Assembly (NCBI RefSeq): GCF_002025665.1
Contig: NZ_CP018786.1
Coordinates: 1,860,001 to 1,924,000, forward strand
Length of the DNA stretch: 64,000 nt
Origin: Chryseobacterium indologenes
Lineage (GTDB): Bacteria > Bacteroidota > Bacteroidia > Flavobacteriales > Weeksellaceae
Direction of reading: 5' to 3'
Shown: piece by piece, positions 1 to 64,000 of the stretch
Position numbering within the stretch: position 1 is the first letter of the stretch
How the letters are laid out: each line of letters starts with the position of its first letter
Translations under genes and position numbers: made by a program
Notes under the pieces: generated by a model
What the model saw: the letters and a program-made list of their open reading frames with translations, nothing else
Database searches by the model: none
What the model was told of the DNA's origin: nothing

Positions 1-1
1 C

Positions 2-1180
2 GGAATCATTGTGCTTACTGTTACTCTTTCGGGAACTGTATTTGTCTTTTGTGACGAAATCATTGATTGGTGTGGAGGAAGTGCCAAATATGTTCAGGCT
101 CCGGCTCATGCTAAAAAAATGACGCCTGAAGCATTGCTGGCTCAGTTCCATCAGCAGGTTCCGGATCGAAAAGCATTCTATTTTGATACGTATAAAGAAG
201 CAGACAGAAGTTTCAGGGTAGCATCGGCAACGAAACCACCTAAAGATAAAAGTGCGGACAAAGCAGAAAAGTCAAAGAAAAAGGGGCGCGGTCCAAGAGG
301 TGTATTTGCCTACCATTATCTTAATCCTTACACCGGAAAAGTAATGGGTTTCACAAAAAGCTATGAGTTTTTCTATGTTGTAGCCCATATTCATGCACAG
401 CTACTGGCGGGGAAATTCGGGAAAACAGTAGTCGGTGTTGCTTCCATCATATTTTTTGTTCAGCTTATCGGTGGACTGATTCTCTGGTGGCCAAAAAAAT
501 GGAACAAAACAACAAGAACAACAGCTTTTAAAATCAAATCCGGAACAAAATGGCGCAGGAAAAACTACGACTTTCATAATGTTTTTGGGTTTTATTCATT
601 GCTGCCGGCAGTGTTTATTACCATTACAGGGTTGATTATGGCCTATGAGGTTTTAACAAATCTTACCCAGCAGGCTTTCGGAGGAACTGTAGATGCCCAT
701 AGTATTGCAGAAAAGTATGAACCTAAATTTGATCCTGAGAAAAAAGCATTATCATATACTGATTTTGTAGAGAAAAAATTTAAAGAGTTTCCTGAAGCAA
801 AGCAATTCAGGATGAGTATTCCCAGAAATGATTCAGCAACAGTTTATCACGTGGGCATAGCTCAGTTTATTGGTTTAAAAAGCCTTGTCAATGGCAAAAG
901 TATAGAAACGAATAAATATACCGGGAATGAGATAGATTATCCCAAAGAAGTTCAGATGCATGAAGTCATTGAGCATATGAATTTTGACCTGCATGTAGGC
1001 TATTGGGGCGGAATGTTCGGTAAAATATTCACATTCATTATCGGGATTATTTGTACCAGCCTCCCTATTACCGGATTTCTGATCTGGTGGGGAAGAAGGA
1101 ATAAATCACCCAAAAAGAATAAAGAAATTAAAAATATTCATCAACACAGAAAAGATTCACACCATGAACAACTGGTTTAA
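2..1180 (+). CDS. PepSY-associated transmembrane protein, 5' end missing
   Basis: The reading frame is open from base 2, so the gene starts before the window; the first internal start candidate, a GTG at base 11, already lies inside a membrane helix. Further hydrophobic helices sit near residues 138-160, 193-215 and 340-362. His residues at or near the membrane segments (AHIHAQLL, DFHNVFG, DLHVGYWGG) fit the PepSY_TM family, whose members bind heme and include inner-membrane reductases for ferric siderophores. A Lys-rich stretch lies near residues 73-95. The last 17 bp overlap the next gene, an esterase of siderophore-hydrolase type, so a role in releasing iron from siderophores is a reasonable inference. 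Substrate unknown. Confidence 0.85.
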   Translation, partial: GIIVLTVTLSGTVFVFCDEIIDWCGGSAKYVQAPAHAKKMTPEALLAQFHQQVPDRKAFYFDTYKEADRSFRVASATKPPKDKSADKAEKSKKKGRGPRGVFAYHYLNPYTGKVMGFTKSYEFFYVVAHIHAQLLAGKFGKTVVGVASIIFFVQLIGGLILWWPKKWNKTTRTTAFKIKSGTKWRRKNYDFHNVFGFYSLLPAVFITITGLIMAYEVLTNLTQQAFGGTVDAHSIAEKYEPKFDPEKKALSYTDFVEKKFKEFPEAKQFRMSIPRNDSATVYHVGIAQFIGLKSLVNGKSIETNKYTGNEIDYPKEVQMHEVIEHMNFDLHVGYWGGMFGKIFTFIIGIICTSLPITGFLIWWGRRNKSPKKNKEIKNIHQHRKDSHHEQLV

Positions 1181-2216
1181 AATTATATACCTTCCCTTAT
1201 TTTTATTCTTCATAGCAGGAAAGGCTCAGGAAAAACTGACCATTGGAGAGAAGCAAAATGTATTTTCAAAAGTTCTAAATGAAAACAGAGAAATCTGGGT
1301 TCATCTGCCCAAAACTTATAACGACAATACCATCAATCCTGCAAAATATCCGGTCATCTATCTTTTAGACGGAGAAATCAATTTTGAATATTATACAGGA
1401 TTAACGGATTTCATTGCCAGAACACCCTATGCCGATATTCCGGAATGTATTGTGGTAGGCATTAAAAATACAGAACGAACAAGGGACCTTACACCCACTA
1501 AAGCTCAGAAGAAAAGTCCTGTAAACCCCAACATTATTCTTTTTGCAGACAGTGGAGGAAGTGAAAAATTTGTAAAATTTATACAGGAAGAACTGAAACC
1601 ATTCATTAGTAAAACCTACAGAACTCAGGATTATTCTGTGTTGGTAGGACACTCTTTCGGAGGATTATTTGCTATTAATACCTTCCTTTTGCATCCGGAT
1701 TATTTTAATGCTTATGTTGCCAATGATCCTAGCCTATGGTGGGATAATAAAGTAATGATTGTAAAAACAAAAGAATATCTGGAAAAAAATAAGACATTTC
1801 CTGCGAAAAAATCTTTGTATGTTTCTCAGGCAGATAATGAAGAACAGCAGAAAAACTGGAATTCTGATATGACTCAGGCCATTGAAGAATTTAAAGGAAT
1901 CATAGAAAAGAACGGATCTTTAAACTATAAACATTGTTTCTTCGAAGGTGAGACCCACGGAACCGTTTCCTATCCTGGAAATTATGCAGCTTTGAAATTT
2001 ATATTTAAAGGTTTCAGAACCGATATAAAACAGTTGGCCAAAAATCCCAAAATGCTTGAAGAAGATTATAAAAAGTTTTCCGAAAAAATGGGAGCAGAAT
2101 TTATCCCTTCAGAAACTTACCTGAATGTAGTCATCAAATTTATGAAAAGTAATGGTTTTAAAGACTCAGAAACTTATTTTATGAATGTGAAAGACAAATA
2201 TTATTCTAAGAAATAA
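1164..2216 (+). CDS. Secreted alpha/beta-hydrolase esterase, Fes/IroE-like
   Basis: The 350-residue protein has a signal peptide (hydrophobic residues 8-20, then GKAQ). An esterase-D type alpha/beta-hydrolase domain follows, with the nucleophile elbow GHSFGG near residue 165, a VANDPSLWW segment and a likely catalytic His in GETHGTVSYPG. Relatives include siderophore esterases such as IroE and Fes and other periplasmic carboxylesterases. The ATG lies inside the last codons of the PepSY gene, so the two are translationally coupled. A strong terminator follows at once, so the operon ends here. Siderophore hydrolysis is inferred from the pairing; the enzyme could act on another ester. Confidence 0.8.
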   Translation: MNNWFKIIYLPLFLFFIAGKAQEKLTIGEKQNVFSKVLNENREIWVHLPKTYNDNTINPAKYPVIYLLDGEINFEYYTGLTDFIARTPYADIPECIVVGIKNTERTRDLTPTKAQKKSPVNPNIILFADSGGSEKFVKFIQEELKPFISKTYRTQDYSVLVGHSFGGLFAINTFLLHPDYFNAYVANDPSLWWDNKVMIVKTKEYLEKNKTFPAKKSLYVSQADNEEQQKNWNSDMTQAIEEFKGIIEKNGSLNYKHCFFEGETHGTVSYPGNYAALKFIFKGFRTDIKQLAKNPKMLEEDYKKFSEKMGAEFIPSETYLNVVIKFMKSNGFKDSETYFMNVKDKYYSKK

Positions 2217-2228
2217 GACACTCAAAAT

Positions 2229-2266
2229 AAAAAAGCAAATCCGTTGATGAACGATTTGCTTTTTTT
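2229..2266 (+). terminator. Rho-independent terminator of the PepSY/esterase operon
   Basis: A perfect stem AAAAAGCAAATC / GATTTGCTTTTT with an 11-nt loop and a T-run starts 13 bp after the esterase stop codon. Confidence 0.85.
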
Positions 2267-2298
2267 ATACATGGATAAGAATTCTTATAATAGTTTTT

Positions 2299-2347
2299 GG
2301 CTAAAGCCAATGGAATATTTCTAAAAAATAAAAACGGGCTAAAGCCC
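2299..2347. repeat. Paired GGCTAAAGCC palindromes
   Basis: Two short palindromes, GGCTAAAGCC (2299-2308) and GGGCTAAAGCCC (2336-2347), lie 27 bp apart in non-coding DNA, each followed by similar text (AATGGAAT, ATTCCTC). They look like one unit of a dispersed palindromic element of Chryseobacterium-type genomes. Family membership is recalled, not searched. Confidence 0.5.
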
Positions 2348-2411
2348 ATTCCTCTTGAATCTTCTTTTGGTGATTGAAATGAATCCTAATTCCAAAAATC
2401 TATCCGCACAG

Positions 2412-2482
2412 TTTGTCATTCCGTAGGAATCTATACTCTTACCATCTAAATACAAGATCTAGATTCCTACGGAATGGACAAA
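2412..2482. repeat. Imperfect 22-bp inverted repeat (REP-like)
   Basis: Left arm 2412-2433 and right arm 2460-2482 are reverse complements except for one inserted G, around the core CATTCCGTAGGAATC, with a 26-bp loop. A diverged partial copy (CATTCGGTAGAAGTC) follows at about 2512. With the element at 2299 this accounts for most of the 360-bp gap; no gene was seen in it. Confidence 0.7.
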
Positions 2483-2576
2483 CTAAACGTTTTATTTATC
2501 CAAAGAATTTGACATTCGGTAGAAGTCTAAACCGATTCTTTTAGAAGCTTTTTTACCATTTAGCATGTTTATCCTA

Positions 2577-3593
2577 TTAATGTCTGTTATCGCAATTAAT
2601 CGGGAAATCCTTCTCCTTTTGATCTAAAAAACTAATGGAAGGACAGCCAAAAGACTGAGCCATAAACCCAAAAATAACAGGAGGTTTTCCTTTGAAAAGA
2701 TGGCCTGTCCATTGGGAAACATTGGCTTCATCAGCATCTATTCCATAAAGAGGCATGAATTCTCCGCCATCACTTCCTGCTAGACTGAATGTCTTCTCCG
2801 CAATTTTTTCTTTGCGATCATTGATGACTGCAAGTTTACGCTCAACAATATTTCCTTCTTCAAGATAATCCTGCAGATAATAGGTCAGATTTTCATATTG
2901 TGACTGATAAGTTTTTCCCAGAGCCAGTTTTGAGTGAGAAAAATATTTTTTTGAAACATCAGCGCTGCCTTTTTGCCATTTCACCGCTTTCATTTTATTG
3001 TCTACGAAAGGGTTTTTATTTCCAAAATAAGCGACGGCATTATTATAACGGTCGTATTCTGTTGTTTTTTGATGAGTGGCTACCTGGAATCCCATCATAT
3101 AAGAATCCGGATCTAAATCCTGATCATCAGAATAAGGACTTAAATAAGCCACAGCCTTTAGCTTGCTGACTGGCATTCTTTGAAGTTGGTTAGAGCCATA
3201 CTCATAGATGTACAGGGAATCATTTTCAGTGAGCTGAATTCCGTTGAGCAATTTTTTTCTGCTGGGTGCATCCAGTTCAAAATGCTGGAGTTCTTCGAAA
3301 GACATCTGTTTATGATTTTTAACAATTTCGGCAGGTATCGGTTGCTCTCCTTTATAGATATCTGAAACAGAAATGAAAATATCCATATCAGAATCTTTTT
3401 CAGCTGATGAAATAACAGACAGGCTGAAAATATTAAAGTTGGTATAATCTATTTTCTCTTCAGTTTTTGCTGTTTTTATAGTATCATTCGTGATTTTTGT
3501 TTCTGTGGTAACTGTTTTCTTTTCATCTTTTTGACAGCTCACCATAACCAGTTGAAAACAGATAAGTGCTGCGACAGTTTTGATCTTCATCAT
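2577..3593 (-). CDS. Lipoprotein of unknown function
   Basis: The 338-residue protein starts with a lipoprotein signal peptide: positive start MMKIK, hydrophobic core, lipobox VMVSC, then a charged Lys/Thr-rich linker to about residue 50. No enzyme motif is recognisable in the rest; the C-terminal part is rich in Gly, Phe and Asp. It lies 30 bp downstream of, and co-directional with, the retropepsin-like protein at 3624-4478, so the two probably form an envelope operon. ATG codons at 3593 and 3590 are both possible starts. Function unknown. Confidence 0.75.
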   Translation of the reverse strand: MMKIKTVAALICFQLVMVSCQKDEKKTVTTETKITNDTIKTAKTEEKIDYTNFNIFSLSVISSAEKDSDMDIFISVSDIYKGEQPIPAEIVKNHKQMSFEELQHFELDAPSRKKLLNGIQLTENDSLYIYEYGSNQLQRMPVSKLKAVAYLSPYSDDQDLDPDSYMMGFQVATHQKTTEYDRYNNAVAYFGNKNPFVDNKMKAVKWQKGSADVSKKYFSHSKLALGKTYQSQYENLTYYLQDYLEEGNIVERKLAVINDRKEKIAEKTFSLAGSDGGEFMPLYGIDADEANVSQWTGHLFKGKPPVIFGFMAQSFGCPSISFLDQKEKDFPINCDNRH

Positions 3594-3623
3594 CTTTCTT
3601 AATAGTAAAGAGTTATTAATATT

Positions 3624-4478
3624 TTAATTCATTTTGTAATAAGGTTCTGAAAAATATTTGCTGGGTTTGATGTAAGCTATTTTCCTTTCAGCATCAAAGA
3701 TCCATATAAACCTGCGAAGCATGTCAGCCCCGAGATAACTTACATTTTGTGTTTTCAGTTCACCGGAGAAAAATCCTACGGAAACATCTTTAAAAACACT
3801 ATTTCCCAACTTGAAATATGGTAGAACAGCTTGTTTGGTAGTTAAAGTTTTACCTTCAGAATTTTTTAATGTTTTTTCTCCCGTTACTTTAAGCTTTTTC
3901 TCCAGATTCTTTTCTTCTGCAAACTCATTGCTGTACAGAAGCGCTCCGGAAAATCCGGATTGTAAAACAAAATAGGCTTCCTGCTGCTGGTCACCATCAA
4001 GGATATTGTCTGCTGCCAGATAAAATCCATCATGATCCAGGATAATATTAATAGGCTGGTAACCTTTCAGATCCGGCATTTTGTCATAGATTACAAACTG
4101 GTTGTTGTCATAATCAATTTTAAATGCTTTCCCTTCAAAAATTCCGGTCCCGATTTTTCCGTCTGCTTCATGCCCTGTTAACTGATTGTCAAAAAAACGA
4201 ACCTCTTTCTGGACAATTTCCCCGATTTGTACCGTATTGTGGTCGCTGAGTTCTTCTTTGTTGAAAATAATATGATTTGCTTTCTGTTTGCCATCAGGAG
4301 AAATTGAATAATCTTTCATCGCTATCTGAAACATCAGATCCAGCGAATCCTTTTGGTTGACAAGAGTTTTGACAATAATATTATTGTGTTTGGTGATCCG
4401 GAAAGAAATGGTCTGCTGTGCTTTCATACCGTAAAATCCAGCCGAAAGCAGTATGAAAAGTACTGTTTTTTTGAGCAT
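3624..4478 (-). CDS. Secreted retropepsin-like protein with degenerate catalytic sites
   Basis: The 284-residue protein has a signal peptide ending KAQQ near residue 21. Layout and end (LGADMLRRF, then a short beta segment) resemble the aspartyl-protease-like protein at 17446-18297, which keeps FDTGGG and LLDSGSG. Here the first motif position reads FQIAMKD and the second reads VLQSGFSG, so neither catalytic Asp-Thr/Ser-Gly is intact. It is therefore probably a binding or structural homologue and not a protease. It is the first gene of a two-gene unit with the downstream lipoprotein. The family call is by alignment by eye. Confidence 0.65.
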   Translation of the reverse strand: MLKKTVLFILLSAGFYGMKAQQTISFRITKHNNIIVKTLVNQKDSLDLMFQIAMKDYSISPDGKQKANHIIFNKEELSDHNTVQIGEIVQKEVRFFDNQLTGHEADGKIGTGIFEGKAFKIDYDNNQFVIYDKMPDLKGYQPINIILDHDGFYLAADNILDGDQQQEAYFVLQSGFSGALLYSNEFAEEKNLEKKLKVTGEKTLKNSEGKTLTTKQAVLPYFKLGNSVFKDVSVGFFSGELKTQNVSYLGADMLRRFIWIFDAERKIAYIKPSKYFSEPYYKMN

Positions 4479-4517
4479 TATAAGTGATTAGTGTTTTAAA
4501 ACTTTAAAATTACCTAT

Positions 4518-4525
4518 TATCTTTG
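4518..4525 (+). promoter_or_regulatory. Bacteroidota -7-type box upstream of Crp/Fnr gene
   Basis: TATCTTTG matches TAnnTTTG and lies 22 bp before the ATG at 4548. No clear TTTG -33 box is present, so this is only a candidate. Confidence 0.35.
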
Positions 4526-4547
4526 GAAAAGCAAATAATAAAATGAA

Positions 4548-5066
4548 ATGGTTGAAAAATTGCTTCAGAGTGGAATCCATTGGGAAAAGAAAGAATTCAG
4601 ACGAAACGAATTCCTGAAGATTTCAGGCAGTGTAGACACCTATATTTATTTTATTGAAAACGGAAGCGTTCGGATCTTTATGATGGATGAACATGAAGAA
4701 AGAATTATTCGTTTTGGATATACCGGAAATATTATTGTAAGCCTGGATTCCTTTTTATCGGGAAAGCCTTCTGATCTTTATATTCAGGCAATTAAAAAAA
4801 CAACGGTAGGAATGGCCTCGAAAAAGGATTTCTATACGTTTGTGCAATCGGATGAAGAACATATGAAATTCTGGATGAATGTTCTGGAAGATCTCGTATT
4901 GCAGCAGCTTGAAAGAGAAAAAGACTTGCTGATCAATGCTCCCGGTGAACGCTTTGAAAGAGTTTTAAAACGAAGTCCGAAACTGTTTCAGGAAGTTCCC
5001 AATAAATACATCGCCAATTATCTTAGAATGTCGCCGGAAACTTTGTCAAGACTTAAAAAATCTTGA
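4548..5066 (+). CDS. Crp/Fnr family transcriptional regulator (short form)
   Basis: The 172-residue protein has a cyclic-nucleotide-binding-type beta barrel (IYFIENGSVRIFMMDE near residues 33-48) and a compact C-terminal HTH that stops just after the recognition helix MSPETLSRL. The helix has Pro where E. coli CRP has Arg180 but keeps the E..SR pattern of FNR, which reads TTGA half-sites. No Fe-S cysteine cluster is present, so it is not an FNR-type oxygen sensor. A perfect AAATCTTGA dyad overlaps its stop codon, ahead of the DinB/Ogt/Ada genes, so control of that block is the natural inference. It diverges from the envelope operon at 4478. Confidence 0.85.
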   Translation: MVEKLLQSGIHWEKKEFRRNEFLKISGSVDTYIYFIENGSVRIFMMDEHEERIIRFGYTGNIIVSLDSFLSGKPSDLYIQAIKKTTVGMASKKDFYTFVQSDEEHMKFWMNVLEDLVLQQLEREKDLLINAPGERFERVLKRSPKLFQEVPNKYIANYLRMSPETLSRLKKS

Positions 5067-5081
5067 GTTCAGTCAAGATTT
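5058..5081. promoter_or_regulatory. FNR-class dyad operator (TTGA-N6-TCAA)
   Basis: A perfect 9-bp inverted repeat AAATCTTGA-N6-TCAAGATTT overlaps the Crp/Fnr stop codon. Its centre is about 43 bp before the start point implied by the -7-like box CATATTTG (5099-5106), upstream of dinB-like, ogt and ada. There is no T-run, so a terminator is unlikely. Confidence 0.6.
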
Positions 5082-5119
5082 AAGAACATTCAGATCAGCA
5101 TATTTGCATAAAAAACGTA

Positions 5120-5665
5120 ATGAAAATTTCAACCGCAGAATTACTGAACGAATTAAGAAATAGAACTGAAGAACATTTACAGTTTGCTGAAATGTTGTCT
5201 TTAAAGACGGAACATGATCTGAATTTCAGAACTTCAACAGAAAGCTGGAGTACATTGGAATGTCTGGAACATCTTATCCGCTATGGAGATTTTTATATTC
5301 CTGAAATTAGCCGTATTATTTCTTCTGCCAATAAGTCTCCACAATCTTATTTTAAACCCGGAATTCTTGGAAATTATTTTGCTAAAAGCATGCTTCCCAA
5401 ACAGAATCTAAATACAATGAAAACACTTAAAGCAATGAATCCTATCCACAGCAATCTGGATAAAAGTGTAGTGGATACGTTCATTAACTATCAAGGAAAA
5501 TTACTTGAGTTATTGGAAGAAGCACAATATATTGACTTAGAAAAGACAAAAACAAGTATAAGCATTTCAAAACTAATCAAACTAAAGCTTGGAGATACCT
5601 TTCGTTTTGTTATTTATCATAATGCGAGACATGTTGAACAGATAAAAAGAATTTTAACGAATTAA
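5120..5665 (+). CDS. DinB family protein
   Basis: The 181-residue protein has the four-helix DinB/YfiT-like architecture. A His in LECLEHLIRY (about residue 53) and the YHNARHVEQI motif near the C-terminus could supply the metal-binding His triad of the family. DinB_2 proteins are often damage-inducible metal-dependent proteins or thiol transferases of uncertain substrate. The gene lies between the Crp/Fnr regulator and the methyltransferase genes in one orientation with short gaps, so a role in the alkylation or stress response is inferred from context. Confidence 0.85.
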   Translation: MKISTAELLNELRNRTEEHLQFAEMLSLKTEHDLNFRTSTESWSTLECLEHLIRYGDFYIPEISRIISSANKSPQSYFKPGILGNYFAKSMLPKQNLNTMKTLKAMNPIHSNLDKSVVDTFINYQGKLLELLEEAQYIDLEKTKTSISISKLIKLKLGDTFRFVIYHNARHVEQIKRILTN

Positions 5666-5704
5666 AAACAAATTATGATTTCCAAAAAGCTTAATTTTAA
5701 ACTA

Positions 5705-6217
5705 ATGGAAATTATACACCAAAAAAACATATCAACCCCATTGGGAGAAATGATTGCCTGTACCGTAGATCAGGGGATTTGTCTGCTGGAATTTACAGAC
5801 CGGAAAAATATTGAAAAACAACTGAAGGCTTTATCAAAGGTTCTGAATGCAGAAATTGTAGAAAAAGAACATCCTCATTTTGTTCAGCTTGAAAAAGAAC
5901 TGAAAGAATATTTTGGCGGACAAAGAAACCATTTTGAAGTTCCATTGTTTACTACCGGAACTGAGTTTCAGGAAAAAGTGTGGCAACTTCTCCGTGAAAT
6001 TCCGATGGGAGAAATCAGAACTTATAAACAGCAGTCAGAAATATTAGGAAATCCCAAGGCGATACGTGCCGTAGGAACAGCCAACGGAATCAATAAAATT
6101 GCTATTTTAATTCCCTGCCATCGTGTGATTGGTTCAAACGGTGAGTTGGTTGGATATGCAGGTGGTATCTGGAGAAAACAAAAACTGCTTGAGCTTGAAA
6201 AGGCAATTCTATTTTAA
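5705..6217 (+). CDS. ogt: Methylated-DNA--protein-cysteine methyltransferase
   Basis: The 170-residue suicide enzyme removes the alkyl group from O6-alkylguanine in DNA. The acceptor Cys lies in PCHRV at residue 138, preceded by the RAVGTANG helix and followed by the family end GYAGGIWRKQKLLELE. The ATG at 5705 gives the usual start MEIIH; an in-frame ATG at 5675 would add ten residues and leave a 9-bp gap to the DinB gene. The last 18 residues are identical to the C-terminus of Ada at 7078-8124, but synonymous sites differ, so this is an older paralogue and not a recent copy. Confidence 0.93.
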   Translation: MEIIHQKNISTPLGEMIACTVDQGICLLEFTDRKNIEKQLKALSKVLNAEIVEKEHPHFVQLEKELKEYFGGQRNHFEVPLFTTGTEFQEKVWQLLREIPMGEIRTYKQQSEILGNPKAIRAVGTANGINKIAILIPCHRVIGSNGELVGYAGGIWRKQKLLELEKAILF

Positions 6218-6313
6218 AAACCGAAGTTCGGATTCAGAGAATTATAAAAAATAGGTGTTCATTTTTCGGTTGTAGAGCAGGCAGTAATCTTTCTACTTTT
6301 GAATAAAAAAAAT

Positions 6314-7081
6314 ATGATCAGTTTTAAACAGTTACATCATGATGAATATCCATTAATATTGGGTAATGTATGGAATGTAGAAAGCGCAAAGGCATACGAA
6401 AAGCAGGGGTGTAAAGCGTTAGCAACCTCAAGTTCGGCAGTCGCATTGAGTTTAGGATATGAAGATGGAGAACAGATGACCTTTGAAGAATATTTTTATA
6501 TCATTAAGAGGATCAGAACCTCCGTTTCAATCCCTCTGTCGGTAGATCTGGAATCCGGATATGGTCTTGAAAATGATACGGTAGTTTCGAATATCATGAA
6601 ACTTATAGAAATTGGAGTATCGGGAATTAATATTGAAGATACAAACGTTATTCACGGAATACGAAAACTGCTAAAAAGAGATGTCTTCTATGAAAGATTA
6701 AAAGATGTTTTTATCAAATTAGGAGAAAACAGAGGTAAAATATTTATCAATGTACGGACAGACCCTTTTTTACTGAATATTGAAAATGCATTGGAAGAAA
6801 CTTTAGAGAGAATTAAACTGTTTGAAGAACTTGATGCTGATGGTGTTTTCGTTCCGGGGATGACAGCTGAAAATGACATCAGAACGATTACAGAAGCAAC
6901 CTTTCTTCCTGTGAATGTTATGGCGCTGCCTGATTTACCGGATTTTGATATGCTTAAAACATTAGGTGTAAAAAGAGTTACTTCAGGTGCTTTTATGTAC
7001 AGACACATCTACAGTGAGCTTGAAAAAGCAAGTCAGAAAATTACAAATACAAGAAGTTTTTCACCTCTTTTTATTGAATGA
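6314..7081 (+). CDS. Isocitrate lyase/PEP mutase family protein
   Basis: The 255-residue TIM-barrel protein of the ICL/PEPM superfamily carries the metal-site segment VDLESGYG, GVSGINIEDT and NVRTDPFLL. The KKCGH signature of true isocitrate lyase is absent, so the reaction is probably C-C or P-C bond cleavage or formation on a small 2-oxo acid, with substrate unknown. The ATG at 6314 is preferred over an in-frame TTG at 6299. Its stop codon overlaps the ada start by 4 bp (ATGA), so it is translationally coupled to ada. A promoter-like TACTTTTG (6294-6301) sits directly in front of the ATG. Confidence 0.85.
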   Translation: MISFKQLHHDEYPLILGNVWNVESAKAYEKQGCKALATSSSAVALSLGYEDGEQMTFEEYFYIIKRIRTSVSIPLSVDLESGYGLENDTVVSNIMKLIEIGVSGINIEDTNVIHGIRKLLKRDVFYERLKDVFIKLGENRGKIFINVRTDPFLLNIENALEETLERIKLFEELDADGVFVPGMTAENDIRTITEATFLPVNVMALPDLPDFDMLKTLGVKRVTSGAFMYRHIYSELEKASQKITNTRSFSPLFIE

Positions 7082-8124
7082 TGGAACTTACAGAAAAAAT
7101 CATGTATGAGGCATCTTATACCAAAGATGTTTCATTTGAAGGGATATTCTGGATGGGCGTAAAAACCACAGGAATATTCTGCAGACCGACCTGTACCGCA
7201 AGGAAACCGAAATTTGAAAATGTAGAATTTTTTTCCAATACCAAAGATGCGATGCTCAAAGGGTATCGTCCTTGTAAAGTGTGCCGGCCTTTGGAAAATC
7301 TTAATGCTACACCTTCATATATCAAAAAGTTACTGAAAGAAATTGCCGATGATCCTATATTAAAGCTTAAAGATTACGATCTTGTAAAAAGAGGATTGGA
7401 ACCCGCAACAGTACGCAGATGGTTTCTGAAACACCATGGAATTACGTTTCATGCTTTCCAGAGAATGTCAAAACTCAATACTGCCTTTAAAAAGCTTCAA
7501 AATGGAGAATCAGTTACAGAAGTAGCATTTGACACAGGATATGAAAGTCTGAGCGGTTTTAATGAGAGTTTTAAAAATATTTTTGGCGTATCACCTAAGA
7601 ATAATACCATGGAAAAAATCATTGATCTGAAGAGAATAGAAACGATGCTGGGAACCATGATAGCCTGTGCCGATGAACATGGAATCTGCCTTCTTGAATT
7701 TTCCGACAGAAAAGCGCTTCCCACAGAATTGAAGAGTATTGCGAACTATTTTAAAGCAAATATTATTCAGGGAGATAATCCTCATTTTGTTACTCTGGAA
7801 GAAGAATTGAAAGAGTATTTCGAAGGAAAAAGAGCCATATTTACAGTTCCTCTTTCCCCTGTAGGAACAGCTTTCCAGAAAGAAGTCTGGAATATTCTTC
7901 AGGAAATTCCTTACGGTGCAACAAGAAGTTATCAGGAACAGGCAGATATTCTGGGAAACCCTAAATCCGTAAGAGCTGTAGCCAATGCTAATGGTCTGAA
8001 TAAGATATCCATTATAATTCCTTGTCATCGTGTAATTGGCAGCAACGGACAATTAACAGGCTATGGAGGAGGAATCTGGAGAAAGCAAAAATTACTGGAA
8101 CTGGAAAAGGCTATTTTGTTTTAG
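7078..8124 (+). CDS. ada: Bifunctional Ada: methyl-DNA sensor/AraC regulator and O6-methylguanine methyltransferase
   Basis: The 348-residue protein has three parts. The N-terminal zinc domain has Cys35, Cys39, Cys66 and Cys69; the first is the likely methylphosphotriester acceptor. An AraC-type HTH lies near residues 100-170 (TVRRWFLKHHGITFHAFQRM, then AFDTGYESLSGFNESFKNIFG). The C-terminal methyltransferase domain has PCHRV with acceptor Cys316. In characterised Ada proteins, methylation of the N-terminal Cys turns the protein into an activator of its own repair genes. Here it closes a block with ogt and the coupled ICL/PEPM gene, so those are probable targets. Start is ATG at 7078, or the next codon at 7081. 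Confidence 0.95.
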   Translation: MMELTEKIMYEASYTKDVSFEGIFWMGVKTTGIFCRPTCTARKPKFENVEFFSNTKDAMLKGYRPCKVCRPLENLNATPSYIKKLLKEIADDPILKLKDYDLVKRGLEPATVRRWFLKHHGITFHAFQRMSKLNTAFKKLQNGESVTEVAFDTGYESLSGFNESFKNIFGVSPKNNTMEKIIDLKRIETMLGTMIACADEHGICLLEFSDRKALPTELKSIANYFKANIIQGDNPHFVTLEEELKEYFEGKRAIFTVPLSPVGTAFQKEVWNILQEIPYGATRSYQEQADILGNPKSVRAVANANGLNKISIIIPCHRVIGSNGQLTGYGGGIWRKQKLLELEKAILF

Positions 8125-8185
8125 AAATATAAAAAGAATTTTATCCTTATCTTTCGCTATTTACAATAAGTTTTTCCCTCTTTTT

Positions 8186-8791
8186 ATGAAATCGAAAATT
8201 CCGGATATTTTAATTTTTTCCAGACTGATTATTGGGTTTATCATCATTTTTTTAAGTGTAATTAAAATCGAAAACTATCAGATTATTATTGTTATTCTGT
8301 TATCAATCGGGTTATTAACTGATATTTTTGATGGAATTATAGCAAGGCATCTTCAGATTTCAACTCAGAAACTCAGACGTCTGGATTCTACTGTTGATCA
8401 GATTTTCTTTATCTCGGTAGGAGTTGCAGCGTATATACAATGTCCTGAGTTTTTCAAAACAAACGCTTCCAAAATAATCATTCTTGCAGGATCTGAAGCC
8501 CTTATTTATCTGGTAAGCTTTTTAAAATTCCGAAAGGAGGTTGCGACACACTCTATTGGTGCCAAGATCTGGACTTTATTACTTTTTGGAACACTGATTC
8601 AGGTTATTTTACAATGCCAATCCATTGTTTTATTTAACCTTTGTTTTTGGGTTGGTTTACTTACCAGAGCAGAGATTATAGCTATTCTTCTTATACTGAA
8701 AACCTGGACCAATGATGTTCCTTCCATTTTTCATTCCATACAACTGAGAAAAGGGAAAACGATTAGGAAAAGTAAATTATTCAATAGTTAA
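8186..8791 (+). CDS. CDP-alcohol phosphatidyltransferase family membrane protein
   Basis: The 201-residue protein is mostly hydrophobic, with about six membrane helices. It carries the CDP-alcohol phosphotransferase motif near residues 53-76: DG-II-AR, eight residues, then D and D (DSTVD) that bind the metal and CDP. The usual Gly of the motif is replaced by Leu. The family makes phospholipids by transferring a phosphatidyl group to an alcohol; which lipid is made here is unknown. The ATG at 8186 is chosen because the upstream in-frame extension lies inside ada. It follows ada by 61 bp in the same direction and could be co-transcribed. Confidence 0.75.
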   Translation: MKSKIPDILIFSRLIIGFIIIFLSVIKIENYQIIIVILLSIGLLTDIFDGIIARHLQISTQKLRRLDSTVDQIFFISVGVAAYIQCPEFFKTNASKIIILAGSEALIYLVSFLKFRKEVATHSIGAKIWTLLLFGTLIQVILQCQSIVLFNLCFWVGLLTRAEIIAILLILKTWTNDVPSIFHSIQLRKGKTIRKSKLFNS

Positions 8792-8919
8792 TCATTTATT
8801 TTTTATAAGGATTTGATTAAAAAATACCTTCATAGAAAAATATCGGTAAAACAAAATTTAACGAAGTTTGGGAAAGCTATTTCGTTTTGATTTTTGTAAT
8901 TTTAAGCAAAAATTTACAC

Positions 8920-9522
8920 GTGAAAAAGTTAATAATAGCAGTTTGCATTTCAGTTTCAGCATTCAGTTTTGCTCAGGATTATTCTGTACCGGCAGCAAGT
9001 CCGCGTCAGAAGGTTGAGCAGCAGTTTTCTATGTCCAAAATCTCTATCGATTATGGAAGACCAGGAGTGAAAGGACGTAAGATTTTTGGAGAATTGGTTC
9101 CTTATGGCCAGGTTTGGAGAGCGGGAGCGAACTCTTCTACGAAAATTACTTTCGGACAGGCCGTTAACTTCGGCGGGAAAACAGTACCTGCAGGAACATA
9201 CGGATTATTCATCGTTCCTACAGAAAAAGAATGGAAAGTTATCCTTAATAAAGATTTCCAGCAATGGGGAGCTTATACTTACGATCCTAAACAGGATGTA
9301 GTAGACGTTACGGTACCTGTTAACAAGTTGACCGACAAACAGGAGTGGTTTGAAATCACTTTAAATCCTACTGATGAAAATACAGGAAACCTTGTCATCA
9401 AATGGGATATGGCACAGGCAGAAGTTCCATTGAAGCCATCAAAACTAGACACTGTCATCAAGATTTCTGACAAACTGAAAGAAATCAAGAAAATAGAATC
9501 AGATTCTACTAAAAAGAGCTAA
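8920..9522 (+). CDS. Secreted DUF2911 family protein
   Basis: The 200-residue protein has a GTG start at 8920, followed by a classic signal peptide (KKLIIAVCISVSAFSFAQ). The rest matches DUF2911: SPRQKVEQQFSMSKISIDYGRP, then VWRAGANSSTKITF and PAGTYGLFIVP. This beta-rich domain is widespread in Bacteroidota and probably acts in the periplasm; no biochemical role is assigned. A C-terminal tail is rich in Lys and Ser. The gene ends 3 bp before the acetyltransferase and starts a likely three-gene operon to 10421. Confidence 0.85.
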   Translation: MKKLIIAVCISVSAFSFAQDYSVPAASPRQKVEQQFSMSKISIDYGRPGVKGRKIFGELVPYGQVWRAGANSSTKITFGQAVNFGGKTVPAGTYGLFIVPTEKEWKVILNKDFQQWGAYTYDPKQDVVDVTVPVNKLTDKQEWFEITLNPTDENTGNLVIKWDMAQAEVPLKPSKLDTVIKISDKLKEIKKIESDSTKKS

Positions 9523-9525
9523 ATA

Positions 9526-10053
9526 ATGAATTTTTCTGTTCAGCCTGTTTTAGAGAATGAAGAATTTCAATTAATCCCCTTACAGAAAGGGGATTTTGAA
9601 TCTTTATATGACGTAGCTTCTGATCCGAAAGTCTGGGAACAACATCCCAACAAAGATCGTTACAAGAGAGAAGTTTTTGAAAACTTTTTCACAGGAGCTA
9701 TGGAGAGTAAAGGAGCTTTCAAAATTATGGAGAAAGCCACCGGAGATGTATTAGGAAGCAGCCGTTATTATAATTTTGATGAAGAAGACAATCATATTTT
9801 CATCGGATATACTTTCTACGGTACAAAATCATGGGGGAAAGGCATCAATCCGCAGGTTAAAAAGCTGATGTTGGATTATATTTTCCAGTTTGTAGACAAA
9901 GTTCATTTCCACATTGGAAAAGAGAATTTCCGTTCGCAGACAGCTTTGGAAAGACTTGGGGGACAAAAAATTGCTGAAGAAGAAGTAGCTTATTTTGCAG
10001 AGCCTACAAGAACCAATTTTGTGTATGAAATTAAAAAAGAAGATTGGGCATGA
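9526..10053 (+). CDS. GNAT family N-acetyltransferase
   Basis: The 175-residue protein has the Acetyltransf_3 (RimJ/RimL-like) fold: LENEEFQLIPLQKGDFESLYDVASDPKVWEQHP, then IFIGYTF, KSWGKGINPQVKKLM (acetyl-CoA pyrophosphate loop) and FHIGKENFRSQTALERLGG. Such enzymes acetylate protein N-termini or small amines with acetyl-CoA; the substrate is not predictable here. It is flanked by the DUF2911 gene (3-bp gap) and overlaps the cupin gene by 4 bp (ATGA). Confidence 0.88.
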   Translation: MNFSVQPVLENEEFQLIPLQKGDFESLYDVASDPKVWEQHPNKDRYKREVFENFFTGAMESKGAFKIMEKATGDVLGSSRYYNFDEEDNHIFIGYTFYGTKSWGKGINPQVKKLMLDYIFQFVDKVHFHIGKENFRSQTALERLGGQKIAEEEVAYFAEPTRTNFVYEIKKEDWA

Positions 10054-10421
10054 AAAAATATAAAATCCAGCAGTCTCCATTTGTAGTTCCCACAACAGAT
10101 GGGAAACTGATCGAAGAACACTGGGGAAACTCTACGGGAAATTCTACTGTTTCTATTGCTCACATGGTGGCTCCTCCGGATTGGAGCGAACCTCACCAGA
10201 CTCCTGAATTTGATGAGTTTACCTACATTATTTCAGGGAAAAAACAATTTGAAATAGACGGAGAAATTGTTGTTCTTGAAAAAGGACAGAGTATTCTTAT
10301 TGAAAAAGGAGCAAGAATCCGTTACAGCAATCCGTTTTCAGAACCTTGCGAATATCTTGCAATCTGTCTTCCTGCATTTTCTATGGAATTGGTACATAGG
10401 GAAGAGGAAGGTGTAGACTAA
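10050..10421 (+). CDS. Small cupin domain protein
   Basis: The 123-residue single-domain beta-barrel protein has cupin motif 1 around EPHQTPEFDEFTYIISGKKQFEIDGE and motif 2 around GQSILIEKGARIRYSNP. His in PHQTPEFDE and the following Glu residues may bind a metal. The ATG overlapping the previous stop codon (ATGA) is preferred over an upstream TTG at 10044. The function is unknown; sugar isomerase, dioxygenase and sensing roles all occur in the fold. A terminator follows, so this is the last gene of its operon. Confidence 0.8.
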   Translation: MKKYKIQQSPFVVPTTDGKLIEEHWGNSTGNSTVSIAHMVAPPDWSEPHQTPEFDEFTYIISGKKQFEIDGEIVVLEKGQSILIEKGARIRYSNPFSEPCEYLAICLPAFSMELVHREEEGVD

Positions 10422-10442
10422 TAAATAATTAAAAAAATATAC

Positions 10443-10484
10443 AAAAAAAGCAAATCTGCGGAAAGGTGGGTTTGCTTTTTTTTG
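10443..10484 (+). terminator. Terminator after the cupin gene
   Basis: Stem AAAAAAGCAAATC / GGTTTGCTTTTTT with one G-T pair, 12-nt loop and T8 run. Confidence 0.8.
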
Positions 10485-10670
10485 TGTAATTACTCCATCA
10501 TGAAAAAATAATCATGGATTGCTGATTTCTTTGATGTTAATTTTCAATATATTTTTATTAAGAATGCCTGTCAATACTAGGTTTCGCCATAGTTTTTTCT
10601 TTTTCATGCTTGATAATTTTAATTTATTTTGTAAGTTCGCGGACTTAAAAAAATGAACTAATTAAAATCT

Positions 10671-11051
10671 ATGAAAAACAAATTATCAATTGTATTCATG
10701 CTGGGGATTGCACTTTCTACTACTTCATGTGCAACCATTTTTACAGGAACTCAGGATTCAATCGCTTTTTCTTCAAGCCCTGAAGGAGCAAAAGTATTTC
10801 ACAAAGGAATAGAAAAGTGTACAACACCTTGTACCACAAAAATCCCAAGAGCTTTAGGGAAGCAGATGGTCACATTTGAAAAAGAAGGATTTGAGAAGCA
10901 AGAAATAAAGTTGACAAAAACTTTTAATGCCGTGACTTTACTAAATATTATTCTGGGAGGAGCAATAGGAGTAGGAATTGATGCTGCAACAGGTTCTCTT
11001 ACCAAGTATTCTCCAAAAAAATATGATGTTGAGCTTCAGGCTAAACCGTAA
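10671..11051 (+). CDS. Small lipoprotein with PEGA-like domain
   Basis: The 126-residue protein has a lipoprotein signal with lipobox TTSC at about residue 19, followed by a PEGA-type beta domain (SSSPEGAKVFHKG, then CTTPCTTKIPRALGKQMVTFEKEGF). A Gly-rich hydrophobic stretch (LLNIILGGAIGVGIDAATG) near residues 90-110 suggests a second membrane contact. PEGA domains usually bind surface polymers in the envelope. The two Cys in CTTPC could form a disulfide. It is a single-gene unit between a terminator and a convergent terminator. Confidence 0.8.
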   Translation: MKNKLSIVFMLGIALSTTSCATIFTGTQDSIAFSSSPEGAKVFHKGIEKCTTPCTTKIPRALGKQMVTFEKEGFEKQEIKLTKTFNAVTLLNIILGGAIGVGIDAATGSLTKYSPKKYDVELQAKP

Positions 11052-11072
11052 TTAAGCTAACAATATAAAAGT

Positions 11073-11110
11073 AAAAAGGCAAATTCATCAGTACATGAAT
11101 TTGCCTTTTT
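11073..11110. terminator. Bidirectional terminator
   Basis: A perfect 16-bp stem AAAAAGGCAAATTCAT with a 6-nt loop and T-runs on both strands lies between the convergent lipoprotein and dienelactone hydrolase genes. Confidence 0.9.
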
Positions 11111-11114
11111 ATAT

Positions 11115-11858
11115 TTATTTTAAAATTTCTTTAAGGAAGAGCAGCGTATGATTCCATGCTCTTTTGGCCATTGTTGCATTGTAATCCGGTGATTTCGGAT
11201 CTGTGAATGTATGCTTAGAATGAGCATATGTGATGATCTGCCAGTCGGCATTTCCTTCATTCATTTCTTTGATGAGGTTATTATAATCCTCAGGAGTTAC
11301 ACTTTTATCATCAGCCGGATTTTCAACCAGGATTTTAGCCGTCAAAGTCTCATTTTTTCTGCTCTGATCTCTGCCCAGACTTCCGTGGATGGAAACCACA
11401 CCTGCAACAGGAAGATGTCCTCTTGCGGATTCCAAAGCTCCTGTACCTCCGAAACAGTACCCGATAACTGCTACTTTATCAGAAATAGCTCCGTTTTTCT
11501 TCAGTTGTTCCAAAGCCAGTGAAATTCTTTTCTGGTATTCCTGATAATTTTGTTTGTAATATCCGGAAGTTTTAGCAGCAGATTCATTGTCAGTCGGAAT
11601 TTTTCCTTCACCGTAGATATCAGCAATAAAAGCAATATAGCCTTGCTTTTCTAGTTCAAGAGCGGCTGTTTTAGCTTCTTCATCAATCCCTTTCCAGGCT
11701 GGGAGAATAAGAACTCCCGGAAGTTTCTTTCCTGTATTGGAGGTAATTAAGCCATTCAGTTTCTGTGCGCCGTCCTGATAGGAAACCGTTTTAAGTTTCT
11801 GACTGAAAAGGGTTCCTGAAGCCATAATCATTGTGGTTAATAAGATGGAACGTATCAT
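11115..11858 (-). CDS. Secreted dienelactone hydrolase family protein
   Basis: The 247-residue protein has a signal peptide (IRSILLTTMIMASGTLFSQ). The alpha/beta-hydrolase domain has the dienelactone-hydrolase nucleophile elbow GYCFGG with a Cys nucleophile, an acid in NPADDKSVTP and a catalytic His in HSKHTFTDP. Family members hydrolyse lactones or esters; the substrate is unknown and the secreted location is unlike the cytoplasmic chlorocatechol enzymes. It stands alone, with the upstream TSP3 gene 53 bp away in the same direction. Confidence 0.88.
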   Translation of the reverse strand: MIRSILLTTMIMASGTLFSQKLKTVSYQDGAQKLNGLITSNTGKKLPGVLILPAWKGIDEEAKTAALELEKQGYIAFIADIYGEGKIPTDNESAAKTSGYYKQNYQEYQKRISLALEQLKKNGAISDKVAVIGYCFGGTGALESARGHLPVAGVVSIHGSLGRDQSRKNETLTAKILVENPADDKSVTPEDYNNLIKEMNEGNADWQIITYAHSKHTFTDPKSPDYNATMAKRAWNHTLLFLKEILK

Positions 11859-11911
11859 ATTATTTTATTTTGTAATTTTTTGAAATCCTCAACTAAATTA
11901 ATGAAAATAAC

Positions 11912-12871
11912 TTATTGCGGAGTATTGTTTCTCTGAAGTTCCCACTTCTTATTTTTATATTCATATATTACACTGTTTTGATTATAGCTTGCTTTAATTT
12001 TATAAGGAGTAATAAAATCTAATAAGATGTTAATTGGGAATTCGGTGGTGCTTGCCTGTTTGCCTTTTATTTTTATTTTGTAGGATTCCGGATCATAGTA
12101 TTTTATAAGATAATCGAAATTTTTATTACCGATTATTTTGCGATATGCATTAATACTTTCAGGGATGATAGATGTTGACAAATAGATATCCATACCATAT
12201 TTTGTACGGGCATATTCAAGGACGTTTTTATTCCAAAATCTGATGATCAGAAAATTATATCCGGGAGAAATACCCTCATCAGGCGTATCAATATCAATGT
12301 AAGACTTTTTGTCTATGTATTGAATATGGAAAAAAGCTTTTCGGCCAGCAAGATCTTTTTTAGATATTGTTTGTACAAGATCATCTAAAACTCTCTTGTT
12401 GATCATGTTGTAAATACCTTCAATATTTTTAACATTCATCTTGATCTTCTCCATTCGGATATTGACATCATCGTTCCCAAAAGAACAAACTATTACATGA
12501 CATCCATTAGCATGAGCCGGCCCCGGAACTGTAGGACATGCATCATCTTTATCCAAAATACCATCACCATCTGTATCCTCCCATGGGCAACCGTTGTTTT
12601 CTATAGGGCCTTCAACGGTAGGGCAGTTATCATCCTTATCTATTATGCCATCCTTATCAGTATCCTGCCATGGACAACCGTTATTTTCTATTGGGCCTGC
12701 TTCTATAGGGCATTTATCAAGATACAATGGAATATTGTCTTTATCTTCGTCAGAAAAGCAATGTTTTTTATTGAATTCTTTACGGCATTTTCTTAATGTT
12801 TCTTTGTTTTCAATACTTTGTGCGTGAGAGTAAATTCCCACGAAGATCAACAGCAATAAAATCTTTCTCAT
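11912..12871 (-). CDS. Secreted protein with thrombospondin type 3 repeats
   Basis: The 319-residue protein starts with a signal peptide ([18 protein letters not shown]; the ATG at 12871 is chosen over an upstream in-frame ATG). Between about residues 40 and 130 are three Ca-binding TSP3-type repeats of DxDxDxIxDxxDxCP form joined by near-identical [10 protein letters not shown] linkers. In many Bacteroidota such repeats link to an OmpA domain, but none is visible here. The remaining 190 residues, rich in Lys, Ile and Tyr, are not recognised. It is probably periplasmic or surface-exposed and calcium-stabilised. Confidence 0.8.
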
Positions 12872-12944
12872 AGTTATAAAAAAATCCTCACCTAAATTAG
12901 TTAAATACAATTTAATAGTGAGGACGGTAAATATTATAAAATTT

Positions 12945-13565
12945 TTATTGATCTGAACTGAAAATGCCCAGCTTGATTAATTCCTGCTCCAGATTGGTGT
13001 CAGATGTAACCTGAACAGTAATGAATCCCAGTGACTGTGCCATTTCAATATTCTTTGTATTATCATCAATGAAAACTGATTCCTCAGCCTTGATATTGTA
13101 TCTGTTTAACAGAACATGCCATATTTTAGGATCAGGTTTGATTAGTTTTTCTGTTCCGGAAACCACAATTTTTCCGTCGAAGATCTGGAAGAAATCATAA
13201 TTTTCCAATGCGTAAGGAAAGGTTTCTTCAGACCAGTTGGTAAGCCCGAACAGTTGATAATCCGTGTTTTTCAGTTTTCTCAGTACTTCTACATTTTGTG
13301 GAATATCGCTTTTCAGCATTACCGTCCAGTTGTCATAGAAAGCGCGGATTTCTTTTTCCCATTCCGGGAATTTTTTCACCTGGATTTCTGTTCCTTCGGC
13401 AAGACTTCTTCCTCGGTCCTGTTCAATATTCCATTCATCATGGGTAATATTTTCAAGAAAATATTCCATTTTTTCGTTATCATTAAAATAATCTTTAAAA
13501 TAATATCTCGGATTCCAGTCCATGAGTACGCCTCCGAAATCGAATATGATGTTTTTTATTTTCAT
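12945..13565 (-). CDS. HAD family hydrolase (YihX-like)
   Basis: The 206-residue protein has HAD motif [13 protein letters not shown] with the Asp nucleophile at residue 9, motif II FGLTNWS, motif III Lys in [11 protein letters not shown], and motif [16 protein letters not shown]. The length and the DFGGVL start resemble the glucose-1-phosphatase/haloacid-dehalogenase-like subgroup. It is a soluble phosphatase with an unpredicted sugar- or nucleotide-phosphate substrate. It lies 30 bp downstream of the HSDR_N gene, in the same direction. Confidence 0.88.
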
Positions 13566-13595
13566 AATTAATATGGTTGTGAATTGTTGTTATTT

Positions 13596-14027
13596 TTATT
13601 CAGGTCTGTAAAACTGATACTGTCCGTCTTCATAATAAGCATTGATATGCTGAAGTCCGTTAGTCAGAATAATTTCTCTGGCTCCGATAATAGAATTGTA
13701 TCTGGCAGTCTGCTCAAATGTTTTTTCTGTTAGTTTGATCTGCGGAGCTTTACATTCAATCAGAATTACGGGTTCTGTTTTTTCAGTAACCAGAAGGTCA
13801 ATTCTTTTGGTAAGGCCATTCAGAATAATCTTTTTTTCGGTAATCAGAGCAGATGTAGAGTAAGATTTTACAGTAAGATAATAATGTATCCAGTGTTGTC
13901 TGACCCATTCCTCAGGAGTGAGCAGAAGATAAGTTTTGCGAACCAAATCATAAATAAAAAACTTATCTTTGTCTTTCTTGAATTTAAAATCAAAAGTTTC
14001 CTGAAAATTCAGTTTTGGAAGTTCCAT
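13596..14027 (-). CDS. HsdR N-terminal (HSDR_N) nuclease-domain protein
   Basis: The 143-residue protein matches the stand-alone HSDR_N domain: RIDLLV followed by PVILIECKAP, the D-x15-ExK core of PD-(D/E)xK nucleases, then EQTARYN, which resembles the QxxxY motif of RecB-like nucleases. No helicase or methylase gene is nearby, so it is not part of a type I restriction system. Start MELPKLN at 14027 is chosen; an upstream ATG at 14060 would overlap holA. It diverges from holA with only 7 bp between the two start codons, a pairing I recall from other Bacteroidota, which suggests a housekeeping role at the replisome. Confidence 0.75.
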   Translation of the reverse strand: MELPKLNFQETFDFKFKKDKDKFFIYDLVRKTYLLLTPEEWVRQHWIHYYLTVKSYSTSALITEKKIILNGLTKRIDLLVTEKTEPVILIECKAPQIKLTEKTFEQTARYNSIIGAREIILTNGLQHINAYYEDGQYQFYRPE

Positions 14028-14034
14028 TAATAAG

Positions 14035-15072
14035 ATGAAAGAATTAGATTTAATCCTCAAAAATATTAAAAATAAAGAAGTTTTACCTATTTATTTTTTC
14101 CATGGAGAAGAAGCTTACTTCATTGATGTTGCTGTAAAAGCCCTTGAACATAACTTTTTGGAAGAAGATGAAAAAGCCTTCAACCAAACGGTTACTTACG
14201 GAAAAGATACTTCTTATCAGGAAGTTCTTTCCCTGGCAAGACAGTTTCCGATGATGGGAGATAAGCAGGTGATTATTGTGAAAGAAGCTCAGGATTTACG
14301 ATTCAATGAAGAGGAAAACAGAATTCTGGAATCTTATGTAGACAACCCTGTTCCTTCTACAGTGTTGGTCTTTGCTCATAAACACAAGAAACTGGACAGC
14401 AGAAAAAAAGCAGCCAAAGCATTAGATAAAGCCAAAGTGCTTTTCCTGAGTGAATCTGTAAAGGAAAATAATCTTCCCAAATGGATCTCAGATGAATGTA
14501 TAAAGCTTTCTATCAAAACGGCTCCCAATATTTCTCATCTTCTGGCAGAATACTTAGGGAACGACCTTTCAAGAATTGCTAATGAACTGAACAAGTTAAA
14601 GATCATTCTTAAAGAAGGAGAGATTCTTGATGGATCGATAGTTGAAAACCATATCGGAATCAGTAAAGAATATAATATTTTTGAGCTTCAGAAGGCTTTG
14701 GGAACTAAAAATGCCAATACAGCTTTTAAAATTGCACATTTTATGGGTAAAAATCCGAAGAATAATCCTTTTGTCATGATGTTGGCAAGCCTTTACAATT
14801 ATTTTTCAAATGTGATTATTTATCAGACAATGGCCGGGCAGTCGCCACAGACTATTGCTTCACAGATGGGAGTAAATCCTTATTTTATCAAAGACTATGC
14901 AGAAAGTGCAAGACTTTATCCTTTGAAACATGCCACAAGAGTCATTTCTATTTTACGTGAATTCGATATGAAAGGTAAAGGACTTGGAGCGGTAAATATG
15001 GGGGAAGCAGAGTTGATCAGAGAACTGGTGTACAAGATTATCAATGTAGATAAGATTAAGATGAAAGTGTGA
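14035..15072 (+). CDS. holA: DNA polymerase III subunit delta
   Basis: The 345-residue protein is a clamp-loader delta subunit. The N-terminus VLPIYFFHGEEAYFIDVAVKAL is the typical start, followed by PMMGDKQVIIVKEAQDL and VLVFAHKHKKLD. The middle EYLGNDLSRIANELNKL and the C-terminal helical collar ELQKALGTKNANTAFKIAHFMGKNPKNNPF complete the domain order. Delta opens the beta sliding clamp during loading on primed DNA. Length and order are normal. It is divergent from the HSDR_N gene, and its promoter must overlap that gene because the gap is only 7 bp. Confidence 0.93.
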   Translation: MKELDLILKNIKNKEVLPIYFFHGEEAYFIDVAVKALEHNFLEEDEKAFNQTVTYGKDTSYQEVLSLARQFPMMGDKQVIIVKEAQDLRFNEEENRILESYVDNPVPSTVLVFAHKHKKLDSRKKAAKALDKAKVLFLSESVKENNLPKWISDECIKLSIKTAPNISHLLAEYLGNDLSRIANELNKLKIILKEGEILDGSIVENHIGISKEYNIFELQKALGTKNANTAFKIAHFMGKNPKNNPFVMMLASLYNYFSNVIIYQTMAGQSPQTIASQMGVNPYFIKDYAESARLYPLKHATRVISILREFDMKGKGLGAVNMGEAELIRELVYKIINVDKIKMKV

Positions 15073-15364
15073 GGCGAATTGTGAGATACGTGTTCCGAGA
15101 TAATGAGATACGTGATTCGAAGTTTGAGATAGGAGGGTAAAAAGAAAAAAGTTTTAAATTTTCTTACCAACCTAAACCCTGTAACACCATAACTCGCATC
15201 CCGAATCCCGGAACTCGAACTGCAAAACCCACCCAGAACAATTGCCATCGAAATTCAACATATCAGATATTGACAAGTATCATTAAAATAACTTTAAAAA
15301 GAAATTAAAAATTCCGAAATTAGCGGTCTTAATTCAAATTAAATCTTTTCGAACAAAGTAAATT

Positions 15365-16306
15365 ATGGAGCAAAACATTTTAGATTGTGTGATCGTTGGA
15401 TCTGGGCCTTCTGGCTTCACCGCTGCTATCTACGCAGCAAGAGCAGACTTAAAACCTGAATTATACACAGGGTTAGAGCCGGGCGGACAATTAACAACCA
15501 CTACAGAAGTTGACAACTTCCCAGGGTATCCAGCCGGGATTACAGGTCCTGAAATGATGATGGATCTGCAAAAACAGGCAGAAAGATTTGATACCAAAGT
15601 TCATTACGAAATGATCACTAAAGCTGAATTCTCCAAGGAAGTAGGCGGTGTTCACAAATTATATGCGGGAAACAAAGAGATTCTTGCCAAAACAGTAATC
15701 ATCTCTACAGGAGCTACAGCAAAATATTTAGGTCTTGAAGATGAGAAAAAATATGCAGGTGGTGGAGTTTCTGCTTGTGCTACGTGTGACGGTTTCTTCT
15801 ACAGAGGAAAAGACGTTGTAGTAGTAGGAGCGGGAGATACAGCTGCTGAAGAAGCTACTTACCTTGCAAAACTTTGTAAAAAAGTAACGCTGTTGGTGAG
15901 AAAAGATGTATTCAGAGCTTCAAAAGCAATGGTTCACAGAGTGGAAAGTACTCCGAATATCGAAGTGAAATTTCATCATGAGCTAATCGGGATTGAAGGA
16001 GAAAACAGTTTAGTAGAAAGAGCAGTGATTATCAATAACCAGACTCAGGAGAAATCTACAGTGGATGTTGAAGGGATCTTTATTGCGATTGGTCACAAAC
16101 CGAATACAGATATCTTCGTAGGTCAGGTAGATCTTGATGAAAACGGATATATCGTGACTGAAAAAGGTTCTACAAGAACGAATCTTCCAGGGGTATTTGC
16201 TGCCGGAGACGTTCAGGATCATATCTACAGACAGGCTATTACAGCTGCAGGAAGCGGATGTATGGCTGCTATGGATGCAGAAAAATATTTAGCTGAATTA
16301 CACTAA
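15365..16306 (+). CDS. trxB: Thioredoxin-disulfide reductase
   Basis: The 313-residue flavoprotein transfers electrons from NADPH to thioredoxin. FAD-binding VGSGPSGFTAAIYAAR lies at residues 11-26, the redox pair CATC at Cys138/Cys141, the NADPH-binding GAGDTAAEEATYLA near 157-170, and the second FAD motif GVFAAGDVQD near 276-285. Length and order are standard. It is a single-gene unit with its own terminator. The 292-bp gap upstream (15073-15364) holds no gene; it contains two GAGATACGTG repeats at about 15082 and 15104. Confidence 0.96.
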   Translation: MEQNILDCVIVGSGPSGFTAAIYAARADLKPELYTGLEPGGQLTTTTEVDNFPGYPAGITGPEMMMDLQKQAERFDTKVHYEMITKAEFSKEVGGVHKLYAGNKEILAKTVIISTGATAKYLGLEDEKKYAGGGVSACATCDGFFYRGKDVVVVGAGDTAAEEATYLAKLCKKVTLLVRKDVFRASKAMVHRVESTPNIEVKFHHELIGIEGENSLVERAVIINNQTQEKSTVDVEGIFIAIGHKPNTDIFVGQVDLDENGYIVTEKGSTRTNLPGVFAAGDVQDHIYRQAITAAGSGCMAAMDAEKYLAELH

Positions 16307-16328
16307 TCGTATTCAATATATACAATAC

Positions 16329-16356
16329 AAAGCGTGCCTTATGGGTGCGCTTTTTT
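16329..16356 (+). terminator. trxB terminator
   Basis: Stem AAAGCGTGCC / GGTGCGCTTT (two G-T pairs), loop TTATG, then a T-run. Confidence 0.75.
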
Positions 16357-16429
16357 GTTTTTCAAATGCATCTTTAATTTGTTGGATAATCGCAAAGACA
16401 CAAAGATTTTTCTACTTTATGTAAATTTT

Positions 16430-16670
16430 TTAAGGCGCAAGAAAATCGAAGGTTTTCAGCAAAGAGTATACGTTATCAATTTTATCGGAGATAAAATCTT
16501 CGCCTTATAACAGTCTTTTTTAATACTACTTGTGTCTTTACGTATAGTTTTAAGACGCAATAAACTCGAAGATTTTCAGCAGAGAGTATACGTTATCAAT
16601 TTTATCGGAGATAAAATCTTTGCGCCTTATAACAGCCTTTTTTAAGATTACTTGCGCCTTTGCGTTTTTC
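16430..16670. repeat. 120-bp tandem repeat, two copies
   Basis: Two copies with an exact 120-bp offset start at about 16431 and 16551. A 37-bp core (16464-16500 and 16584-16620), beginning GAGTATACG and ending AAAATCTT, is identical; flanks carry GGCGCAA/GACGCAA and CGCCTTATAACAG. A related CGCAAAGACACAAAG lies just upstream at 16391. With the trxB terminator this accounts for most of the 503-bp gap; no gene was seen. Confidence 0.8.
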
Positions 16671-16737
16671 AAAAAAAATATTTCTTCGTATCAAATATTC
16701 AATGAAAAATTAATGAAATGGGTAATCAAAACATTAA

Positions 16738-16745
16738 TATATTTG
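16738..16745 (+). promoter_or_regulatory. Candidate -7 box for the VOC gene
   Basis: TATATTTG matches TAnnTTTG, 64 bp before the ATG at 16810. No TTTG lies at the expected -33 position. Confidence 0.3.
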
Positions 16746-16809
16746 TGAAACTGCAAAACAAATTAAATTTGCATCAGAAAACTATAGACTGAACAAAAAC
16801 GAATAAAAA

Positions 16810-17187
16810 ATGAAAAGAGTAACTGCTATCGGAGGAATTTTCTTCAAATGTAAAGACCCGGAACAAGTCAATGAATGGTATAAAACCCATCTAGGATTAC
16901 CAACGAGTCCATATGGTGCCAAATTCGACTGGAAAGATGAAGAATCTGATAAGAAAGGATATACACTGTGGAGTCCTTTTAAAGAATCTACCCAGTATTT
17001 TGAGCCTTCTGCTAAAGATTTTATGATTAATTATCATGTAGAGAATATCGAAGCATTGGTAGAAGAGTTAAAAAAAGAAGGGGTAACAGTACTGGATGAA
17101 ATCGCTACTTATGAGTACGGAAAGTTTGTCCACATCCTGGATCCGGAAGGAAATAAGATTGAATTATTCGAGCCGGCAGGGGAGTAG
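16810..17187 (+). CDS. VOC family (glyoxalase/bleomycin-resistance fold) protein
   Basis: The 125-residue single VOC-domain protein contains GIFFKCKDPEQVNEWYKTHLGLP at the N-terminus and FVHILDPEGNKIELFEPA at the C-terminus, the two halves of the beta-alpha-beta-beta-beta fold. The C-terminal Glu in IELFEP is a usual metal ligand; the N-terminal His ligand is replaced in GGIFFKC, so catalysis is uncertain. Enzyme class (lyase, dioxygenase, binding protein) cannot be told. It stands alone behind the 120-bp repeats. Confidence 0.85.
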   Translation: MKRVTAIGGIFFKCKDPEQVNEWYKTHLGLPTSPYGAKFDWKDEESDKKGYTLWSPFKESTQYFEPSAKDFMINYHVENIEALVEELKKEGVTVLDEIATYEYGKFVHILDPEGNKIELFEPAGE

Positions 17188-17254
17188 CCAGTTTGTTTTC
17201 CGGAGAATTTCTGAAAACTTTACCACCTATATAACAACTGAAGACGTACACATT

Positions 17255-17294
17255 CCCCTCCGCCGGAGGGGTGGCAAAAATTCAAAGAATTTTT
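17255..17294. repeat. Palindromic intergenic element
   Basis: Perfect palindrome CCCCTCCG-C-CGGAGGGG (17255-17271) is followed by a near palindrome AAAAATTCAAAGAATTTTT (17276-17294) and then GACGGGGTGG. This two-part layout looks like a dispersed Bacteroidota intergenic repeat; only one copy is in the window. Confidence 0.55.
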
Positions 17295-17363
17295 GACGGG
17301 GTGGTTTTCCACACAAAGCTCTCCACACTGTCATTGACTACATTGAGTCTTCGATTTCTGACA

Positions 17364-17399
17364 AAGGAAGAATCTCATAAACCCATAAGATTCTTCCTT
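17364..17399. terminator. Hairpin between convergent genes
   Basis: A perfect 12-bp stem AAGGAAGAATCT / AGATTCTTCCTT with a 12-nt loop lies between the VOC gene and the converging retropepsin-like gene. T-runs are weak, so terminator function is tentative. Confidence 0.5.
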
Positions 17400-17445
17400 C
17401 GTTTAAAATTGCAGCTGCTCTTAGTTTTGCAACATTTCTGTAATT

Positions 17446-18297
17446 CTAATCCAGAATATAGATTTTCTTCTCTTTAAGATTGAATCCCAGTTTTTTCCCC
17501 AGCCAGTTGATGCTTGTTTTACCTTCATAAATAAGACCATCTACAAAAAAGACCTTAGGCTTTTCAACCGTGGCAAAAGGGGTAGAAATAGAGCCGATAT
17601 CACTTTTATAAAACTTGGTCGTCAGATCAGGATTGAATTCACTTTTCTTTTCAACCACATTCAGGCCTTCTTTTTTGATATCCATCGTATTCATCAGGCG
17701 TTCACTCAGCCAGAAAGAATCTTTACCGGAACCGGAATCCAGAAGAACGTTAATCTTATATTTATTGTTCAGAAGCACATAGGTTGTAATATCCATCGAC
17801 TGGTCTGCATTGGTAGAAAGCTGGATATCCATTACTTTCTTGCCATTCAGTTTTTCTTTTGGAAAGATAAGCTCGTTGGTGGTATAGTCTATGATAAACT
17901 CTGTATCATAAAGCATGGGAAGGGAAATCAAACCGTCAATTCCTTTGATTTCCATATCATGTGTGGAGTACCAGGTATCTTTAAATTTTTTACCATTAAA
18001 AATAATCTCTTTTGATTTGAAAAGAGGAATCGTCATTTTCTCACCGGTTGCCCGAAAAGCCGTTAAATAGTTATACGTTTCTTTGGGTTCCAGACCTTTG
18101 GAAAAGTTTCCCAGGAAAAGATTGATTCCTCCTCCCGTATCAAAAATAAAATTTCCCTTTTTACCATCTATTTCAGCGCCTACCACCAGATGACCGGAAG
18201 GAAGAACAGAAATAGGCATTTTTTGGGAAAAAGCCATAGAGGTGATGGCTAATGAAGCGGTAATAACCGATTTTTTAATAAAGGATTGAATAAGCAT
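17446..18297 (-). CDS. Secreted retropepsin-like aspartic protease family protein
   Basis: The 283-residue protein has a signal peptide ending SMAFSQ near residue 25. It keeps two catalytic-type motifs: FDTGGG near residue 53 and LLDSGSG near residue 191, each with the hydrophobic-Asp-Thr/Ser-Gly pattern of aspartyl proteases. Fused tandem retropepsin domains of this layout are common secreted proteins in Bacteroidota, often of unproven activity. It is related by eye to the degenerate protein at 3624-4478. A -7-like box (TATATTTG on the minus strand, 18342-18349) lies 45 bp upstream. Confidence 0.8.
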   Translation of the reverse strand: MLIQSFIKKSVITASLAITSMAFSQKMPISVLPSGHLVVGAEIDGKKGNFIFDTGGGINLFLGNFSKGLEPKETYNYLTAFRATGEKMTIPLFKSKEIIFNGKKFKDTWYSTHDMEIKGIDGLISLPMLYDTEFIIDYTTNELIFPKEKLNGKKVMDIQLSTNADQSMDITTYVLLNNKYKINVLLDSGSGKDSFWLSERLMNTMDIKKEGLNVVEKKSEFNPDLTTKFYKSDIGSISTPFATVEKPKVFFVDGLIYEGKTSINWLGKKLGFNLKEKKIYILD

Positions 18298-18377
18298 CTG
18301 ATAATAGTAGTATTAGTTTTTATTAGGGTATTGAAACCTTACAAATATAATATAATCTGATGACTGGCAGGATATAT

Positions 18378-18594
18378 ACCCTTTGAAAGGGTCTCGAGGG
18401 ACTTGCTCAAGGGTCTTCAGTGACTTGAATAACCCCCTGTAGGGTGTTCATGTACGGTCTACAGCCACTTCGGAAGGGATTCTACCCCCTTAGTGAAGGG
18501 GCTATACCCCCTTGGGTAAGGGGGTAAAGGGTGTTGGTGAACGGTCTCCCGACCCTTATTGAAGTGGCTTTAGGGGCTTTAGAAGTGGGTAAAT
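18378..18594. repeat. Cluster of G/C-rich hairpins
   Basis: The 432-bp gap upstream of 18730 holds an unusual series of short dyads: ACCCTTTGAAAGGGT (18378-18392), CCCCTT-N4-AAGGGG (18486-18501) and TACCCCCTT-N4-AAGGGGGTA (18505-18526). Two related 19-mers, GGGTGTTCATGTACGGTCT and GGGTGTTGGTGAACGGTCT, flank the last two. Runs of G and C stand out against AT-rich surroundings. No convincing coding frame was seen. Confidence 0.65.
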
Positions 18595-18729
18595 GGATGT
18601 TTTTGATAATAGTAAAAGAAAAATGGCTTCCAATGAAAGGCATTATAATAACCAGTTTGTCTATCTTCCTGAAAATATCTTCATACTTAAAGTAAAATCC
18701 CTACATTTAATTCCTAATCAAAAAAGTAT

Positions 18730-18942
18730 ATGGAAACCAAAGTTATCAAAATCACACATGTTACAGGAACTTATATCATTGAGGCTGCTCATGGAAAACT
18801 TAATGATCTGAAAACCCAGTTGGACAAATGCCTGAACGATGAGCAGGGAGCTATTGTAGTAAAGGGAGAGGATGGTGATCAGTTTGTATATCCTTCCGAT
18901 CTTTTAAAAAATAGCTTCATTGCAATTGTAGACCGTGAATAG
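18730..18942 (+). CDS. Small hypothetical protein (70 residues)
   Basis: The short acidic soluble protein starts METKVIKITHVTGTYIIEAAHGKL and ends VDRE. A frame of similar length overlaps it from 18593, but the 18730 frame is favoured: it starts with an ATG after an AT-rich leader and has an ordinary amphipathic composition, and a terminator follows 25 bp after its stop codon. No family is recognised. It could fold as a small alpha/beta domain. Confidence 0.6.
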   Translation: METKVIKITHVTGTYIIEAAHGKLNDLKTQLDKCLNDEQGAIVVKGEDGDQFVYPSDLLKNSFIAIVDRE

Positions 18943-18966
18943 GAGATTTTTACAGGGATAAAAATA

Positions 18967-18993
18967 AAAACGGCTTCCATTGGAAGCCGTTTT
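18967..18993. terminator. Bidirectional terminator
   Basis: A perfect 12-bp stem AAAACGGCTTCC / GGAAGCCGTTTT with a 3-nt loop lies between the 70-residue gene and the converging XRE gene. Confidence 0.85.
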
Positions 18994-19012
18994 GTTCTTT
19001 ATGTAGAAGAGA

Positions 19013-19390
19013 TTATCCCTTTTTTAATTTTTCATTTTCTTCTTTTAAAGCTTTAATCTGCTCTTTCAGAAGATTAATGTATTCCTGTTGGTTTTCTAAT
19101 AAGTAATTTGGAACGTTACAATTATAGATGCCAGACTGATGAAATGAACTAGTGTCATTAAATGTTATGTTTTCATTTTTCTGTACAATATTCGGTTCTT
19201 TCTCTTCTTTGATATCTTCTATAGGAACTTCCAAAGCTTTAGCCAGTTTTTCCCATTCGTCATCAAATATTCTGACATCTCCATTTTCTTTTCTGCTATA
19301 GTTGGAGACATCTGTAGCAAGAAGATCAGCAATCTGCTGCTGAGTATAGCCTTTCTGCTTTCTTAAAGTTCTTAGTTTTTCCATTGTCAT
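19013..19390 (-). CDS. XRE family helix-turn-helix regulator with coiled-coil tail
   Basis: The 125-residue protein has an N-terminal HTH_3 domain (LRTLRKQKGYTQQQIADLLATDVSNYSRKENGD, residues 5-37), a linker with NxxF-type polar residues, and a C-terminal Glu/Lys-rich coiled coil (about residues 98-125) that probably dimerises. Start is ATG at 19390 or 19384. It is divergent from the AbiH gene, with 156 bp between starts, so it is the natural candidate for a regulator of that gene and of itself. The dyad TCTAT-N5-ATAGA at 19450-19464 is a possible operator. Confidence 0.8.
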   Translation of the reverse strand: MTMEKLRTLRKQKGYTQQQIADLLATDVSNYSRKENGDVRIFDDEWEKLAKALEVPIEDIKEEKEPNIVQKNENITFNDTSSFHQSGIYNCNVPNYLLENQQEYINLLKEQIKALKEENEKLKKG

Positions 19391-19508
19391 AGGATACCTG
19401 TGTTTTTACAAATGTAGTGAAAAAATAATACTATAAAATAAAGACAATATCTATATGGGATAGAATTATTAAATTTTCTTGTAATTTATATTTTATAAGG
19501 AAAAGAAT

Positions 19509-19516
19509 TATATTTG
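19509..19516 (+). promoter_or_regulatory. Candidate -7 box for abiH-like gene
   Basis: TATATTTG matches TAnnTTTG, 30 bp before the ATG at 19547. A TTG at 19479 is farther upstream than the usual spacing. Confidence 0.4.
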
Positions 19517-19546
19517 AGAGAAACTAAGACAGAAAATTAAAATTAA

Positions 19547-20821
19547 ATGAATAGATTAATCATTGTAGGAAATGGGTTTGATCTTGCACATGGATTGCCC
19601 ACATCATATTCTTCATTTTTAAATTTTATTTGGCAGGAATTTCATCAAACAACAACTAATCCATTATTTATGGAATTATTTGAAATTGACGAGATGCACT
19701 TGTCTACAAATGGGCTGAGTTATCAAGACTATAAAGATTTTTGTAGTAAAATGAAATTTAATTATAGGAGTAGTAACTATATGTTTAAAGATTCTCATTA
19801 TGGATCTACAAGTTTTAACCTTTTTTATAGAAACACTTTATCTTTTGATGAGGATTATCAAAAAGTATTTTCCTTTAAGAATAAATTTTTTGAATTAATA
19901 ACAGTTAGACAGGCAATTAATTGGGTGGACATTGAAAACTCTTATTACCAAGTTTTGATATCATTAATTACAGGCGAAGGAAAATATATGCATATAGGCA
20001 CTGTTAAACAACTAAACGAAGAATTCACTTCAATAAAAAATCTTTTAGAATATTATTTAACTGAAAAAATTGAAAAAAAATATCAGCTTAGTACTTCTTA
20101 TTCTCATTGTGAATCTATTTTAAGTTTATTTGAGTATAAGTTTAAAAATTTAAAATCACAATATAATGAGGATAATCCATTCTACTTAGAATTCCCACCA
20201 GACTACAGAAAAAAACTCGAAGATTTTGATTATTTATTTTCAGAAGGATACATCGATAAATCAAATAGCGCTTATGAAAATTTCTTTTTGGATTTCAACT
20301 ATACTTCCAATGTAGAAAATTATGTTACTAATTTAAATTTTAAAAATTCAAGATTTTTTGGTGAATCTTCACATATACAAATTCATGGTCAATTAAATGA
20401 TGTTATTAACCCAATTAATTTTGGTTTCGGAGATGAGATGGATGATCATTATAAGTTTTTGGAAAACACAAATGATAATGATTTTCTTGAAAACATTAAA
20501 TCTTTTATGTATTTGAATAATTCTAATTATAGAAAATTGTTAAACTGGATTGAAGCTGATGATTATCAAATATATATTATGGGGCATTCTTGCGGACTTT
20601 CAGATAGGACATTATTGAATACTTTATTTGAACATAATAATTGTAAATCCATAAAGATTTTTTATTATAAGGGAAAAGATGGATCAGACAATTTTAAAGA
20701 ATTATCTCAAAATATATCAAGACATTTCAATAAAAAATCATTGATGAGACAAAAGGTTGTCGATAAAACACTGTCATTACCTTTGCCACAAAATGTAAGG
20801 TATGATCAAAAGACTATTTAG
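19547..20821 (+). CDS. AbiH family phage abortive-infection protein
   Basis: The 424-residue protein begins with the AbiH hallmark LIIVGNGFDLAHGLPTSYSSF (residues 4-24), a nucleotide-binding-like loop. It ends with IHGQLN near residue 283 and YIMGHSCGLSDRTLLNTLF near residue 345, both typical of the family. AbiH confers abortive infection against lactococcal phages; the mechanism is unknown. The gene is visibly more AT-rich than its neighbours and sits next to tRNA-Ser, which fits horizontal transfer. The divergent XRE gene may control it. No second toxin or antitoxin gene was seen. Confidence 0.85.
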   Translation: MNRLIIVGNGFDLAHGLPTSYSSFLNFIWQEFHQTTTNPLFMELFEIDEMHLSTNGLSYQDYKDFCSKMKFNYRSSNYMFKDSHYGSTSFNLFYRNTLSFDEDYQKVFSFKNKFFELITVRQAINWVDIENSYYQVLISLITGEGKYMHIGTVKQLNEEFTSIKNLLEYYLTEKIEKKYQLSTSYSHCESILSLFEYKFKNLKSQYNEDNPFYLEFPPDYRKKLEDFDYLFSEGYIDKSNSAYENFFLDFNYTSNVENYVTNLNFKNSRFFGESSHIQIHGQLNDVINPINFGFGDEMDDHYKFLENTNDNDFLENIKSFMYLNNSNYRKLLNWIEADDYQIYIMGHSCGLSDRTLLNTLFEHNNCKSIKIFYYKGKDGSDNFKELSQNISRHFNKKSLMRQKVVDKTLSLPLPQNVRYDQKTI

Positions 20822-20920
20822 ACAGGATAATTTTTATTTATATATTATTTTCTATAAAAAAATAATTCCCCTGATTCCTAGTCTATTATTAAGTTTTGTT
20901 AAAATTTGTGTAGTAAAAGT

Positions 20921-20951
20921 TTTGCAGAAATTAAAAATCGTTCTATATTTG
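20921..20951 (+). promoter_or_regulatory. Consensus Bacteroidota promoter of tRNA-Ser
   Basis: TTTG (20921-20924), a 19-bp spacer and TATATTTG (20944-20951) match the -33/-7 consensus exactly. The mature tRNA starts 35 bp after the -7 box. Confidence 0.8.
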
Positions 20952-20985
20952 CACCACTGAAAACAACGGTATAGCCGGAGTTTAG

Positions 20986-21070
20986 GGAGAGTTGGCAGAG
21001 TGGTCGATTGCGGCAGTCTTGAAAACTGTTGACTGTAACAGGTCCGGGGGTTCGAATCCCTCACTCTCCG
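20986..21070 (+). tRNA. tRNA-Ser (anticodon UGA)
   Basis: The acceptor arms GGAGAGT (20986-20992) and ACTCTCC (21063-21069) pair perfectly, with discriminator G at 21070. The anticodon loop CTTGAAA has anticodon TGA at 21020-21022, the variable arm is long as in class II tRNAs, and the T arm is GGGGG-TTCGAAT-CCCTC. The 3' CCA is not encoded. It reads UCA codons. The gene borders an accessory region and is a plausible integration site. Confidence 0.96.
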
Positions 21071-21072
21071 CT

Positions 21073-21109
21073 AAGGGAGACATTCATTTTTGAATGTCTC
21101 CCTTTTTTT
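21073..21109 (+). terminator. Terminator of tRNA-Ser
   Basis: Stem GGGAGACATTCA / TGAATGTCTCCC with loop TTTT and T7. A nearly identical hairpin with loop AAAA recurs at 22707-22741. The rest of the 310-bp gap before the NUDIX gene shows no gene. Confidence 0.9.
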
Positions 21110-21329
21110 ATATATTCTATACGTATTGATTTTCAACTGATTACATTATTTTGGAATAATGTAAAATGTGTTCGAGTTTTGAATATTTCTTAATATAAGA
21201 AAATATTTGCTATTAGAAGATTCCCATTCTTCATTATTATGTGTTCAATATTCCCTTAACCATTCAATCTCATAGCTCAGATACAAGAGGTAATTTATAA
21301 TTTTGTTGAAGATATATGCAGTTCAGGTA

Positions 21330-21361
21330 TTGAAAACTCTTTTGGAATTTTATTATTTTTG
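21330..21361 (+). promoter_or_regulatory. Candidate promoter of the NUDIX/HAD pair
   Basis: TTG (21330-21332), a 21-bp spacer and TATTTTTG (21354-21361), 20 bp before the first ATG. Confidence 0.4.
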
Positions 21362-21380
21362 TTTAAAAAGGTAAAAAGAC

Positions 21381-21869
21381 ATGAATAATTGTGTGAATGG
21401 AATGAAGAAGGTAGCTACGCTATGTATATTAAGAAACAAGGATAAATTTTTGTTGCTAAAAAGACTAAAAGAACCAAATAAAGATATGTATGTTCCCGTT
21501 GGCGGAAAAATAGATCCATTTGAAAATCCTGACGATGCTGTGGTACGTGAAGTAATGGAAGAAACGGGAATTCATATTACTTCGAAACAGTTTTGTGGGA
21601 TTTTAACTGAAACATCACCTGTGAAATACAATTGGATAAGTTATGTATATGTATCAGATATCGAATTTGTAGATGCCCCATATTGTAATGAAGGAGAACT
21701 ACAATGGATAGATGCTGAAAATTTGGCGGATATTCCAACCCCTTTAACCGATTTATATATATACGATTATGTTTCTAAAGGTGAGGTTTTTGCGTTTAAT
21801 GCTATCTATGATTCAGAATTAAATCTGATATCTTTATGGGAACAGTACAGTAATACCCAAATTAGATAA
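21381..21869 (+). CDS. NUDIX hydrolase
   Basis: The 162-residue protein has a complete Nudix box near residues 41-63: G-x5-E-x7-REV-x-EE-x-G-I, read here as GGKIDPFENPDDAVVREVMEETGI. It hydrolyses a nucleoside diphosphate linked to another group; the 8-oxo-dGTPase type is possible from the length and the MKKVATLCILRNKDKFLLLKR start. An internal ATG at 21402 is the alternative start. It is followed after 25 bp by a HAD phosphatase, so the pair may clean up nucleotides or phosphorylated metabolites. Both lie between two matching terminator hairpins. Confidence 0.9.
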   Translation: MNNCVNGMKKVATLCILRNKDKFLLLKRLKEPNKDMYVPVGGKIDPFENPDDAVVREVMEETGIHITSKQFCGILTETSPVKYNWISYVYVSDIEFVDAPYCNEGELQWIDAENLADIPTPLTDLYIYDYVSKGEVFAFNAIYDSELNLISLWEQYSNTQIR

Positions 21870-21894
21870 TATTAAAAATTGAATAATTAATATA

Positions 21895-22596
21895 ATGAAT
21901 ATAAATAGAGAGTCCATCAAGATTATAGCCTTTGATGCTGATGATACTTTATGGATAAATGAACCCTATTACCAAAAGGCAGAGGTTGAATTTTGCCAAT
22001 TATTAGAAAATTATCTTCCTCAACATTCAATATCAAAAGAACTATTTGAAACGGAAATGAATAATCTATCCTTATATGGATATGGAGTGAAAGGTTTTAT
22101 ACTTTGTATGATAGAAACAGCGAGTAGAATCTCAGCAGGCCAATTATCTTTAAAAACAGTGAATAAGATTATAGAAATTGGGCAGGATCTATTAAGGATG
22201 CCAATTGAATTGCTGGATGGTGTAGAAGAGACATTGGCTCAACTTAATAAAAACTACAAATTGATAGTAGCCACCAAAGGAGATCTTTTGGATCAGGAAA
22301 GGAAACTAAATAATTCGGGTCTCCAAAAGTATTTTCATCATGTTGAGATTATGAGTAATAAAAAGAATAATGATTATTTAAAGCTCATGAGTAAACTTGA
22401 ATGCGAGGCAGGAGATTTCTTGATGATTGGGAATTCAATAAATTCAGATATTTTGCCTGTTTTAGAAGTCGGAGCACAAGCAATACATGTTCCGTATCAT
22501 GTAACTTGGGAGCATGAAAAAAATGATGAGAAAGTCAAACCAAATAATTTTTTACAGATAGAAAGTTTGGCTCAGCTTCTACCTATCCTGTTGTAG
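21895..22596 (+). CDS. HAD family hydrolase
   Basis: The 233-residue protein has motif I IIAFDADDTLW with nucleophile Asp, an alpha-helical cap, motif II LIVATKGD, a Lys in the motif III region and motif IV FLMIGNSINSDILPVLEVGAQAIHVPYH. It is a soluble phosphatase-type enzyme of unknown substrate. It is co-directional with the NUDIX gene and ends about 110 bp before the second terminator hairpin, so the two form one unit, probably acquired next to tRNA-Ser. Confidence 0.9.
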   Translation: MNINRESIKIIAFDADDTLWINEPYYQKAEVEFCQLLENYLPQHSISKELFETEMNNLSLYGYGVKGFILCMIETASRISAGQLSLKTVNKIIEIGQDLLRMPIELLDGVEETLAQLNKNYKLIVATKGDLLDQERKLNNSGLQKYFHHVEIMSNKKNNDYLKLMSKLECEAGDFLMIGNSINSDILPVLEVGAQAIHVPYHVTWEHEKNDEKVKPNNFLQIESLAQLLPILL

Positions 22597-22706
22597 AAAT
22601 GCACATTGTGGATAGTTTTTTAATGGCTAGCTATTAGATTAAGTCATAGCTATTACAATGTACGAATTATCGTTGATGGAATTTTTGAAAAATGTTCAAT
22701 AAACTT

Positions 22707-22741
22707 AAGGAGACATTCAAAAATGAATGTCTCCTTTTTTT
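22707..22741 (+). terminator. Terminator after the HAD gene, copy of the tRNA terminator
   Basis: Stem AAGGAGACATTCA / TGAATGTCTCCTT with loop AAAA and a T-run. It shares an 11-bp stem with the hairpin at 21073-21109 and carries the complementary loop. Confidence 0.85.
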
Positions 22742-22747
22742 ATGTTC

Positions 22748-22985
22748 TAAATTGCTTGATTTCCGGTCGGCTATACTGATATTCATCATTGTAAAGGCTT
22801 CATTAGCTACACGCCTAAAACGGTCAAGCTGGTCTACAACCAGATAGTTTACTGTTTTATGACGCTTTGTTATGAAATCTTTTAGTTTTATAAAATCAGA
22901 CGGTCAAATGTTATAGGTTAGATTATTCTTACTTGCTATGAAAAAATTGCATACCTGACGAGAATCGTATTTGTTTTCATGCAAG
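22748..22985 (-). pseudogene. Decayed serine site-specific recombinase fragment
   Basis: On the minus strand, 22748-22899 encodes DFIKLKDFITKRHK then VNYLVVDQLDRFRRVANEAF, which matches the catalytic domain of serine recombinases (usual form VDxLDRFSRD). Upstream, the expected RPxFDRL segment appears as TFDRL in another frame, and the reading frame has a stop (TGA) at that point. Neither the N-terminal catalytic Ser region nor the large C-terminal part is present. It is a remnant of an integrase or resolvase and marks an old insertion at the tRNA-Ser locus. It fills most of the 396-bp gap. Confidence 0.6.
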
Positions 22986-22992
22986 ACAACCA

Positions 22993-23973
22993 TCAATTCA
23001 TCTTTTCTTCTAATTCCCGCTTCAAAGTAGAAATCCGCTCATCTTTATCATTATGATGCCAGCCCGGAGCATTGAATATATACCCCAATTTCGCTTTCCA
23101 TGTAGGTGCATTTCGGACATCCTTTATCATATTTCCAAACTCATCAAAGACGATATGAAAAACATTATAAGTATGAATGTTATGATAAATGCCGTACTCC
23201 GTCGTTTTCTTTTCTTCCGCTTTGTACGTGCCGAAAAGATGATCCCAAATCATCAAAATACCTCCATAGTTATTATCTAAATCTTCAACTTTTCGAGAAT
23301 GATGCACCCGATGATTGGATGGAGAATTGAATATTTTATCGAACCACCCTAATTTTCCAATAGCATTAGTATGCGGCCAAAATTGAAAAATCAAGTTAAA
23401 TTGATGCATCATAGCAATCATAATAGGATGAAAACCAATAATGATAAAAGGGATATACCAAATATCTCGATATATGATTTCAAACCACCCTTGACGTAAT
23501 GCAATAGCAAGACTCAAATGATTAGCCGAATGATGATTGACATGACCTGTCCAAAATAATCTGATTTTATGACTCAATCTATGATGCCAGTAAAAGCCAA
23601 AATCCTGAACAATCATAACCAATAACCAAAGCCACCAGTGATCCGCATGCCATTTTAAAGTGAAGAATTTATTGAAATCTTTGATCCCGAAAATATCAGT
23701 AAGTCTAAAATGATTGTAAATCCAAAAAAAGTAGGACAATGAAATAGCTTTCATCCCAAAGTCTAATATTACTGCCCCTATCCCCAATCCGATACTCGAT
23801 ACATTATCTTTGATGAGTCTTTTTGTGAATACTTTTTGAGGAATCTGATACAAAAATATTTCCCCTACTATCAACAAGATAAACACAGGAATAAAATAAG
23901 TAACAGGATCGGTAAAATCCAATGGACAGAATAGGCCAATACTATGAAAAAAACGGTTATCTTTTCTTTTCAT
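22993..23973 (-). CDS. Sterol desaturase/fatty acid hydroxylase family protein
   Basis: The 326-residue membrane protein has about four or five hydrophobic segments. The His clusters of the di-iron fatty acid hydroxylase superfamily are HHRLSH, HVNHHSANH and NHRVHHS, with YHNIHTYNVFH nearer the end. The enzyme hydroxylates or desaturates a lipid using O2; the exact lipid is unknown. The downstream end falls beside the recombinase remnant. It lies 11 bp downstream of the YhhN-like gene; together they suggest an ether-lipid or hydroxylipid function. Confidence 0.88.
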   Translation of the reverse strand: MKRKDNRFFHSIGLFCPLDFTDPVTYFIPVFILLIVGEIFLYQIPQKVFTKRLIKDNVSSIGLGIGAVILDFGMKAISLSYFFWIYNHFRLTDIFGIKDFNKFFTLKWHADHWWLWLLVMIVQDFGFYWHHRLSHKIRLFWTGHVNHHSANHLSLAIALRQGWFEIIYRDIWYIPFIIIGFHPIMIAMMHQFNLIFQFWPHTNAIGKLGWFDKIFNSPSNHRVHHSRKVEDLDNNYGGILMIWDHLFGTYKAEEKKTTEYGIYHNIHTYNVFHIVFDEFGNMIKDVRNAPTWKAKLGYIFNAPGWHHNDKDERISTLKRELEEKMN

Positions 23974-23984
23974 AAGCCTTGATT

Positions 23985-24635
23985 TTATCGGATAATTCTG
24001 TTCTTTTTTTCAATGTCAACCACTCCCAACACCAACATCAATTGGGCTAAAACATAAGTAATCATCACAACAAGTTCTTTCCCAATACTATGCTGTACGA
24101 AAATATTAATGGCCAATACAGAATCTGATATTACAAACAAAACAGCTCCCAGGATTAATAATAAAGAATAAGTTCTGATACTAAAATACAGCATCGTAGC
24201 AATGGTAATTCCGTAAATTACCACGGGTATCTTCATTTCGTTTAAATAAGGATATATATAGTAAATAAATGAACCTAAATATAGAAAAACAAAGGGAAGC
24301 CAACTCCATGCATTTTTCTTTTTAATCTTCAAAAAATAAGCGATGTAACAAATATGAGCCAATAAAAAGCTTCCCAAACCGGGTATAAATCCCCATCCAA
24401 ATAACAAAAACACATCACCCAAAAAGCTCAAAATTAATCCAGATAAAAACCATTGGTTGATCCGACATATATTTTGTTTAGAATACGTAAAATAAAACCA
24501 GATAACAATAGGTAACAACAGTGGCTTGGTAAAAAACCGCCAAGAACTATGATCCATAGCAATAAATATTAAATCAAATGCAAAAACAATGGCAAGAAGG
24601 ACTAATAACAATTTGATATTCACAGACTTTATCAT
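23985..24635 (-). CDS. YhhN family membrane protein (lysoplasmalogenase-like)
   Basis: The 216-residue protein has seven to eight predicted membrane helices and YhhN/TMEM86 features: TKPLLLPIVIWFYF near residue 37, LILSFLGDVFLLFG near residue 69 and ISDSVLAINIF near residue 164. The family includes lysoplasmalogenase, which cleaves the vinyl-ether bond of lysoplasmalogens. It shares an operon with the di-iron hydroxylase-type gene downstream (11-bp gap), which supports a common lipid pathway. Activity in this organism is inferred from the family only. Confidence 0.85.
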   Translation of the reverse strand: MIKSVNIKLLLVLLAIVFAFDLIFIAMDHSSWRFFTKPLLLPIVIWFYFTYSKQNICRINQWFLSGLILSFLGDVFLLFGWGFIPGLGSFLLAHICYIAYFLKIKKKNAWSWLPFVFLYLGSFIYYIYPYLNEMKIPVVIYGITIATMLYFSIRTYSLLLILGAVLFVISDSVLAINIFVQHSIGKELVVMITYVLAQLMLVLGVVDIEKKNRIIR

Positions 24636-24844
24636 GGTACTTTTTTATTGCAATCTTTTAATTATCTTTTTTCTTGTTACAATATGGGTATATCTCCGGT
24701 TTGTGCCAAGTTATTCTATATGTGGCACTTAGCTCAGATTGTTAAATTACAAATAAAATTGAGATAAAATACTTTTGAAATATAAAAATACAATGCATCA
24801 CACTTTAGTTTATTTTATGTTTTAGAAATAGACTATTATTATTA

Positions 24845-25181
24845 GAAATATTATTTAAGTTTATACAGTTTAATCACAACGGAAAGGCTTATGAAGTTCT
24901 GGCTGCAGCACCAGGTATGGATAAAAATGATTTTCAGATCAGGCTGGATGGTAACCTGCTTACCATTTTATCAGCGAAGGAAGATCGTAAAGAGACAAAA
25001 GATGAAAATTTCACAAGAAGAGAATTCAGTTACCAATCTATCAAAAAAGTTTTGAGCTTCCAAAGATGTTGTGGATCAGGATAATATTAATGCAAAATAT
25101 GAAAATGGCCTTTTAATGTTAACCATCCCGAAAAAAGAAGATGCGAAGCGGAAACCACCAAGAATGATTAAAATATCATAG
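24845..25181 (+). pseudogene. Hsp20/alpha-crystallin small heat shock protein, frameshifted and truncated
   Basis: Conceptual translation gives EVLAAAPGMDKNDFQIRLDG, then LLTILSAKEDRKE, REFSYQSIKK, a damaged segment, and finally VVDQDNINAKYENGLLMLTI followed by PKKE. This is the alpha-crystallin core including the NGLLxLTIPK end. Two single-base losses around 25050-25075 move the frame out and back, so the expected SFxLPKD segment is broken. The N-terminal 35-40 residues and a start codon are also missing; stops lie just upstream. It is a decayed gene with its terminator still present. Confidence 0.8.
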
Positions 25182-25194
25182 AAATAACTACAAA

Positions 25195-25227
25195 ATTGGC
25201 TACCAAAAGAGTAGCCAATTTTTTTTT
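25195..25227 (+). terminator. Terminator after the Hsp20 pseudogene
   Basis: Stem ATTGGCTAC / GTAGCCAAT, 7-nt loop, T-run. Confidence 0.8.
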
Positions 25228-25255
25228 ATTTTTGAAAATACAGACAGATTAACTT

Positions 25256-25285
25256 ACATCTTTGAATTATTTGATTCAAAGATGT
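25256..25285 (-). terminator. Hairpin after phzF-like gene
   Basis: A perfect 12-bp stem ACATCTTTGAAT / ATTCAAAGATGT with a 6-nt loop lies 20 bp past the PhzF-like stop codon. The T-run on the minus strand is weak. Confidence 0.55.
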
Positions 25286-25304
25286 ATTACAATATTATAT
25301 TCTC

Positions 25305-26093
25305 TTACTCTACCCAGAAATATCCCACAGAGTATGTTTGGGCTTTCCCCGCCACAATTACCCTTTCGTTTTTGTTCTCACAATAGAGCTGTCCGCCTCT
25401 TTCAGAGATCTGACGAGCAAAAAGCTTATCTTTTCCTAATCTTGATGACCAGAAGGGAATCAGTGAACAGTGTGCAGAGCCGGTAACCGGATCTTCAAGA
25501 ATGGAGGATTGTGAGGTGAAATATCTTGAGACAAAATCACAATCAGTACCCGCTGCTGTTACTACAACGCCGCCAGGATCCAGATTGATAAGATCAAAAA
25601 CGGATCTTTCAATGTTGATATTCTTTATATCTTCTTCAGAATCGTATACCAGTACATAATCTCTTGATTTTAAGACTTCTTTCGGCTGTATAGTAAGTGA
25701 TCTGGATATAATATCCGGAAGAGCAGAGGCTTCGGGCATTCTTGATGGAAAATCCATATAATACATTCCATCTTTAACATCTACTGTCAGTTCACCACTT
25801 TTGGTTTCAAAAATGATTCTATTACCCTGATAATGTAAGAGGGAAACAAGACAATGAGCGGTAGCAAGAGTAGCATGCCCACATAAATCCATCTCTATTT
25901 CAGGGGTAAACCATCTTAAGTGAATGGTATCACCGTTATCAATGAAAAAAGCGGTTTCTGCTACTGCATTTTCACGGGCTATTTTTAAAAGGGTTTCATC
26001 CGGTAACCAGTTTTTTAATGGAACAACACAGGCAGGGTTTCCATGGAAAACAGATTCTGTAAAAGCATCTATCTGATATAATTCTAACTTCAT
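25305..26093 (-). CDS. PhzF family protein
   Basis: The 262-residue PhzF-fold isomerase-like protein starts MKLELYQIDAFTESVFHGNPACVVPL; Glu in ENAVAETAFF is the conserved catalytic acid of the family. RWFTPEIEMDLCGHATLATAH and EDPVTGSAHCSLIPFW are the other signatures. The ATG at 26093 is chosen over an in-frame ATG 22 codons upstream that lacks family similarity. No phenazine genes are nearby, so it is a PhzF-like epimerase of unknown substrate. The 374-bp gap upstream holds only a 28-residue reading frame and a promoter-like box. Confidence 0.9.
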   Translation of the reverse strand: MKLELYQIDAFTESVFHGNPACVVPLKNWLPDETLLKIARENAVAETAFFIDNGDTIHLRWFTPEIEMDLCGHATLATAHCLVSLLHYQGNRIIFETKSGELTVDVKDGMYYMDFPSRMPEASALPDIISRSLTIQPKEVLKSRDYVLVYDSEEDIKNINIERSVFDLINLDPGGVVVTAAGTDCDFVSRYFTSQSSILEDPVTGSAHCSLIPFWSSRLGKDKLFARQISERGGQLYCENKNERVIVAGKAQTYSVGYFWVE

Positions 26094-26292
26094 AGGTTGT
26101 GAAAAATTTGTGAAGAATAAAGATAGTTCATTTCCTGCAGGAAGTCCTCTGATATTCATGAGAAAAATATTTCAGATTCTATTTTTATACAAATAAATAA
26201 TGACTTTTTATGGTCCTGTTTTGTAATAATTTTTCCACACTAAAATGGAGATTTATTTACATCTATTTTTTCAAAAAGGATTTCTGAAAATT

Positions 26293-26300
26293 TAGCTTTG
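26293..26300 (+). promoter_or_regulatory. Candidate -7 box upstream of S74 gene
   Basis: TAGCTTTG matches TAnnTTTG and lies 22 bp before a 28-codon reading frame and 168 bp before the S74 gene. Confidence 0.35.
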
Positions 26301-26321
26301 TACTAAATAAAACGGGAAACA

Positions 26322-26408
26322 ATGAAAAAATATAATCATGATTTTCTTCATTCAAGTCTTTCGGGAATACCCATGGTTAAAGTCTTCAATCTTTTGAAAA
26401 GACTCTGA
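26322..26408 (+). CDS. Possible short leader ORF (28 residues)
   Basis: The ATG is 22 bp after a -7-like box; the peptide starts MKKYNHDFLHSSLSG and ends in a Lys/Arg-rich helix. The stop codon lies 60 bp before the S74 gene. It could be a leader peptide or a chance frame. No homologue recognised. Confidence 0.25.
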   Translation: MKKYNHDFLHSSLSGIPMVKVFNLLKRL

Positions 26409-26467
26409 ATCGGCAATTGTTTTCCTAAGATTTCTTCACTTCATTAATAACTCATAATCAAATAATA

Positions 26468-28063
26468 ATGTTTAAAAACTTTACTACATTATCAGTAGCA
26501 GTGGCTTTGCTCTCTTACGGTATTGTGTCTGCTCAAAGTGTCGGGATCAATACAGCTCAACCAGGTTCAACACTGGACGTAAACGGATCTTTAGCTGCGA
26601 AATACAGTGCTGTTACTTCCGCAGCTTATACAATGACTTCTGCAGATTTTCATATCTCGTATAACGGAACTACTAATGCTGCTTTTACATTACCAACAGC
26701 AATATCTGGTACAGGTAATTTCAAAGGCCGTATGTATACCATCAGAAATAATACGGCTTTTACCATTACAATAACTCCTTCAGCTTCAGAAACAATTAAT
26801 GGTAATGCAAGTATGGCAGTAGGTCCTAATCAGAGTCTTCAGCTGATCAGTACAGGTCTTACGGGAGCTGCTTCTACATGGGATATCTCAGGAAGCGCAA
26901 ATGTAACGGCAAGCAACGGCCTTACAGCTGTAGGGCAGGAGGTGAGACTTGGCGGTACACTTTTACAGAATACAGCCATTGATTATTTGGACAAAGCATT
27001 ATATTTCAGAAGCAATGTAGATGGCGCAGGACTGACATCCATCAGCAATACGAATTCCGGAACTAATGCTTCCGCTCTTTTAAGGCTCACGAATGATGTG
27101 GGAACTTCTATGGATATGTTTCTTAATTCTTCCACCAAAACAACTGAAGGTGGAGCTAATGCAGGAATCATAAACAATATTGGAGGAGCGCTAACGATAG
27201 CGGGAAATAATAATGTTGCCCAGTTGAAGCTCAGCCAGGCGAATGGAGGAGATTACCTTTTTAACGGAGACAGAAAGCTTAACTTCAATGGAGACGGTGA
27301 TATTACAGCTTTTGGGACTGCCGGCAATTCAGTGAATGCTTTCAATGGTCTTCTTACTTTAAAAGGAAACAGTAATAATCCTGCATTTGCTCAGGTAACA
27401 CTTGGCACTACAGGTCTTAGATACTATTATGGTAACAGTGTTAACAGTATGCTTGACATCGATGGTAATGGAGATATCAATATGAACAGACCGGAAGTTG
27501 GTGGTATTGGTGGAAATAAAGTGGCAGCCACCAAAGGACATCTTGATTTAAGCGGATACAATACGCTGAATGGCTCTGTAACCCAGATTTATCTTGGGGC
27601 GGAAGGATTCAAGTACAGCTACAACGGAAGCACTAAGGTGACAATTGATGGTAACGGGTTGGTGAGTGCTGCAGGTGGTTTTGTCAATACTTCGGATATG
27701 CGTTTAAAAACTCAGGTTAAAGAAATAGGGTATGGTCTTACTACCATTATGGCATTAAAGCCGAAACAATACGAGCTGTCAGCTAATAATCAGATTAAAG
27801 AAGGTAAACCGGCTGTGAATCCGACACAGAAGACTCAGCATAAAATAGGATTCCTGGCACAGGATCTCTATAAAATAATTCCTGAAGCCGTCTATAAACC
27901 AAAAGATGATACCAGAGAAGCCTGGGCTGTTGACTACGCTTCACTTGTTCCTGCCCTTACAAAAGCTATTCAGGATCAGCAGGCTGAGATAGAAGAACAG
28001 AAAACCAAAATCAAAAAAATAGAAGCAGAAATGGAAGCCATCAAAAAGAAACTGGGATTGTAA
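26468..28063 (+). CDS. Secreted surface protein with C-terminal Peptidase_S74 chaperone domain
   Basis: The 531-residue protein has a signal peptide (hydrophobic to about residue 20, VSAQSVGIN). A long Gly/Asn/Thr-rich, beta-repeat-like body follows, starting with the VGINTAQPGSTLDVNGS module common in Bacteroidota cell-surface proteins. From about residue 415 comes the intramolecular chaperone domain: TSDMRLKTQVKEI (Ser-Asp before the cleavage site), IGFLAQDLYKIIPEAV, WAVDYASLVPALTKAI and a C-terminal coiled coil. In phage fibres S74 domains trimerise and self-cleave at Ser-Asp. The signal peptide and lack of phage genes point to a host surface protein. Confidence 0.85.
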   Translation: MFKNFTTLSVAVALLSYGIVSAQSVGINTAQPGSTLDVNGSLAAKYSAVTSAAYTMTSADFHISYNGTTNAAFTLPTAISGTGNFKGRMYTIRNNTAFTITITPSASETINGNASMAVGPNQSLQLISTGLTGAASTWDISGSANVTASNGLTAVGQEVRLGGTLLQNTAIDYLDKALYFRSNVDGAGLTSISNTNSGTNASALLRLTNDVGTSMDMFLNSSTKTTEGGANAGIINNIGGALTIAGNNNVAQLKLSQANGGDYLFNGDRKLNFNGDGDITAFGTAGNSVNAFNGLLTLKGNSNNPAFAQVTLGTTGLRYYYGNSVNSMLDIDGNGDINMNRPEVGGIGGNKVAATKGHLDLSGYNTLNGSVTQIYLGAEGFKYSYNGSTKVTIDGNGLVSAAGGFVNTSDMRLKTQVKEIGYGLTTIMALKPKQYELSANNQIKEGKPAVNPTQKTQHKIGFLAQDLYKIIPEAVYKPKDDTREAWAVDYASLVPALTKAIQDQQAEIEEQKTKIKKIEAEMEAIKKKLGL

Positions 28064-28243
28064 TAAACTGGTGCAATATTTTGGACTTAAAGTTATTGCA
28101 TTTCCGATTCTAAGAACACACACTAAAAAGAATACCTTATCCTGTTGGAAGACTATTTTAATAAAACATTCCCTCTGTTTTTATTAAAATATTCCGGGAT
28201 TTAGGGTTTAAAATATTCAAATTTTTTATTTTCCAATACGTCG

Positions 28244-28270
28244 CAAAAGCCTGCTATTTGCAGGCTTTTG
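28244..28270. terminator. Bidirectional terminator
   Basis: A perfect 11-bp stem CAAAAGCCTGC / GCAGGCTTTTG with a 5-nt loop lies between the S74 gene and the converging hydrolase. Confidence 0.8.
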
Positions 28271-28299
28271 TATTAATGAATCTGGTTTTACAAATAATC

Positions 28300-29349
28300 T
28301 TATTTCAGGTTTTCCTTAAAAAAAACATCCAGTTTATCGAAAGGGATAATTTCTGTTTTGTCGTAAAGATCTGTATGTACAGCGTCAGGAATGATTATTA
28401 ACTCCTTAGGTTCGGCAGCCATCTTGTAAGCATCCTCACTGAAGTATCTGGAATGTGCTTTTTCTCCGGCAATAATCAGTACTGGACGGGGAGAAATTTC
28501 TTTGATATAGGTGAGTAATGGCATATTCATAAAAGAGAGTGCATTGGTTGCATTCCAGGAACCAATTGAGTTTAATGAACGTTTATGAAACCCTCTCGGA
28601 GTACGGTAGTAATCAAAGTATTCTTTTACAAACTGAGGTTCATCTCCTTTCAGTTTTTCAGCATTCAGCCTTGGTCCGGGCTGAAATGTTCCCTTTTCTG
28701 CATCTTTCCAGCGTTGTTCACCAAGTTGCTGTAACAATTGCGTACGCTGTTCCGGAGTGATGGCGTCATAATATCCTCTGGACATTACCCGTGACATATC
28801 ATACATACTGGTTGTTGCAACCGCTTTTATCCGTTGATCCACTGCTGCAGCATTTAATGCAAACCCTCCGAATCCGCATATTCCGATAATTCCTATACGG
28901 TTTCTGTCCACTTCTTTCTGTAATCCCAGAAAATCTACTGCAGCACTGAAATCTTCCGTATTGATATCAGGAGATGCCACACTTCTCGGTTCTCAGCCAC
29001 TTTCCCCGGTATACGACGGATCAAATGCCAATACAATAAATCCACGTTCTGCCATCTGATTGGCATAGAGACCGGATGACTGTTCTTTTACTGCCCCAAA
29101 AGGTCCGCTTATGGCAATAGCTGATAGCCCTTTATTTTTAACGAGGGATAAAGGACTGTATAGATCACCGGTAAGTAATATTCCGTAACGATTTTTAAAA
29201 TGTACTTTTTTACGGATAACATTGTCACTCAGTTTAAAAGTATAGTGTTCGTTTTTTTCTGTATTTTTCATTTTCTTTTCATTTTGCTGTGCATAAGCTT
29301 TTCCTGTTAACAGCAATGCAAATGCTGTTAAAATTGTCCATTTTTTCAT
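28300..29349 (-). pseudogene. Secreted alpha/beta hydrolase interrupted by an in-frame stop
   Basis: One frame runs from ATG 29349 to TAA 28300 (349 codons) with a single TGA at about 28994-28996. The first part (118 residues) has a signal peptide (TGKAYAQ) and ends AFDPSYTGESG; the second part continues EPRSVASPDINTEDF and carries the nucleophile elbow GICGFGG, KAHSRYF and a C-terminal His in PDAVHTDLYD. Family members read GESGGEPR, so one GGA to TGA change explains the break. Either the gene is dead, or there is readthrough, re-initiation at a GTG (28980) or a sequencing error. It is third after an AraC and an acetyltransferase gene. Confidence 0.8.
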
Positions 29350-29361
29350 GGGAATATTTCT

Positions 29362-29928
29362 TTAGATAGGTTTAATGATTTTTGCAGGAACTCCTCCCGC
29401 AATGACATTGTCCGGAATGTCTTTATTGACAACTGCTCCGGCAGCTATTACACTATTCTCGCCTATGGTAACTCCGGAAAGAATGGTTGCGTTAGCTCCA
29501 ATCCATGCATTCTTTTTAATATGAATACGTCCGGGAATAAGAGAGTGGCGGTTTACTGAAGAAACAGGATGTGTTTCAGAAAGTAAACTGACGTTGGGAG
29601 CGATTAAAACATGATCTTCTATTGTAATACCTCCCAGATCAAGAAATGTACAGCCGAAATTGATGAACACGTTTTTACCGATTTTTGTATTCTTTCCGTA
29701 ATTGATATATAATGGAGTAAAGATGGTCGTGCTTTCTTCGATGTATTTACTGGTGATCTGACCTAAAAACTCCCTGATTTCTGCCGGATCAGAAGAACTG
29801 TTCATTCTGATCAGTAATTTCTTTGTTTCAAAAGAGGCTTCACGCATTCTGAAGGCCTGCGGATCATCTGCAGGAATTGTTTCCCCTTCTGTGAGCCGTT
29901 CAAAAATATCCTGTGTTTTCATTATCAT
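29362..29928 (-). CDS. Left-handed beta-helix sugar O-acetyltransferase (Maa/LacA-like)
   Basis: The 188-residue protein has the Mac domain at the N-terminus (DIFERLTEGETIPADDPQAFRMRE) and hexapeptide repeats from about residue 75 on (INFGCTFLDLGGITIEDHVLIAPNV). The catalytic His is in SETHPV, and the end VIAAGAVVNKDIPDNVIAGGVPAKIIK is characteristic. It acetylates maltose, galactoside or a related sugar using acetyl-CoA. ATG at 29928 or 29922. It lies 12 bp upstream of the broken hydrolase. TAATTTTG on the minus strand (29941-29948) is a possible own promoter. Confidence 0.9.
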   Translation of the reverse strand: MIMKTQDIFERLTEGETIPADDPQAFRMREASFETKKLLIRMNSSSDPAEIREFLGQITSKYIEESTTIFTPLYINYGKNTKIGKNVFINFGCTFLDLGGITIEDHVLIAPNVSLLSETHPVSSVNRHSLIPGRIHIKKNAWIGANATILSGVTIGENSVIAAGAVVNKDIPDNVIAGGVPAKIIKPI

Positions 29929-29954
29929 TTATTTACAGGACAAAATTAAAAAGT

Positions 29955-29984
29955 GAACCTCACAGTACTATTACTGCGAGGCTC
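29955..29984 (-). terminator. Terminator after AraC gene
   Basis: On the minus strand GAGCCTCGCAGT pairs with ACTGTGAGGTTC through two G-U pairs, loop 6 nt, then ACTTTTTAATTTTG. Confidence 0.6.
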
Positions 29985-30009
29985 AAATAACTTTTCTCTG
30001 AAGCTCAGG

Positions 30010-30831
30010 TTAAATTTCCTTCGGTGAAAATCCGTATTGTTTTTTGAATGCTGTGGAAAAGTGTGAAGGATTTTTAAATCCAACCTCTACATAAACATCC
30101 TGTACTTTCCTGCCTTCGTTTTTCAGTTTGAAATAGGCGGCTTCAAGACGTTTTCTGATCAGCCATTTTTGCGGGCTCAGGTCACTTATCTTTTGGAAAT
30201 CACGCTTGAAAGTGGCAAGACTGCGGCCGGTATAGGAAGCAATTTGTTCCATGGTAAGCTCATCCATATAATTTTCATTCATGAACTCCATAATATCAAT
30301 TTTCCACGGCTCTGTAAAATCAAACAAAATAGGAAAAAAGATCTCTGAATGATTGAGTAAGGCGTAGATTCCTTCCTGTAATTTAAGATGAACAACCCCT
30401 TCAGTTGGTCTTGTATTCTCCTCAAAATAAGGAGTAAGCGATTGAAATAGGCTTGTAATATCGGCACGCGGTTCTATTTTAAATACATTTTCTTCAGAAA
30501 AATGAACCTTCTGAGGCAGATCCGATTTATTTAGTTTATGATAAAAATCCCGGAGTAAGTTACGGTTAAAGGTTAATGAAATACCCTTGTAAAGTTCATC
30601 ACCTTTACTGTTTTTATACATTAGCAGACGATGGTTACGCCGTATAAAAGCACATTCTCCTGCTGTTATGGTTATTTTTGTATTCCGGTCTTCAATGATT
30701 TGTTCTCCTGAATACAAATAGAGCAGTACATGTTCGGGAGTTGCATGAATACATTTTTCACTGTAATCCGAAAAACAGGAAAAAAATATTCCTGAGTAAT
30801 TTATGGTTTTCAATAGGTCAGTCTGTTCCAT
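30010..30831 (-). CDS. AraC family transcriptional regulator
   Basis: The 273-residue protein has an N-terminal cupin-like sensor region (residues 1-150, containing TAGECAFIRRN) and a C-terminal double HTH. The first HTH is MDELTMEQIASYTGRSLATFKRDF, the second VQDVYVEVGFKNPSHFSTAFKKQYGFSP. ISDLSPQKWLIRKRLEAA links them. It regulates by binding DNA as a monomer or dimer; effector unknown. It heads the minus-strand group with the acetyltransferase and hydrolase, its likely targets, and a -7-like box (30862-30869) lies 31 bp upstream. Confidence 0.9.
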   Translation of the reverse strand: MEQTDLLKTINYSGIFFSCFSDYSEKCIHATPEHVLLYLYSGEQIIEDRNTKITITAGECAFIRRNHRLLMYKNSKGDELYKGISLTFNRNLLRDFYHKLNKSDLPQKVHFSEENVFKIEPRADITSLFQSLTPYFEENTRPTEGVVHLKLQEGIYALLNHSEIFFPILFDFTEPWKIDIMEFMNENYMDELTMEQIASYTGRSLATFKRDFQKISDLSPQKWLIRKRLEAAYFKLKNEGRKVQDVYVEVGFKNPSHFSTAFKKQYGFSPKEI

Positions 30832-30861
30832 CTTGTGCTAAAAATATAAGGTCTGTAATAA

Positions 30862-30869
30862 CAAAGTTA
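30862..30869 (-). promoter_or_regulatory. Candidate -7 box of AraC gene
   Basis: CAAAGTTA, i.e. TAACTTTG on the minus strand, 31 bp before the ATG at 30831. Confidence 0.35.
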
Positions 30870-31094
30870 GTTATTAAATGCTAAGTTTTCTTTTCTTTAC
30901 GGCTCAATATATATTTCTTAGAAGCTCATCAATCAATTTATCTGCAGGTTATTTTTTGATGGTTGCAATTGTTCTTCATCATTGTAATTCATTATATTAG
31001 CTGCCTAAAGTATTAATTTGCACTTATTATGTGTATATAACTATAAGGTGCAGCGATGTATTTTCATAGAAAACATTAACCAAAGGATTTAACC

Positions 31095-32384
31095 ATGAAG
31101 CAGACTGTTACAGCTTTCTTTTTCTTGTTTGTATTGGGTGTAAAAGCACAAAAACAAGCTATTTCCTCTGATACAATTTCTATTTTTTTTGATGAGCTAA
31201 ACACCGCTTCAAAAAAGAATATCGGACTTTGGAACAAAGATTTATATGGTCCTATGATGTTAATCGATCCGAAAACCAGAGAATTTTTTGCCAACGAGCC
31301 GGATTCGGAGGGAATTCTGAAACGTAATGGCACTATCTATTCCGGAGTTTTGCCTGCTGCTGTCAACATCGCAAATACCGCTATGAATTGGGGTGGAAAA
31401 AGATGGGCAATGATCATGCTTCCTCTTTCTCAAAATAAGGAAAACAGGATTAATCTTTTGGCTCATGAGTCTTTTCACAGCATTCAGCCTTCATTGGGAT
31501 TTACTCTTAACAATGCAGAAAATAATCATCTGGATCAGAAAGAAGGGAGGATTTACCTTCGTCTCGAATTGGAAGCGCTAAAGCAGGCAGTCCGATCATC
31601 TTCAGAAAAGGAATATACCCATCACCTCACCAATGCATTGACCTTTAGAAAATATAGGAATAGGCTTTACAAAGGTTCAGAGACTACAGAAAACCTGCTG
31701 GAACTGAATGAAGGAATTGCTGAGTTTACAGGGCTGATTGTGAGTGGCAGAAATAAAGATCAGACAGGATTATATCTTTTGAATAGCATTGATGGTTTTA
31801 TGAAAAATCCAACATTTGTACGTTCATTTGCTTATTATACAACACCTGTTTATGGATATTTGCTGTATCTTAAAGATCCGGACTGGAACAAAAAAATTAA
31901 TGCAAAAACTGATCTGACCGGCTATTTCATTAAAGCATTTGATATAAGGATTCAGACTGACCTGCAAAAAGCAGTTGAAAAACTATCTGACAATTATAAT
32001 GGTACATCAATTATAAAACAGGAAACCGATAGAGAAGAACAAATGAAAAAACGTATTGCTGAATACAAACTTAAATTCATTCAACAGCCTCACTTTGAAA
32101 TCAAATTTGAAAAAATGAATGTTTCGTTTGATCCAAGAAATATTGTGCCTGTAGAAGATCAAGGGACAGTATATCCCAATATCCGGATTACTGATTTGTG
32201 GGGTATTCTGACAGTTGAAAATGGAGCATTGATGAGCCCCAACTGGGATAAAATTTCAATATCAAATCCAGTGAAAACTGAAAATAAAAAAGTATCAGGG
32301 GATGGGTGGATCCTTGAACTGACAGACGGCTATACCATAGCTAAAGATGAAGACAATGGAAATTATAAATTGATTAAGAACTGA
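31095..32384 (+). CDS. Secreted HExxH-motif protein, putative zinc metallopeptidase
   Basis: The 429-residue protein has a signal peptide (VTAFFFLFVLGVKAQ). Near residue 125 it reads LLAHESFHSIQPSLGF, an HExxH motif, and about 85 residues later ELNEGIAEFTG, where the Glu could be the third zinc ligand as in gluzincins. No other family mark is recognised, and the C-terminal 120 residues look like a beta domain. It is probably a periplasmic or secreted peptidase of unknown substrate. It is a single gene, with ars genes converging on it. Confidence 0.7.
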   Translation: MKQTVTAFFFLFVLGVKAQKQAISSDTISIFFDELNTASKKNIGLWNKDLYGPMMLIDPKTREFFANEPDSEGILKRNGTIYSGVLPAAVNIANTAMNWGGKRWAMIMLPLSQNKENRINLLAHESFHSIQPSLGFTLNNAENNHLDQKEGRIYLRLELEALKQAVRSSSEKEYTHHLTNALTFRKYRNRLYKGSETTENLLELNEGIAEFTGLIVSGRNKDQTGLYLLNSIDGFMKNPTFVRSFAYYTTPVYGYLLYLKDPDWNKKINAKTDLTGYFIKAFDIRIQTDLQKAVEKLSDNYNGTSIIKQETDREEQMKKRIAEYKLKFIQQPHFEIKFEKMNVSFDPRNIVPVEDQGTVYPNIRITDLWGILTVENGALMSPNWDKISISNPVKTENKKVSGDGWILELTDGYTIAKDEDNGNYKLIKN

Positions 32385-32396
32385 TATCCACAAAAA

Positions 32397-32420
32397 AGCA
32401 TCACTATTTCGGTGATGCTT
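32397..32420. terminator. Bidirectional terminator
   Basis: Stem AAGCATCAC / GTGATGCTT, 6-nt loop, between the HExxH gene and the converging ars operon. Confidence 0.7.
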
Positions 32421-32437
32421 CTTATTTTGTAATAAGA

Positions 32438-33469
32438 TTAATGATACCATTTCTTTTTCAAGAATAAACTGGCTTTTACCAGAAGTATTAAAACCGGAAC
32501 CTCTACCAATGGACCAATCACGCCTACAAATGCCTGCGGTGAATGAATGCCAAAGACTGAGATGGCCACAGCAATAGCCAGTTCAAAATTATTTCCGGTA
32601 GCAGTAAAGGCTATAGATGCATTTTTATCATAAGAGACTTTTAATGTTTTGTTGATCATAAAACTTATAAAAAACATCAAAACAAAATAGATAACCAATG
32701 GGACGGCTACTTTGATGACATCCATTGGTAATTCCAGTATTTTAGAACCTTTTAAGCTAAACATCAGTACGATGGTAAATAACAAGGCATACAATGTCAC
32801 AGGAGATACCTTAGGCACAAATTTTCTGTTATACCAGTCTTTACCTTTTGATTTAATCAGGAAATAACGACTAAGAAATCCTGCCAGAAAAGGAATTCCC
32901 AGATAAATCAATACGCTTTCTGTGATGTCCCTCATAGAAACATTCACATTAAAGCTTGCCAGACCAAGTTGAGTAGGAAGTACATTGATAAACAGCCAAA
33001 CCAGAAAACTGTAAGTGAACACCTGAAAGATACTGTTTAAGGCCACCAATAATGCTGCATATTCTCTGTTTCCTTTGGCGAGATCATTCCAGACAATAAC
33101 CATGGCAATACATCTGGCCAATCCAATGAGAATTAAGCCTGACATATAATCAGGTTCATGTCTTAAAAAAAGGATGGCAAGACCAAACATCAGAACCGGG
33201 CCAATAATCCAGTTGAGCAATAAAGAAATGCTGATTACTTTTTTATCTTTAAAAACCAACGGCAGAAGAGTATAGTCAACCTTAGCTAATGGCGGATACA
33301 TCATCAAAATGAGTCCGATGGCCAGAGGAATATTAGTAGTACCCACCGACTGTGAATTGATAATAGTAGGAATGACCGGGAAAAAATGTCCCAAAGCAAT
33401 TCCTATCCCCATAGCCAGAAAGATCCATAAGGTAAGATAACGGTCAAGAAATTTTAATCTGGGCTGCAT
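32438..33469 (-). CDS. acr3: ACR3 family arsenite efflux transporter
   Basis: The 343-residue protein has about ten membrane helices and the ACR3 signatures: [39 protein letters not shown] near residues 115-153, with the conserved Cys of the arsenite route in ARCIAMV, and [18 protein letters not shown] near residue 290. It exports As(III) using the proton gradient. It is the last gene of the DUF6428-arsC-acr3 unit, 2 bp after arsC. Confidence 0.94.
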
Positions 33470-33471
33470 GA

Positions 33472-34083
33472 TTATTTTTTGATTTTAGAAAAAACATAAA
33501 ACATTTCTGTTGCAATTTGTAAGCTTCTTTCAGTATATACTGCTGTTTGTTCCGGTGTATGATCTGAAATCTTAGGATCTTCAAATGTGATCGGAATTCT
33601 TTTTTCTGCACCGGGAATAAAAGGACATCCACCATCTGCCTGCGAACAGGTCATAATTGCTGCAAATCCCGAAACAGGATTGAACAGACTCTCGTATTTT
33701 TTTGAAAAGCCAATTATTGGAAGGCTGTTATCATCATATTTTATAGCATATACAGGATTGGTTGTATCGGCAATGCCGAAAATTGAAAAGCCCTGTTCTG
33801 CTAAAACTTCCGCGATCTTAGGAAATAATGCCGTTGTTTCCGTTCCTCCGGAATAGCAATGGACTTGCGGAATGGTAAAGAAAGAAGCTGCCACCTGTGC
33901 CCAAATCTGTGCCAGATGGCTTCGTCGGGAATTGTGGGTGCAGATAAAATTCAGGTTGATTTCTTGGCTATCATCCACTTTTTGCTGTATAAAACTGATC
34001 AATGGTTTCAAAACCTCTTTTCTATCGGTATCTATAGCGTCCCATTTCAGAGATTGAACCGTATTTAATAATTCTTGATACAT
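33472..34083 (-). CDS. arsC: Arsenate reductase-like low-molecular-weight phosphatase
   Basis: The 203-residue protein has the LMW-phosphatase P-loop CTHNSRRS (Cys48, Arg54) of C-x5-R type and the partner Cys pair in [21 protein letters not shown] near residue 145. This protein type reduces As(V) to As(III) for export by the neighbouring Acr3. The N-terminus carries about 40 extra residues compared with small thioredoxin-coupled ArsC. It lies 16 bp after the DUF6428 gene. Confidence 0.88.
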
Positions 34084-34099
34084 AATTTATTCGTATTAA

Positions 34100-34573
34100 T
34101 TAGCAGCATCCTGATCCCGGAGTGCAGGCTGATGCTGGGTTTACAGATAATTCAGACAGATTTTTCTTTTGTTTTTCGGAAGGAATTCCGCAGGCTTCCT
34201 GTGCAAGGCAGGCTGTTGTTTTATTTTTCAGTACAAAGTTTTTTCCGTTAAATTCAAGGTTATATTTTCCAATGGTTTCTCCCTGATATTCAACTTCAAT
34301 TTCGTTATCTTCTATCCCGAGTTTTTCTTCAGAAAGCAGAATGATATGAAGCAGTTTTCCCGGTTTCAGTCGGTGTTCATAATCATCAGTATCCCATAGC
34401 TGAAAGTTGACCACTTTTTCATTTCTGATTACTCCGCCACAATCGATAAAGTTTTTAATGATCTGACCCACTTCTGTTACATGGAAATGTTCAGGGACAA
34501 AATTTCCGTTTTCTAATTGAAATTCAACATTTTTCAGGGTGGGAAGAATTTCCTTAATTTCTGATAGTCTCAT
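34100..34573 (-). CDS. DUF6428 family protein in the ars operon
   Basis: The 157-residue soluble protein matches DUF6428 by its start MRLSEIKEILPTL and by EHFHVTEVGQIIKNFIDCGG and FQLWDTDDYEHRLKPGKLLHII. The C-terminal tail is Cys-rich: ACLAQEACGIP, then SACTPGSGCC. Such Cys groups could bind As(III) or act as a metallochaperone, but this is inference. It is the first gene of the arsC-acr3 unit and directly follows the second operator copy. Confidence 0.8.
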   Translation of the reverse strand: MRLSEIKEILPTLKNVEFQLENGNFVPEHFHVTEVGQIIKNFIDCGGVIRNEKVVNFQLWDTDDYEHRLKPGKLLHIILLSEEKLGIEDNEIEVEYQGETIGKYNLEFNGKNFVLKNKTTACLAQEACGIPSEKQKKNLSELSVNPASACTPGSGCC

Positions 34574-34610
34574 AGTAGATTAAAATTTAGTGTTATAATT
34601 TTTTAAACGT

Positions 34611-34630
34611 TATATTGCAATATTACGATG
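34611..34630. promoter_or_regulatory. ArsR operator, copy 1 (arsC-acr3 unit)
   Basis: TATATTGCAATATTACGATG, containing the perfect palindrome ATATTGCAATAT. It lies 38 bp before the DUF6428 start and is identical to the site before arsR. On the minus strand it contains TAATATTG, close to a -7 box, so bound repressor would block the promoter. Confidence 0.7.
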
Positions 34631-34650
34631 TATTAGTTCAAAAAAATGCC

Positions 34651-34980
34651 TTAACAGCATTGTTTTATACTAACATCCTGATTAAAAAACAGGTTGAATT
34701 CATTTTGAAACTGCTTCCAGTTGCTTTCATTAATGCAGTAGCATACAGATTTTCCTTCAATGGAACCTTTGATAATTCCTATATTCTTCAACTCTTTTAA
34801 ATGCTGAGAGATCGTAGCCTGTGCCAATCCAAGTTCTTCAACAAGATCATTACAGATGCATGCTTTTTGATTAATGATATACTGTAAAATAGCGATTCTT
34901 GCCGGATGTCCCAAAACTTTAAGCAGAGAAGCCAGCTTATTTTGCTCGTCAGTATAAATTTCTGTTTTAGTAACTCCCAT
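34651..34980 (-). CDS. arsR: ArsR family metalloregulator
   Basis: The 109-residue winged-helix repressor has LASLLKVLGHPARIAILQYI at the N-terminus, KACICNDLVEELGLAQATISQHLKEL in the recognition region and a C-terminal CC. Cys-x-Cys in ACIC is the usual As(III)/Sb(III) site of ArsR (ELCVCDL type), and the C-terminal Cys pair may take part. Arsenite binding releases the operator. Its own start and the downstream unit each have the same 20-bp site. Confidence 0.92.
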   Translation of the reverse strand: MGVTKTEIYTDEQNKLASLLKVLGHPARIAILQYIINQKACICNDLVEELGLAQATISQHLKELKNIGIIKGSIEGKSVCYCINESNWKQFQNEFNLFFNQDVSIKQCC

Positions 34981-34990
34981 TATTGTATTT

Positions 34991-35010
34991 TATATTGCAA
35001 TATTACGATG
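34991..35010. promoter_or_regulatory. ArsR operator, copy 2 (arsR autoregulation)
   Basis: The same 20 bp as at 34611-34630, ending 11 bp before the arsR ATG at 34980 on the minus strand. Confidence 0.7.
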
Positions 35011-35111
35011 ATAAATTAATTAAGCAATGAAAAAATTTCATAATTTTAATTTTTGATATTTAAATTATTGATTGTCATTGTTTTAAAATTCAATGAATCA
35101 TGTCTGAAATA

Positions 35112-35143
35112 AAAAGATGAAGCAAAAACAGGCTTCATCTTTT
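35112..35143 (-). terminator. Terminator of the phosphodiesterase gene
   Basis: Stem AAAAGATGAAGC / GCTTCATCTTTT, 8-nt loop. Confidence 0.8.
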
Positions 35144-35151
35144 ATTTGTTG

Positions 35152-36093
35152 TTATGGTAAACTAATCTTTTTGCCTTGTTCAGGGAAGATGTAATTTACT
35201 TTTAAAGGATTGTTTTTCAATAATTCCTTTTTGATAAGCTCAGGATTATCGCCTGTAGGTTTTCTGTGAGTAACCACGATGTTGAGACCCTCAAGGCTGC
35301 TTTGTCCGGTCTTTTCTTTGAGTTTGCTCAATTCCTCATTCAGCAGATTAGGAGTAAGATGTCCAAACAGAAGATGTTCTGGCTGACTGTTGGGGAAAGA
35401 AACTTCAATTAATATCGTATTGAGCTGTCTTTTTTTAACAAGAGGAGCTGCTATATTCCAAAGTTGATCCAGACGGTCAGATTTTTCTATACGGTCTGCT
35501 CCTGTATCTCCAAGATAAAGCAGATAATGATTCTCTCTTCTTACCAATGCGGCACTGCTTTTATATGGATTTACGTGGCTCAATTCATAACCTGTTATAA
35601 AAAAAGGTGTTTTAGGTGCGGGAATTTCAGTTCCTGCCTGCAACTCATTGTAATGGTATTTTCCAAGGATAGGTTTCTGTCCCTGATCTGCAAAATTGAT
35701 CCAGGTATCTGTAATAAAGTAATGATTCTGTAAAATTTGAATCACAGGAGCTATAGCGAAAATATCTTTCTTAGAATCAGCCGGAGAATTGATGATAAGG
35801 CCGGATAAATGATCAAGATGACCATGGGATACAAAATATCCTTTTATCTGATCTTTTAAAACCGTTTCTGCTGATCCTTCTAGACTTTTTAGTTCAATCG
35901 CTTTTCGGATTCCTGCATTTACGGTACCGGCATCCAGGCAGAGAAATGCATTGTCTTTCGGAGCGCCTACCAGATAGGCAGATAAATTGTCTTCCTGCTC
36001 ACCACCATATATTCCTAAGGGAATTACATCAAAATTTTGTGCCTGGCAAACAATATTCAGAAGAACCAATAAAGAAAGTGCTGTTTTTTTCAT
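35152..36093 (-). CDS. Secreted class II cyclic-nucleotide phosphodiesterase (MBL fold)
   Basis: The 313-residue protein has a signal peptide (MKKTALSLLVLLNIVCQAQ; ATG at 36093 preferred to a TTG at 36138). The metallo-beta-lactamase site is SHGHLDHLSG near residue 95, the usual class II PDE motif HxHLDHxxG. GIYGGEQEDNLSAYLV and YLGDTGAD are further family marks. The enzyme hydrolyses cAMP or cGMP, or a related phosphodiester, with two metals. Export to the periplasm suggests scavenging. Single gene with its own terminator. Confidence 0.88.
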   Translation of the reverse strand: MKKTALSLLVLLNIVCQAQNFDVIPLGIYGGEQEDNLSAYLVGAPKDNAFLCLDAGTVNAGIRKAIELKSLEGSAETVLKDQIKGYFVSHGHLDHLSGLIINSPADSKKDIFAIAPVIQILQNHYFITDTWINFADQGQKPILGKYHYNELQAGTEIPAPKTPFFITGYELSHVNPYKSSAALVRRENHYLLYLGDTGADRIEKSDRLDQLWNIAAPLVKKRQLNTILIEVSFPNSQPEHLLFGHLTPNLLNEELSKLKEKTGQSSLEGLNIVVTHRKPTGDNPELIKKELLKNNPLKVNYIFPEQGKKISLP

Positions 36094-36177
36094 AATACGT
36101 ATAATAGAAAACCATCTTTTTCGGGATGGACAAAGCAAATTTACGCTATTTTTTGATGACAGAATCTCCGAATCAGT

Positions 36178-36204
36178 AAAGCCTGCTGAAAATGAGCAGG
36201 CTTT
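36178..36204 (-). terminator. Terminator after the deiminase gene
   Basis: Stem AAAGCCTGCT / AGCAGGCTTT with a 7-nt loop; short T-run on the minus strand. Confidence 0.6.
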
Positions 36205-36219
36205 ATTTTGACTATTATT

Positions 36220-37344
36220 TTATTGAGGCTGTTGCTGGGTTACACAATGAACCATTCCTCCATTGGCAAATAAGTTACGACAATCAATTCCAACTACCTG
36301 CTTGCCAGGATACAGCTGTTGGATAATGTTGTTGGCAACTGCATCATTCGGGTCATTATAATTAGGAACCAATACACGGTTATTGGCAATATAATAATTG
36401 ATGTATGAGGCACGACCTACGTTTTTACCGTAAGTAGTGATCACATCATTTCTTGTTAAAGGCACTTTTACAAACTGATAGGCAGCTCCGGTTTTTGTGG
36501 TTGCATCATACAGTTTATCAATATCTCCATTGGGAACCTGCCAGTAGGCAAGATCGTCCGGATTCATTGTGATAATGGTAGATGAATTGGCAAATCGGGC
36601 AAACCCGTCAATATGCATGTCGGTGATATCCAGACCGGCTTTTCCATTCAGCCAGATAAATTTGGTAACTCCGAGGTTTTTAGTAAATATGGCTTCTGCC
36701 TGTTGTTGCGTCATCCCCGGATTTCTGTTGTTATTCAGGATAGAACTTTTACAAGCCATCAATACTCCGTTTCCGTCAATTTCCACACTTCCTCCTTCAT
36801 TAATCATGACTGAATTAAGATTGATTTTTGGAATATTCGTATCTGCTGATATTTTAGATGGAATTGCATTACATTTACTGTAATCTGCCTTATTTCCCCA
36901 TCCGTTAAATCCCCAATCCTGAATAAATAACTGTCCGTTCTGATCTTTTACATAAATAGGACCGTTATCTCTTACCCAGAAATCATCTGTAGGATAAATT
37001 TTGAAGTTGATATTGGTAAGAGGAACTCCTGCAGTGTTGAGTAGTCCTACAATACGATTCTTTTCTGCACCGTCATAAGCAATAATGTGAACTTTTTCAC
37101 TTTGTACAAGCTCTTTGGTCATGGCTACCCAGGTGGCATCCAGACGGTTTCGGTAGGTAGTTCCGTATTGATACTGGTGTGGCCACTGAAGCCAGGTTCC
37201 TTCATGGGTTGCAGACTCTTCCGGCATTTTATAAAGAGCTGTTGCAGGGTTCACTGTATCCGGATTCTCTATTATAGGATCTGTTTGAGAACAGGAAAGT
37301 AGAAGAGCAGGTAATAACAGGAACATGATTTTCTTTTTTTGCAT
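36220..37344 (-). CDS. Lipoprotein agmatine/peptidylarginine deiminase family protein
   Basis: The 374-residue protein has lipobox LLSC near residue 18, so it is membrane-anchored. The PAD_porph/agmatine deiminase motifs are EESATHEGTWLQWPH near residue 45, FWVRDNGP near 123, DMHIDGFARF near 247 and the catalytic Cys in NGGMVHCVTQQ at the C-terminus. Agmatine deiminase makes N-carbamoylputrescine; related secreted PAD of Porphyromonas citrullinates peptides. Envelope anchoring and lack of putrescine genes nearby leave the substrate open. No type IX signal domain is visible. Confidence 0.88.
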   Translation of the reverse strand: MQKKKIMFLLLPALLLSCSQTDPIIENPDTVNPATALYKMPEESATHEGTWLQWPHQYQYGTTYRNRLDATWVAMTKELVQSEKVHIIAYDGAEKNRIVGLLNTAGVPLTNINFKIYPTDDFWVRDNGPIYVKDQNGQLFIQDWGFNGWGNKADYSKCNAIPSKISADTNIPKINLNSVMINEGGSVEIDGNGVLMACKSSILNNNRNPGMTQQQAEAIFTKNLGVTKFIWLNGKAGLDITDMHIDGFARFANSSTIITMNPDDLAYWQVPNGDIDKLYDATTKTGAAYQFVKVPLTRNDVITTYGKNVGRASYINYYIANNRVLVPNYNDPNDAVANNIIQQLYPGKQVVGIDCRNLFANGGMVHCVTQQQPQ

Positions 37345-37413
37345 AATTGATCTATTTTTAACAGGGCAAAATTAGATCAGCAAAAGTTTTGAAAGTTGTC
37401 CCAAATTGACAAC

Positions 37414-38238
37414 TTACTTCAATGGCAATAAAATATAGGTCAGCTGTTTTTCCTTGTCGTTTCCGTTTTCAGCATGATTTTCATACTTTTCAATGATGGG
37501 AGTGTGTGAAAACTCAAGACCTGAATTAAAAATCCAGCGGGAGTAGATCTTCGTGTAGGTGTCGTCTATTGTTTCGTAGCTTCCGGAATGGGTAAAGCGG
37601 GCATATTTACCCCCGAATATCATTTTTGAAGGAAGCTTTTTATTTCCGGATTGAACAGATGAGCATGAATCATAGCGGCAGTTGATTTCAGTTTTAATCA
37701 AAGGTTCATCGGCTATAACTCCAAAATATTCTACCCCAGAGTCAGGGAAATCATTTTCCATGAACTTTTCCCATAACACTTCAATTTCTTCATTGTTATA
37801 ATAGGTGTTAATGCTCTGATAATATACCTGTACGGGCTTCAGATATACAATTTCGGGTTCCAGTAAGACCTCTGAGGTAACAGGGATGATTGCATCTCCA
37901 CAAAGAAGCTGTTCTTTACTTTGTCTTGCAACTTTAGGGGAAATCCCAAAATGTTGTTTAAAGGCTTTGGAAAAAGAAGCGATATTGGCAAAACCTACTT
38001 CAATGGCGATGGAGGTGAGATTTTCCTGAGTATAAAGAATCCGTTTATAGGCATTTTCTACCTTCAGCCTTTGTTGGAAAGCACCTATTGTCTCCCCACA
38101 GCTGTACTTGAAAATACGCTGGATATTCCGGTAAGAATAATGAGAAATGTCTTCCAGCTCCTTTACAGAAACAGGCTGGTCGTAATTCTTTTCCATGAAA
38201 TTGATAACTCTGTAAATACAATTCAGGTTGTCTTCCAT
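37414..38238 (-). CDS. AraC family regulator with GyrI-like effector domain
   Basis: The protein is 274 residues with start MEDNLNCIYRV; an upstream ATG at 38313 adds 25 hydrophobic residues not typical of the family. The double HTH is at the N-terminus (DQPVSVKELEDISHYSYRNIQRIFKYSCGETIG, then LTSIAIEVGFANIASFSKAFKQHFGISP), and residues 130-274 match the GyrI-like/SOUL small-molecule domain (EIVYLKPVQVYYQ, then IFGGKYARFTHSGSY). This order is that of Rob/BmrR-type multidrug sensors. It is divergent from the 38402 gene. Confidence 0.88.
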   Translation of the reverse strand: MEDNLNCIYRVINFMEKNYDQPVSVKELEDISHYSYRNIQRIFKYSCGETIGAFQQRLKVENAYKRILYTQENLTSIAIEVGFANIASFSKAFKQHFGISPKVARQSKEQLLCGDAIIPVTSEVLLEPEIVYLKPVQVYYQSINTYYNNEEIEVLWEKFMENDFPDSGVEYFGVIADEPLIKTEINCRYDSCSSVQSGNKKLPSKMIFGGKYARFTHSGSYETIDDTYTKIYSRWIFNSGLEFSHTPIIEKYENHAENGNDKEKQLTYILLPLK

Positions 38239-38401
38239 AAGCATTGAAATTTTTCCGAAACTGGTAGTAAGAAATAAATTACAAATAAAAGAAATAAAAA
38301 AATATCTTGACAATATTGTATTTTAGCTTTCGGTAAAAATAGATTTAAAAACAATAAATTTTACCGTTATAACAAAAACAACCAAGAAATTACTATTAAG
38401 C

Positions 38402-38650
38402 ATGGAAAAAGATTTGTCAGAATTAACGGATCAGGAGCTGATAGAGAAAAAAAGAACTATTGAAGCCAGAAATGTTGTGAATGCTATCATCCTGGGAGTA
38501 TTAGCTGGAATTGCTATTTACAGTACCATAACCAAAGGGATTAGTTTCACTACTTTCTTACCCATACTTCTTGCTTTTTTTGTGGCCAACAGCTGGAATA
38601 AAGATAAGAAAGGTTTGAAAAGGGAAATGGACGCCAGAAATATGAAATAA
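38402..38650 (+). CDS. Small membrane protein, unknown
   Basis: The 82-residue protein has a charged N-terminal helix (KDLSELTDQELIEKKRTIEARN), two membrane segments (residues 27-45 and 49-65) and a basic C-terminal tail. No family was recognised. It overlaps the next gene by 1 bp (TAATG), so the two are translationally coupled. Confidence 0.65.
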   Translation: MEKDLSELTDQELIEKKRTIEARNVVNAIILGVLAGIAIYSTITKGISFTTFLPILLAFFVANSWNKDKKGLKREMDARNMK

Positions 38651-39057
38651 TGCAGGAATTTAACAGAAAAACAGAAACTGGTGCTGTAGCCTATTTTCGT
38701 TATTGCATCAGAAACGGAGATATAAAAGGAGCATTAAGCTGTTTTTATCCTGAAGCAGTTTATATAGACCGCGATGGAAGAGAGTGGAGAGGACTTGAGC
38801 AGATAGAAAAGGCAATGAATGAGATTTGCTGCTTAAAACTGGATATTCAAGGTGAAACTCCGCATATCACAGTTGTAAATGATCTGGCGATGTGGCAGGA
38901 TCAGTGGGAAATGACAGGAGCTGCTCCGGATGGGCATCCTATTCATATGAAAGGCAATACATCCTGTGTTATGAAAAGAAATGAAGAAGGAGAGTGGCTA
39001 TGGTTGGTTGACAATCCTTTTGGCTCTGCTGTGCTTAAAAATGACAATCTGGTATAA
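38650..39057 (+). CDS. SnoaL-like (NTF2-fold) protein
   Basis: The 135-residue protein fits the SnoaL/NTF2 fold: AYFRYCIRNGDIKGALSCFYPEAVYIDRDGREWRGLEQIEKAM, then a beta-rich half with MWQDQWEMTG and IHMKGNTSCVMKRNEEGEWLWLVDNPFG. The fold serves ketosteroid-isomerase-like and unknown enzymes. It is translationally coupled to the upstream membrane protein. A terminator follows. Confidence 0.8.
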   Translation: MQEFNRKTETGAVAYFRYCIRNGDIKGALSCFYPEAVYIDRDGREWRGLEQIEKAMNEICCLKLDIQGETPHITVVNDLAMWQDQWEMTGAAPDGHPIHMKGNTSCVMKRNEEGEWLWLVDNPFGSAVLKNDNLV

Positions 39058-39081
39058 AATGATTTTGTTTCTTAAAAAATA

Positions 39082-39108
39082 AAAACCTTCAGATGAACTG
39101 AAGGTTTT
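39082..39108. terminator. Bidirectional terminator
   Basis: Stem AAAACCTTCAG / CTGAAGGTTTT, 5-nt loop, between the SnoaL gene and the converging MoxR gene. Confidence 0.8.
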
Positions 39109-39132
39109 ACTTTTATATTATTTTACTGATTT

Positions 39133-40587
39133 TTAGTTACGTAAGAATTGACCGATCCCGGGAGAATCAAAAGTGAATGCATTCTGATTTTCAGATTTGT
39201 CAATTTTATTATTGATAGTTAATGCCCATAATATAAGTTCTTTGCAGAAATTCTGGTCTTCTTTGCTCAATTCTGAAGTATTTTCTTCCACTACAGTTGT
39301 CAGAGGTAATATCTTATCAAGTTTAGCATAAAATTCTTCATCTGTATCATTGTAATTAAGTTCTAAATGATTTTTGTTGAACCACCTGATCAGGTCAGTG
39401 TACGGTGTTTTGATTCCTTCTTTTTCCAGTTTTGAAATACGTGGGAAGAGGCTTTCAAATTGGGTGATGACGGCTTTATCAATTAAGATTTTGGCTACAT
39501 AATCAGCTCCTTCCTGTTCACCTTCATATACCAGTTCAATTTTTCCTGTGATTGATGGAATGATCGACATAAAATCAAGCAGGCGTACAGTGGTTTTTTC
39601 TGCACCGGATTCAATCAAACGTAGTTTCGCTGCTGCGATTAAATTTTCCATAGCACTGATGGTAAGACGGGCACTGACTCCGCTTTTCGCATCCACATAT
39701 TCGCTGATACGGGCTGCAAAAGCAACCTCTTCCAAAAGATCTTTCGCCAGATCAGGAATCTGAATCTGGGCTTTATCTTCAGCAGAAATCAATGCTTCCT
39801 GCTCTGTAATCTGTCTTGCAAGAGCAATGGTTTTTGGATAATGGGTAAAGATCTGAGATCCGATTCTGTCTTTCAACGGAGTTACAATACTTCCTCTGTT
39901 GGTATAATCTTCCGGGTTAGCTGTGAAAACAAACTGAATATCAAGTGGCATTCTCAGCTGGAATCCTCGGATCTGAATATCTCCTTCCTGCAAAATATTA
40001 AACAGGGAAACCTGGATTCTGGCCTGCAGATCCGGCAATTCGTTCAAAACAAAAATAGAACGGTTGGCACGAGGAATCATTCCGTAATGTAAAACACGTT
40101 CATCGGAATAAGGTAGTTTCAGCGTAGCCGCTTTGATAGGGTCTATATCACCAATTAAATCTGCAACATTCACGTCAGGAGTGGCCAGTTTTTCGTAGAA
40201 ACGATGAGAACGGTGTACCCACGAAATTGGAGTTTCATCACCTAATTCAGCAAGCAGATCTTTGGCAAACTTTGAAATCGGATAAAAAGGACTATCATTA
40301 ATTTCGGATCCCTTTACGATGGGCATATATTCATCAAGCAGATTAACCATACTTCTTGCAATTCTGGTTTTTGCCTGGCCGCGTAAGCCCAGCAAGTTGA
40401 TGTGGTGACCGGCAAGAATTGCTTTTTTCAATTGGGGAACTACCGTGTCTTCATAACCCCAAAGTCCTTCAAATACAGGTTTTTTAGCTTTAATTCTGGC
40501 AATTAAATTAGCTTGAATTTCCTCATTAATCGTTTTATGAGTATAACCGGATTTTTTTAATTCTTTGAATGTAATATCGTTTTTCAT
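39133..40587 (-). CDS. MoxR-type AAA+ ATPase
   Basis: The 484-residue protein has Walker A GLRGQAKT at residues 67-74, Walker B in SIFVLNELPDL near residue 186, and the sensor region VFTANPEDYTNRGSIVTPLKDR. The C-terminal 150 residues form a helical lid typical of the MoxR/Mg-chelatase I branch. Such ATPases are chaperones that insert metals or mature partner proteins together with VWA proteins. The VWA protein gene lies 61 bp upstream on the same strand, so this is a two-gene module. Partner and metal are unknown. Confidence 0.85.
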   Translation of the reverse strand: MKNDITFKELKKSGYTHKTINEEIQANLIARIKAKKPVFEGLWGYEDTVVPQLKKAILAGHHINLLGLRGQAKTRIARSMVNLLDEYMPIVKGSEINDSPFYPISKFAKDLLAELGDETPISWVHRSHRFYEKLATPDVNVADLIGDIDPIKAATLKLPYSDERVLHYGMIPRANRSIFVLNELPDLQARIQVSLFNILQEGDIQIRGFQLRMPLDIQFVFTANPEDYTNRGSIVTPLKDRIGSQIFTHYPKTIALARQITEQEALISAEDKAQIQIPDLAKDLLEEVAFAARISEYVDAKSGVSARLTISAMENLIAAAKLRLIESGAEKTTVRLLDFMSIIPSITGKIELVYEGEQEGADYVAKILIDKAVITQFESLFPRISKLEKEGIKTPYTDLIRWFNKNHLELNYNDTDEEFYAKLDKILPLTTVVEENTSELSKEDQNFCKELILWALTINNKIDKSENQNAFTFDSPGIGQFLRN

Positions 40588-40648
40588 TGTCTTGTAATAC
40601 TATGTTATCTGACCAGGTTTGTATGTTAAGTCATTTAAAATCTGATCT

Positions 40649-41788
40649 TTATATTCTTCTTATTCTGTTTTTTTCGTAATCTTCAAAAATCATCTGTCCC
40701 AAACCTGATAATCCGGTCAGGAATGCTTTTCCTTTGTTTTGAGCTGTGAATTCCTCCACAAACTGACGCAGATAAGGATCCTGGGCAATCATAAAGGTAG
40801 TGATAGGAATTTTCAGTTTTCTTGCCTGTGCTGCTCTGTTGAAACATTGGTTCACAATTTTTTCATCCAGGCCAAAGCTGTTCATATAGAATTCACCACT
40901 GGGAAGCTGAATGCAACTGGGTTTTCCATCGGTGATCATAAAAATCTGTTTGTTGGTATTTCTTTTTCTGCGGAGAATATCCATGGCCAGCTCAAGTCCG
41001 GCTACGGTATTGGTATGATAAGGTCCTACTTTCAGATAGGGAAGGTCTTTGATCTTAATAGGCCAGGCTTCGTTTCCAAAAACAATGATATCAATGGAAT
41101 CTTTTGGATATTTGCGTTTGATCAATTCCACGAGAGCCATGGCTACCTTTTTGGCTGGTGTAATCCGGTCTTCACCGTACAGGATCATAGAGTGGCTGAT
41201 GTCAATCATCAGAACGGTACTCATTTGTGCCTTATGTTTGGTTTCTTCTACGATGAGGTCTTGTTCTGTCAGGCGAAGGTCTGAGATTCCGTTGTTGATC
41301 TGTGCATTTTTCAGGCTTTCTGTCATATTCACGGCAGCAAGATCATCTCCGTATTGGAAGGAACGGTTTTCTCCATCTCTTTCATCCCCAATTCCTGTTT
41401 TGTTGGTACGGTGATTTCCTGCTCCGTTTTTCTTTAGTTTTCCAAAAATCTGATCCAGTGCATATTCACGAAGCGCAGCTTCAAGCTTAGGTGTTAATAT
41501 ATTTTTACCTTTTCCACTTCCCGTATTGCCTTCTTCAGGATCTTCTTCCCTGATATAGCCTCGTTTTTTCAGATCTTCTTCAAAATCCTGAAGGGTGTAT
41601 TCATCACTGAAAATATCATATTCCTGATCAAGCATGTCCAGCCACTCGAAAGCTTCTTCAATATCTCCAGAGGTGTGGGTAAGCAAATCTTTGAAAACAT
41701 CAAAGACGCGGTCAAAATGTGATAATTCCTCCGGCACATGTTTACTGAATATAAATCCTTTTCCCTGATTAAAATTTTTATCTGTCAT
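40649..41788 (-). CDS. VWA domain protein, partner of the MoxR ATPase
   Basis: The 379-residue protein has an N-terminal region of about 175 residues with Asp/Glu-rich helices and a C-terminal von Willebrand A domain. Its MIDAS motif is DISHSM, with later Thr in GPYHTNT and Asp in MITDGKPS completing the site. No transmembrane helix is present, so the pair acts in the cytoplasm, unlike the BatA-type membrane pairs. It probably recognises the substrate for the downstream MoxR ATPase. Confidence 0.85.
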   Translation of the reverse strand: MTDKNFNQGKGFIFSKHVPEELSHFDRVFDVFKDLLTHTSGDIEEAFEWLDMLDQEYDIFSDEYTLQDFEEDLKKRGYIREEDPEEGNTGSGKGKNILTPKLEAALREYALDQIFGKLKKNGAGNHRTNKTGIGDERDGENRSFQYGDDLAAVNMTESLKNAQINNGISDLRLTEQDLIVEETKHKAQMSTVLMIDISHSMILYGEDRITPAKKVAMALVELIKRKYPKDSIDIIVFGNEAWPIKIKDLPYLKVGPYHTNTVAGLELAMDILRRKRNTNKQIFMITDGKPSCIQLPSGEFYMNSFGLDEKIVNQCFNRAAQARKLKIPITTFMIAQDPYLRQFVEEFTAQNKGKAFLTGLSGLGQMIFEDYEKNRIRRI

Positions 41789-42016
41789 AAGATGATAAAG
41801 AGGTTTTGCAGTTATTTGCTATTGAATATTTCAGAAAATGTAATGAATTGTCTGAAGCATTCTTTATTTCGTTTCAAACTGAAAAGTTAGGAAAATATCA
41901 TGGCAAGATTTCCTTAGAAAAATAGAAAATACTAATGATGGTGATATGGAATAAGAATATAATAGCTTGCTGTTTTTGTGGGGTTAAAAAACCTTCTACA
42001 TCATTTATTTATACTG

Positions 42017-42046
42017 AAAATGCACAAATAAAGATTTGTGCATTTT
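42017..42046 (-). terminator. Terminator of the panB operon
   Basis: A perfect 12-bp stem AAAATGCACAAA / TTTGTGCATTTT with a 6-nt loop, 25 bp past the thioesterase stop codon. Confidence 0.8.
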
Positions 42047-42070
42047 AAATGTTATGGGAGAAAATTTGTT

Positions 42071-42472
42071 TTATGAATGAATAGCAATCATGGTTGCGGT
42101 CATTTTTGCAATGAGTTTTTCCTCTTTTTGATCATAGACATATCCTTCACAGATGGTAAGGGTTCTTCCTGCCTGTAAAACTTTTCCAATGGCAACAAGC
42201 TTATCCGTATTGGCTGGCTTCATAAAATTAACTTTGAACTCTACAGTCAATACATTGGCATTTTCAGGCATTGTGGTTAGAGCTGCATATCCGCAGGCGC
42301 TGTCTACAATAGTTGTGAGAACGCCTGCATGAAAAAAGCCGTTGTGCTGGGTTAGGTTTTCAGAAAATTTGCAGGTAATTTTCACCTGTCCCTGCTGAAC
42401 TTCTTCTAATTGGGCACCAATTGTTTTCATGATTCCCTGCTTGTCAAAGCTTTGTTTTATTTTATTGTACAT
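42071..42472 (-). CDS. PaaI family acyl-CoA thioesterase
   Basis: The 133-residue hotdog-fold thioesterase has HNGFFHAGVLTTIVDSACGYAALTTMP near residues 43-69 (the catalytic acid/His region of PaaI type), then LTVEFKVNFMKPANTDKLVAIGKVL. It hydrolyses short- or medium-chain or aromatic acyl-CoA. It is the last of four genes with panB, MarR-GNAT and DUF2000, with a 12-bp gap. Confidence 0.88.
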   Translation of the reverse strand: MYNKIKQSFDKQGIMKTIGAQLEEVQQGQVKITCKFSENLTQHNGFFHAGVLTTIVDSACGYAALTTMPENANVLTVEFKVNFMKPANTDKLVAIGKVLQAGRTLTICEGYVYDQKEEKLIAKMTATMIAIHS

Positions 42473-42484
42473 GATGATTGATTT

Positions 42485-42895
42485 TTATTCATGAAATTTT
42501 AATCCATCCAGCGCTTTATCTACTTTTTTATTCTCACCATACATGATAATCCCCACAAGATCCAGATGGTCTACAGGATGTTTTGCGATCTCCAGAACAT
42601 TTTCTTCACCGGAGCGGGTAGCAAAAAGCTCTTGGGTATAAACTCCAATGGACAGTTCACGGTCTCTTGAGCGGCGGAATGCGCGCTGAAGTTTTTCTGT
42701 ATTGTCTGCTTTATAGATGAGGGTAGGATGTTTTATAAAAGCTAAAAATTCCTCCTGATCCGCAGTTACGAATTTTTCACCATGAGTTTCCGGAAATTCA
42801 ATAGCAATGCTTCCCGCCAGAAAAGAAACAACATTCAGTTTTTGCCATGGCAAGAGATCATCTTTAATGACAATGGCTACTTTTTTATCGTACAT
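42485..42895 (-). CDS. DUF2000 family protein
   Basis: The 136-residue protein fits DUF2000: KKVAIVIKDDLLPWQKLNVVSFLAGSIA at the start, then ADNTEKLQRAFRRSRDRELSIGVYTQELF. The fold is of peptidyl-tRNA hydrolase type, but no activity is assigned. It lies 3 bp after the MarR-GNAT gene, in the same operon. Confidence 0.85.
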   Translation of the reverse strand: MYDKKVAIVIKDDLLPWQKLNVVSFLAGSIAIEFPETHGEKFVTADQEEFLAFIKHPTLIYKADNTEKLQRAFRRSRDRELSIGVYTQELFATRSGEENVLEIAKHPVDHLDLVGIIMYGENKKVDKALDGLKFHE

Positions 42896-42898
42896 ATC

Positions 42899-43861
42899 TT
42901 AATTTTTTAGAGATAATTCCATTTGAATGTTACAGCGCTGATAAGGTGTTGTGCGACCGGATACTTTTTGGAATCCCAGTTTATAATACAGGTTAATGGC
43001 GGGCTTCAGCATGGTATTACTTTCGAGATATATTTTTGATGCACCGGATTCTTTGGCTGTGTTGATGATTGCCTGTCCCAGCAGCCAGCCTATGTTTTTT
43101 CCCTGTGCTTTTGGAGAAACAGCCATTTTTGCCAGCTCAAAATCATAATCAGGATCTTCCATTTTGATGAGAGCACAGACCCCAAGCGGTTCATCATTAT
43201 AGAGGGCGATAAGTATTTTCCCTCCTTTATTTAAGATATATTCTTCAGGGTTATCCAATGCTTTATAGTCGGCGTCTTCCATTTTAAAATAAGCGGAGAT
43301 CCATTCTTCATTAAGTGCTTTGAATACAGATTGGTATTTCGGATTATAATCAACGATTTTTACGTTTTTACTTTCGCGGGTCTTTTTCTGTTCCTTTACT
43401 CTTGAAAGCAAGGATTTCTGTTCAAAAAGATGTTCCCATTCTGCAAGTGCTTCCCAGAGATTGTGTGTAGCTTCTTCAATAATTCCGTCAATAGCAAGAT
43501 CTATATCTGCACATTGTATTGTTACCATTTTCTCTGCGATCTGTTTCCCTTCCGCAGTTAAGCCTACAATATTTCTTCTCTTATCACTTGATTTCAGATT
43601 ATCCTCAACCAATCCTGCCTTCAGCATTTCCTTGATAATTTTTGTTACTGAAGGTTGAGAGTGTCCAATTTGTTCGGCAATCTCAGTAATGGTTTGATTG
43701 CTTTCTTCATGCAATACAAAAAATACAGGAAACCATTTGGGTGAAAAGTTTTCTACATTATACAACTCATAAATTTTAGTGGCATCTTCAGTCACTTTTG
43801 CTGTAAGCAAACGGAGCCTGCTACCTAACGCCATTTTACCTGTTCTGTTGAATAAGTCCAT
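42899..43861 (-). CDS. MarR-GNAT fusion: HTH regulator with acetyltransferase domain
   Basis: The 320-residue protein has a MarR winged helix at residues 1-150 (TITEIAEQIGHSQPSVTKIIKEMLKAGLVEDNLKSSDKRRNIVGLTAEGKQIA) and a GNAT domain from about residue 170, with the acetyl-CoA loop MAVSPKAQGKNIGWLLGQAII and IYLESNTMLKPAINLYYKLGFQK. The fusion is widespread in bacteria; the acetylated target is unknown. It lies in the panB operon, 16 bp downstream of panB. The ATAACTAGTTAT dyad at the operon start is a candidate site for the MarR part. Confidence 0.9.
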   Translation of the reverse strand: MDLFNRTGKMALGSRLRLLTAKVTEDATKIYELYNVENFSPKWFPVFFVLHEESNQTITEIAEQIGHSQPSVTKIIKEMLKAGLVEDNLKSSDKRRNIVGLTAEGKQIAEKMVTIQCADIDLAIDGIIEEATHNLWEALAEWEHLFEQKSLLSRVKEQKKTRESKNVKIVDYNPKYQSVFKALNEEWISAYFKMEDADYKALDNPEEYILNKGGKILIALYNDEPLGVCALIKMEDPDYDFELAKMAVSPKAQGKNIGWLLGQAIINTAKESGASKIYLESNTMLKPAINLYYKLGFQKVSGRTTPYQRCNIQMELSLKN

Positions 43862-43877
43862 ATTTCAAGATTTTTTA

Positions 43878-44696
43878 TTAATAACTCTCAGTTTTGGCAG
43901 GGAAATTCATTGTTTTTACATCATCTATGTAATTCTGTGTAGCTTCTGTCATTACGGTGTGCAGATCTGCGTATCGCCTTAAAAATTTGGGTGAAAAATC
44001 TTTATTCATTCCCATTACATCCTGTATGACCAGTACCTGTCCGTCTGTACTCACACCGGCACCGATTCCTATTGTCGGGATAGAAATTTGTTGAGAAATT
44101 TGAGCAGCAAGATCAGCAGGTATTTTTTCAAGCAGTATTCCAAATGCTCCTAATTCTTCCATTAAATGGCAATCTTCTACCAGTTTTTTTGCTTCGTCTT
44201 CATCTTTTCCTCTTACAGCATACGTTCCATATTTATTGATGGATTGAGGCATTAACCCTAAATGAGCCATTACAGGAATACCGGCATCAATTATTTTTTT
44301 TACATCCTCCCTGATTTCTGCACCACCTTCAATTTTAATAGCATCTGCACCAGTTTCCTGCATCATGCGGATAGCTGCATCAAGAGATTTCAAGGGATTT
44401 CCAGACACGGTCCCAAATGGCATATCAGCGATCACCAAAGCTCTTTTGGTACCATTCACTACTGATTTTGTGTAATAGATCATTTGATCCAAGGTGATGC
44501 TTAAAGTCGTTGGATTTCCAATCATTGTATTGGATGCACTATCTCCCACAATGATTACATCAATTCCTGCTTCATCAATGATTTTTGCGGTTGTATAGTC
44601 ATAAGCCGTCAAAACACTTATTTTTTCGCCTTGCTCCTTCATTTTTTTTAATTGAAGCGTGGTAATCTTTTTCTTATCGTCTTTATGAACTGACAT
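43878..44696 (-). CDS. panB: 3-methyl-2-oxobutanoate hydroxymethyltransferase
   Basis: The 272-residue TIM-barrel enzyme makes ketopantoate from 2-oxoisovalerate and methylene-THF in pantothenate synthesis. Signatures are ISVLTAYDYTTAKIIDEAGIDVIIVGDSASNTMIG, PVMAHLGLMPQSINKYGTY, and the metal-bound Asp residues in VGDSAS and IADMPF. It is the first gene of a four-gene operon with MarR-GNAT, DUF2000 and a thioesterase. A -7 box TACATTTG (44776-44783, minus strand) and an overlapping dyad lie upstream. Confidence 0.95.
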   Translation of the reverse strand: MSVHKDDKKKITTLQLKKMKEQGEKISVLTAYDYTTAKIIDEAGIDVIIVGDSASNTMIGNPTTLSITLDQMIYYTKSVVNGTKRALVIADMPFGTVSGNPLKSLDAAIRMMQETGADAIKIEGGAEIREDVKKIIDAGIPVMAHLGLMPQSINKYGTYAVRGKDEDEAKKLVEDCHLMEELGAFGILLEKIPADLAAQISQQISIPTIGIGAGVSTDGQVLVIQDVMGMNKDFSPKFLRRYADLHTVMTEATQNYIDDVKTMNFPAKTESY

Positions 44697-44736
44697 TTTT
44701 ATGTTTTTTGTTTTACACTAAATTCCTGTACTTTAT

Positions 44737-44783
44737 ATAACTATTATAAAATAACCAATTATATAACTAGTTATGCAAATGTA
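44737..44783 (-). promoter_or_regulatory. panB operon promoter with two operator-like dyads
   Basis: TACATTTG on the minus strand (44776-44783) is directly followed by the perfect palindrome ATAACTAGTTAT (44763-44774), which would cover the start point. An imperfect copy ATAACTATTATA (44737-44748) lies 26 bp further. The 11-mer TTATATAACTA is repeated with the same spacing. Confidence 0.55.
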
Positions 44784-44907
44784 ATAAATTAATAAGTACC
44801 ATCATAAAAGTATTGAGTTAAAATTATTAATTGTATTTAAAACAGTGTCATAGAAGATCTTACAGAAGATTGTCCGTGCAATGATTTACTGTAAATAAGG
44901 AAATAAT

Positions 44908-44933
44908 AAAGCTCCGAAATACTCCGGAGCTTT
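44908..44933 (-). terminator. Terminator of the oxidase pair
   Basis: Stem AAAGCTCCG / CGGAGCTTT, 8-nt loop. Confidence 0.65.
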
Positions 44934-44969
44934 ATCTATACACATCATCTTACTATTATGTATTTAAGA

Positions 44970-46745
44970 TTACCATCCTAAATAATAATCAGGATCCAGC
45001 CAGTACGGCCAGTCTAATTTATAATGGGTCTGGAGCATTTTTTCTGCTTCACAGAAAGCACCTTCCACCCATCCTTGTTGGTCGGAATAAGCCTCCCCGA
45101 TAATATGAATCTGCTCATCTATAAGCGGTTTTCTCATATAAGGCATTACATCTTTTACGGAAAAACCTGCTTTCCATGCATGGTATCCTGCACCGTAAGG
45201 GTCATCTGTCCAGTCTCTGAAATACGTTACATAGGGTTGTGGAATATCTATCCCATGTAATTCCTTCAGCTGATTCATCAATTCATTCACCATGAATTCT
45301 GTAGCCTGAACATCATCGAACTTATGCAATTCTTCTAATGAGGCAGATCTGGCAGCTCTTACTTTAAACAGAACTTTGTCATCAGAAAGCGCTTTCCAGA
45401 ATGTTTCTGTTTCCATATCTCCGTAGCTTCCTAATAACATTGAGTTTTTGGTTTCAGTATCGGTACCGAAATAATAGCATTGTCTCATCGGTAAGTCTGT
45501 GATAGAATGCCCGGAATCTATTTCCAGATCTTCTCGCCACCACGGGCCTTCGAAGCCCATGAGGATTTTAAATGCGGGCTCCATAATGATAGAGCGCATA
45601 TTTTCGTTCAGTTTCTGGTGTCTGCTGGCGTCAAAAAAGAAGTTGTTCTGATCCAGAAGTTCAAGTGATTTTCTTGGCATACCCAATACGATTGAATTGG
45701 CGTAAACTTTCCATGTTTCGTTACTTTGTATATTCAGAAAAGTTAATTCATATTTATGAGTAGCGGTCAAGTGATGGTCTTTGGTGAAAGTAATCAGTTT
45801 GTTTTCTGACCAGATGCGTGCTCCTTCATATTCCATATAAGTGTTGGCTACTGCATAGGCAATACTGTCATAGCCTTCCTCAATGGTTTTGTAGGTAGTA
45901 TCAGCAGAGAAATCTCCAACCATATACGGAAAAGCTTCTGCAGAATTCCAGTTGATGGTATTGGAATAATAGCCGCCGGCATTGGCTAAGAATTCATACC
46001 CCTCCTGAGAAACCTGGTCTTTGATTAAGTTCCAGAAACCAATATCGTTTACCAGGCGTTTATCATAAGGAGAACTAGGGAAGTTGTAAACCATTCTTGG
46101 TTTTATAGCATCCCAGTCGCGGCTGGTTAGTTTGAATGTATAGTCATAACCATTAGGGTCAGCAATAATCAGGTTTTTATAGGTTTCAGCTACCCATGGA
46201 TCTGCCATTAAGACATTATAGATAATTTTGTTGAATAGCTGATCAGAGCTGAAACCTTCATCATTTTCATTCAGATAATAGCGTGTAATCAGTTTATTGC
46301 CTTGTTTCTGTTCTTCTGTCCATGCATTTTGTTTGAAACGTTCTTTTCTGATGTACATCAACAGTTTCTCAGGTTCTCCCATATGGAAAGGGATAGGAGT
46401 CATTTTATCTTTCAGAACCTGGCTTCTTTTGCTCAGATCTTTTTCTGTTAAAGGATAACCTTCAATCAGTGTTGTTACAATTTCCTGAGAAGTCAGATAG
46501 CGCATTCCTCCGAGCTCACCCCAGAAATTCATTCCCGGCATAATTACGGATTCAAGTCTTCCACCTAATTTGTCACTCATATCGAAGATCTGTACTTCAT
46601 GAGCTTTGTATTTATTATCTGTTACCAAACGGAAAGCGGTGTATAATCCTGAAGTTCCTGCACCGATGATGGCTACTTCTACTTTCAGATCGGGCTGCAT
46701 TCCCGGATACAGCGGTGTATTTTTATTTACGTTTTCTTGATTCAT
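44970..46745 (-). CDS. FAD-dependent amine/L-amino acid oxidase
   Basis: The 591-residue flavoprotein has the dinucleotide-binding motif VAIIGAGTSGLYTAFRL near residues 24-40 and DKLGGRLESV near 57-66, the second oxidase motif. GELGGMRYL is typical of the L-amino acid oxidase branch, and the C-terminal FAD contact is GEAYSDQQGWVEGAFCEAEKM. It is larger than ordinary monoamine oxidases and has no visible signal peptide. Expected products are the oxo acid or imine, ammonia and H2O2. It follows the sarcosine-oxidase-like gene by 12 bp, so both oxidases are co-expressed. Confidence 0.82.
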   Translation of the reverse strand: MNQENVNKNTPLYPGMQPDLKVEVAIIGAGTSGLYTAFRLVTDNKYKAHEVQIFDMSDKLGGRLESVIMPGMNFWGELGGMRYLTSQEIVTTLIEGYPLTEKDLSKRSQVLKDKMTPIPFHMGEPEKLLMYIRKERFKQNAWTEEQKQGNKLITRYYLNENDEGFSSDQLFNKIIYNVLMADPWVAETYKNLIIADPNGYDYTFKLTSRDWDAIKPRMVYNFPSSPYDKRLVNDIGFWNLIKDQVSQEGYEFLANAGGYYSNTINWNSAEAFPYMVGDFSADTTYKTIEEGYDSIAYAVANTYMEYEGARIWSENKLITFTKDHHLTATHKYELTFLNIQSNETWKVYANSIVLGMPRKSLELLDQNNFFFDASRHQKLNENMRSIIMEPAFKILMGFEGPWWREDLEIDSGHSITDLPMRQCYYFGTDTETKNSMLLGSYGDMETETFWKALSDDKVLFKVRAARSASLEELHKFDDVQATEFMVNELMNQLKELHGIDIPQPYVTYFRDWTDDPYGAGYHAWKAGFSVKDVMPYMRKPLIDEQIHIIGEAYSDQQGWVEGAFCEAEKMLQTHYKLDWPYWLDPDYYLGW

Positions 46746-46757
46746 GGTTCTATAATT

Positions 46758-47945
46758 TTAAAGTGCTAAGAAATATTTATATCCTAATCGGAAGGGTGTA
46801 ATATCGAAATCTGTATGTCCGTCCAATGCAAGATCCGACATGATTTTTCCTAGGAAAGGAGTGAATTTGGCTGCCCATCCGGTAGCGTACACCACAATGT
46901 TTTTGTGGTTGGGAACATAAGATGGAGCAAAATCAATCAGCAGTTCTTTATTGGGGATTGTGCTCAAAGCGATAAGGCATGTTGAAGTATACTCCGGAAC
47001 AATGCTGAGGCCAGTCATATGGTTTTTTATCCATTCAGAAGTGTAGGCCAGTTCCTGGGGATTCGGGATTAATGTTCTGTCGCTTGGTTCTTCCAAGGGT
47101 TTGATCACAAAATCCGGTGCTACACGGATGTACTCCGGATGATCCCATCCCACGGAAGGAAATCCGTAGAATTGATTCCCGTTTTCTCCGCTTGCATTCT
47201 GAAATACAAACCATGTTGGATATTGTATAGTTGGGTCGGTCTTTTTAAAATAAGCAGAAGACATATTCCAGTAAGTGGCTTCTATTTTAAAATCAAGCAG
47301 ATTGATCACACTGTTGATATAAGGTCCGGGAATGATGGCCAGCTTTTTGGCGATATAAATACCATTAGGAGTAGTAAGCTCGAAAAGATCACCGTTTTGT
47401 TTGATCTCAAGCACCGGAGAATCTTCTCTTAACTCTACGGTTTCTTCCTTTTGACAAAGATCTAAAAGTGTTTCAATAGTTGCTTTAAAATTGATACTGG
47501 CACCATCGGGTTGAAATAATCCTGTATAATTATCCGGCAAGTTTTTGAAATGATACTGCTCTTCAATCTCCTTTGATGTTAAAGTAGTATAAGGAACTCC
47601 TAAAGCTTGTAAGGCTTTTTCTGCTTCAGCAATATTTCCTTCAGTGGAGTGTACTTCAGGATCTCCAAACCATAGGGTTCCTACCTTATCAAGCAATTGG
47701 GCATCTGTCTTTTTCTGCAGTTCATCCCAATAAGGCTGTGCATCCAGAGCCATTTGTACCATATATTCATCCGGATAAGGAATCCGGAACTGACGTGATA
47801 CCCCTGCAGAGCTGCCCAACTGATTCACAAAAGTATATTGTTCCAATACTAAAGTCTTAGCCTGACGCTGGCCGAGATGATAAGCCGTAGCAAGTCCTAT
47901 TGCTCCTCCGCCAATGACGATTACGTCGTAATTTTCTGTAATCAT
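46758..47945 (-). CDS. FAD-dependent N-methyl-amino acid oxidase (SolA/monomeric sarcosine oxidase-like)
   Basis: The 395-residue protein starts with the FAD motif YDVIVIGGGAIGLATAYHLGQR. QLGSSAGVSRQFRIPYPDEYMV near residue 42 contains the SSxGxSR region typical of monomeric sarcosine/N-methyltryptophan oxidases. The flavin-linking Cys region appears as TCLIALSTIPNKELLIDF and the end as VVYATGWAAKFTPFLG. It demethylates an N-methyl amino acid, giving formaldehyde and H2O2. The first gene of an oxidase pair; the 684-bp gap upstream holds no recognisable gene. Confidence 0.85.
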   Translation of the reverse strand: MITENYDVIVIGGGAIGLATAYHLGQRQAKTLVLEQYTFVNQLGSSAGVSRQFRIPYPDEYMVQMALDAQPYWDELQKKTDAQLLDKVGTLWFGDPEVHSTEGNIAEAEKALQALGVPYTTLTSKEIEEQYHFKNLPDNYTGLFQPDGASINFKATIETLLDLCQKEETVELREDSPVLEIKQNGDLFELTTPNGIYIAKKLAIIPGPYINSVINLLDFKIEATYWNMSSAYFKKTDPTIQYPTWFVFQNASGENGNQFYGFPSVGWDHPEYIRVAPDFVIKPLEEPSDRTLIPNPQELAYTSEWIKNHMTGLSIVPEYTSTCLIALSTIPNKELLIDFAPSYVPNHKNIVVYATGWAAKFTPFLGKIMSDLALDGHTDFDITPFRLGYKYFLAL

Positions 47946-48507
47946 AGGTTATTTGTTTTTATGTTTTATAATCGTAAGAAGAGATACAGAAAAGTAAAGA
48001 CATCAATATGAAGAAATGTACCATCATTACTGATTTTTAATACTCTCCGAACCTTATTTGCTACGATAGTTTAAGTGTAGAGACGAATCTTCCGGTACAT
48101 GTGAATATTCTGGTTTTCCATTGAATATTGTCACTGTTAATAAGCATTTCAAAGTAACAAAGAAGAGGGAATAAGTTCTTAGAGTGTAAATAACCAAATA
48201 TTGTATTGAGTAGAAATACGGAATGATAGGAAATCCATTTCCGGAAGGTTATTCAGCAATTATAAAGAGGGTATGGAATTAATGGTCTATGAATTATCTG
48301 TTCATTTTTTTGACTTATTGTTTACTATTTGTAATAAAATGAACAGAAAAATAATATTTTACTGAACCTCAACTTTTTGCAATTGATCTAAAAAAATAGA
48401 TTTACATACATAAAACTGAGTGTTTACAAAGCGTTTTAATAGTAAAAAAAAATAAATTCTGTGAGTTTAATCAAATATTCATTATTATAAGAAGACAAAA
48501 ATTACTT

Positions 48508-48515
48508 TAACTTTG
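48508..48515 (+). promoter_or_regulatory. Candidate -7 box for the kinase/regulator pair
   Basis: TAACTTTG matches TAnnTTTG, 114 bp before the kinase ATG. The -33 box is not clear. Confidence 0.3.
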
Positions 48516-48629
48516 CCAATTGAATGATATATGCTTATTATGAAATTATTGAAAATAATGCTATATTGTTAAAGGCTAATATCTAATGGACTTATGTCAT
48601 CAGGAAATTAATTTAACTGATAAACAAAT

Positions 48630-50363
48630 ATGAAAAATAAATTCTTAAATTTTAAATTGAGAAAACTTGTTCATTACTCTTTGATCCTTTGTATTTTATT
48701 GATACAGGTCATTATTGCCATATTTTTCTACAATGAATTTGTCAACGGGAAGAAGCTGAAGTTTATTAAAGATCAGCTTGAGGAAAGCCGTGCATTGGGA
48801 GGATTGACTGATAATTCCAGGAAAGATTTCATGGATGCACAGGATCATCTTCAAAAATATATGGCTACCCAGGATAATAATGATCTGCAACTATATTTCC
48901 AGTCGTTGAGAAAACTTAAGACTAATTTTGATAAAATTGGTGAATACGAAAATACAAGCCCAAGATTGAAAAAAAATCTGGCACTTCATAGCCAGGATAC
49001 TTTGAAGACGGCAAAACTGAAAACATTAATAGATTCAGTGTATCAGACTTCCCTGAATCCACCGGCAAAAATTGAGGATAAACAGTATGAGCCTGCCAAG
49101 TATAAAAATGATTTTGAAGATTTCAAGATTCAAACCCGTACTTATGCGGATACTGTAAAAAAGAAAGGCTTTTTTGGGCGCTTGAAAGATGCTGTAACAG
49201 GGAAAGTAGATGTTCAGAAGGAGAGTACGGTGATTACGATGACCAACAACAAAACCATAGATCTTTCCCAGGTAAAATCCAAAATGGACAATACGATAAA
49301 GTCTATTGACAAGCATTATGCAGCCGAAGTGAAGAAGGTTCAGCTACTTGCAGCCCTTAGTCAGAAAAATAATTTACAGTTTTACAGTAATTTCAGTAAG
49401 CTTTTGGTGTATAGTAATAACTTAATAGAAGTGTACGAAAATGCCATCAAAGATTTTAAATCTGAACTGGAACGAGAATACAACGAACAGAGCTCCAACA
49501 ATAACAAAATCAGAACGTATCTGGTATTGGGACTGATGATTCTGATGTTTATTGTCTCTATTCTGATCATGTATTTTACAAGAATGGCTTTTGTTTATGA
49601 ACAAAAACTGGATGCAGCCAATAAGGAAATTAAAAAGAACCTTAATTTCAAAAACAGGATTCTGGGAATGCTAAGTCATGATCTCAGATCTCCTTTGAAA
49701 ATCATTAATATTTTCATTGATAAAATCCACAGAACTACTGAAGATGAAACGATAAAGGATTATCTTAAATCCATCAAGTTTACCAACAGCACTTTGCTTC
49801 TGCAGTCTAACCAGATTCTGGAATATACCAAAAACGAAAATGCTGAAAAAGAGCTTATACAGTCAGTTTTCAATCTTAAAGATGAAATAAGTTCTATTGT
49901 AAAGGTGATTACTCCTTATCTGGAAACAAGAAATAACAGGTTTGTGGTGACAGACAGAATTCCTGAAAATGTAGTGGTGTATTCGGATAATATCAGAATC
50001 AATCAGATTTTTATGAATATTCTGGGAAATGCCAACAAATTCACAGAAAACGGACAGATTGATCTCGTAATGTCAACAGAGTCTCTAGGAGACAATAAAA
50101 TTTCTTTGATTACAACGGTAGGAGATACCGGAGTAGGAATATCAGAATCGGATCTTGGTAAAATTTTTGATCCTTATTATCAGGGAATGGTTTCTGATGA
50201 AGTTGATAATCTGGGAGCGGGACTTGGGCTTAATCTGGTAAAAGAAATTGTAGAACTTTTCGATGGCGATATATCCGTGGAAAGCAAATTGCATAAAGGA
50301 ACGAAAGTGACATTCAGGATCAATTTAAATAGTAATAATAATGGAAACACCAATTCAAAATAA
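48630..50363 (+). CDS. Sensor histidine kinase
   Basis: The 577-residue protein has TM1 at about residues 16-34, a large periplasmic helical sensor region (about 35-290), TM2 at about 292-318 and no recognisable HAMP. The H-box is MLSHDLRSPLK with phospho-acceptor His350. The N-box is NQIFMNILGNANKFTENG, the G1 box GDTGVGI and the G2 box GAGLGLNLV. The sensor contains KFFG-like basic stretches but no known domain. It overlaps the response regulator gene by 23 bp, so the pair is coupled. The signal is unknown. Confidence 0.92.
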   Translation: MKNKFLNFKLRKLVHYSLILCILLIQVIIAIFFYNEFVNGKKLKFIKDQLEESRALGGLTDNSRKDFMDAQDHLQKYMATQDNNDLQLYFQSLRKLKTNFDKIGEYENTSPRLKKNLALHSQDTLKTAKLKTLIDSVYQTSLNPPAKIEDKQYEPAKYKNDFEDFKIQTRTYADTVKKKGFFGRLKDAVTGKVDVQKESTVITMTNNKTIDLSQVKSKMDNTIKSIDKHYAAEVKKVQLLAALSQKNNLQFYSNFSKLLVYSNNLIEVYENAIKDFKSELEREYNEQSSNNNKIRTYLVLGLMILMFIVSILIMYFTRMAFVYEQKLDAANKEIKKNLNFKNRILGMLSHDLRSPLKIINIFIDKIHRTTEDETIKDYLKSIKFTNSTLLLQSNQILEYTKNENAEKELIQSVFNLKDEISSIVKVITPYLETRNNRFVVTDRIPENVVVYSDNIRINQIFMNILGNANKFTENGQIDLVMSTESLGDNKISLITTVGDTGVGISESDLGKIFDPYYQGMVSDEVDNLGAGLGLNLVKEIVELFDGDISVESKLHKGTKVTFRINLNSNNNGNTNSK

Positions 50364-50994
50364 AGAAATTATATTCCTTCTGGCAGACGATCACAGCATT
50401 GTACGCCAGGGAATGGAAATTGTGATTAGTGATATTGTTCCTAACGCTAAAGTGTATCAGACATCATCTCTACATCAGGTATTGGAGCTCATAGAATCAA
50501 AAGGAATAGAGATGGCTGTCATTGATGCCCATTTCCCGGATGGAAATAGTCTTCATATTTTACCGCAGATGAAAAGTGTAAATCCTGATCTTAAAATTTT
50601 GATTTTTACAGGACTTGAAGAAGAGCTTCATGGTCTTAAATTCATCAAAGCAGGTGCTGACGGTTATCTGAGTAAATTGAGTGAAGAGGAAGAGGTAAGG
50701 GAAGCAGTCACAACCTTTATCGAGAAGGGAGAATATTTCTCTGCTCTTTTACGAAATCTATTGGTACAGTTTGTATACAACCCGGATCTGATAAGTCCAC
50801 TCAACATTTTAACCAAAAGAGAAATGGAGATTGCAGAACTTTATGCTGATGGATATGGAAACCTGGAAATTTCAAACAGTCTGAATATCAAACAAAATAC
50901 AGTAAGCACAATCAAAAAAAATATCTTTGAAAAACTAAAGATCGAAAATATGGTTGAGCTTGTAGAACTTGTCAAAACCCATCATAAACTATAG
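50341..50994 (+). CDS. LuxR/NarL-type response regulator
   Basis: The 217-residue protein has a receiver domain with acidic pocket Asp16/Asp17, phospho-acceptor Asp62 (VIDAHFPDG), Thr in LIFTG and Lys in GYLSKLS. A LuxR HTH follows at about residues 152-213 (LTKREMEIAELYADGYGNLEISNSLNIKQNTVSTIKKNIFEKL). It is probably phosphorylated by the overlapping kinase. Targets unknown. The 464-bp gap downstream holds a 31-codon frame and a strong terminator. Confidence 0.94.
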   Translation: METPIQNKEIIFLLADDHSIVRQGMEIVISDIVPNAKVYQTSSLHQVLELIESKGIEMAVIDAHFPDGNSLHILPQMKSVNPDLKILIFTGLEEELHGLKFIKAGADGYLSKLSEEEEVREAVTTFIEKGEYFSALLRNLLVQFVYNPDLISPLNILTKREMEIAELYADGYGNLEISNSLNIKQNTVSTIKKNIFEKLKIENMVELVELVKTHHKL

Positions 50995-51197
50995 TGTTTC
51001 AAGGTAATCATCACTTCAAAGAGTCAGAATATTATATTTCATCGATAAATATCTACAAGTCGGTCGATATGTATCGATGGGGTTTATAGGGGATTTTATT
51101 TGGGAATGTTGTTCCTTTGTAATGTGAAATTTAAGTAATGAAAAAGCAACTGAGAAATGCTTTTTAACTTCTGAAATTTCAAACACAAAAACAACAA

Positions 51198-51293
51198 ATG
51201 ATTATAACTATACAAATAATAAACGGTAGTTATAGAAACACAAATGATGAAAAATTAATAAACACTGATGAAATTAAAGAAGTGTATGAATAA
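51198..51293 (+). CDS. Possible small ORF (31 residues)
   Basis: Starts MIITIQIINGSYRNTNDEK and ends IKEVYE; acidic C-terminus. It lies in an AT-rich gap and is followed after 88 bp by a strong terminator, so the region is likely transcribed. No homologue recognised; it may be chance. Confidence 0.3.
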   Translation: MIITIQIINGSYRNTNDEKLINTDEIKEVYE

Positions 51294-51380
51294 CCTTAAC
51301 CGGACTTCTTAAAAAAGCCAAATGATCAGAAAAAAACACAAACACATATAGTGAGGTTCAGTGATAGGTTACATTACAAA

Positions 51381-51419
51381 CACAAAAAGGAGGCATACAG
51401 CCTCCTTTTTGTGTTTTTT
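51381..51419 (+). terminator. Strong terminator
   Basis: A perfect 14-bp stem CACAAAAAGGAGGC / GCCTCCTTTTTGTG, loop ATACA, then T6. It ends a transcript from the kinase/regulator genes or from the gap. Confidence 0.85.
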
Positions 51420-51473
51420 ATCAAATGATAAACAAATGCTGCCATTGATGCCTTAGTTTTGTATCAAAAAAAG

Positions 51474-51881
51474 ATGTCAGGAGAAAAAGACTTAGCGGTA
51501 CTGATTCAGAATATGGAACCAGTAGTGAATACCGGAGAATATGTATTTTGTACTGTTGAAACCTTAAGTGAAATACCGGATATTGAAAGAATTCTGTTTT
51601 TCTTTCGGGAAGCTGAAGCGGTGACTATTGTTTTAGAAAAAAATATTGCAGATGAATGGTCTTTAGACTATAGTTATATTTCTTCCTGGATTACCTTGAA
51701 CATTCATTCTTCTCTTGAAGCGGTAGGACTTACTGCAGCTTTTGCCAATGCCTTGAAAAAGGAGAATATAAGCTGTAATGTAGTGGCTGCTTATTTTCAC
51801 GATCATATTTTTGTAGCTGAAAAGGATGCTGAAAAAGCCATAGAAGCCCTTTATGCATTGAGATTGGCTCAGAAACCTTAA
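51474..51881 (+). CDS. ACT domain-containing protein
   Basis: The 135-residue protein matches the DUF2241/ACT_7 type: EYVFCTVETLSEIPDIERILFFFREAEAVTIVLE at the front and WITLNIHSSLEAVGLTAAFANALKKENISCNVVAAYFHDHIFVAEKDAEKAIEAL at the back, an ACT fold. ACT domains bind amino acids or similar ligands; here it stands without an enzyme. The ATG at 51474 is used; an in-frame TTG lies at 51459. Confidence 0.82.
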   Translation: MSGEKDLAVLIQNMEPVVNTGEYVFCTVETLSEIPDIERILFFFREAEAVTIVLEKNIADEWSLDYSYISSWITLNIHSSLEAVGLTAAFANALKKENISCNVVAAYFHDHIFVAEKDAEKAIEALYALRLAQKP

Positions 51882-51966
51882 AAATTGTTTTTTGAATTTT
51901 TCACTTTTTTATTTTCACCTTCTAAAATGTCTAATTGGGCTGCTAAAATGTCCTGTTGATAAAGCT

Positions 51967-52002
51967 TTTGAGTGTTCTGTGAGTTTTTGTGTTTTATGTT
52001 TG
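51967..52002 (+). promoter_or_regulatory. Candidate promoter of the hydrolase lipoprotein
   Basis: TTTG (51967-51970), 24-bp gap, TATGTTTG (51995-52002), 28 bp before the ATG. Confidence 0.4.
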
Positions 52003-52030
52003 CACCATAATCATACAAAAATAAACAACA

Positions 52031-52978
52031 ATGAAAACAATCAGAAAAATCTCTGCCGTAAGCTTATTATGTTTAACTCTTTTTATGGTAGTGACCGTAT
52101 CCTGCAATGAAGAAAATGAGCCTCCCACGACGCAGGAAGTACAAAATAACAGCCACCAAACTGCCAAAACCCAATTCATAACCGTTAAAGGAAATGCCAT
52201 AGCATACCGTGTTTTAGGAAAAGAAGACGGAGTTCCTTTGGTTCTTCTCCCGGGATTAGGAGGCTCAATGGATGACTGGGATCCTGCAGTAACCGATGGA
52301 TTGGCAAAGAAATACCAGGTCATTATTTTCGACAATAAAGGTGTCGCTTCTTCAAAAGGAACAACGCCCAATACTGTTCAGGCGATGGCAGATGATGCTG
52401 TAGATTTTATTAAAGCTTTAAATTATACCAAAGTGAATATTATGGGATTTTCTATGGGAGGATTTATTGCACAGAGAATAGTACTGACCAATCCATCCCT
52501 GATCAATAAAGTGATTTTAACAGGTACTGGTCCGCAGGGAGCCATAGGATTATCTAATCTTCCAAATATTATTGCAGGAACAGCAGGATTAAGCCCGGAA
52601 GCTTCCTTCCTGAAATTTGGTTTTACAGAATCTGCTCAAAGCATTGCAGAGGGGAAAGCTTCTTTTGCAAGAGTTCAGCTTAGAACTACAGATAGGGATT
52701 TTCCTTTAAGTGATGCCACTTCAAACTCGCAGTTTACCGCTGTATTGAGTTGGGCTCAACCTAATGCTGATGCCCTTACGGAAATTCAAAAGATTAAAAA
52801 TCCGGTACTGATTGTTCATGGTGAAAACGATCTTCCGGTATCTGTTCAGAATGCGAAAAATATGGCTCAGCATTTAGACCATGCGGAACTGGTAATTTTC
52901 CCGGATTCAGGGCATGCTTCTTTCTATCAGTATCATGATACATTTGTTGGAAAAGCCATTGAATTCCTTGGAAAATAA
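52031..52978 (+). CDS. Lipoprotein alpha/beta hydrolase
   Basis: The 315-residue protein has lipobox TVSC near residue 22 and then a Glu/Thr-rich linker. The alpha/beta-hydrolase domain has the oxyanion segment LLPGLGGSMDDWDP, nucleophile elbow GFSMGG near residue 140, acid in VHGENDLPVS and His in DSGHASFYQ. It is a cell-envelope esterase or lipase of unknown substrate. Single gene with its own terminator. Confidence 0.88.
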   Translation: MKTIRKISAVSLLCLTLFMVVTVSCNEENEPPTTQEVQNNSHQTAKTQFITVKGNAIAYRVLGKEDGVPLVLLPGLGGSMDDWDPAVTDGLAKKYQVIIFDNKGVASSKGTTPNTVQAMADDAVDFIKALNYTKVNIMGFSMGGFIAQRIVLTNPSLINKVILTGTGPQGAIGLSNLPNIIAGTAGLSPEASFLKFGFTESAQSIAEGKASFARVQLRTTDRDFPLSDATSNSQFTAVLSWAQPNADALTEIQKIKNPVLIVHGENDLPVSVQNAKNMAQHLDHAELVIFPDSGHASFYQYHDTFVGKAIEFLGK

Positions 52979-53002
52979 TATTGATTTTTAAAAATTAGAA
53001 TA

Positions 53003-53031
53003 AAAACCTCACTAATCAACAGTGAGGTTTT
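53003..53031. terminator. Bidirectional terminator
   Basis: Stem AAAACCTCACT / AGTGAGGTTTT, 7-nt loop, between the hydrolase and the converging VOC gene. Confidence 0.85.
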
Positions 53032-53046
53032 ATTTTTTACAGAAAC

Positions 53047-53442
53047 TTAGCTGAATTTCTTCACAGCCTCTTCACTCACAGGAGTAAAAAAGTTGATCAT
53101 ATTGCCGTCCGGATCACAGAACAGGAGAGATCTGTTTCCCCATGGCATTGTTGTTGGCTCCTGAATAATTTCGGAAGTTATATTTTTGATTCTTTCATAT
53201 TCTTCGTCTACGTTTTTAACCAAAAATTCGATAATGGTTGATTTTGTTCCTGCGAAGTCAGTCAGGCCTTCCGAAAATAGTTGCATTGTCCTTGTACTTC
53301 CGATAGCAATAGTAATAGAATCTGTAGCAAGTTCTGCAAAATCTTCCGTGTACCATGTAGCAGTTATACCACTTATCTGTTCATAAAATGCTGCTGCTGC
53401 TTTAATGTCTTTGCTGATAATTCTTAATGAGGTAAGTTTCAT
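53047..53442 (-). CDS. VOC family protein
   Basis: The 131-residue protein contains KDIKAAAAFYEQISGITATWY and, at the end, WGNRSLLFCDPDGNMINFFTPV, the usual halves of the glyoxalase fold. Metal ligands are not clear. It resembles small lyase/dioxygenase-like VOC proteins of unknown substrate. It lies downstream of a Crp/Fnr gene in the same direction, behind a TGACA-N6-TGTCA dyad and a TACCTTTG box (53475-53482, minus strand). Confidence 0.85.
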   Translation of the reverse strand: MKLTSLRIISKDIKAAAAFYEQISGITATWYTEDFAELATDSITIAIGSTRTMQLFSEGLTDFAGTKSTIIEFLVKNVDEEYERIKNITSEIIQEPTTMPWGNRSLLFCDPDGNMINFFTPVSEEAVKKFS

Positions 53443-53493
53443 AAGGATACTTATTTGTTTAAACTAATTTTCAACAAAGGTAATAGGTAGTTA

Positions 53494-53509
53494 TGACAAC
53501 AGACTGTCA
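53494..53509. promoter_or_regulatory. Dyad TGACA-N6-TGTCA upstream of VOC gene
   Basis: A 5-bp inverted repeat with a 6-bp spacer, the geometry of Crp/Fnr sites, between the Crp/Fnr stop codon (53544) and the VOC -7 box. Confidence 0.4.
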
Positions 53510-53543
53510 GTAGAAGTGTGAGATTTTAATCTGAATGGCTTTA

Positions 53544-54230
53544 TTAATAAAAATTAGCAATATGAATTAACCGCTTAAAGTTGATGATCTGTATCTTCCT
53601 TCCTTCAGACCTGATGAGTTTTTCCTGTTTGAAATCATTGATGATACGGGCCAAAGTTTCTCTGGCAGTTCCTACCATATTGGCAAGATCCACACGGGAA
53701 AGAGTAATAAATACTTCGTCATCAGGTGTATCATTTGATTTATATTTATCATGGAGAATCAGCAAGCTGAGAGCAGCTCTTTCTCTTACGGTGCGATGAG
53801 ATAGAACAGCAATAAGGTTGGCCATCACACTGAATTCATGACTCAAAGATTTAAGTAACAGCCTTGAAAGCACTGATGACTGGCTTAGAATCTCCAGAAA
53901 GCTGTCTTTTGAAATAAAGGAAATGACAGAATTCTCCAGTGTTGAGGTCGTATCTCCATAAGATTCGTTGCTCAGGATCGCAGAATACCCGAAAAATTCA
54001 CCGGAACTGTAGATGTAAATAATCTGTTCCCTTCCATCATTATCAACTTTGTATTTCTTTATTTTACCCTCATTAAGGTAGTAAACACCGTTAGGTTTTG
54101 TTCCGTCAGTAAATATGGGTTCATTTTTACGGTAGTTTTTGGTTTTCATAGCTCCTGTAAGCAGATTTTTATCATACTCTGGGAGTTCATCAAAAAGATA
54201 TTGATTGTTAAAAATAAATTTTGAGATCAT
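53544..54230 (-). CDS. Crp/Fnr family transcriptional regulator (full length)
   Basis: The 228-residue protein has a cyclic-nucleotide-binding-type barrel at residues 15-120 (PNGVYYLNEGKIKKYKVDNDGREQIIYIYSSGEFFGYSAIL), a dimerisation helix and a winged HTH near residues 150-220 (VDLANMVGTARETLARIINDF). The recognition helix ARETLARI keeps the Arg-Glu of CRP type. Ligand unknown. It is upstream of the VOC gene on the same strand and divergent from the DUF1275 gene. The 398-bp upstream gap holds ATTACTTT-N4-AAAGTAAT at 54325-54344 and no gene. Confidence 0.9.
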   Translation of the reverse strand: MISKFIFNNQYLFDELPEYDKNLLTGAMKTKNYRKNEPIFTDGTKPNGVYYLNEGKIKKYKVDNDGREQIIYIYSSGEFFGYSAILSNESYGDTTSTLENSVISFISKDSFLEILSQSSVLSRLLLKSLSHEFSVMANLIAVLSHRTVRERAALSLLILHDKYKSNDTPDDEVFITLSRVDLANMVGTARETLARIINDFKQEKLIRSEGRKIQIINFKRLIHIANFY

Positions 54231-54628
54231 AATTTTTCTATACAGGCTATTGAATCCGTACTCAGTTTTTAACTTAAATCACATTTTAAACCCATGTATG
54301 TCACAAGGTTTTTTTTCTGAACGAATTACTTTTACAAAAGTAATAAAATTGGTGCTGAAATAAGAAACAGAACATTTCAGAGAGGTTTTTGAAAAGTATT
54401 TTCACTTCATATGCCGATCTGTCATTTGTTACGGAAAAAGTAGGATTTTACGTTAGGGCACATAGTAACTCTATAAAGAACACTGGATAAATATTTAAGT
54501 GGACATGTTTTTCACGGCTTTATGCTGACATTTCTAATTTATTTTTTTTGCTTATCTATTTTATCCAGCTGTTTTTTTGAGTAAAATCTTAAAAAAAGAA
54601 AAATACACAACCCTTATAGAGATTTATA

Positions 54629-55354
54629 ATGTTCAGGCACAGAGGGAAATACAGGACTTATTTTCACAATCTTAAGCTTGCATCCGTACTTTCGTTTGTT
54701 GCAGGAATAGTGAATATTGTAGGAGTAATGTCCGTTAAAGTGCTCACCACCAATATAACGGGGCACTTTGCCTTCTTTTCCGAAGAAATTCTACTCAGTC
54801 ATTATAGTAAAGCTCTTACTTATCTTGTCTTTATTATGTGTTTTCTGGGAGGAGCATTCTGTTCAAGCTTTATGGTTGAATTTTCTTCCGGACGTAGCAT
54901 GTTTCGCCCACATCTTATTCCTTTGATAACTGAAATTCTGATATTAGGTTTTGTGGGACTATCAGATGATGAGACACTGAAACTATCAATATCTTCTTAT
55001 ACTACTGCCGGTCTTTTGCTTTTTGCAATGGGTGTTCAGAATTCATTAGTAACAAGAGTATCCCAGTCTGTGGTGAGAACGACTCATCTTACGGGATTAT
55101 TTACTGATCTGGGAATAGAACTTTCAAAACTTTTCTTTAAAGAACGGGAAAATGAAAAGAGACAACTTAAAAAGAATATCGCTCTTAAACTGGTGATTAT
55201 TGCCTGCTTTTTTTCAGGATGCATCATTGGTGGTTTGGGCTACAGTATGATCCGCCTAAAAACATTGATGGTGACAGCAGGATTACTGTTTTTGGTGATC
55301 AGGTATGATAAGCTTCTGTACAGATATTATGCCTTAAAAAGGAGATTAAGATAA
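54629..55354 (+). CDS. DUF1275 (YoaK-like) membrane protein
   Basis: The 241-residue protein has six predicted membrane helices and the DUF1275 signatures LASVLSFVAGIVNIVGVMSV and TNITGHFAFFSEE near the start and VVRTTHLTGLFTDLGIELS near residue 155. The function of the family is unknown. Single gene with its own terminator. Confidence 0.88.
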   Translation: MFRHRGKYRTYFHNLKLASVLSFVAGIVNIVGVMSVKVLTTNITGHFAFFSEEILLSHYSKALTYLVFIMCFLGGAFCSSFMVEFSSGRSMFRPHLIPLITEILILGFVGLSDDETLKLSISSYTTAGLLLFAMGVQNSLVTRVSQSVVRTTHLTGLFTDLGIELSKLFFKERENEKRQLKKNIALKLVIIACFFSGCIIGGLGYSMIRLKTLMVTAGLLFLVIRYDKLLYRYYALKRRLR

Positions 55355-55364
55355 AACAGAAAAT

Positions 55365-55401
55365 AAAAAAGGATATTCCAATGATGGGAATATCCTTTTT
55401 T
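55365..55401. terminator. Bidirectional terminator
   Basis: A perfect 15-bp stem AAAAAAGGATATTCC / GGAATATCCTTTTTT, 7-nt loop. Confidence 0.9.
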
Positions 55402-55405
55402 AAAT

Positions 55406-56224
55406 TTATGGAGTGGTCATCTGTTCAATGACAAAAGTTTCCGTATCTGTTGTATGGGCTGAAAAATATCCCAATGCTCCATTACTGATATTACTTGGTG
55501 GATTGGCAGGAGTAGCTGTTCCGCCATTGCCTCCTGAAATCTGAAGCAAAGAACTGTAATATGTGAATATATTGTTGTCAATACATTGCATTTCTACATG
55601 AATTTTATCTCCAACTACCACTTCATGATCTCTGCCTTTATTATCGTCATTAGGAAGAATTAAAGGCTGTTGATTGGGTAATCCGTTATTTACATTATCT
55701 GAAAAAGTATTCATGTACTTTTTAGTAAGATCATTGATGGTAAAGCTAAAAAGGTAGCGGTTTCCTAATGGTAATGGATCTGTAAATAATGGCAAGAGGG
55801 TATATGTAGTTTTATCTCCGAATTTGAAAGAACTCTGCTGTAATCCGTCAAAATAAACTACTTCAGGCATTTTGCTTTGAGCCGTATATTGTTTTCCTTC
55901 GGCCTGAACTTTTAAAGTATAAGTTCTGCCAGGCTCTCCGGTGAAAGTTGTCGTTTGATAGATTCCGTTTCCTACATAATGAAGGGTTTCTGTTTGTCCT
56001 ATATCGTCACTTAAAATAACCTCAGCGCCAGTGACCGCCGGATATTGATTAGGTGATGAAAAACTTACTGACTTTGTAATTTTTACGGTATAAGGTCCTG
56101 ATTGATTGGTTACATTTCCTTCAATGACAATATTTCCGCTTTGATCATTCAGATCCAGGTCGATCTCTTTTTCACAAGAAGTTAATGCAAAGAAAGATAC
56201 TATGATATAAAATAAATTTTTCAT
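55406..56224 (-). CDS. DUF4249 family lipoprotein
   Basis: The 272-residue protein has lipobox ALTSC near residue 17 and then EKEIDLDLNDQSGNIVIEGNVTNQSGPYTVKITKSVSF, the standard DUF4249 start. Such lipoproteins sit with TonB-dependent receptors, presumably as their surface partners. The gene starts 3 bp after the receptor gene ends, so both form one unit. Substrate unknown. Confidence 0.9.
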   Translation of the reverse strand: MKNLFYIIVSFFALTSCEKEIDLDLNDQSGNIVIEGNVTNQSGPYTVKITKSVSFSSPNQYPAVTGAEVILSDDIGQTETLHYVGNGIYQTTTFTGEPGRTYTLKVQAEGKQYTAQSKMPEVVYFDGLQQSSFKFGDKTTYTLLPLFTDPLPLGNRYLFSFTINDLTKKYMNTFSDNVNNGLPNQQPLILPNDDNKGRDHEVVVGDKIHVEMQCIDNNIFTYYSSLLQISGGNGGTATPANPPSNISNGALGYFSAHTTDTETFVIEQMTTP

Positions 56225-56227
56225 GAT

Positions 56228-58558
56228 TTAGAATTTGAAATTATAAGTGATATTGGGTACCCAACGGAATAAAGAGGTCTGCATTGCACGGGTTGTTCCG
56301 GGACGGTCAGGATTGTCTTCAAAGTTGATGGTGTAGGCATTTTCTCTCCCATATAGGTTGTAAATACCAAATGTCCATGAACCACGGAATCGTTTATTGG
56401 TACTGGGTTCATAAGTAGCACTCAGATCCATTCTGTGATAGGCCGGCATTCTGTCTGCATTTCTGTTGCTGTACTGGAATATGGTTTGTCCGTTCAGTTC
56501 ATATTTTCCAGTAGGGAAGGTAACAGCATTTCCTGTGCTATATACGAAAAGCCCTGAAAAACTCCACTTTGGATTAAGCTGATAGGTGGCAACAATAGAG
56601 AGATCATGGGTTTTATCCATTCTGGCGTTATACCATTCGTTGTTATTGATTCCGTTGATTTTTCTTTCTGTTTTAGAAAGGGTATAGGAAATCCATCCTG
56701 TCAGTTTTCCGCTTTTCTTTTTGGCAATAAGTTCGAGACCGTAAGCTCTTCCTTTTCCGAATAGCAATTCACTTTCTACATCTGCTCCTGTATCAAAACC
56801 AATTTGAGCTCCATTTTTGAAGTCGATTTGGTTTTTCATATCTTTATAATAAATCTCAGCGTTCAGTTCATAATTATTGTTGTTGAAATTTCTGCTGTAA
56901 CCAAGGCTGATCTGATCTGCAATTTCCGGTTTTACCGTGTAACTGCTTCCTATCCACTGGTCGGTAGGATTTCCACTGTTGCTGTTGCTCAGAAGGTGAA
57001 GATTCTGAGTATTTCTGGAATAACCTCCTTTTACACTGCTGACTTCGTTGATACGGTAGTTGGCACTAACACGTGGCTCAATATTCACGTAGGTTTTCCC
57101 GAATTTTCCTTTTTCTAAGAATTTACTGTCGGTTAGCACACCATTCTCATAGGTATTGAATGTGTCTCCTCCCAAAACACTAAACATGGAGAGTCTTGCA
57201 CCATAATTAATCGTTAGCTTTTCCGTTGCTTTATAATCATCATTAATGTAAACAGCATTCTCCCATGAATATCTCGGATTTCTTGAAAAACTACTCACCG
57301 TAGTACCCGAAGCACTGCTCGGAGTAAGCGTATGATAAATAGATTGCAGACCGAAACGTACAGAATGTTTGTTTCCTGCAAACCAGGTAAAATCCTGCTT
57401 AAGATTCCAGTCACGGATTTTTGAATTTAAATCAAATACGGTATCATCATTTTTCAGACTGATCTTGTAATCATAATTACTGTAAATGAATGATGTATTG
57501 GAAAATAGTTTACTGCTGATAATGCTGTTCCACCTCAACGTAGCGGTAGTATTTCCCCAGTCTGTATTGAAAGTATCTCCCAATCCCAGAACATCTCTTC
57601 CAAAATATCCGGACAGGTAAATACGGTTGTTTTCATTAATCTGATAATTGGCTTTAAGGTTCAGATCATAGAAATATAATTTGTTGTCTTTATAATCTTT
57701 GTTGGTTTTAAGAAACAAATCGGCATACGTTCTTCTCCCTGAAACAATGAATGAAGATTTTTCCTTCTGGATAGGGCCTTCCACACTTAATCTGCTGCTG
57801 ATAAGACCAATTCCTCCGTTGACGTTATAGTCTTTGTTGTTTCCATCCTTCATTTTAACATCTAGTACAGAAGAAAGACGGCCTCCGTACTGTGCAGGGC
57901 TGTTTCCTTTAATGATGCTGGCATCTTTCAGGGCATCACTATTGAATGTACTGAAAAAACCAAGAAGGTGAGAGGCATTATAAACCGGAGCTTCATCCAG
58001 TAAGATCAGGTTTTGGTCGGTAGCACCACCTCTTACACTGAACCCGCTGCTTCCTTCACCACTGCTTTTAATACCGGGTAAAAGCTGTATGGTTTTCATT
58101 ACATCCTTTTCTCCGAACAGGACAGGAAGTTTTTCTATATTTTTAATGCTTAACGTTTCTGCTCCCATTTGAGCTGATGTTAAGTTTTTATCCTTTTTAA
58201 TGCCGGTTATCACCACCTCATCAATTGCTTTTGCTACAGTTTCTGCAGGAAGGAGGGGAAGGTCAACTTTTATATTCTGATCTACTTTGATCTGCTGTTC
58301 AAAATCCTGATATCCAGGGTAGGAAATAATCAGGGTGTAATTTCCCTCAGGTAAGGAAAGTGAGTAAAATCCATACTCATTGGCTACAACATTAATAGTA
58401 GGATCTTCACTTACTTTTACAGAAACTCCGATGAGCAATTCACCGTTTTTTTTGTCTTTTACGGTTCCACTTACGGAATACGTTTGTTGGGCTATTGCCA
58501 GGCTACTGAAACAGAGCGCAGCAGTGGCTGCGGTGATTTTGAAAAAGGATGTTTGCAT
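56228..58558 (-). CDS. TonB-dependent outer-membrane receptor
   Basis: The 776-residue protein has a signal peptide ending AIAQQ at about residue 24 and a carboxypeptidase-regulatory-like domain at 26-110 (YSVSGTVKDKKNGELLIGVSV). The plug is at about 125-240 (MKTIQLLPGIKSSGEGSSGFSVRGGATDQNLILLDEAPVY) and the 22-stranded barrel follows, ending in an aromatic residue (NITYNFKF). It imports a bulky nutrient with TonB energy. The DUF4249 lipoprotein follows. The upstream gap contains TTGTTAC-N2-GTAACAA (58639-58654). Substrate unknown; the Fur-like site at the AraC gene hints at iron. Confidence 0.94.
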   Translation of the reverse strand: MQTSFFKITAATAALCFSSLAIAQQTYSVSGTVKDKKNGELLIGVSVKVSEDPTINVVANEYGFYSLSLPEGNYTLIISYPGYQDFEQQIKVDQNIKVDLPLLPAETVAKAIDEVVITGIKKDKNLTSAQMGAETLSIKNIEKLPVLFGEKDVMKTIQLLPGIKSSGEGSSGFSVRGGATDQNLILLDEAPVYNASHLLGFFSTFNSDALKDASIIKGNSPAQYGGRLSSVLDVKMKDGNNKDYNVNGGIGLISSRLSVEGPIQKEKSSFIVSGRRTYADLFLKTNKDYKDNKLYFYDLNLKANYQINENNRIYLSGYFGRDVLGLGDTFNTDWGNTTATLRWNSIISSKLFSNTSFIYSNYDYKISLKNDDTVFDLNSKIRDWNLKQDFTWFAGNKHSVRFGLQSIYHTLTPSSASGTTVSSFSRNPRYSWENAVYINDDYKATEKLTINYGARLSMFSVLGGDTFNTYENGVLTDSKFLEKGKFGKTYVNIEPRVSANYRINEVSSVKGGYSRNTQNLHLLSNSNSGNPTDQWIGSSYTVKPEIADQISLGYSRNFNNNNYELNAEIYYKDMKNQIDFKNGAQIGFDTGADVESELLFGKGRAYGLELIAKKKSGKLTGWISYTLSKTERKINGINNNEWYNARMDKTHDLSIVATYQLNPKWSFSGLFVYSTGNAVTFPTGKYELNGQTIFQYSNRNADRMPAYHRMDLSATYEPSTNKRFRGSWTFGIYNLYGRENAYTINFEDNPDRPGTTRAMQTSLFRWVPNITYNFKF

Positions 58559-58638
58559 TAGTTTATTTTAAAGTAGTAGATCTCTTGTATAGGAATTAAT
58601 GTTTAATTGATGTATGATTAGTTAGATGAATAGGGGAT

Positions 58639-58654
58639 TTGTTACACGTAACAA
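58639..58654. promoter_or_regulatory. Palindrome upstream of the TonB receptor gene
   Basis: Perfect 7-bp inverted repeat TTGTTAC-N2-GTAACAA, 81 bp before the receptor ATG; operator candidate. The rest of this 322-bp gap shows no gene. Confidence 0.35.
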
Positions 58655-58880
58655 TTTAATTATGAAATAAATCCGGTGAAAAAACAGCTTCCCGGAAATG
58701 GTAAAAGCAAGGATAAAATAAGATGGTTACATAAACAATAATATTATGCATTGTATATTGATTTATTATTGTTTTTCAGTTGGTTTTATTGAAAAACAAA
58801 TTATTAACGGGGATTGTTTAGTTTTTATTATTGTCCCGTATAAAAAATAGACAAATGAGCTCTTAAAAGACTGTACGATG

Positions 58881-59864
58881 TTATCTCTTTCTTACTTGAC
58901 TGGGAAGAATATTGAATTTTCTTTTAAACGCCGATGAAAAATGTCTCGGATTTTTATAGCCGATATGATCAGAAATTTCACTGATATTCAGATTACTATC
59001 GAGAAGCATTCTTTTTGCCTGTTCCATTTTGAGATCGTTCCAGTATCCGAAAACGGTAGTTCCGAAAAGTTCTTTGAAGCCTTTCTTTAAAGTAAATTCG
59101 TTGGTTCCCACCAGATGCGCAAGATCATTCAGAGAGCTGTCTGCATTCAGGTTCTTTACAATATAATCTCTCACAGCGTACATTTTTTCTATATCTTTTT
59201 TCTGAAGAGAAGAAGGTAAGGATTCACTGTCAAGAAACTGTTCAAGCTGTAACAGAAGAAGTTCATTTACTTTAGCTTCAATATAAATTCGTTTGAATAT
59301 CCCTTTCCTGTTACAATAAATGATATCGTTCAGAATCTGATACATTTCATGGGTAATGCGGTTATGCTCAGTCTGAATGAGAGATGAATTCTGCTTGTCA
59401 ATCGAACTTCTGAATATTTCAAACAGTCCTGAATGTTCAGGCAGAAATTTTTTAAAGAACTCAGGGGCAAGGTTGATTTCGAATACATACATTTCCGGAC
59501 CTTCGAATTCCATTCTGCCTTCCATATGATGGGCATAAATAATGTTGTGCTGATAGCTGTCAAACACTACAGTTTTCTGGAAGTTACCCGAAATTGCTTT
59601 GCTTTTTCCTTTCAGGGTAAAATGCATTTCTACCGAATCAAAATCACTTTCAAGGTATATTTCAAGCGGTTTGTTCAATACAATGTTTCCAAAACCGATG
59701 TGGACATGAGTAAAACTAATTTCGTGATAAAAACCATTTCCATAAGGAGGAATGAGCTGGGTAATACATTCCTGGATGCCTCCATCATGTAAGAAATAAG
59801 AAGAAGGATAATTTCGCTCCATGAGCATATTCCCAAGGTTTTCATCATATAGCCGTACTGTCAT
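58881..59864 (-). CDS. AraC family regulator (PchR-like)
   Basis: The 327-residue protein has an N-terminal effector domain of about 220 residues (containing EMHFTLKGKSKAISGNF) and a C-terminal double HTH (LNDLAHLVGTNEFTLKKGFKELFG, then ISEISDHIGYKNPRHFSSAFKRKFNILPSQ). Layout and length resemble PchR-type regulators that respond to siderophores. It is upstream of the TonB receptor gene on the same strand, a likely target. A TACCTTTG -7 box and a Fur-like dyad lie about 90-125 bp upstream. Confidence 0.9.
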   Translation of the reverse strand: MTVRLYDENLGNMLMERNYPSSYFLHDGGIQECITQLIPPYGNGFYHEISFTHVHIGFGNIVLNKPLEIYLESDFDSVEMHFTLKGKSKAISGNFQKTVVFDSYQHNIIYAHHMEGRMEFEGPEMYVFEINLAPEFFKKFLPEHSGLFEIFRSSIDKQNSSLIQTEHNRITHEMYQILNDIIYCNRKGIFKRIYIEAKVNELLLLQLEQFLDSESLPSSLQKKDIEKMYAVRDYIVKNLNADSSLNDLAHLVGTNEFTLKKGFKELFGTTVFGYWNDLKMEQAKRMLLDSNLNISEISDHIGYKNPRHFSSAFKRKFNILPSQVRKR

Positions 59865-59951
59865 TTCCTTTTTTTGTTAGAATTTCCTTTTTACGGACTT
59901 TTTATTCCGTTTTACAGACCCTTTCTGTTGAATGTTTAGACTAAGTTTGCA

Positions 59952-59989
59952 CAAAGGTAATAATTATTTAGAATGATTCTTAATAATTA
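59952..59989 (-). promoter_or_regulatory. AraC promoter with Fur-like dyad
   Basis: TACCTTTG on the minus strand (59952-59959) is directly preceded by the near-perfect inverted repeat AATTATTTAGAAT-G-ATTCTTAATAATT (59962-59988, one mismatch; extended to 59961-59989). A plus-strand TAAGTTTG (59942-59949) may serve the divergent gene. Confidence 0.5.
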
Positions 59990-60063
59990 AAATTTGCTTT
60001 TAAATAATGGAAAAAAATAATGAAACGATGTACATTTTATATAAAATTAATTGTTGAAAACTT

Positions 60064-60783
60064 ATGAAATATTCAGGTAAAATAAACTGGTCTTTTGCTG
60101 CAGCAATTGCAGTGTCAATATGTTGGATTATTGGTGATATTTACGTTGCCGGATTTGATCCGAACCCTTCAGATTATCCATTATTTTCAAAGACCTATGC
60201 AGATCAGGTGAATGTAGAATTTGCAACTTTAATGCTGGAAGGTTCCACTCCAAGGTTGATGTTTGGAGCTTTGATTGGTGCTCTTACCGGACCCTTACTG
60301 CTTCCTGCCACGTGGCTAGTGTATCAGTTTTTCAAAGACACTCAAAAATGGTACGCAGTCTTGGTGTACTGGATCTTACTGGCAGGAGCGGTTTTATCAC
60401 CTTTAGGACATGCCGGATTCTTTTATGTTGGGGAGATTTATAAAGCGGTTTACCATACAGATTCTGCTTCTCACCCTTATCTTCTGGAAACGGGAAGAAG
60501 TTTTATGAAAATGCTGAACATCGCCTGGGGAACAGCTATTGGTGTACTGGCAGTCGGATGGATTTCCTTTGCTGTTTGTATTCTTTTCAATAAAACCCTG
60601 TTGCCGAGATGGATGGCTTTGCTGACTCCATTTGCACTTACTTTGTTTATCATTCCTGTAAAAAATCTTTTACCTCTTCCTTTTTCAGGTTGGGTAGGAG
60701 GAGCGATATTCAATATTGCCTATCTGACATTTTTCAGTTCACTGCTTTTCCTTTTCAGAAAGAAACTGTTCCATAAGATATAG
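60064..60783 (+). CDS. DUF6796 family membrane protein
   Basis: The 239-residue protein has six predicted membrane helices. It matches DUF6796 by its start SGKINWSFAAAIAVSICWIIGDIYVAGF and the segment RLMFGALIGALTGPLLLPATWLVYQFF. The function is unknown. It diverges from the AraC gene across the Fur-like dyad, so both may share iron-linked control. Confidence 0.8.
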   Translation: MKYSGKINWSFAAAIAVSICWIIGDIYVAGFDPNPSDYPLFSKTYADQVNVEFATLMLEGSTPRLMFGALIGALTGPLLLPATWLVYQFFKDTQKWYAVLVYWILLAGAVLSPLGHAGFFYVGEIYKAVYHTDSASHPYLLETGRSFMKMLNIAWGTAIGVLAVGWISFAVCILFNKTLLPRWMALLTPFALTLFIIPVKNLLPLPFSGWVGGAIFNIAYLTFFSSLLFLFRKKLFHKI

Positions 60784-60830
60784 TTTTTAAAGAATCTTAC
60801 CATGATAATAACTTAAAATAAAGCACAGAG

Positions 60831-60867
60831 AAAGGCCTTTAAATCTTAGTATTTTAAGGCTTTTTTG
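60831..60867 (+). terminator. Weak terminator
   Basis: Imperfect stem around AAAGGCCTTTAAA / TTTTAAGGCTTT with bulges, followed by T6. Confidence 0.4.
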
Positions 60868-60940
60868 TTTTAAAAACAGTCCTTCCTTTCTTTTGATCAA
60901 AATATTAATCCTATATTGGCAGGGAATTAAGCGGGAGAAT

Positions 60941-61543
60941 ATGGAAAATCTGAAAATCTGGTTAAGAAAAAATGGCTCTACTGTAGTCCTTACAATATTG
61001 TTTATTATCATTTTGGTGAATAAAGATGCAAAGGCATGGCTGATGAGACAGGTGGCTTCCACAGGAATTCTCAATGCCAGTATATCAGAACCAAAAGAAA
61101 CACAAAATACTTCAGCTAAAGTTTCCTATGCCGGATTGATGCTGAAGAATGAAGAAGGAAAGATTACAGATACTTCGGCATTACAAAATAAAGTAGTCTT
61201 CATTAACTTTTGGGCATCATGGTGCCCTCCGTGTCGTGCCGAGTTTCCGTCTGTTCAGAAACTGTATGATCGGTACAAAAACAATCCGGATATGGTATTT
61301 CTTATGGTAAACCTTGATGATACTCCTGCTCCTGGAAAATCTTATTTAAAAGAAAAAGGCTTTACGGTTCCTTTTCTTACACCGGCTGGAAATATTCCTG
61401 ATGCATTATATAGTGGATCTTTACCAACCACTGTTGTACTGGATAAAAAGGGAGAAATACGCCTGCATCATAAAGGGCTGGCAGATTATAGTAAAGATTC
61501 ATTTTATAAACAGATTGACGAGCTTTTGAAACAAAATCCCTAG
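60941..61543 (+). CDS. Membrane-anchored TlpA-type thioredoxin-like protein
   Basis: The 200-residue protein has a membrane helix at residues 13-26 and an AhpC/TSA-Redoxin domain with redox motif WCPPC (Cys95, Cys98), then FLMVNLDDT and GSLPTTVVLDKKGEIRLHHKG (cis-Pro region). It reduces or repairs disulfides on the periplasmic side. ATG at 60941 is used; an upstream in-frame ATG at 60893 adds 16 residues. A Crp/Fnr gene follows after 38 bp. Confidence 0.9.
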   Translation: MENLKIWLRKNGSTVVLTILFIIILVNKDAKAWLMRQVASTGILNASISEPKETQNTSAKVSYAGLMLKNEEGKITDTSALQNKVVFINFWASWCPPCRAEFPSVQKLYDRYKNNPDMVFLMVNLDDTPAPGKSYLKEKGFTVPFLTPAGNIPDALYSGSLPTTVVLDKKGEIRLHHKGLADYSKDSFYKQIDELLKQNP

Positions 61544-61581
61544 CTATTTAAATCGTATTTTTAGATCATAAGAAACAGAAT

Positions 61582-62145
61582 ATGATGCAACAGCTAAGAA
61601 CACACATCGAAAAAATAGTTCCTCTTAACGATGATGAATTTGAATTCATATCATCATGTTTTACCTATAAAAAATATAAAAAGCATCAGTTTTTAGTACA
61701 GGAAGGAGAAGCTGTTCCTTACAACTATTTTGTCTTGAAAGGTCTGTTAAAATTGGTTTATGCTGACGAAACCGGAAAAGAACATATTATAGGATTTGCT
61801 ATGGAAGATTGGTGGGAAACAGATTTTCCGGCTTATTATCAGCAAACTGCAGCAACAATGTCTTTGGAATGCATTGAAGAGACAGAAGTATTATGCATTA
61901 AGCTGGATGATTATAAAAAACTCTGTGCACAGCTTCCGAAACTGGAACATTTCTTTCTTGAAAAAGCTTATATGGGATTTATTACCGCTCAGCAGCGGAC
62001 TATTTCCATGATGACAACCGGAATAAAGGAACGGTATCAGCAGCTTTTGAAAAAATATCCTTCGTTGGTTCAGCGGGTTCCAAAATCTCTTTTAGCAGCT
62101 TATTTAGGAGTCTCAAGAGAGACCTTAAGCCGCCTGTCACTATAA
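61582..62145 (+). CDS. Crp/Fnr family transcriptional regulator (short form)
   Basis: The 187-residue protein has the cNMP-binding-type barrel (VQEGEAVPYNYFVLKGLLKLVYADETGKEHIIGF near residues 34-67) and a compact HTH ending in LGVSRETLSRLSL at the C-terminus. The recognition helix RETLSR keeps Arg180, Glu181 and Arg185 of E. coli CRP, which read GTGA half-sites. Two GTGACNNNGATCAC sites start 5 bp after its stop codon, in front of the RidA and SDR genes, so these are the likely targets. It follows the TlpA-type gene by 38 bp. Confidence 0.88.
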   Translation: MMQQLRTHIEKIVPLNDDEFEFISSCFTYKKYKKHQFLVQEGEAVPYNYFVLKGLLKLVYADETGKEHIIGFAMEDWWETDFPAYYQQTAATMSLECIEETEVLCIKLDDYKKLCAQLPKLEHFFLEKAYMGFITAQQRTISMMTTGIKERYQQLLKKYPSLVQRVPKSLLAAYLGVSRETLSRLSL

Positions 62146-62148
62146 AAT

Positions 62149-62187
62149 TGTGACGATGATCACAGCATAATCGTGACTCTGATCACC
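62149..62187. promoter_or_regulatory. Doubled CRP-type operator
   Basis: TGTGA-N6-TCACA (62149-62164) and GTGA-N6-TCAC (62173-62186), both of form GTGACNNNGATCAC and 23 bp apart centre to centre, between the Crp/Fnr stop codon and the RidA gene. Confidence 0.65.
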
Positions 62188-62245
62188 GGAATTTGAGGCT
62201 TTTGTTCTGCAATTTTGTAGAGTAACATATAACAAATTCAAAACA

Positions 62246-62635
62246 ATGGAAAAAAGAACCATTAATCCATGGAAATGGCAGGAAGAGAGAAGCTATTCTC
62301 AGGCTGTAGAAGTAAAAAATGTTGAAAGTACTTTATACTGCTCCGGACAGGCAGCTATTGATCCTGATGGAATATCCAGTACTCATGATATGAAATCGCA
62401 ACTGGAACAGGCTATTGCCAATCTGGAAGAAGTGATCTATTCAGCAGGATATGAATGTGGAAATATAGTAAGATTAAATATCTATACAACTTCTACTGAA
62501 GAGCTCTGGCCTCACTTTCCCATTCTTCAGGAGTGGATTGCAAGGCATAAGCTTCAACAGGCCGTAACAATGCTTGAAGTAAAAAGTTTGTTTGAAACTT
62601 TAAAGGTGGAACTTGAAGCTACAGCCGTAAAATAA
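62246..62635 (+). CDS. RidA family protein
   Basis: The 129-residue trimeric-type protein contains YCSGQAAIDPDG, the conserved region of the YjgF/RidA ligand pocket, and GNIVRLNIYTT with the conserved catalytic Arg. RidA hydrolyses reactive enamine/imine intermediates made by PLP enzymes. The N-terminus TINPWKWQEERSYSQAVEV is longer than E. coli RidA and typical of a side branch, so the substrate may differ. It is preceded by two CRP-type sites. Confidence 0.9.
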   Translation: MEKRTINPWKWQEERSYSQAVEVKNVESTLYCSGQAAIDPDGISSTHDMKSQLEQAIANLEEVIYSAGYECGNIVRLNIYTTSTEELWPHFPILQEWIARHKLQQAVTMLEVKSLFETLKVELEATAVK

Positions 62636-62659
62636 ATGAGAAACAGAGCTTAAAAAATT

Positions 62660-62691
62660 AAACCTTCAAAATATAAATTTGAAGGTTTTTT
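62660..62691 (+). terminator. Terminator after RidA-like gene
   Basis: Stem AAACCTTCAAA / TTTGAAGGTTT, 7-nt loop, T-run. It lies before the SDR gene, so the SDR needs its own promoter or readthrough. Confidence 0.8.
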
Positions 62692-62732
62692 CTTACATTT
62701 ATCCTATACCAATTAGTATATCCAAAGATCAT

Positions 62733-63521
62733 ATGAATATTCAACTTTTTTCAAAAAATGCTTTAATAGGTGGAGCTACACAGGGAATCGGTGCCGGAAT
62801 TGCTTTAGAACTTGCGAAATGTGGTGCTAATGTTACCGTTATGGCTCGTAATGAAACAAAACTTAAAGCCTTTGTTTCTTCACTGCCGGTCATCAATCCG
62901 GAACAGGAACATGGATATCTGGTAGCTGATTTTTCGGATTTTGAAAATTATAAGAAAATTATAAAAGGATTTTTTAATGATCATTCGATAGATATTCTGG
63001 TCAATAATACAAATGGTCCTGAACCTGGTTTAGCACTGGATAAAAGCGCAGATGATTATCAGAAAGCATTTGACCTTCTCTTTAAAACTGTTTGCGAAAC
63101 AACATTATTGGCTTTACCGCATATGATTCAACAGAAAAAAGGGCGTATCATTAATGTTTCTTCTTTATCCGTAAAAGAACCGATTGGAAATCTGGCCTTG
63201 TCCAATTCTATACGTTCTGCAGTAATCGCTTGGGCAAAAACCCTTTCTAATGAGATTGCACAGCATAATATTACGGTAAATAATGTCTTAACAGGATATT
63301 TCGATACTGAAAGAATTCAAAAACTGGTGGCTCATGAGGCTCAGCAAAGTGGTTCAAAAGCAGAGGAAATAAGAATGGCGAGGGAAAATAAAATTCCTAT
63401 GAAAAGATTCGGAAAACCTGAAGAATATGGACATCTTGTAGCTTTTCTCGCTTCAGAATATGCAGGCTATCTTACCGGAACAAGTATTCCTTTGGATGGA
63501 GGATTGAATAATACGTATTAA
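62733..63521 (+). CDS. Short-chain dehydrogenase/reductase
   Basis: The 262-residue SDR has the NAD(P)-binding motif GGATQGIGAGIALEL near residues 12-26 and NNTNGPEPG near 92 (NNAG position). The catalytic Ser is in INVSSLS; the usual Tyr of YxxxK is replaced in LALSNSIRSAVIAWAKTL, so the catalytic Tyr-Lys pair is altered. The C-terminal YLTGTSIPLDGGLN is standard. ATG at 62733 starts the Rossmann fold properly; an upstream ATG at 62679 lies in the terminator. Activity is uncertain because of the altered motif. Confidence 0.85.
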   Translation: MNIQLFSKNALIGGATQGIGAGIALELAKCGANVTVMARNETKLKAFVSSLPVINPEQEHGYLVADFSDFENYKKIIKGFFNDHSIDILVNNTNGPEPGLALDKSADDYQKAFDLLFKTVCETTLLALPHMIQQKKGRIINVSSLSVKEPIGNLALSNSIRSAVIAWAKTLSNEIAQHNITVNNVLTGYFDTERIQKLVAHEAQQSGSKAEEIRMARENKIPMKRFGKPEEYGHLVAFLASEYAGYLTGTSIPLDGGLNNTY

Positions 63522-63608
63522 TATCAATCAATTATTAAGAAAATAAATAAAATTTTCATGTAATAAACTCTTTCCTCTGGTTGTCATATCAATATTGGAA
63601 AATATGAT

Positions 63609-64000
63609 ATGAAAAACTGGTCTTTTAAAAAATGGAACACCGTACTGGGATGGTTCCTTTTCGCTATTGCGCTTATTACTTATCTTTCAACGATCGAACA
63701 TTCCCTGAGTTTTTGGGACTGCGGAGAGTATATCTCTTCAGCCGTGAAGCTGGAGGTAACCCATGCTCCGGGAGCGGCTTTATTCCAGATTATGGGAGCG
63801 GTAGCAAGTATTTTTGCATTGGGGAATGCAGAAAATTATTCTATTGTAATCAATGCCATGTCAGCATTATTCAGTGCATTTACAATCCTGTTTCTGTTCT
63901 GGACGATTACCCATTTTTTAAGAAGACTTTTACATAAAGATGTTGAAAAAATTACAAGACATCAGGAAATATCGATTCTGTTTTCCGGAGTAATCGGAGC
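63609..64000 (+). CDS. DUF2723 membrane protein (TMEM260-like), 3' end missing
   Basis: The frame from ATG 63609 runs open to the window edge, 130 codons so far. The start MKNWSFKKWNTVLGWFLFAI is a membrane helix, followed by LSTIEHSLSFWDCGEYISSAVKLEVTHAPGAALFQIMG, the conserved FWDxGEYI...HPPGxPL-type region of DUF2723, and further helices. The family is of large polytopic proteins resembling protein O-mannosyltransferases (GT-C fold) and is universal in Bacteroidota. Only the N-terminal end is visible. Confidence 0.85.
   Translation, partial: MKNWSFKKWNTVLGWFLFAIALITYLSTIEHSLSFWDCGEYISSAVKLEVTHAPGAALFQIMGAVASIFALGNAENYSIVINAMSALFSAFTILFLFWTITHFLRRLLHKDVEKITRHQEISILFSGVIG

Follow-up and report, generated by a model that had tools for sequence, protein, structure and literature searches.

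A conserved FNR-type dyad overlapping the stop codon of a Crp/Fnr-family gene, probable operator of a downstream DinB-fold gene in Chryseobacterium indologenes and its relatives

Genes and features of the locus

The window considered here, i.e., the whole 64,000-nucleotide stretch of Chryseobacterium indologenes DNA that was analysed, contains a gene for a Crp/Fnr-family regulator followed on the same strand by genes for a DinB-fold protein, for Ogt, for an isocitrate lyase/PEP mutase-family protein (icl) and for Ada (Table 1). The regulator has 172 residues and an N-terminal cyclic-nucleotide-binding-like beta roll (Pfam cNMP_binding, 35.6 bits for a cut-off of 27.5). Its AlphaFold model (pLDDT 91.9) matches the structures of CRP and FNR along its whole length, P. 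aeruginosa Vfr (7ff8) being the best Foldseek match and A. fischeri FNR being among the matching folds. As none of the Pfam HTH models reached its threshold on this protein, the assignment of a C-terminal helix-turn-helix rests on the fold, in which helices span residues 152-158 and 163-171; the chain terminates in SPETLSRLKKS, with the recognition helix PETLSR as its last element. The NCBIfam CRP equivalog model gives the regulator 23.2 bits, for a cut-off of 266.

In the oxygen sensor FNR, cysteines hold a [4Fe-4S] cluster. The regulator contains no cysteine, and none is invariant in sets of 11 and 23 relatives, so that signal sensing by an iron-sulfur cluster, as in FNR, is excluded for it; judged from the amino acid sequence, neither a cysteine-held cluster nor a cysteine redox switch can operate in this protein.

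Table 1. Positions of the genes and putative regulatory elements within the window
Feature	Position	Strand	Basis or comment
-7 box TATCTTTG, consensus; regulator's own probable promoter	4518-4525	+	sequence
Crp/Fnr-family regulator, 172 aa	4548-5066	+	ORF; Pfam cNMP_binding; AlphaFold model
Putative operator, dyad AAATCTTGA-N6-TCAAGATTT	5058-5081	.	left half overlaps the regulator stop codon
TGA stop codon of the regulator	5064-5066	+	within the left half-site; ends the 172-residue ORF
-7 box CATATTTG of the dinB promoter	5099-5106	+	lacks the first T of TAnnTTTG; TTTG 33 bp from dyad centre
DinB/STL-fold protein (dinB), conserved target	5120-5665	+	Pfam DinB_2; invariant histidines; structure matches
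ogt, probably co-transcribed behind dinB in this clade	5675-6217	+	Pfam/NCBIfam
Conserved element TGTTCATTTTTCGGTTG, separate icl-ada promoter	6256-6272	+	22 of 22 aligned loci
-7 box TACTTTTG of icl-ada, consensus	6294-6301	+	
icl, isocitrate lyase/PEP mutase family	6314-7081	+	Pfam PEP_mutase
ada: metal-binding, AraC-type HTH and methyltransferase domains	7078-8124	+	Pfam/NCBIfam
Second Crp/Fnr module, regulator with helix RETLSR (L157)	61582-62145		module extends to 62187
Tandem dyads TGTGACGATGATCACA and CGTGACTCTGATCACC	62149-62164 and 62172-62187		
RidA-type (L-PSP family) gene after the tandem dyads	62246-62635		ORF

The dyad and its expectation by chance

The last codons of the regulator gene run into the dyad AAATCTTGA-GTTCAG-TCAAGATTT, the two arms of which match without a mismatch, just as the initial annotation had reported for this overlap with the stop codon. 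The E. coli FNR site is TTGAT-N4-ATCAA. The features of FNR-type DNA recognition that had been pointed out, i.e., TTGA half-sites with N6 between the cores, an E..SR helix and a position in front of the promoter of the next gene, are all supported by the sequence. Perfection alone is weak evidence of function, since the window holds seven dyads with perfect 9-bp arms around six spacer bases, where order-1 simulations predict 0.47 per 64 kb (at least one was present in 24 of 60 simulated windows). It is hence for its conservation, and not for its symmetry, that we consider the dyad functional.

Throughout the genome (5.31 Mb), the exact pattern occurs once, three further places match it with two mismatches and, when up to three mismatches are allowed, 19 places are found versus 11 for the reversed control. 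A genome-wide regulon was thus rejected, there being no second exact site and the matches with two to three mismatches exceeding the control only modestly. A symmetric relative of the dyad, AAATCCTGATAATCATCAGGATTT, is present at C1:3994453-3994476 (L094). Autoregulation through an upstream copy was likewise rejected, since in none of 90 loci of the genus do the 200 bp preceding the regulator contain TTGA-N6-TCAA.

Conservation of the site, its spacing and its partner gene

A search of 173 genomes of the genus provided 90 orthologue loci, our own included, in which the regulator is 62-100% identical; four further places in the genus, namely the interrupted genes L134, L135 and L136 and the distant homologue L131, were kept apart. 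The initial annotation had named related genomes as a test of its dyad, and TTGA-N6-TCAA is retained in all 90 loci, with a left arm reading AAATCTTGA in 88 and a right arm reading TCAAGATTT in 60 and TCAATATTT in 22. The regulator ends with TGA in 90/90 loci, versus 6 of the 52 long ATG ORFs of the window. In 89 of the 90, the dyad centre stands 33 bp before the TTTG of the dinB -7 box and this TTTG starts 36 bases past the regulator stop; the stretch separating dyad and box is of fixed length, yet several of its bases (20-25 and 29-31 past the stop) vary almost at random. The gene downstream of the regulator is dinB in every one of these loci, at 52-58 bp in 87 and at 121-125 bp in three. 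Dyad and spacing still exist beside the interrupted genes L134 and L136; L135 has no dyad close to its premature stop.

Beyond the genus, a family search (296 genomes, the genus included) added loci L110-L133, 23 from other genera and L131 from the same genus, with the dyad in 24/24 and a spacing of exactly 33 in 22/24. A scan of named genomes, whose peptide patterns include the helix motif and which hence selects this regulator subfamily, was restricted to the best 80 of 510 relatives, the nearest of which, with a regulator up to 95% identical, are Chryseobacterium; 54 loci were read, 48 of them new and non-duplicate, from Flavobacterium, Polaribacter, Tenacibaculum, Sphingobacterium, Parapedobacter, Chitinophaga, Cyclobacterium, Fulvivirga, Saprospiraceae and others. 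Among these 48 distant loci (from the best 80 of 510), half-sites are TTGA/TCAA in 33, TTAA/TCAA in 14, all with TAA as stop codon, and neither in one; the full TTGATNNNNATCAA occurs in 22 and TTTG lies exactly 33 bp from the dyad centre in 43. A dinB gene is found within 1.5 kb downstream in 53 of the 54 loci read (again from the best 80 of 510), the exception, L357, being a contig end.

In L130 and L378, the dyad sits inside the reading frame (its centre 14 bp before the end of the stop codon in L130 and 50 bp before it in L378) with the 33-bp spacing to the box kept, which argues that the dyad is a DNA site. In L374, it is shifted by about 33 bp and follows the stop codon, its distance to the box being shorter by one base. 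Dyad and box remain at the stop codon in L118, L119, L121 and L122, where dinB starts 217-291 bp downstream. In L131 and L132 (about 44% identity), dinB is not the next gene, yet the dyad persists with its spacing. L369 has no dyad, and its dinB is 0.9 kb away. Nearly every locus that was read, at identities as low as 40%, thus has the regulator next to the site, L135 and L369 being the exceptions.

Promoter geometry and proposed mechanism

Class II activation geometry is known for CRP, and -41.5 is the class II activator position of both CRP and FNR. In Flavobacterium psychrophilum, the -7 box TAnnTTTG spans -12 to -5 according to PMC9723704. With TTTG counted from -8 on this basis, the 33-bp spacing puts the dyad centre at -41.5, as in a class II Crp/Fnr promoter, and we infer a dinB start point near 5111; the initial estimate of about 43 bp between site and start point agrees with this value. 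The base at -12 of the dinB box is never T in the 90 genus loci (G in 81, C in 9) and is T in only one of 47 distant loci (from the best 80 of 510), whereas the boxes of the regulator and of icl-ada in the window do have the consensus T, a difference which favors activation. Such a weak box is no general feature of these promoters, since T is found at -12 in 26/26 members of the family of the paralog L173.

We consider it highly probable that the dyad is the operator of the adjacent regulator, which would serve as class II activator of the weak dinB promoter, the DinB-fold protein being a likely thiol S-transferase. In the mechanism we propose, a dimer of the 172-residue protein would bind TTGA-N6-TCAA centred at -41.5 and activate the transcription of dinB, probably together with ogt in this clade. 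The regulator would be a dedicated, probably single-target switch with a promoter of its own, the end of its coding sequence, stop codon included, serving at the same time as the left half-site, and the DinB-fold protein, as a thiol S-transferase with bacillithiol as probable thiol here, would dispose of electrophiles.

The DinB-fold protein as probable conserved target

In the DinB-fold protein, His51, His167 and His171 are invariant in 27 sequences, and the AlphaFold model (pLDDT 91.7) predicts a four-helix fold. Such a fold with three histidines that bind a metal is typical of the S-transferase-like (DinB/YfiT) superfamily, to which we assign the protein. The highest structural score was obtained with the M. 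tuberculosis mycothiol S-transferase (PDB 8f5v; Z 13.5, rmsd 3.4 over 141 residues, 13% identity), and B. subtilis YfiT matches as well (1rxq; E 8.8e-4, Z 12.8, 13-14% identity), Z values around 13 being near the level that the comparison tool flags for helical bundles, which are common. By sequence, no solved relative was found, and a 27-row profile yielded only a ribosomal protein (E 0.75). PMC5815605 describes YfiT (BstA) and another seven proteins of this group in B. subtilis as bacillithiol transferases, and according to PMC6282198 N-methyl-bacillithiol is made by a member of the Bacteroidetes; bshC is present in the genome. Taken together, the fold matches, the invariant histidines, bshC and the reported N-methyl-bacillithiol make a low-molecular-weight-thiol S-transferase, with bacillithiol as the thiol in this organism, the most likely function of the modelled protein. 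To judge from the aligned loci, it is this gene, and not alkylation repair, that is the conserved target of the site.

Sister Crp/Fnr regulators

The genome holds 39 cNMP-domain matches. Perfect palindromes are centred 33 bp before TTTG at five of the 37 downstream TTTG sites of these paralogs (the 172-residue regulator, L171, L173, L178 and L179), while other offsets from 15 to 65 yield at most one each. When both strands and the upstream regions are added (363 TTTG), offset 33 still counts five and offsets 20, 26, 37, 44 and 48 count three to four; this loss of enrichment confines the signal to downstream, same-strand sites. The scan is modest on its own, and the orthologue sets were decisive.

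In CRP, Arg reads G; applied to these paralogs, this reading would link the loss of Arg with TTAA. The L171 family (helix PEYLSE) has CTTAA-N6-TTAAG in 30/30 loci. The L173 family (helix ending in LSY) is perfect at 33 in 26/27, the remaining locus lacking TTTG, and has CTTAA-N6-TTAAG in 25 of the 26 scored, with ATTAA in one. In the L168 family (P/A-EFISR; L226 left out of the count), TTGA/TCAA is present at 33 in 29/29, pairing at 4/5 positions in 26 and at 5/5 in three. In all three families, the stop codon is within the left half of the palindrome. The L157 family (L267 left out), whose member in this genome lies at window 61582-62145, is a CRP-like case, with a proximal GTGA dyad in 29/29 and both tandem GTGA-N6-TCAC dyads, 23 bp apart, in 28/29; the distance to TTTG is about 34 bp, outside the strict offset of 33.

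Two other families fit the pattern loosely, perfect palindromes at 33 being found in only 4/30 loci for L178 and in 0/30 for L163. In the L178 family (L382-L411), a TTTTTGCCAAATGGCAAA-like palindrome follows the regulator in many loci, but a TTTG is often missing from where it would be expected. Most loci of the L163 family (L412-L441) combine two elements in a two-turn tandem, namely TTGA-N6-TCAA at the stop codon or close to it and, some 23 bp further on, ATGA-N6-TCAA, which lies 33-34 bp before TTTG; a PRISE-like reductase gene follows L163 in our genome. Pfam families encoded downstream of such regulators include flavodoxin-like reductase, DoxX, short-chain dehydrogenase, PRISE, alpha/beta hydrolase, glyoxalase, YceI and RidA-type (L-PSP) proteins; the first gene after L173 gave no Pfam match. 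As read from these alignments, the architecture of an operator at the stop codon recurs, with other half-sites, at some of the sister genes. The agreement between site class and helix class seen by the initial annotation holds at this locus, where TTGA accompanies E..SR, but is only moderately informative across the genome: among the five paralogs whose helix reads P-E-x-x-S-R, a TTGA dyad is present at the stop codon of three and absent from that of two (L153 and L166), and the helix is thus no reliable predictor of the site.

Alternative readings of the site

The initial annotation had proposed that DNA alkylation repair is wired to a Crp/Fnr signal through this dyad, and the gene order gives this view some substance. 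Indeed, ogt follows dinB by 9 bp here and by at most 100 bp in 50 of the 90 genus loci (by 100-1500 bp in 10 others, the first 30 loci covering 1.5 kb past the stop), so that both genes are probably co-transcribed in this clade; icl and/or ada occur 2.3-3.9 kb downstream in seven of the eight loci L110-L117, icl-ada lies upstream of the regulator in seven genus loci (L071-L075, L077 and L079), and alkylating electrophiles are handled by thiol S-transferases as well as by Ogt. However, site and spacing persist in the other 30 genus loci, in seven of which dinB is directly followed by what is left of the C-terminal part of ogt, while 23 show no ogt nearby, and also in the 48 distant loci (from the best 80 of 510), where no ogt was seen in the DNA examined, mostly 3 kb. 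From this comparison, ogt appears to have decayed or been lost while dyad and dinB stayed. The remnants stand beside an intact dyad-dinB unit in L033, L037, L039, L040, L045, L047 and L060. Moreover, TGTTCATTTTTCGGTTG precedes icl in 22/22 loci with an aligned icl start, C or T being allowed at two positions, TAnnTTTG follows it in 21/22 (by reading) and it has a single exact match in the genome; it is probably a control element of icl-ada and perhaps, as a candidate, Ada's own operator. With an invariant element and a -7 box of its own, icl-ada need not depend on the dyad. We therefore find the control of ogt, icl and ada by a Crp/Fnr signal doubtful: the proposed wiring shrinks to a probable co-transcription of ogt in one clade, where the loci portray ogt as a clade-specific rider of the dyad-dinB unit.

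Activation of dinB by the adjacent regulator also has to be weighed against repression from the same site, lifted by a signal. A repressor at this place would leave much the same sequence pattern, since the dyad overlaps the -33 region of the promoter and a steric block needs a nearby site, too. Nevertheless, a -7 box without T at -12 in 90/90 genus loci would be odd for a promoter that only needs blocking, and the exact 33-bp spacing in 43/48 distant loci (from the best 80 of 510) exceeds what blocking requires; we thus regard repression as unlikely. It is quite improbable that the site is bound by a different one among the 39 Crp/Fnr-family members of this genome, even though TTGA-N6-TCAA also accompanies the stop codons of two paralogs: regulator and site travel together as described above, and the palindrome usually differs where another subfamily occupies that place. 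A hairpin at the end of the regulator mRNA, acting as terminator or processing site, was rejected as hardly credible. The dyad does form a perfect 9-bp stem with a 6-nt loop in the minimum-energy fold, but no terminator was called there, and the 81-nt region folds like its shuffles (z -0.75; 41/200 at least as good). Pairing is lost at half-distance 7 in 25 of the 90 genus sequences and in 14 of 24 others, no arm position shows two different Watson-Crick pairs, hence no compensation, and the spacing that is kept is to the promoter and not to the stop codon.

Relation to known systems and outlook

The regulator shares with E. coli FNR the TTGA half-site, the N6 between cores, the E-x-x-S-R helix and the class II position, and differs from it in lacking cysteine, hence any iron-sulfur cluster, as well as in having apparently one dedicated target and an operator fused to its own stop codon. 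Of the 48 distant loci (from the best 80 of 510), 22 share with the FNR site the full TTGATNNNNATCAA. Fold and, by analogy, class II geometry are common to E. coli CRP and Vfr; unlike these, the half-site is TTGA and not TGTGA, the helix begins with P instead of R, and the protein, at 172 residues, ends on its recognition helix. As for the target, it has the fold of BstA/YfiT, and its three invariant histidines are of the type that PMC5815605 names; at the low identity given above, this likeness is known from the predicted fold and the sequence. In literature searches for the arrangement or its parts, no title or abstract among the matches listed describes the arrangement, and the phrasing "crp fnr" apparently misses "Crp/Fnr".

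Beyond this locus, we tentatively advance a broader view, possible though somewhat short of even likelihood: in flavobacteria and other Bacteroidota, the Crp/Fnr fold may have diversified so that a genome contains dozens of switches (39 family members in this one), each dedicated to a local target. Many of them would precede genes for stress response or detoxification. Each would use an individual palindrome located at -41.5 or close to it, whose left half would often include the regulator's stop codon and whose half-site could be read from the helix. If so, R-E..SR would read GTGA, P/A-E..SR would read TTGA and E..S without Arg would read TTAA, and the DinB member would provide an electrophile-responsive, phylum-wide control of thiol conjugation.

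For a regulator subfamily widespread in Bacteroidota, the present analysis predicts which site is bound, which gene is controlled and where the promoter lies, and it suggests that an operator can reside in the last codons of the gene encoding its own regulator. The paralog series, with different helices and half-sites at the same position, can serve as a natural experiment in how Crp/Fnr proteins recognise DNA. Finally, the likely function of the system moves from alkylation repair to thiol-dependent detoxification.
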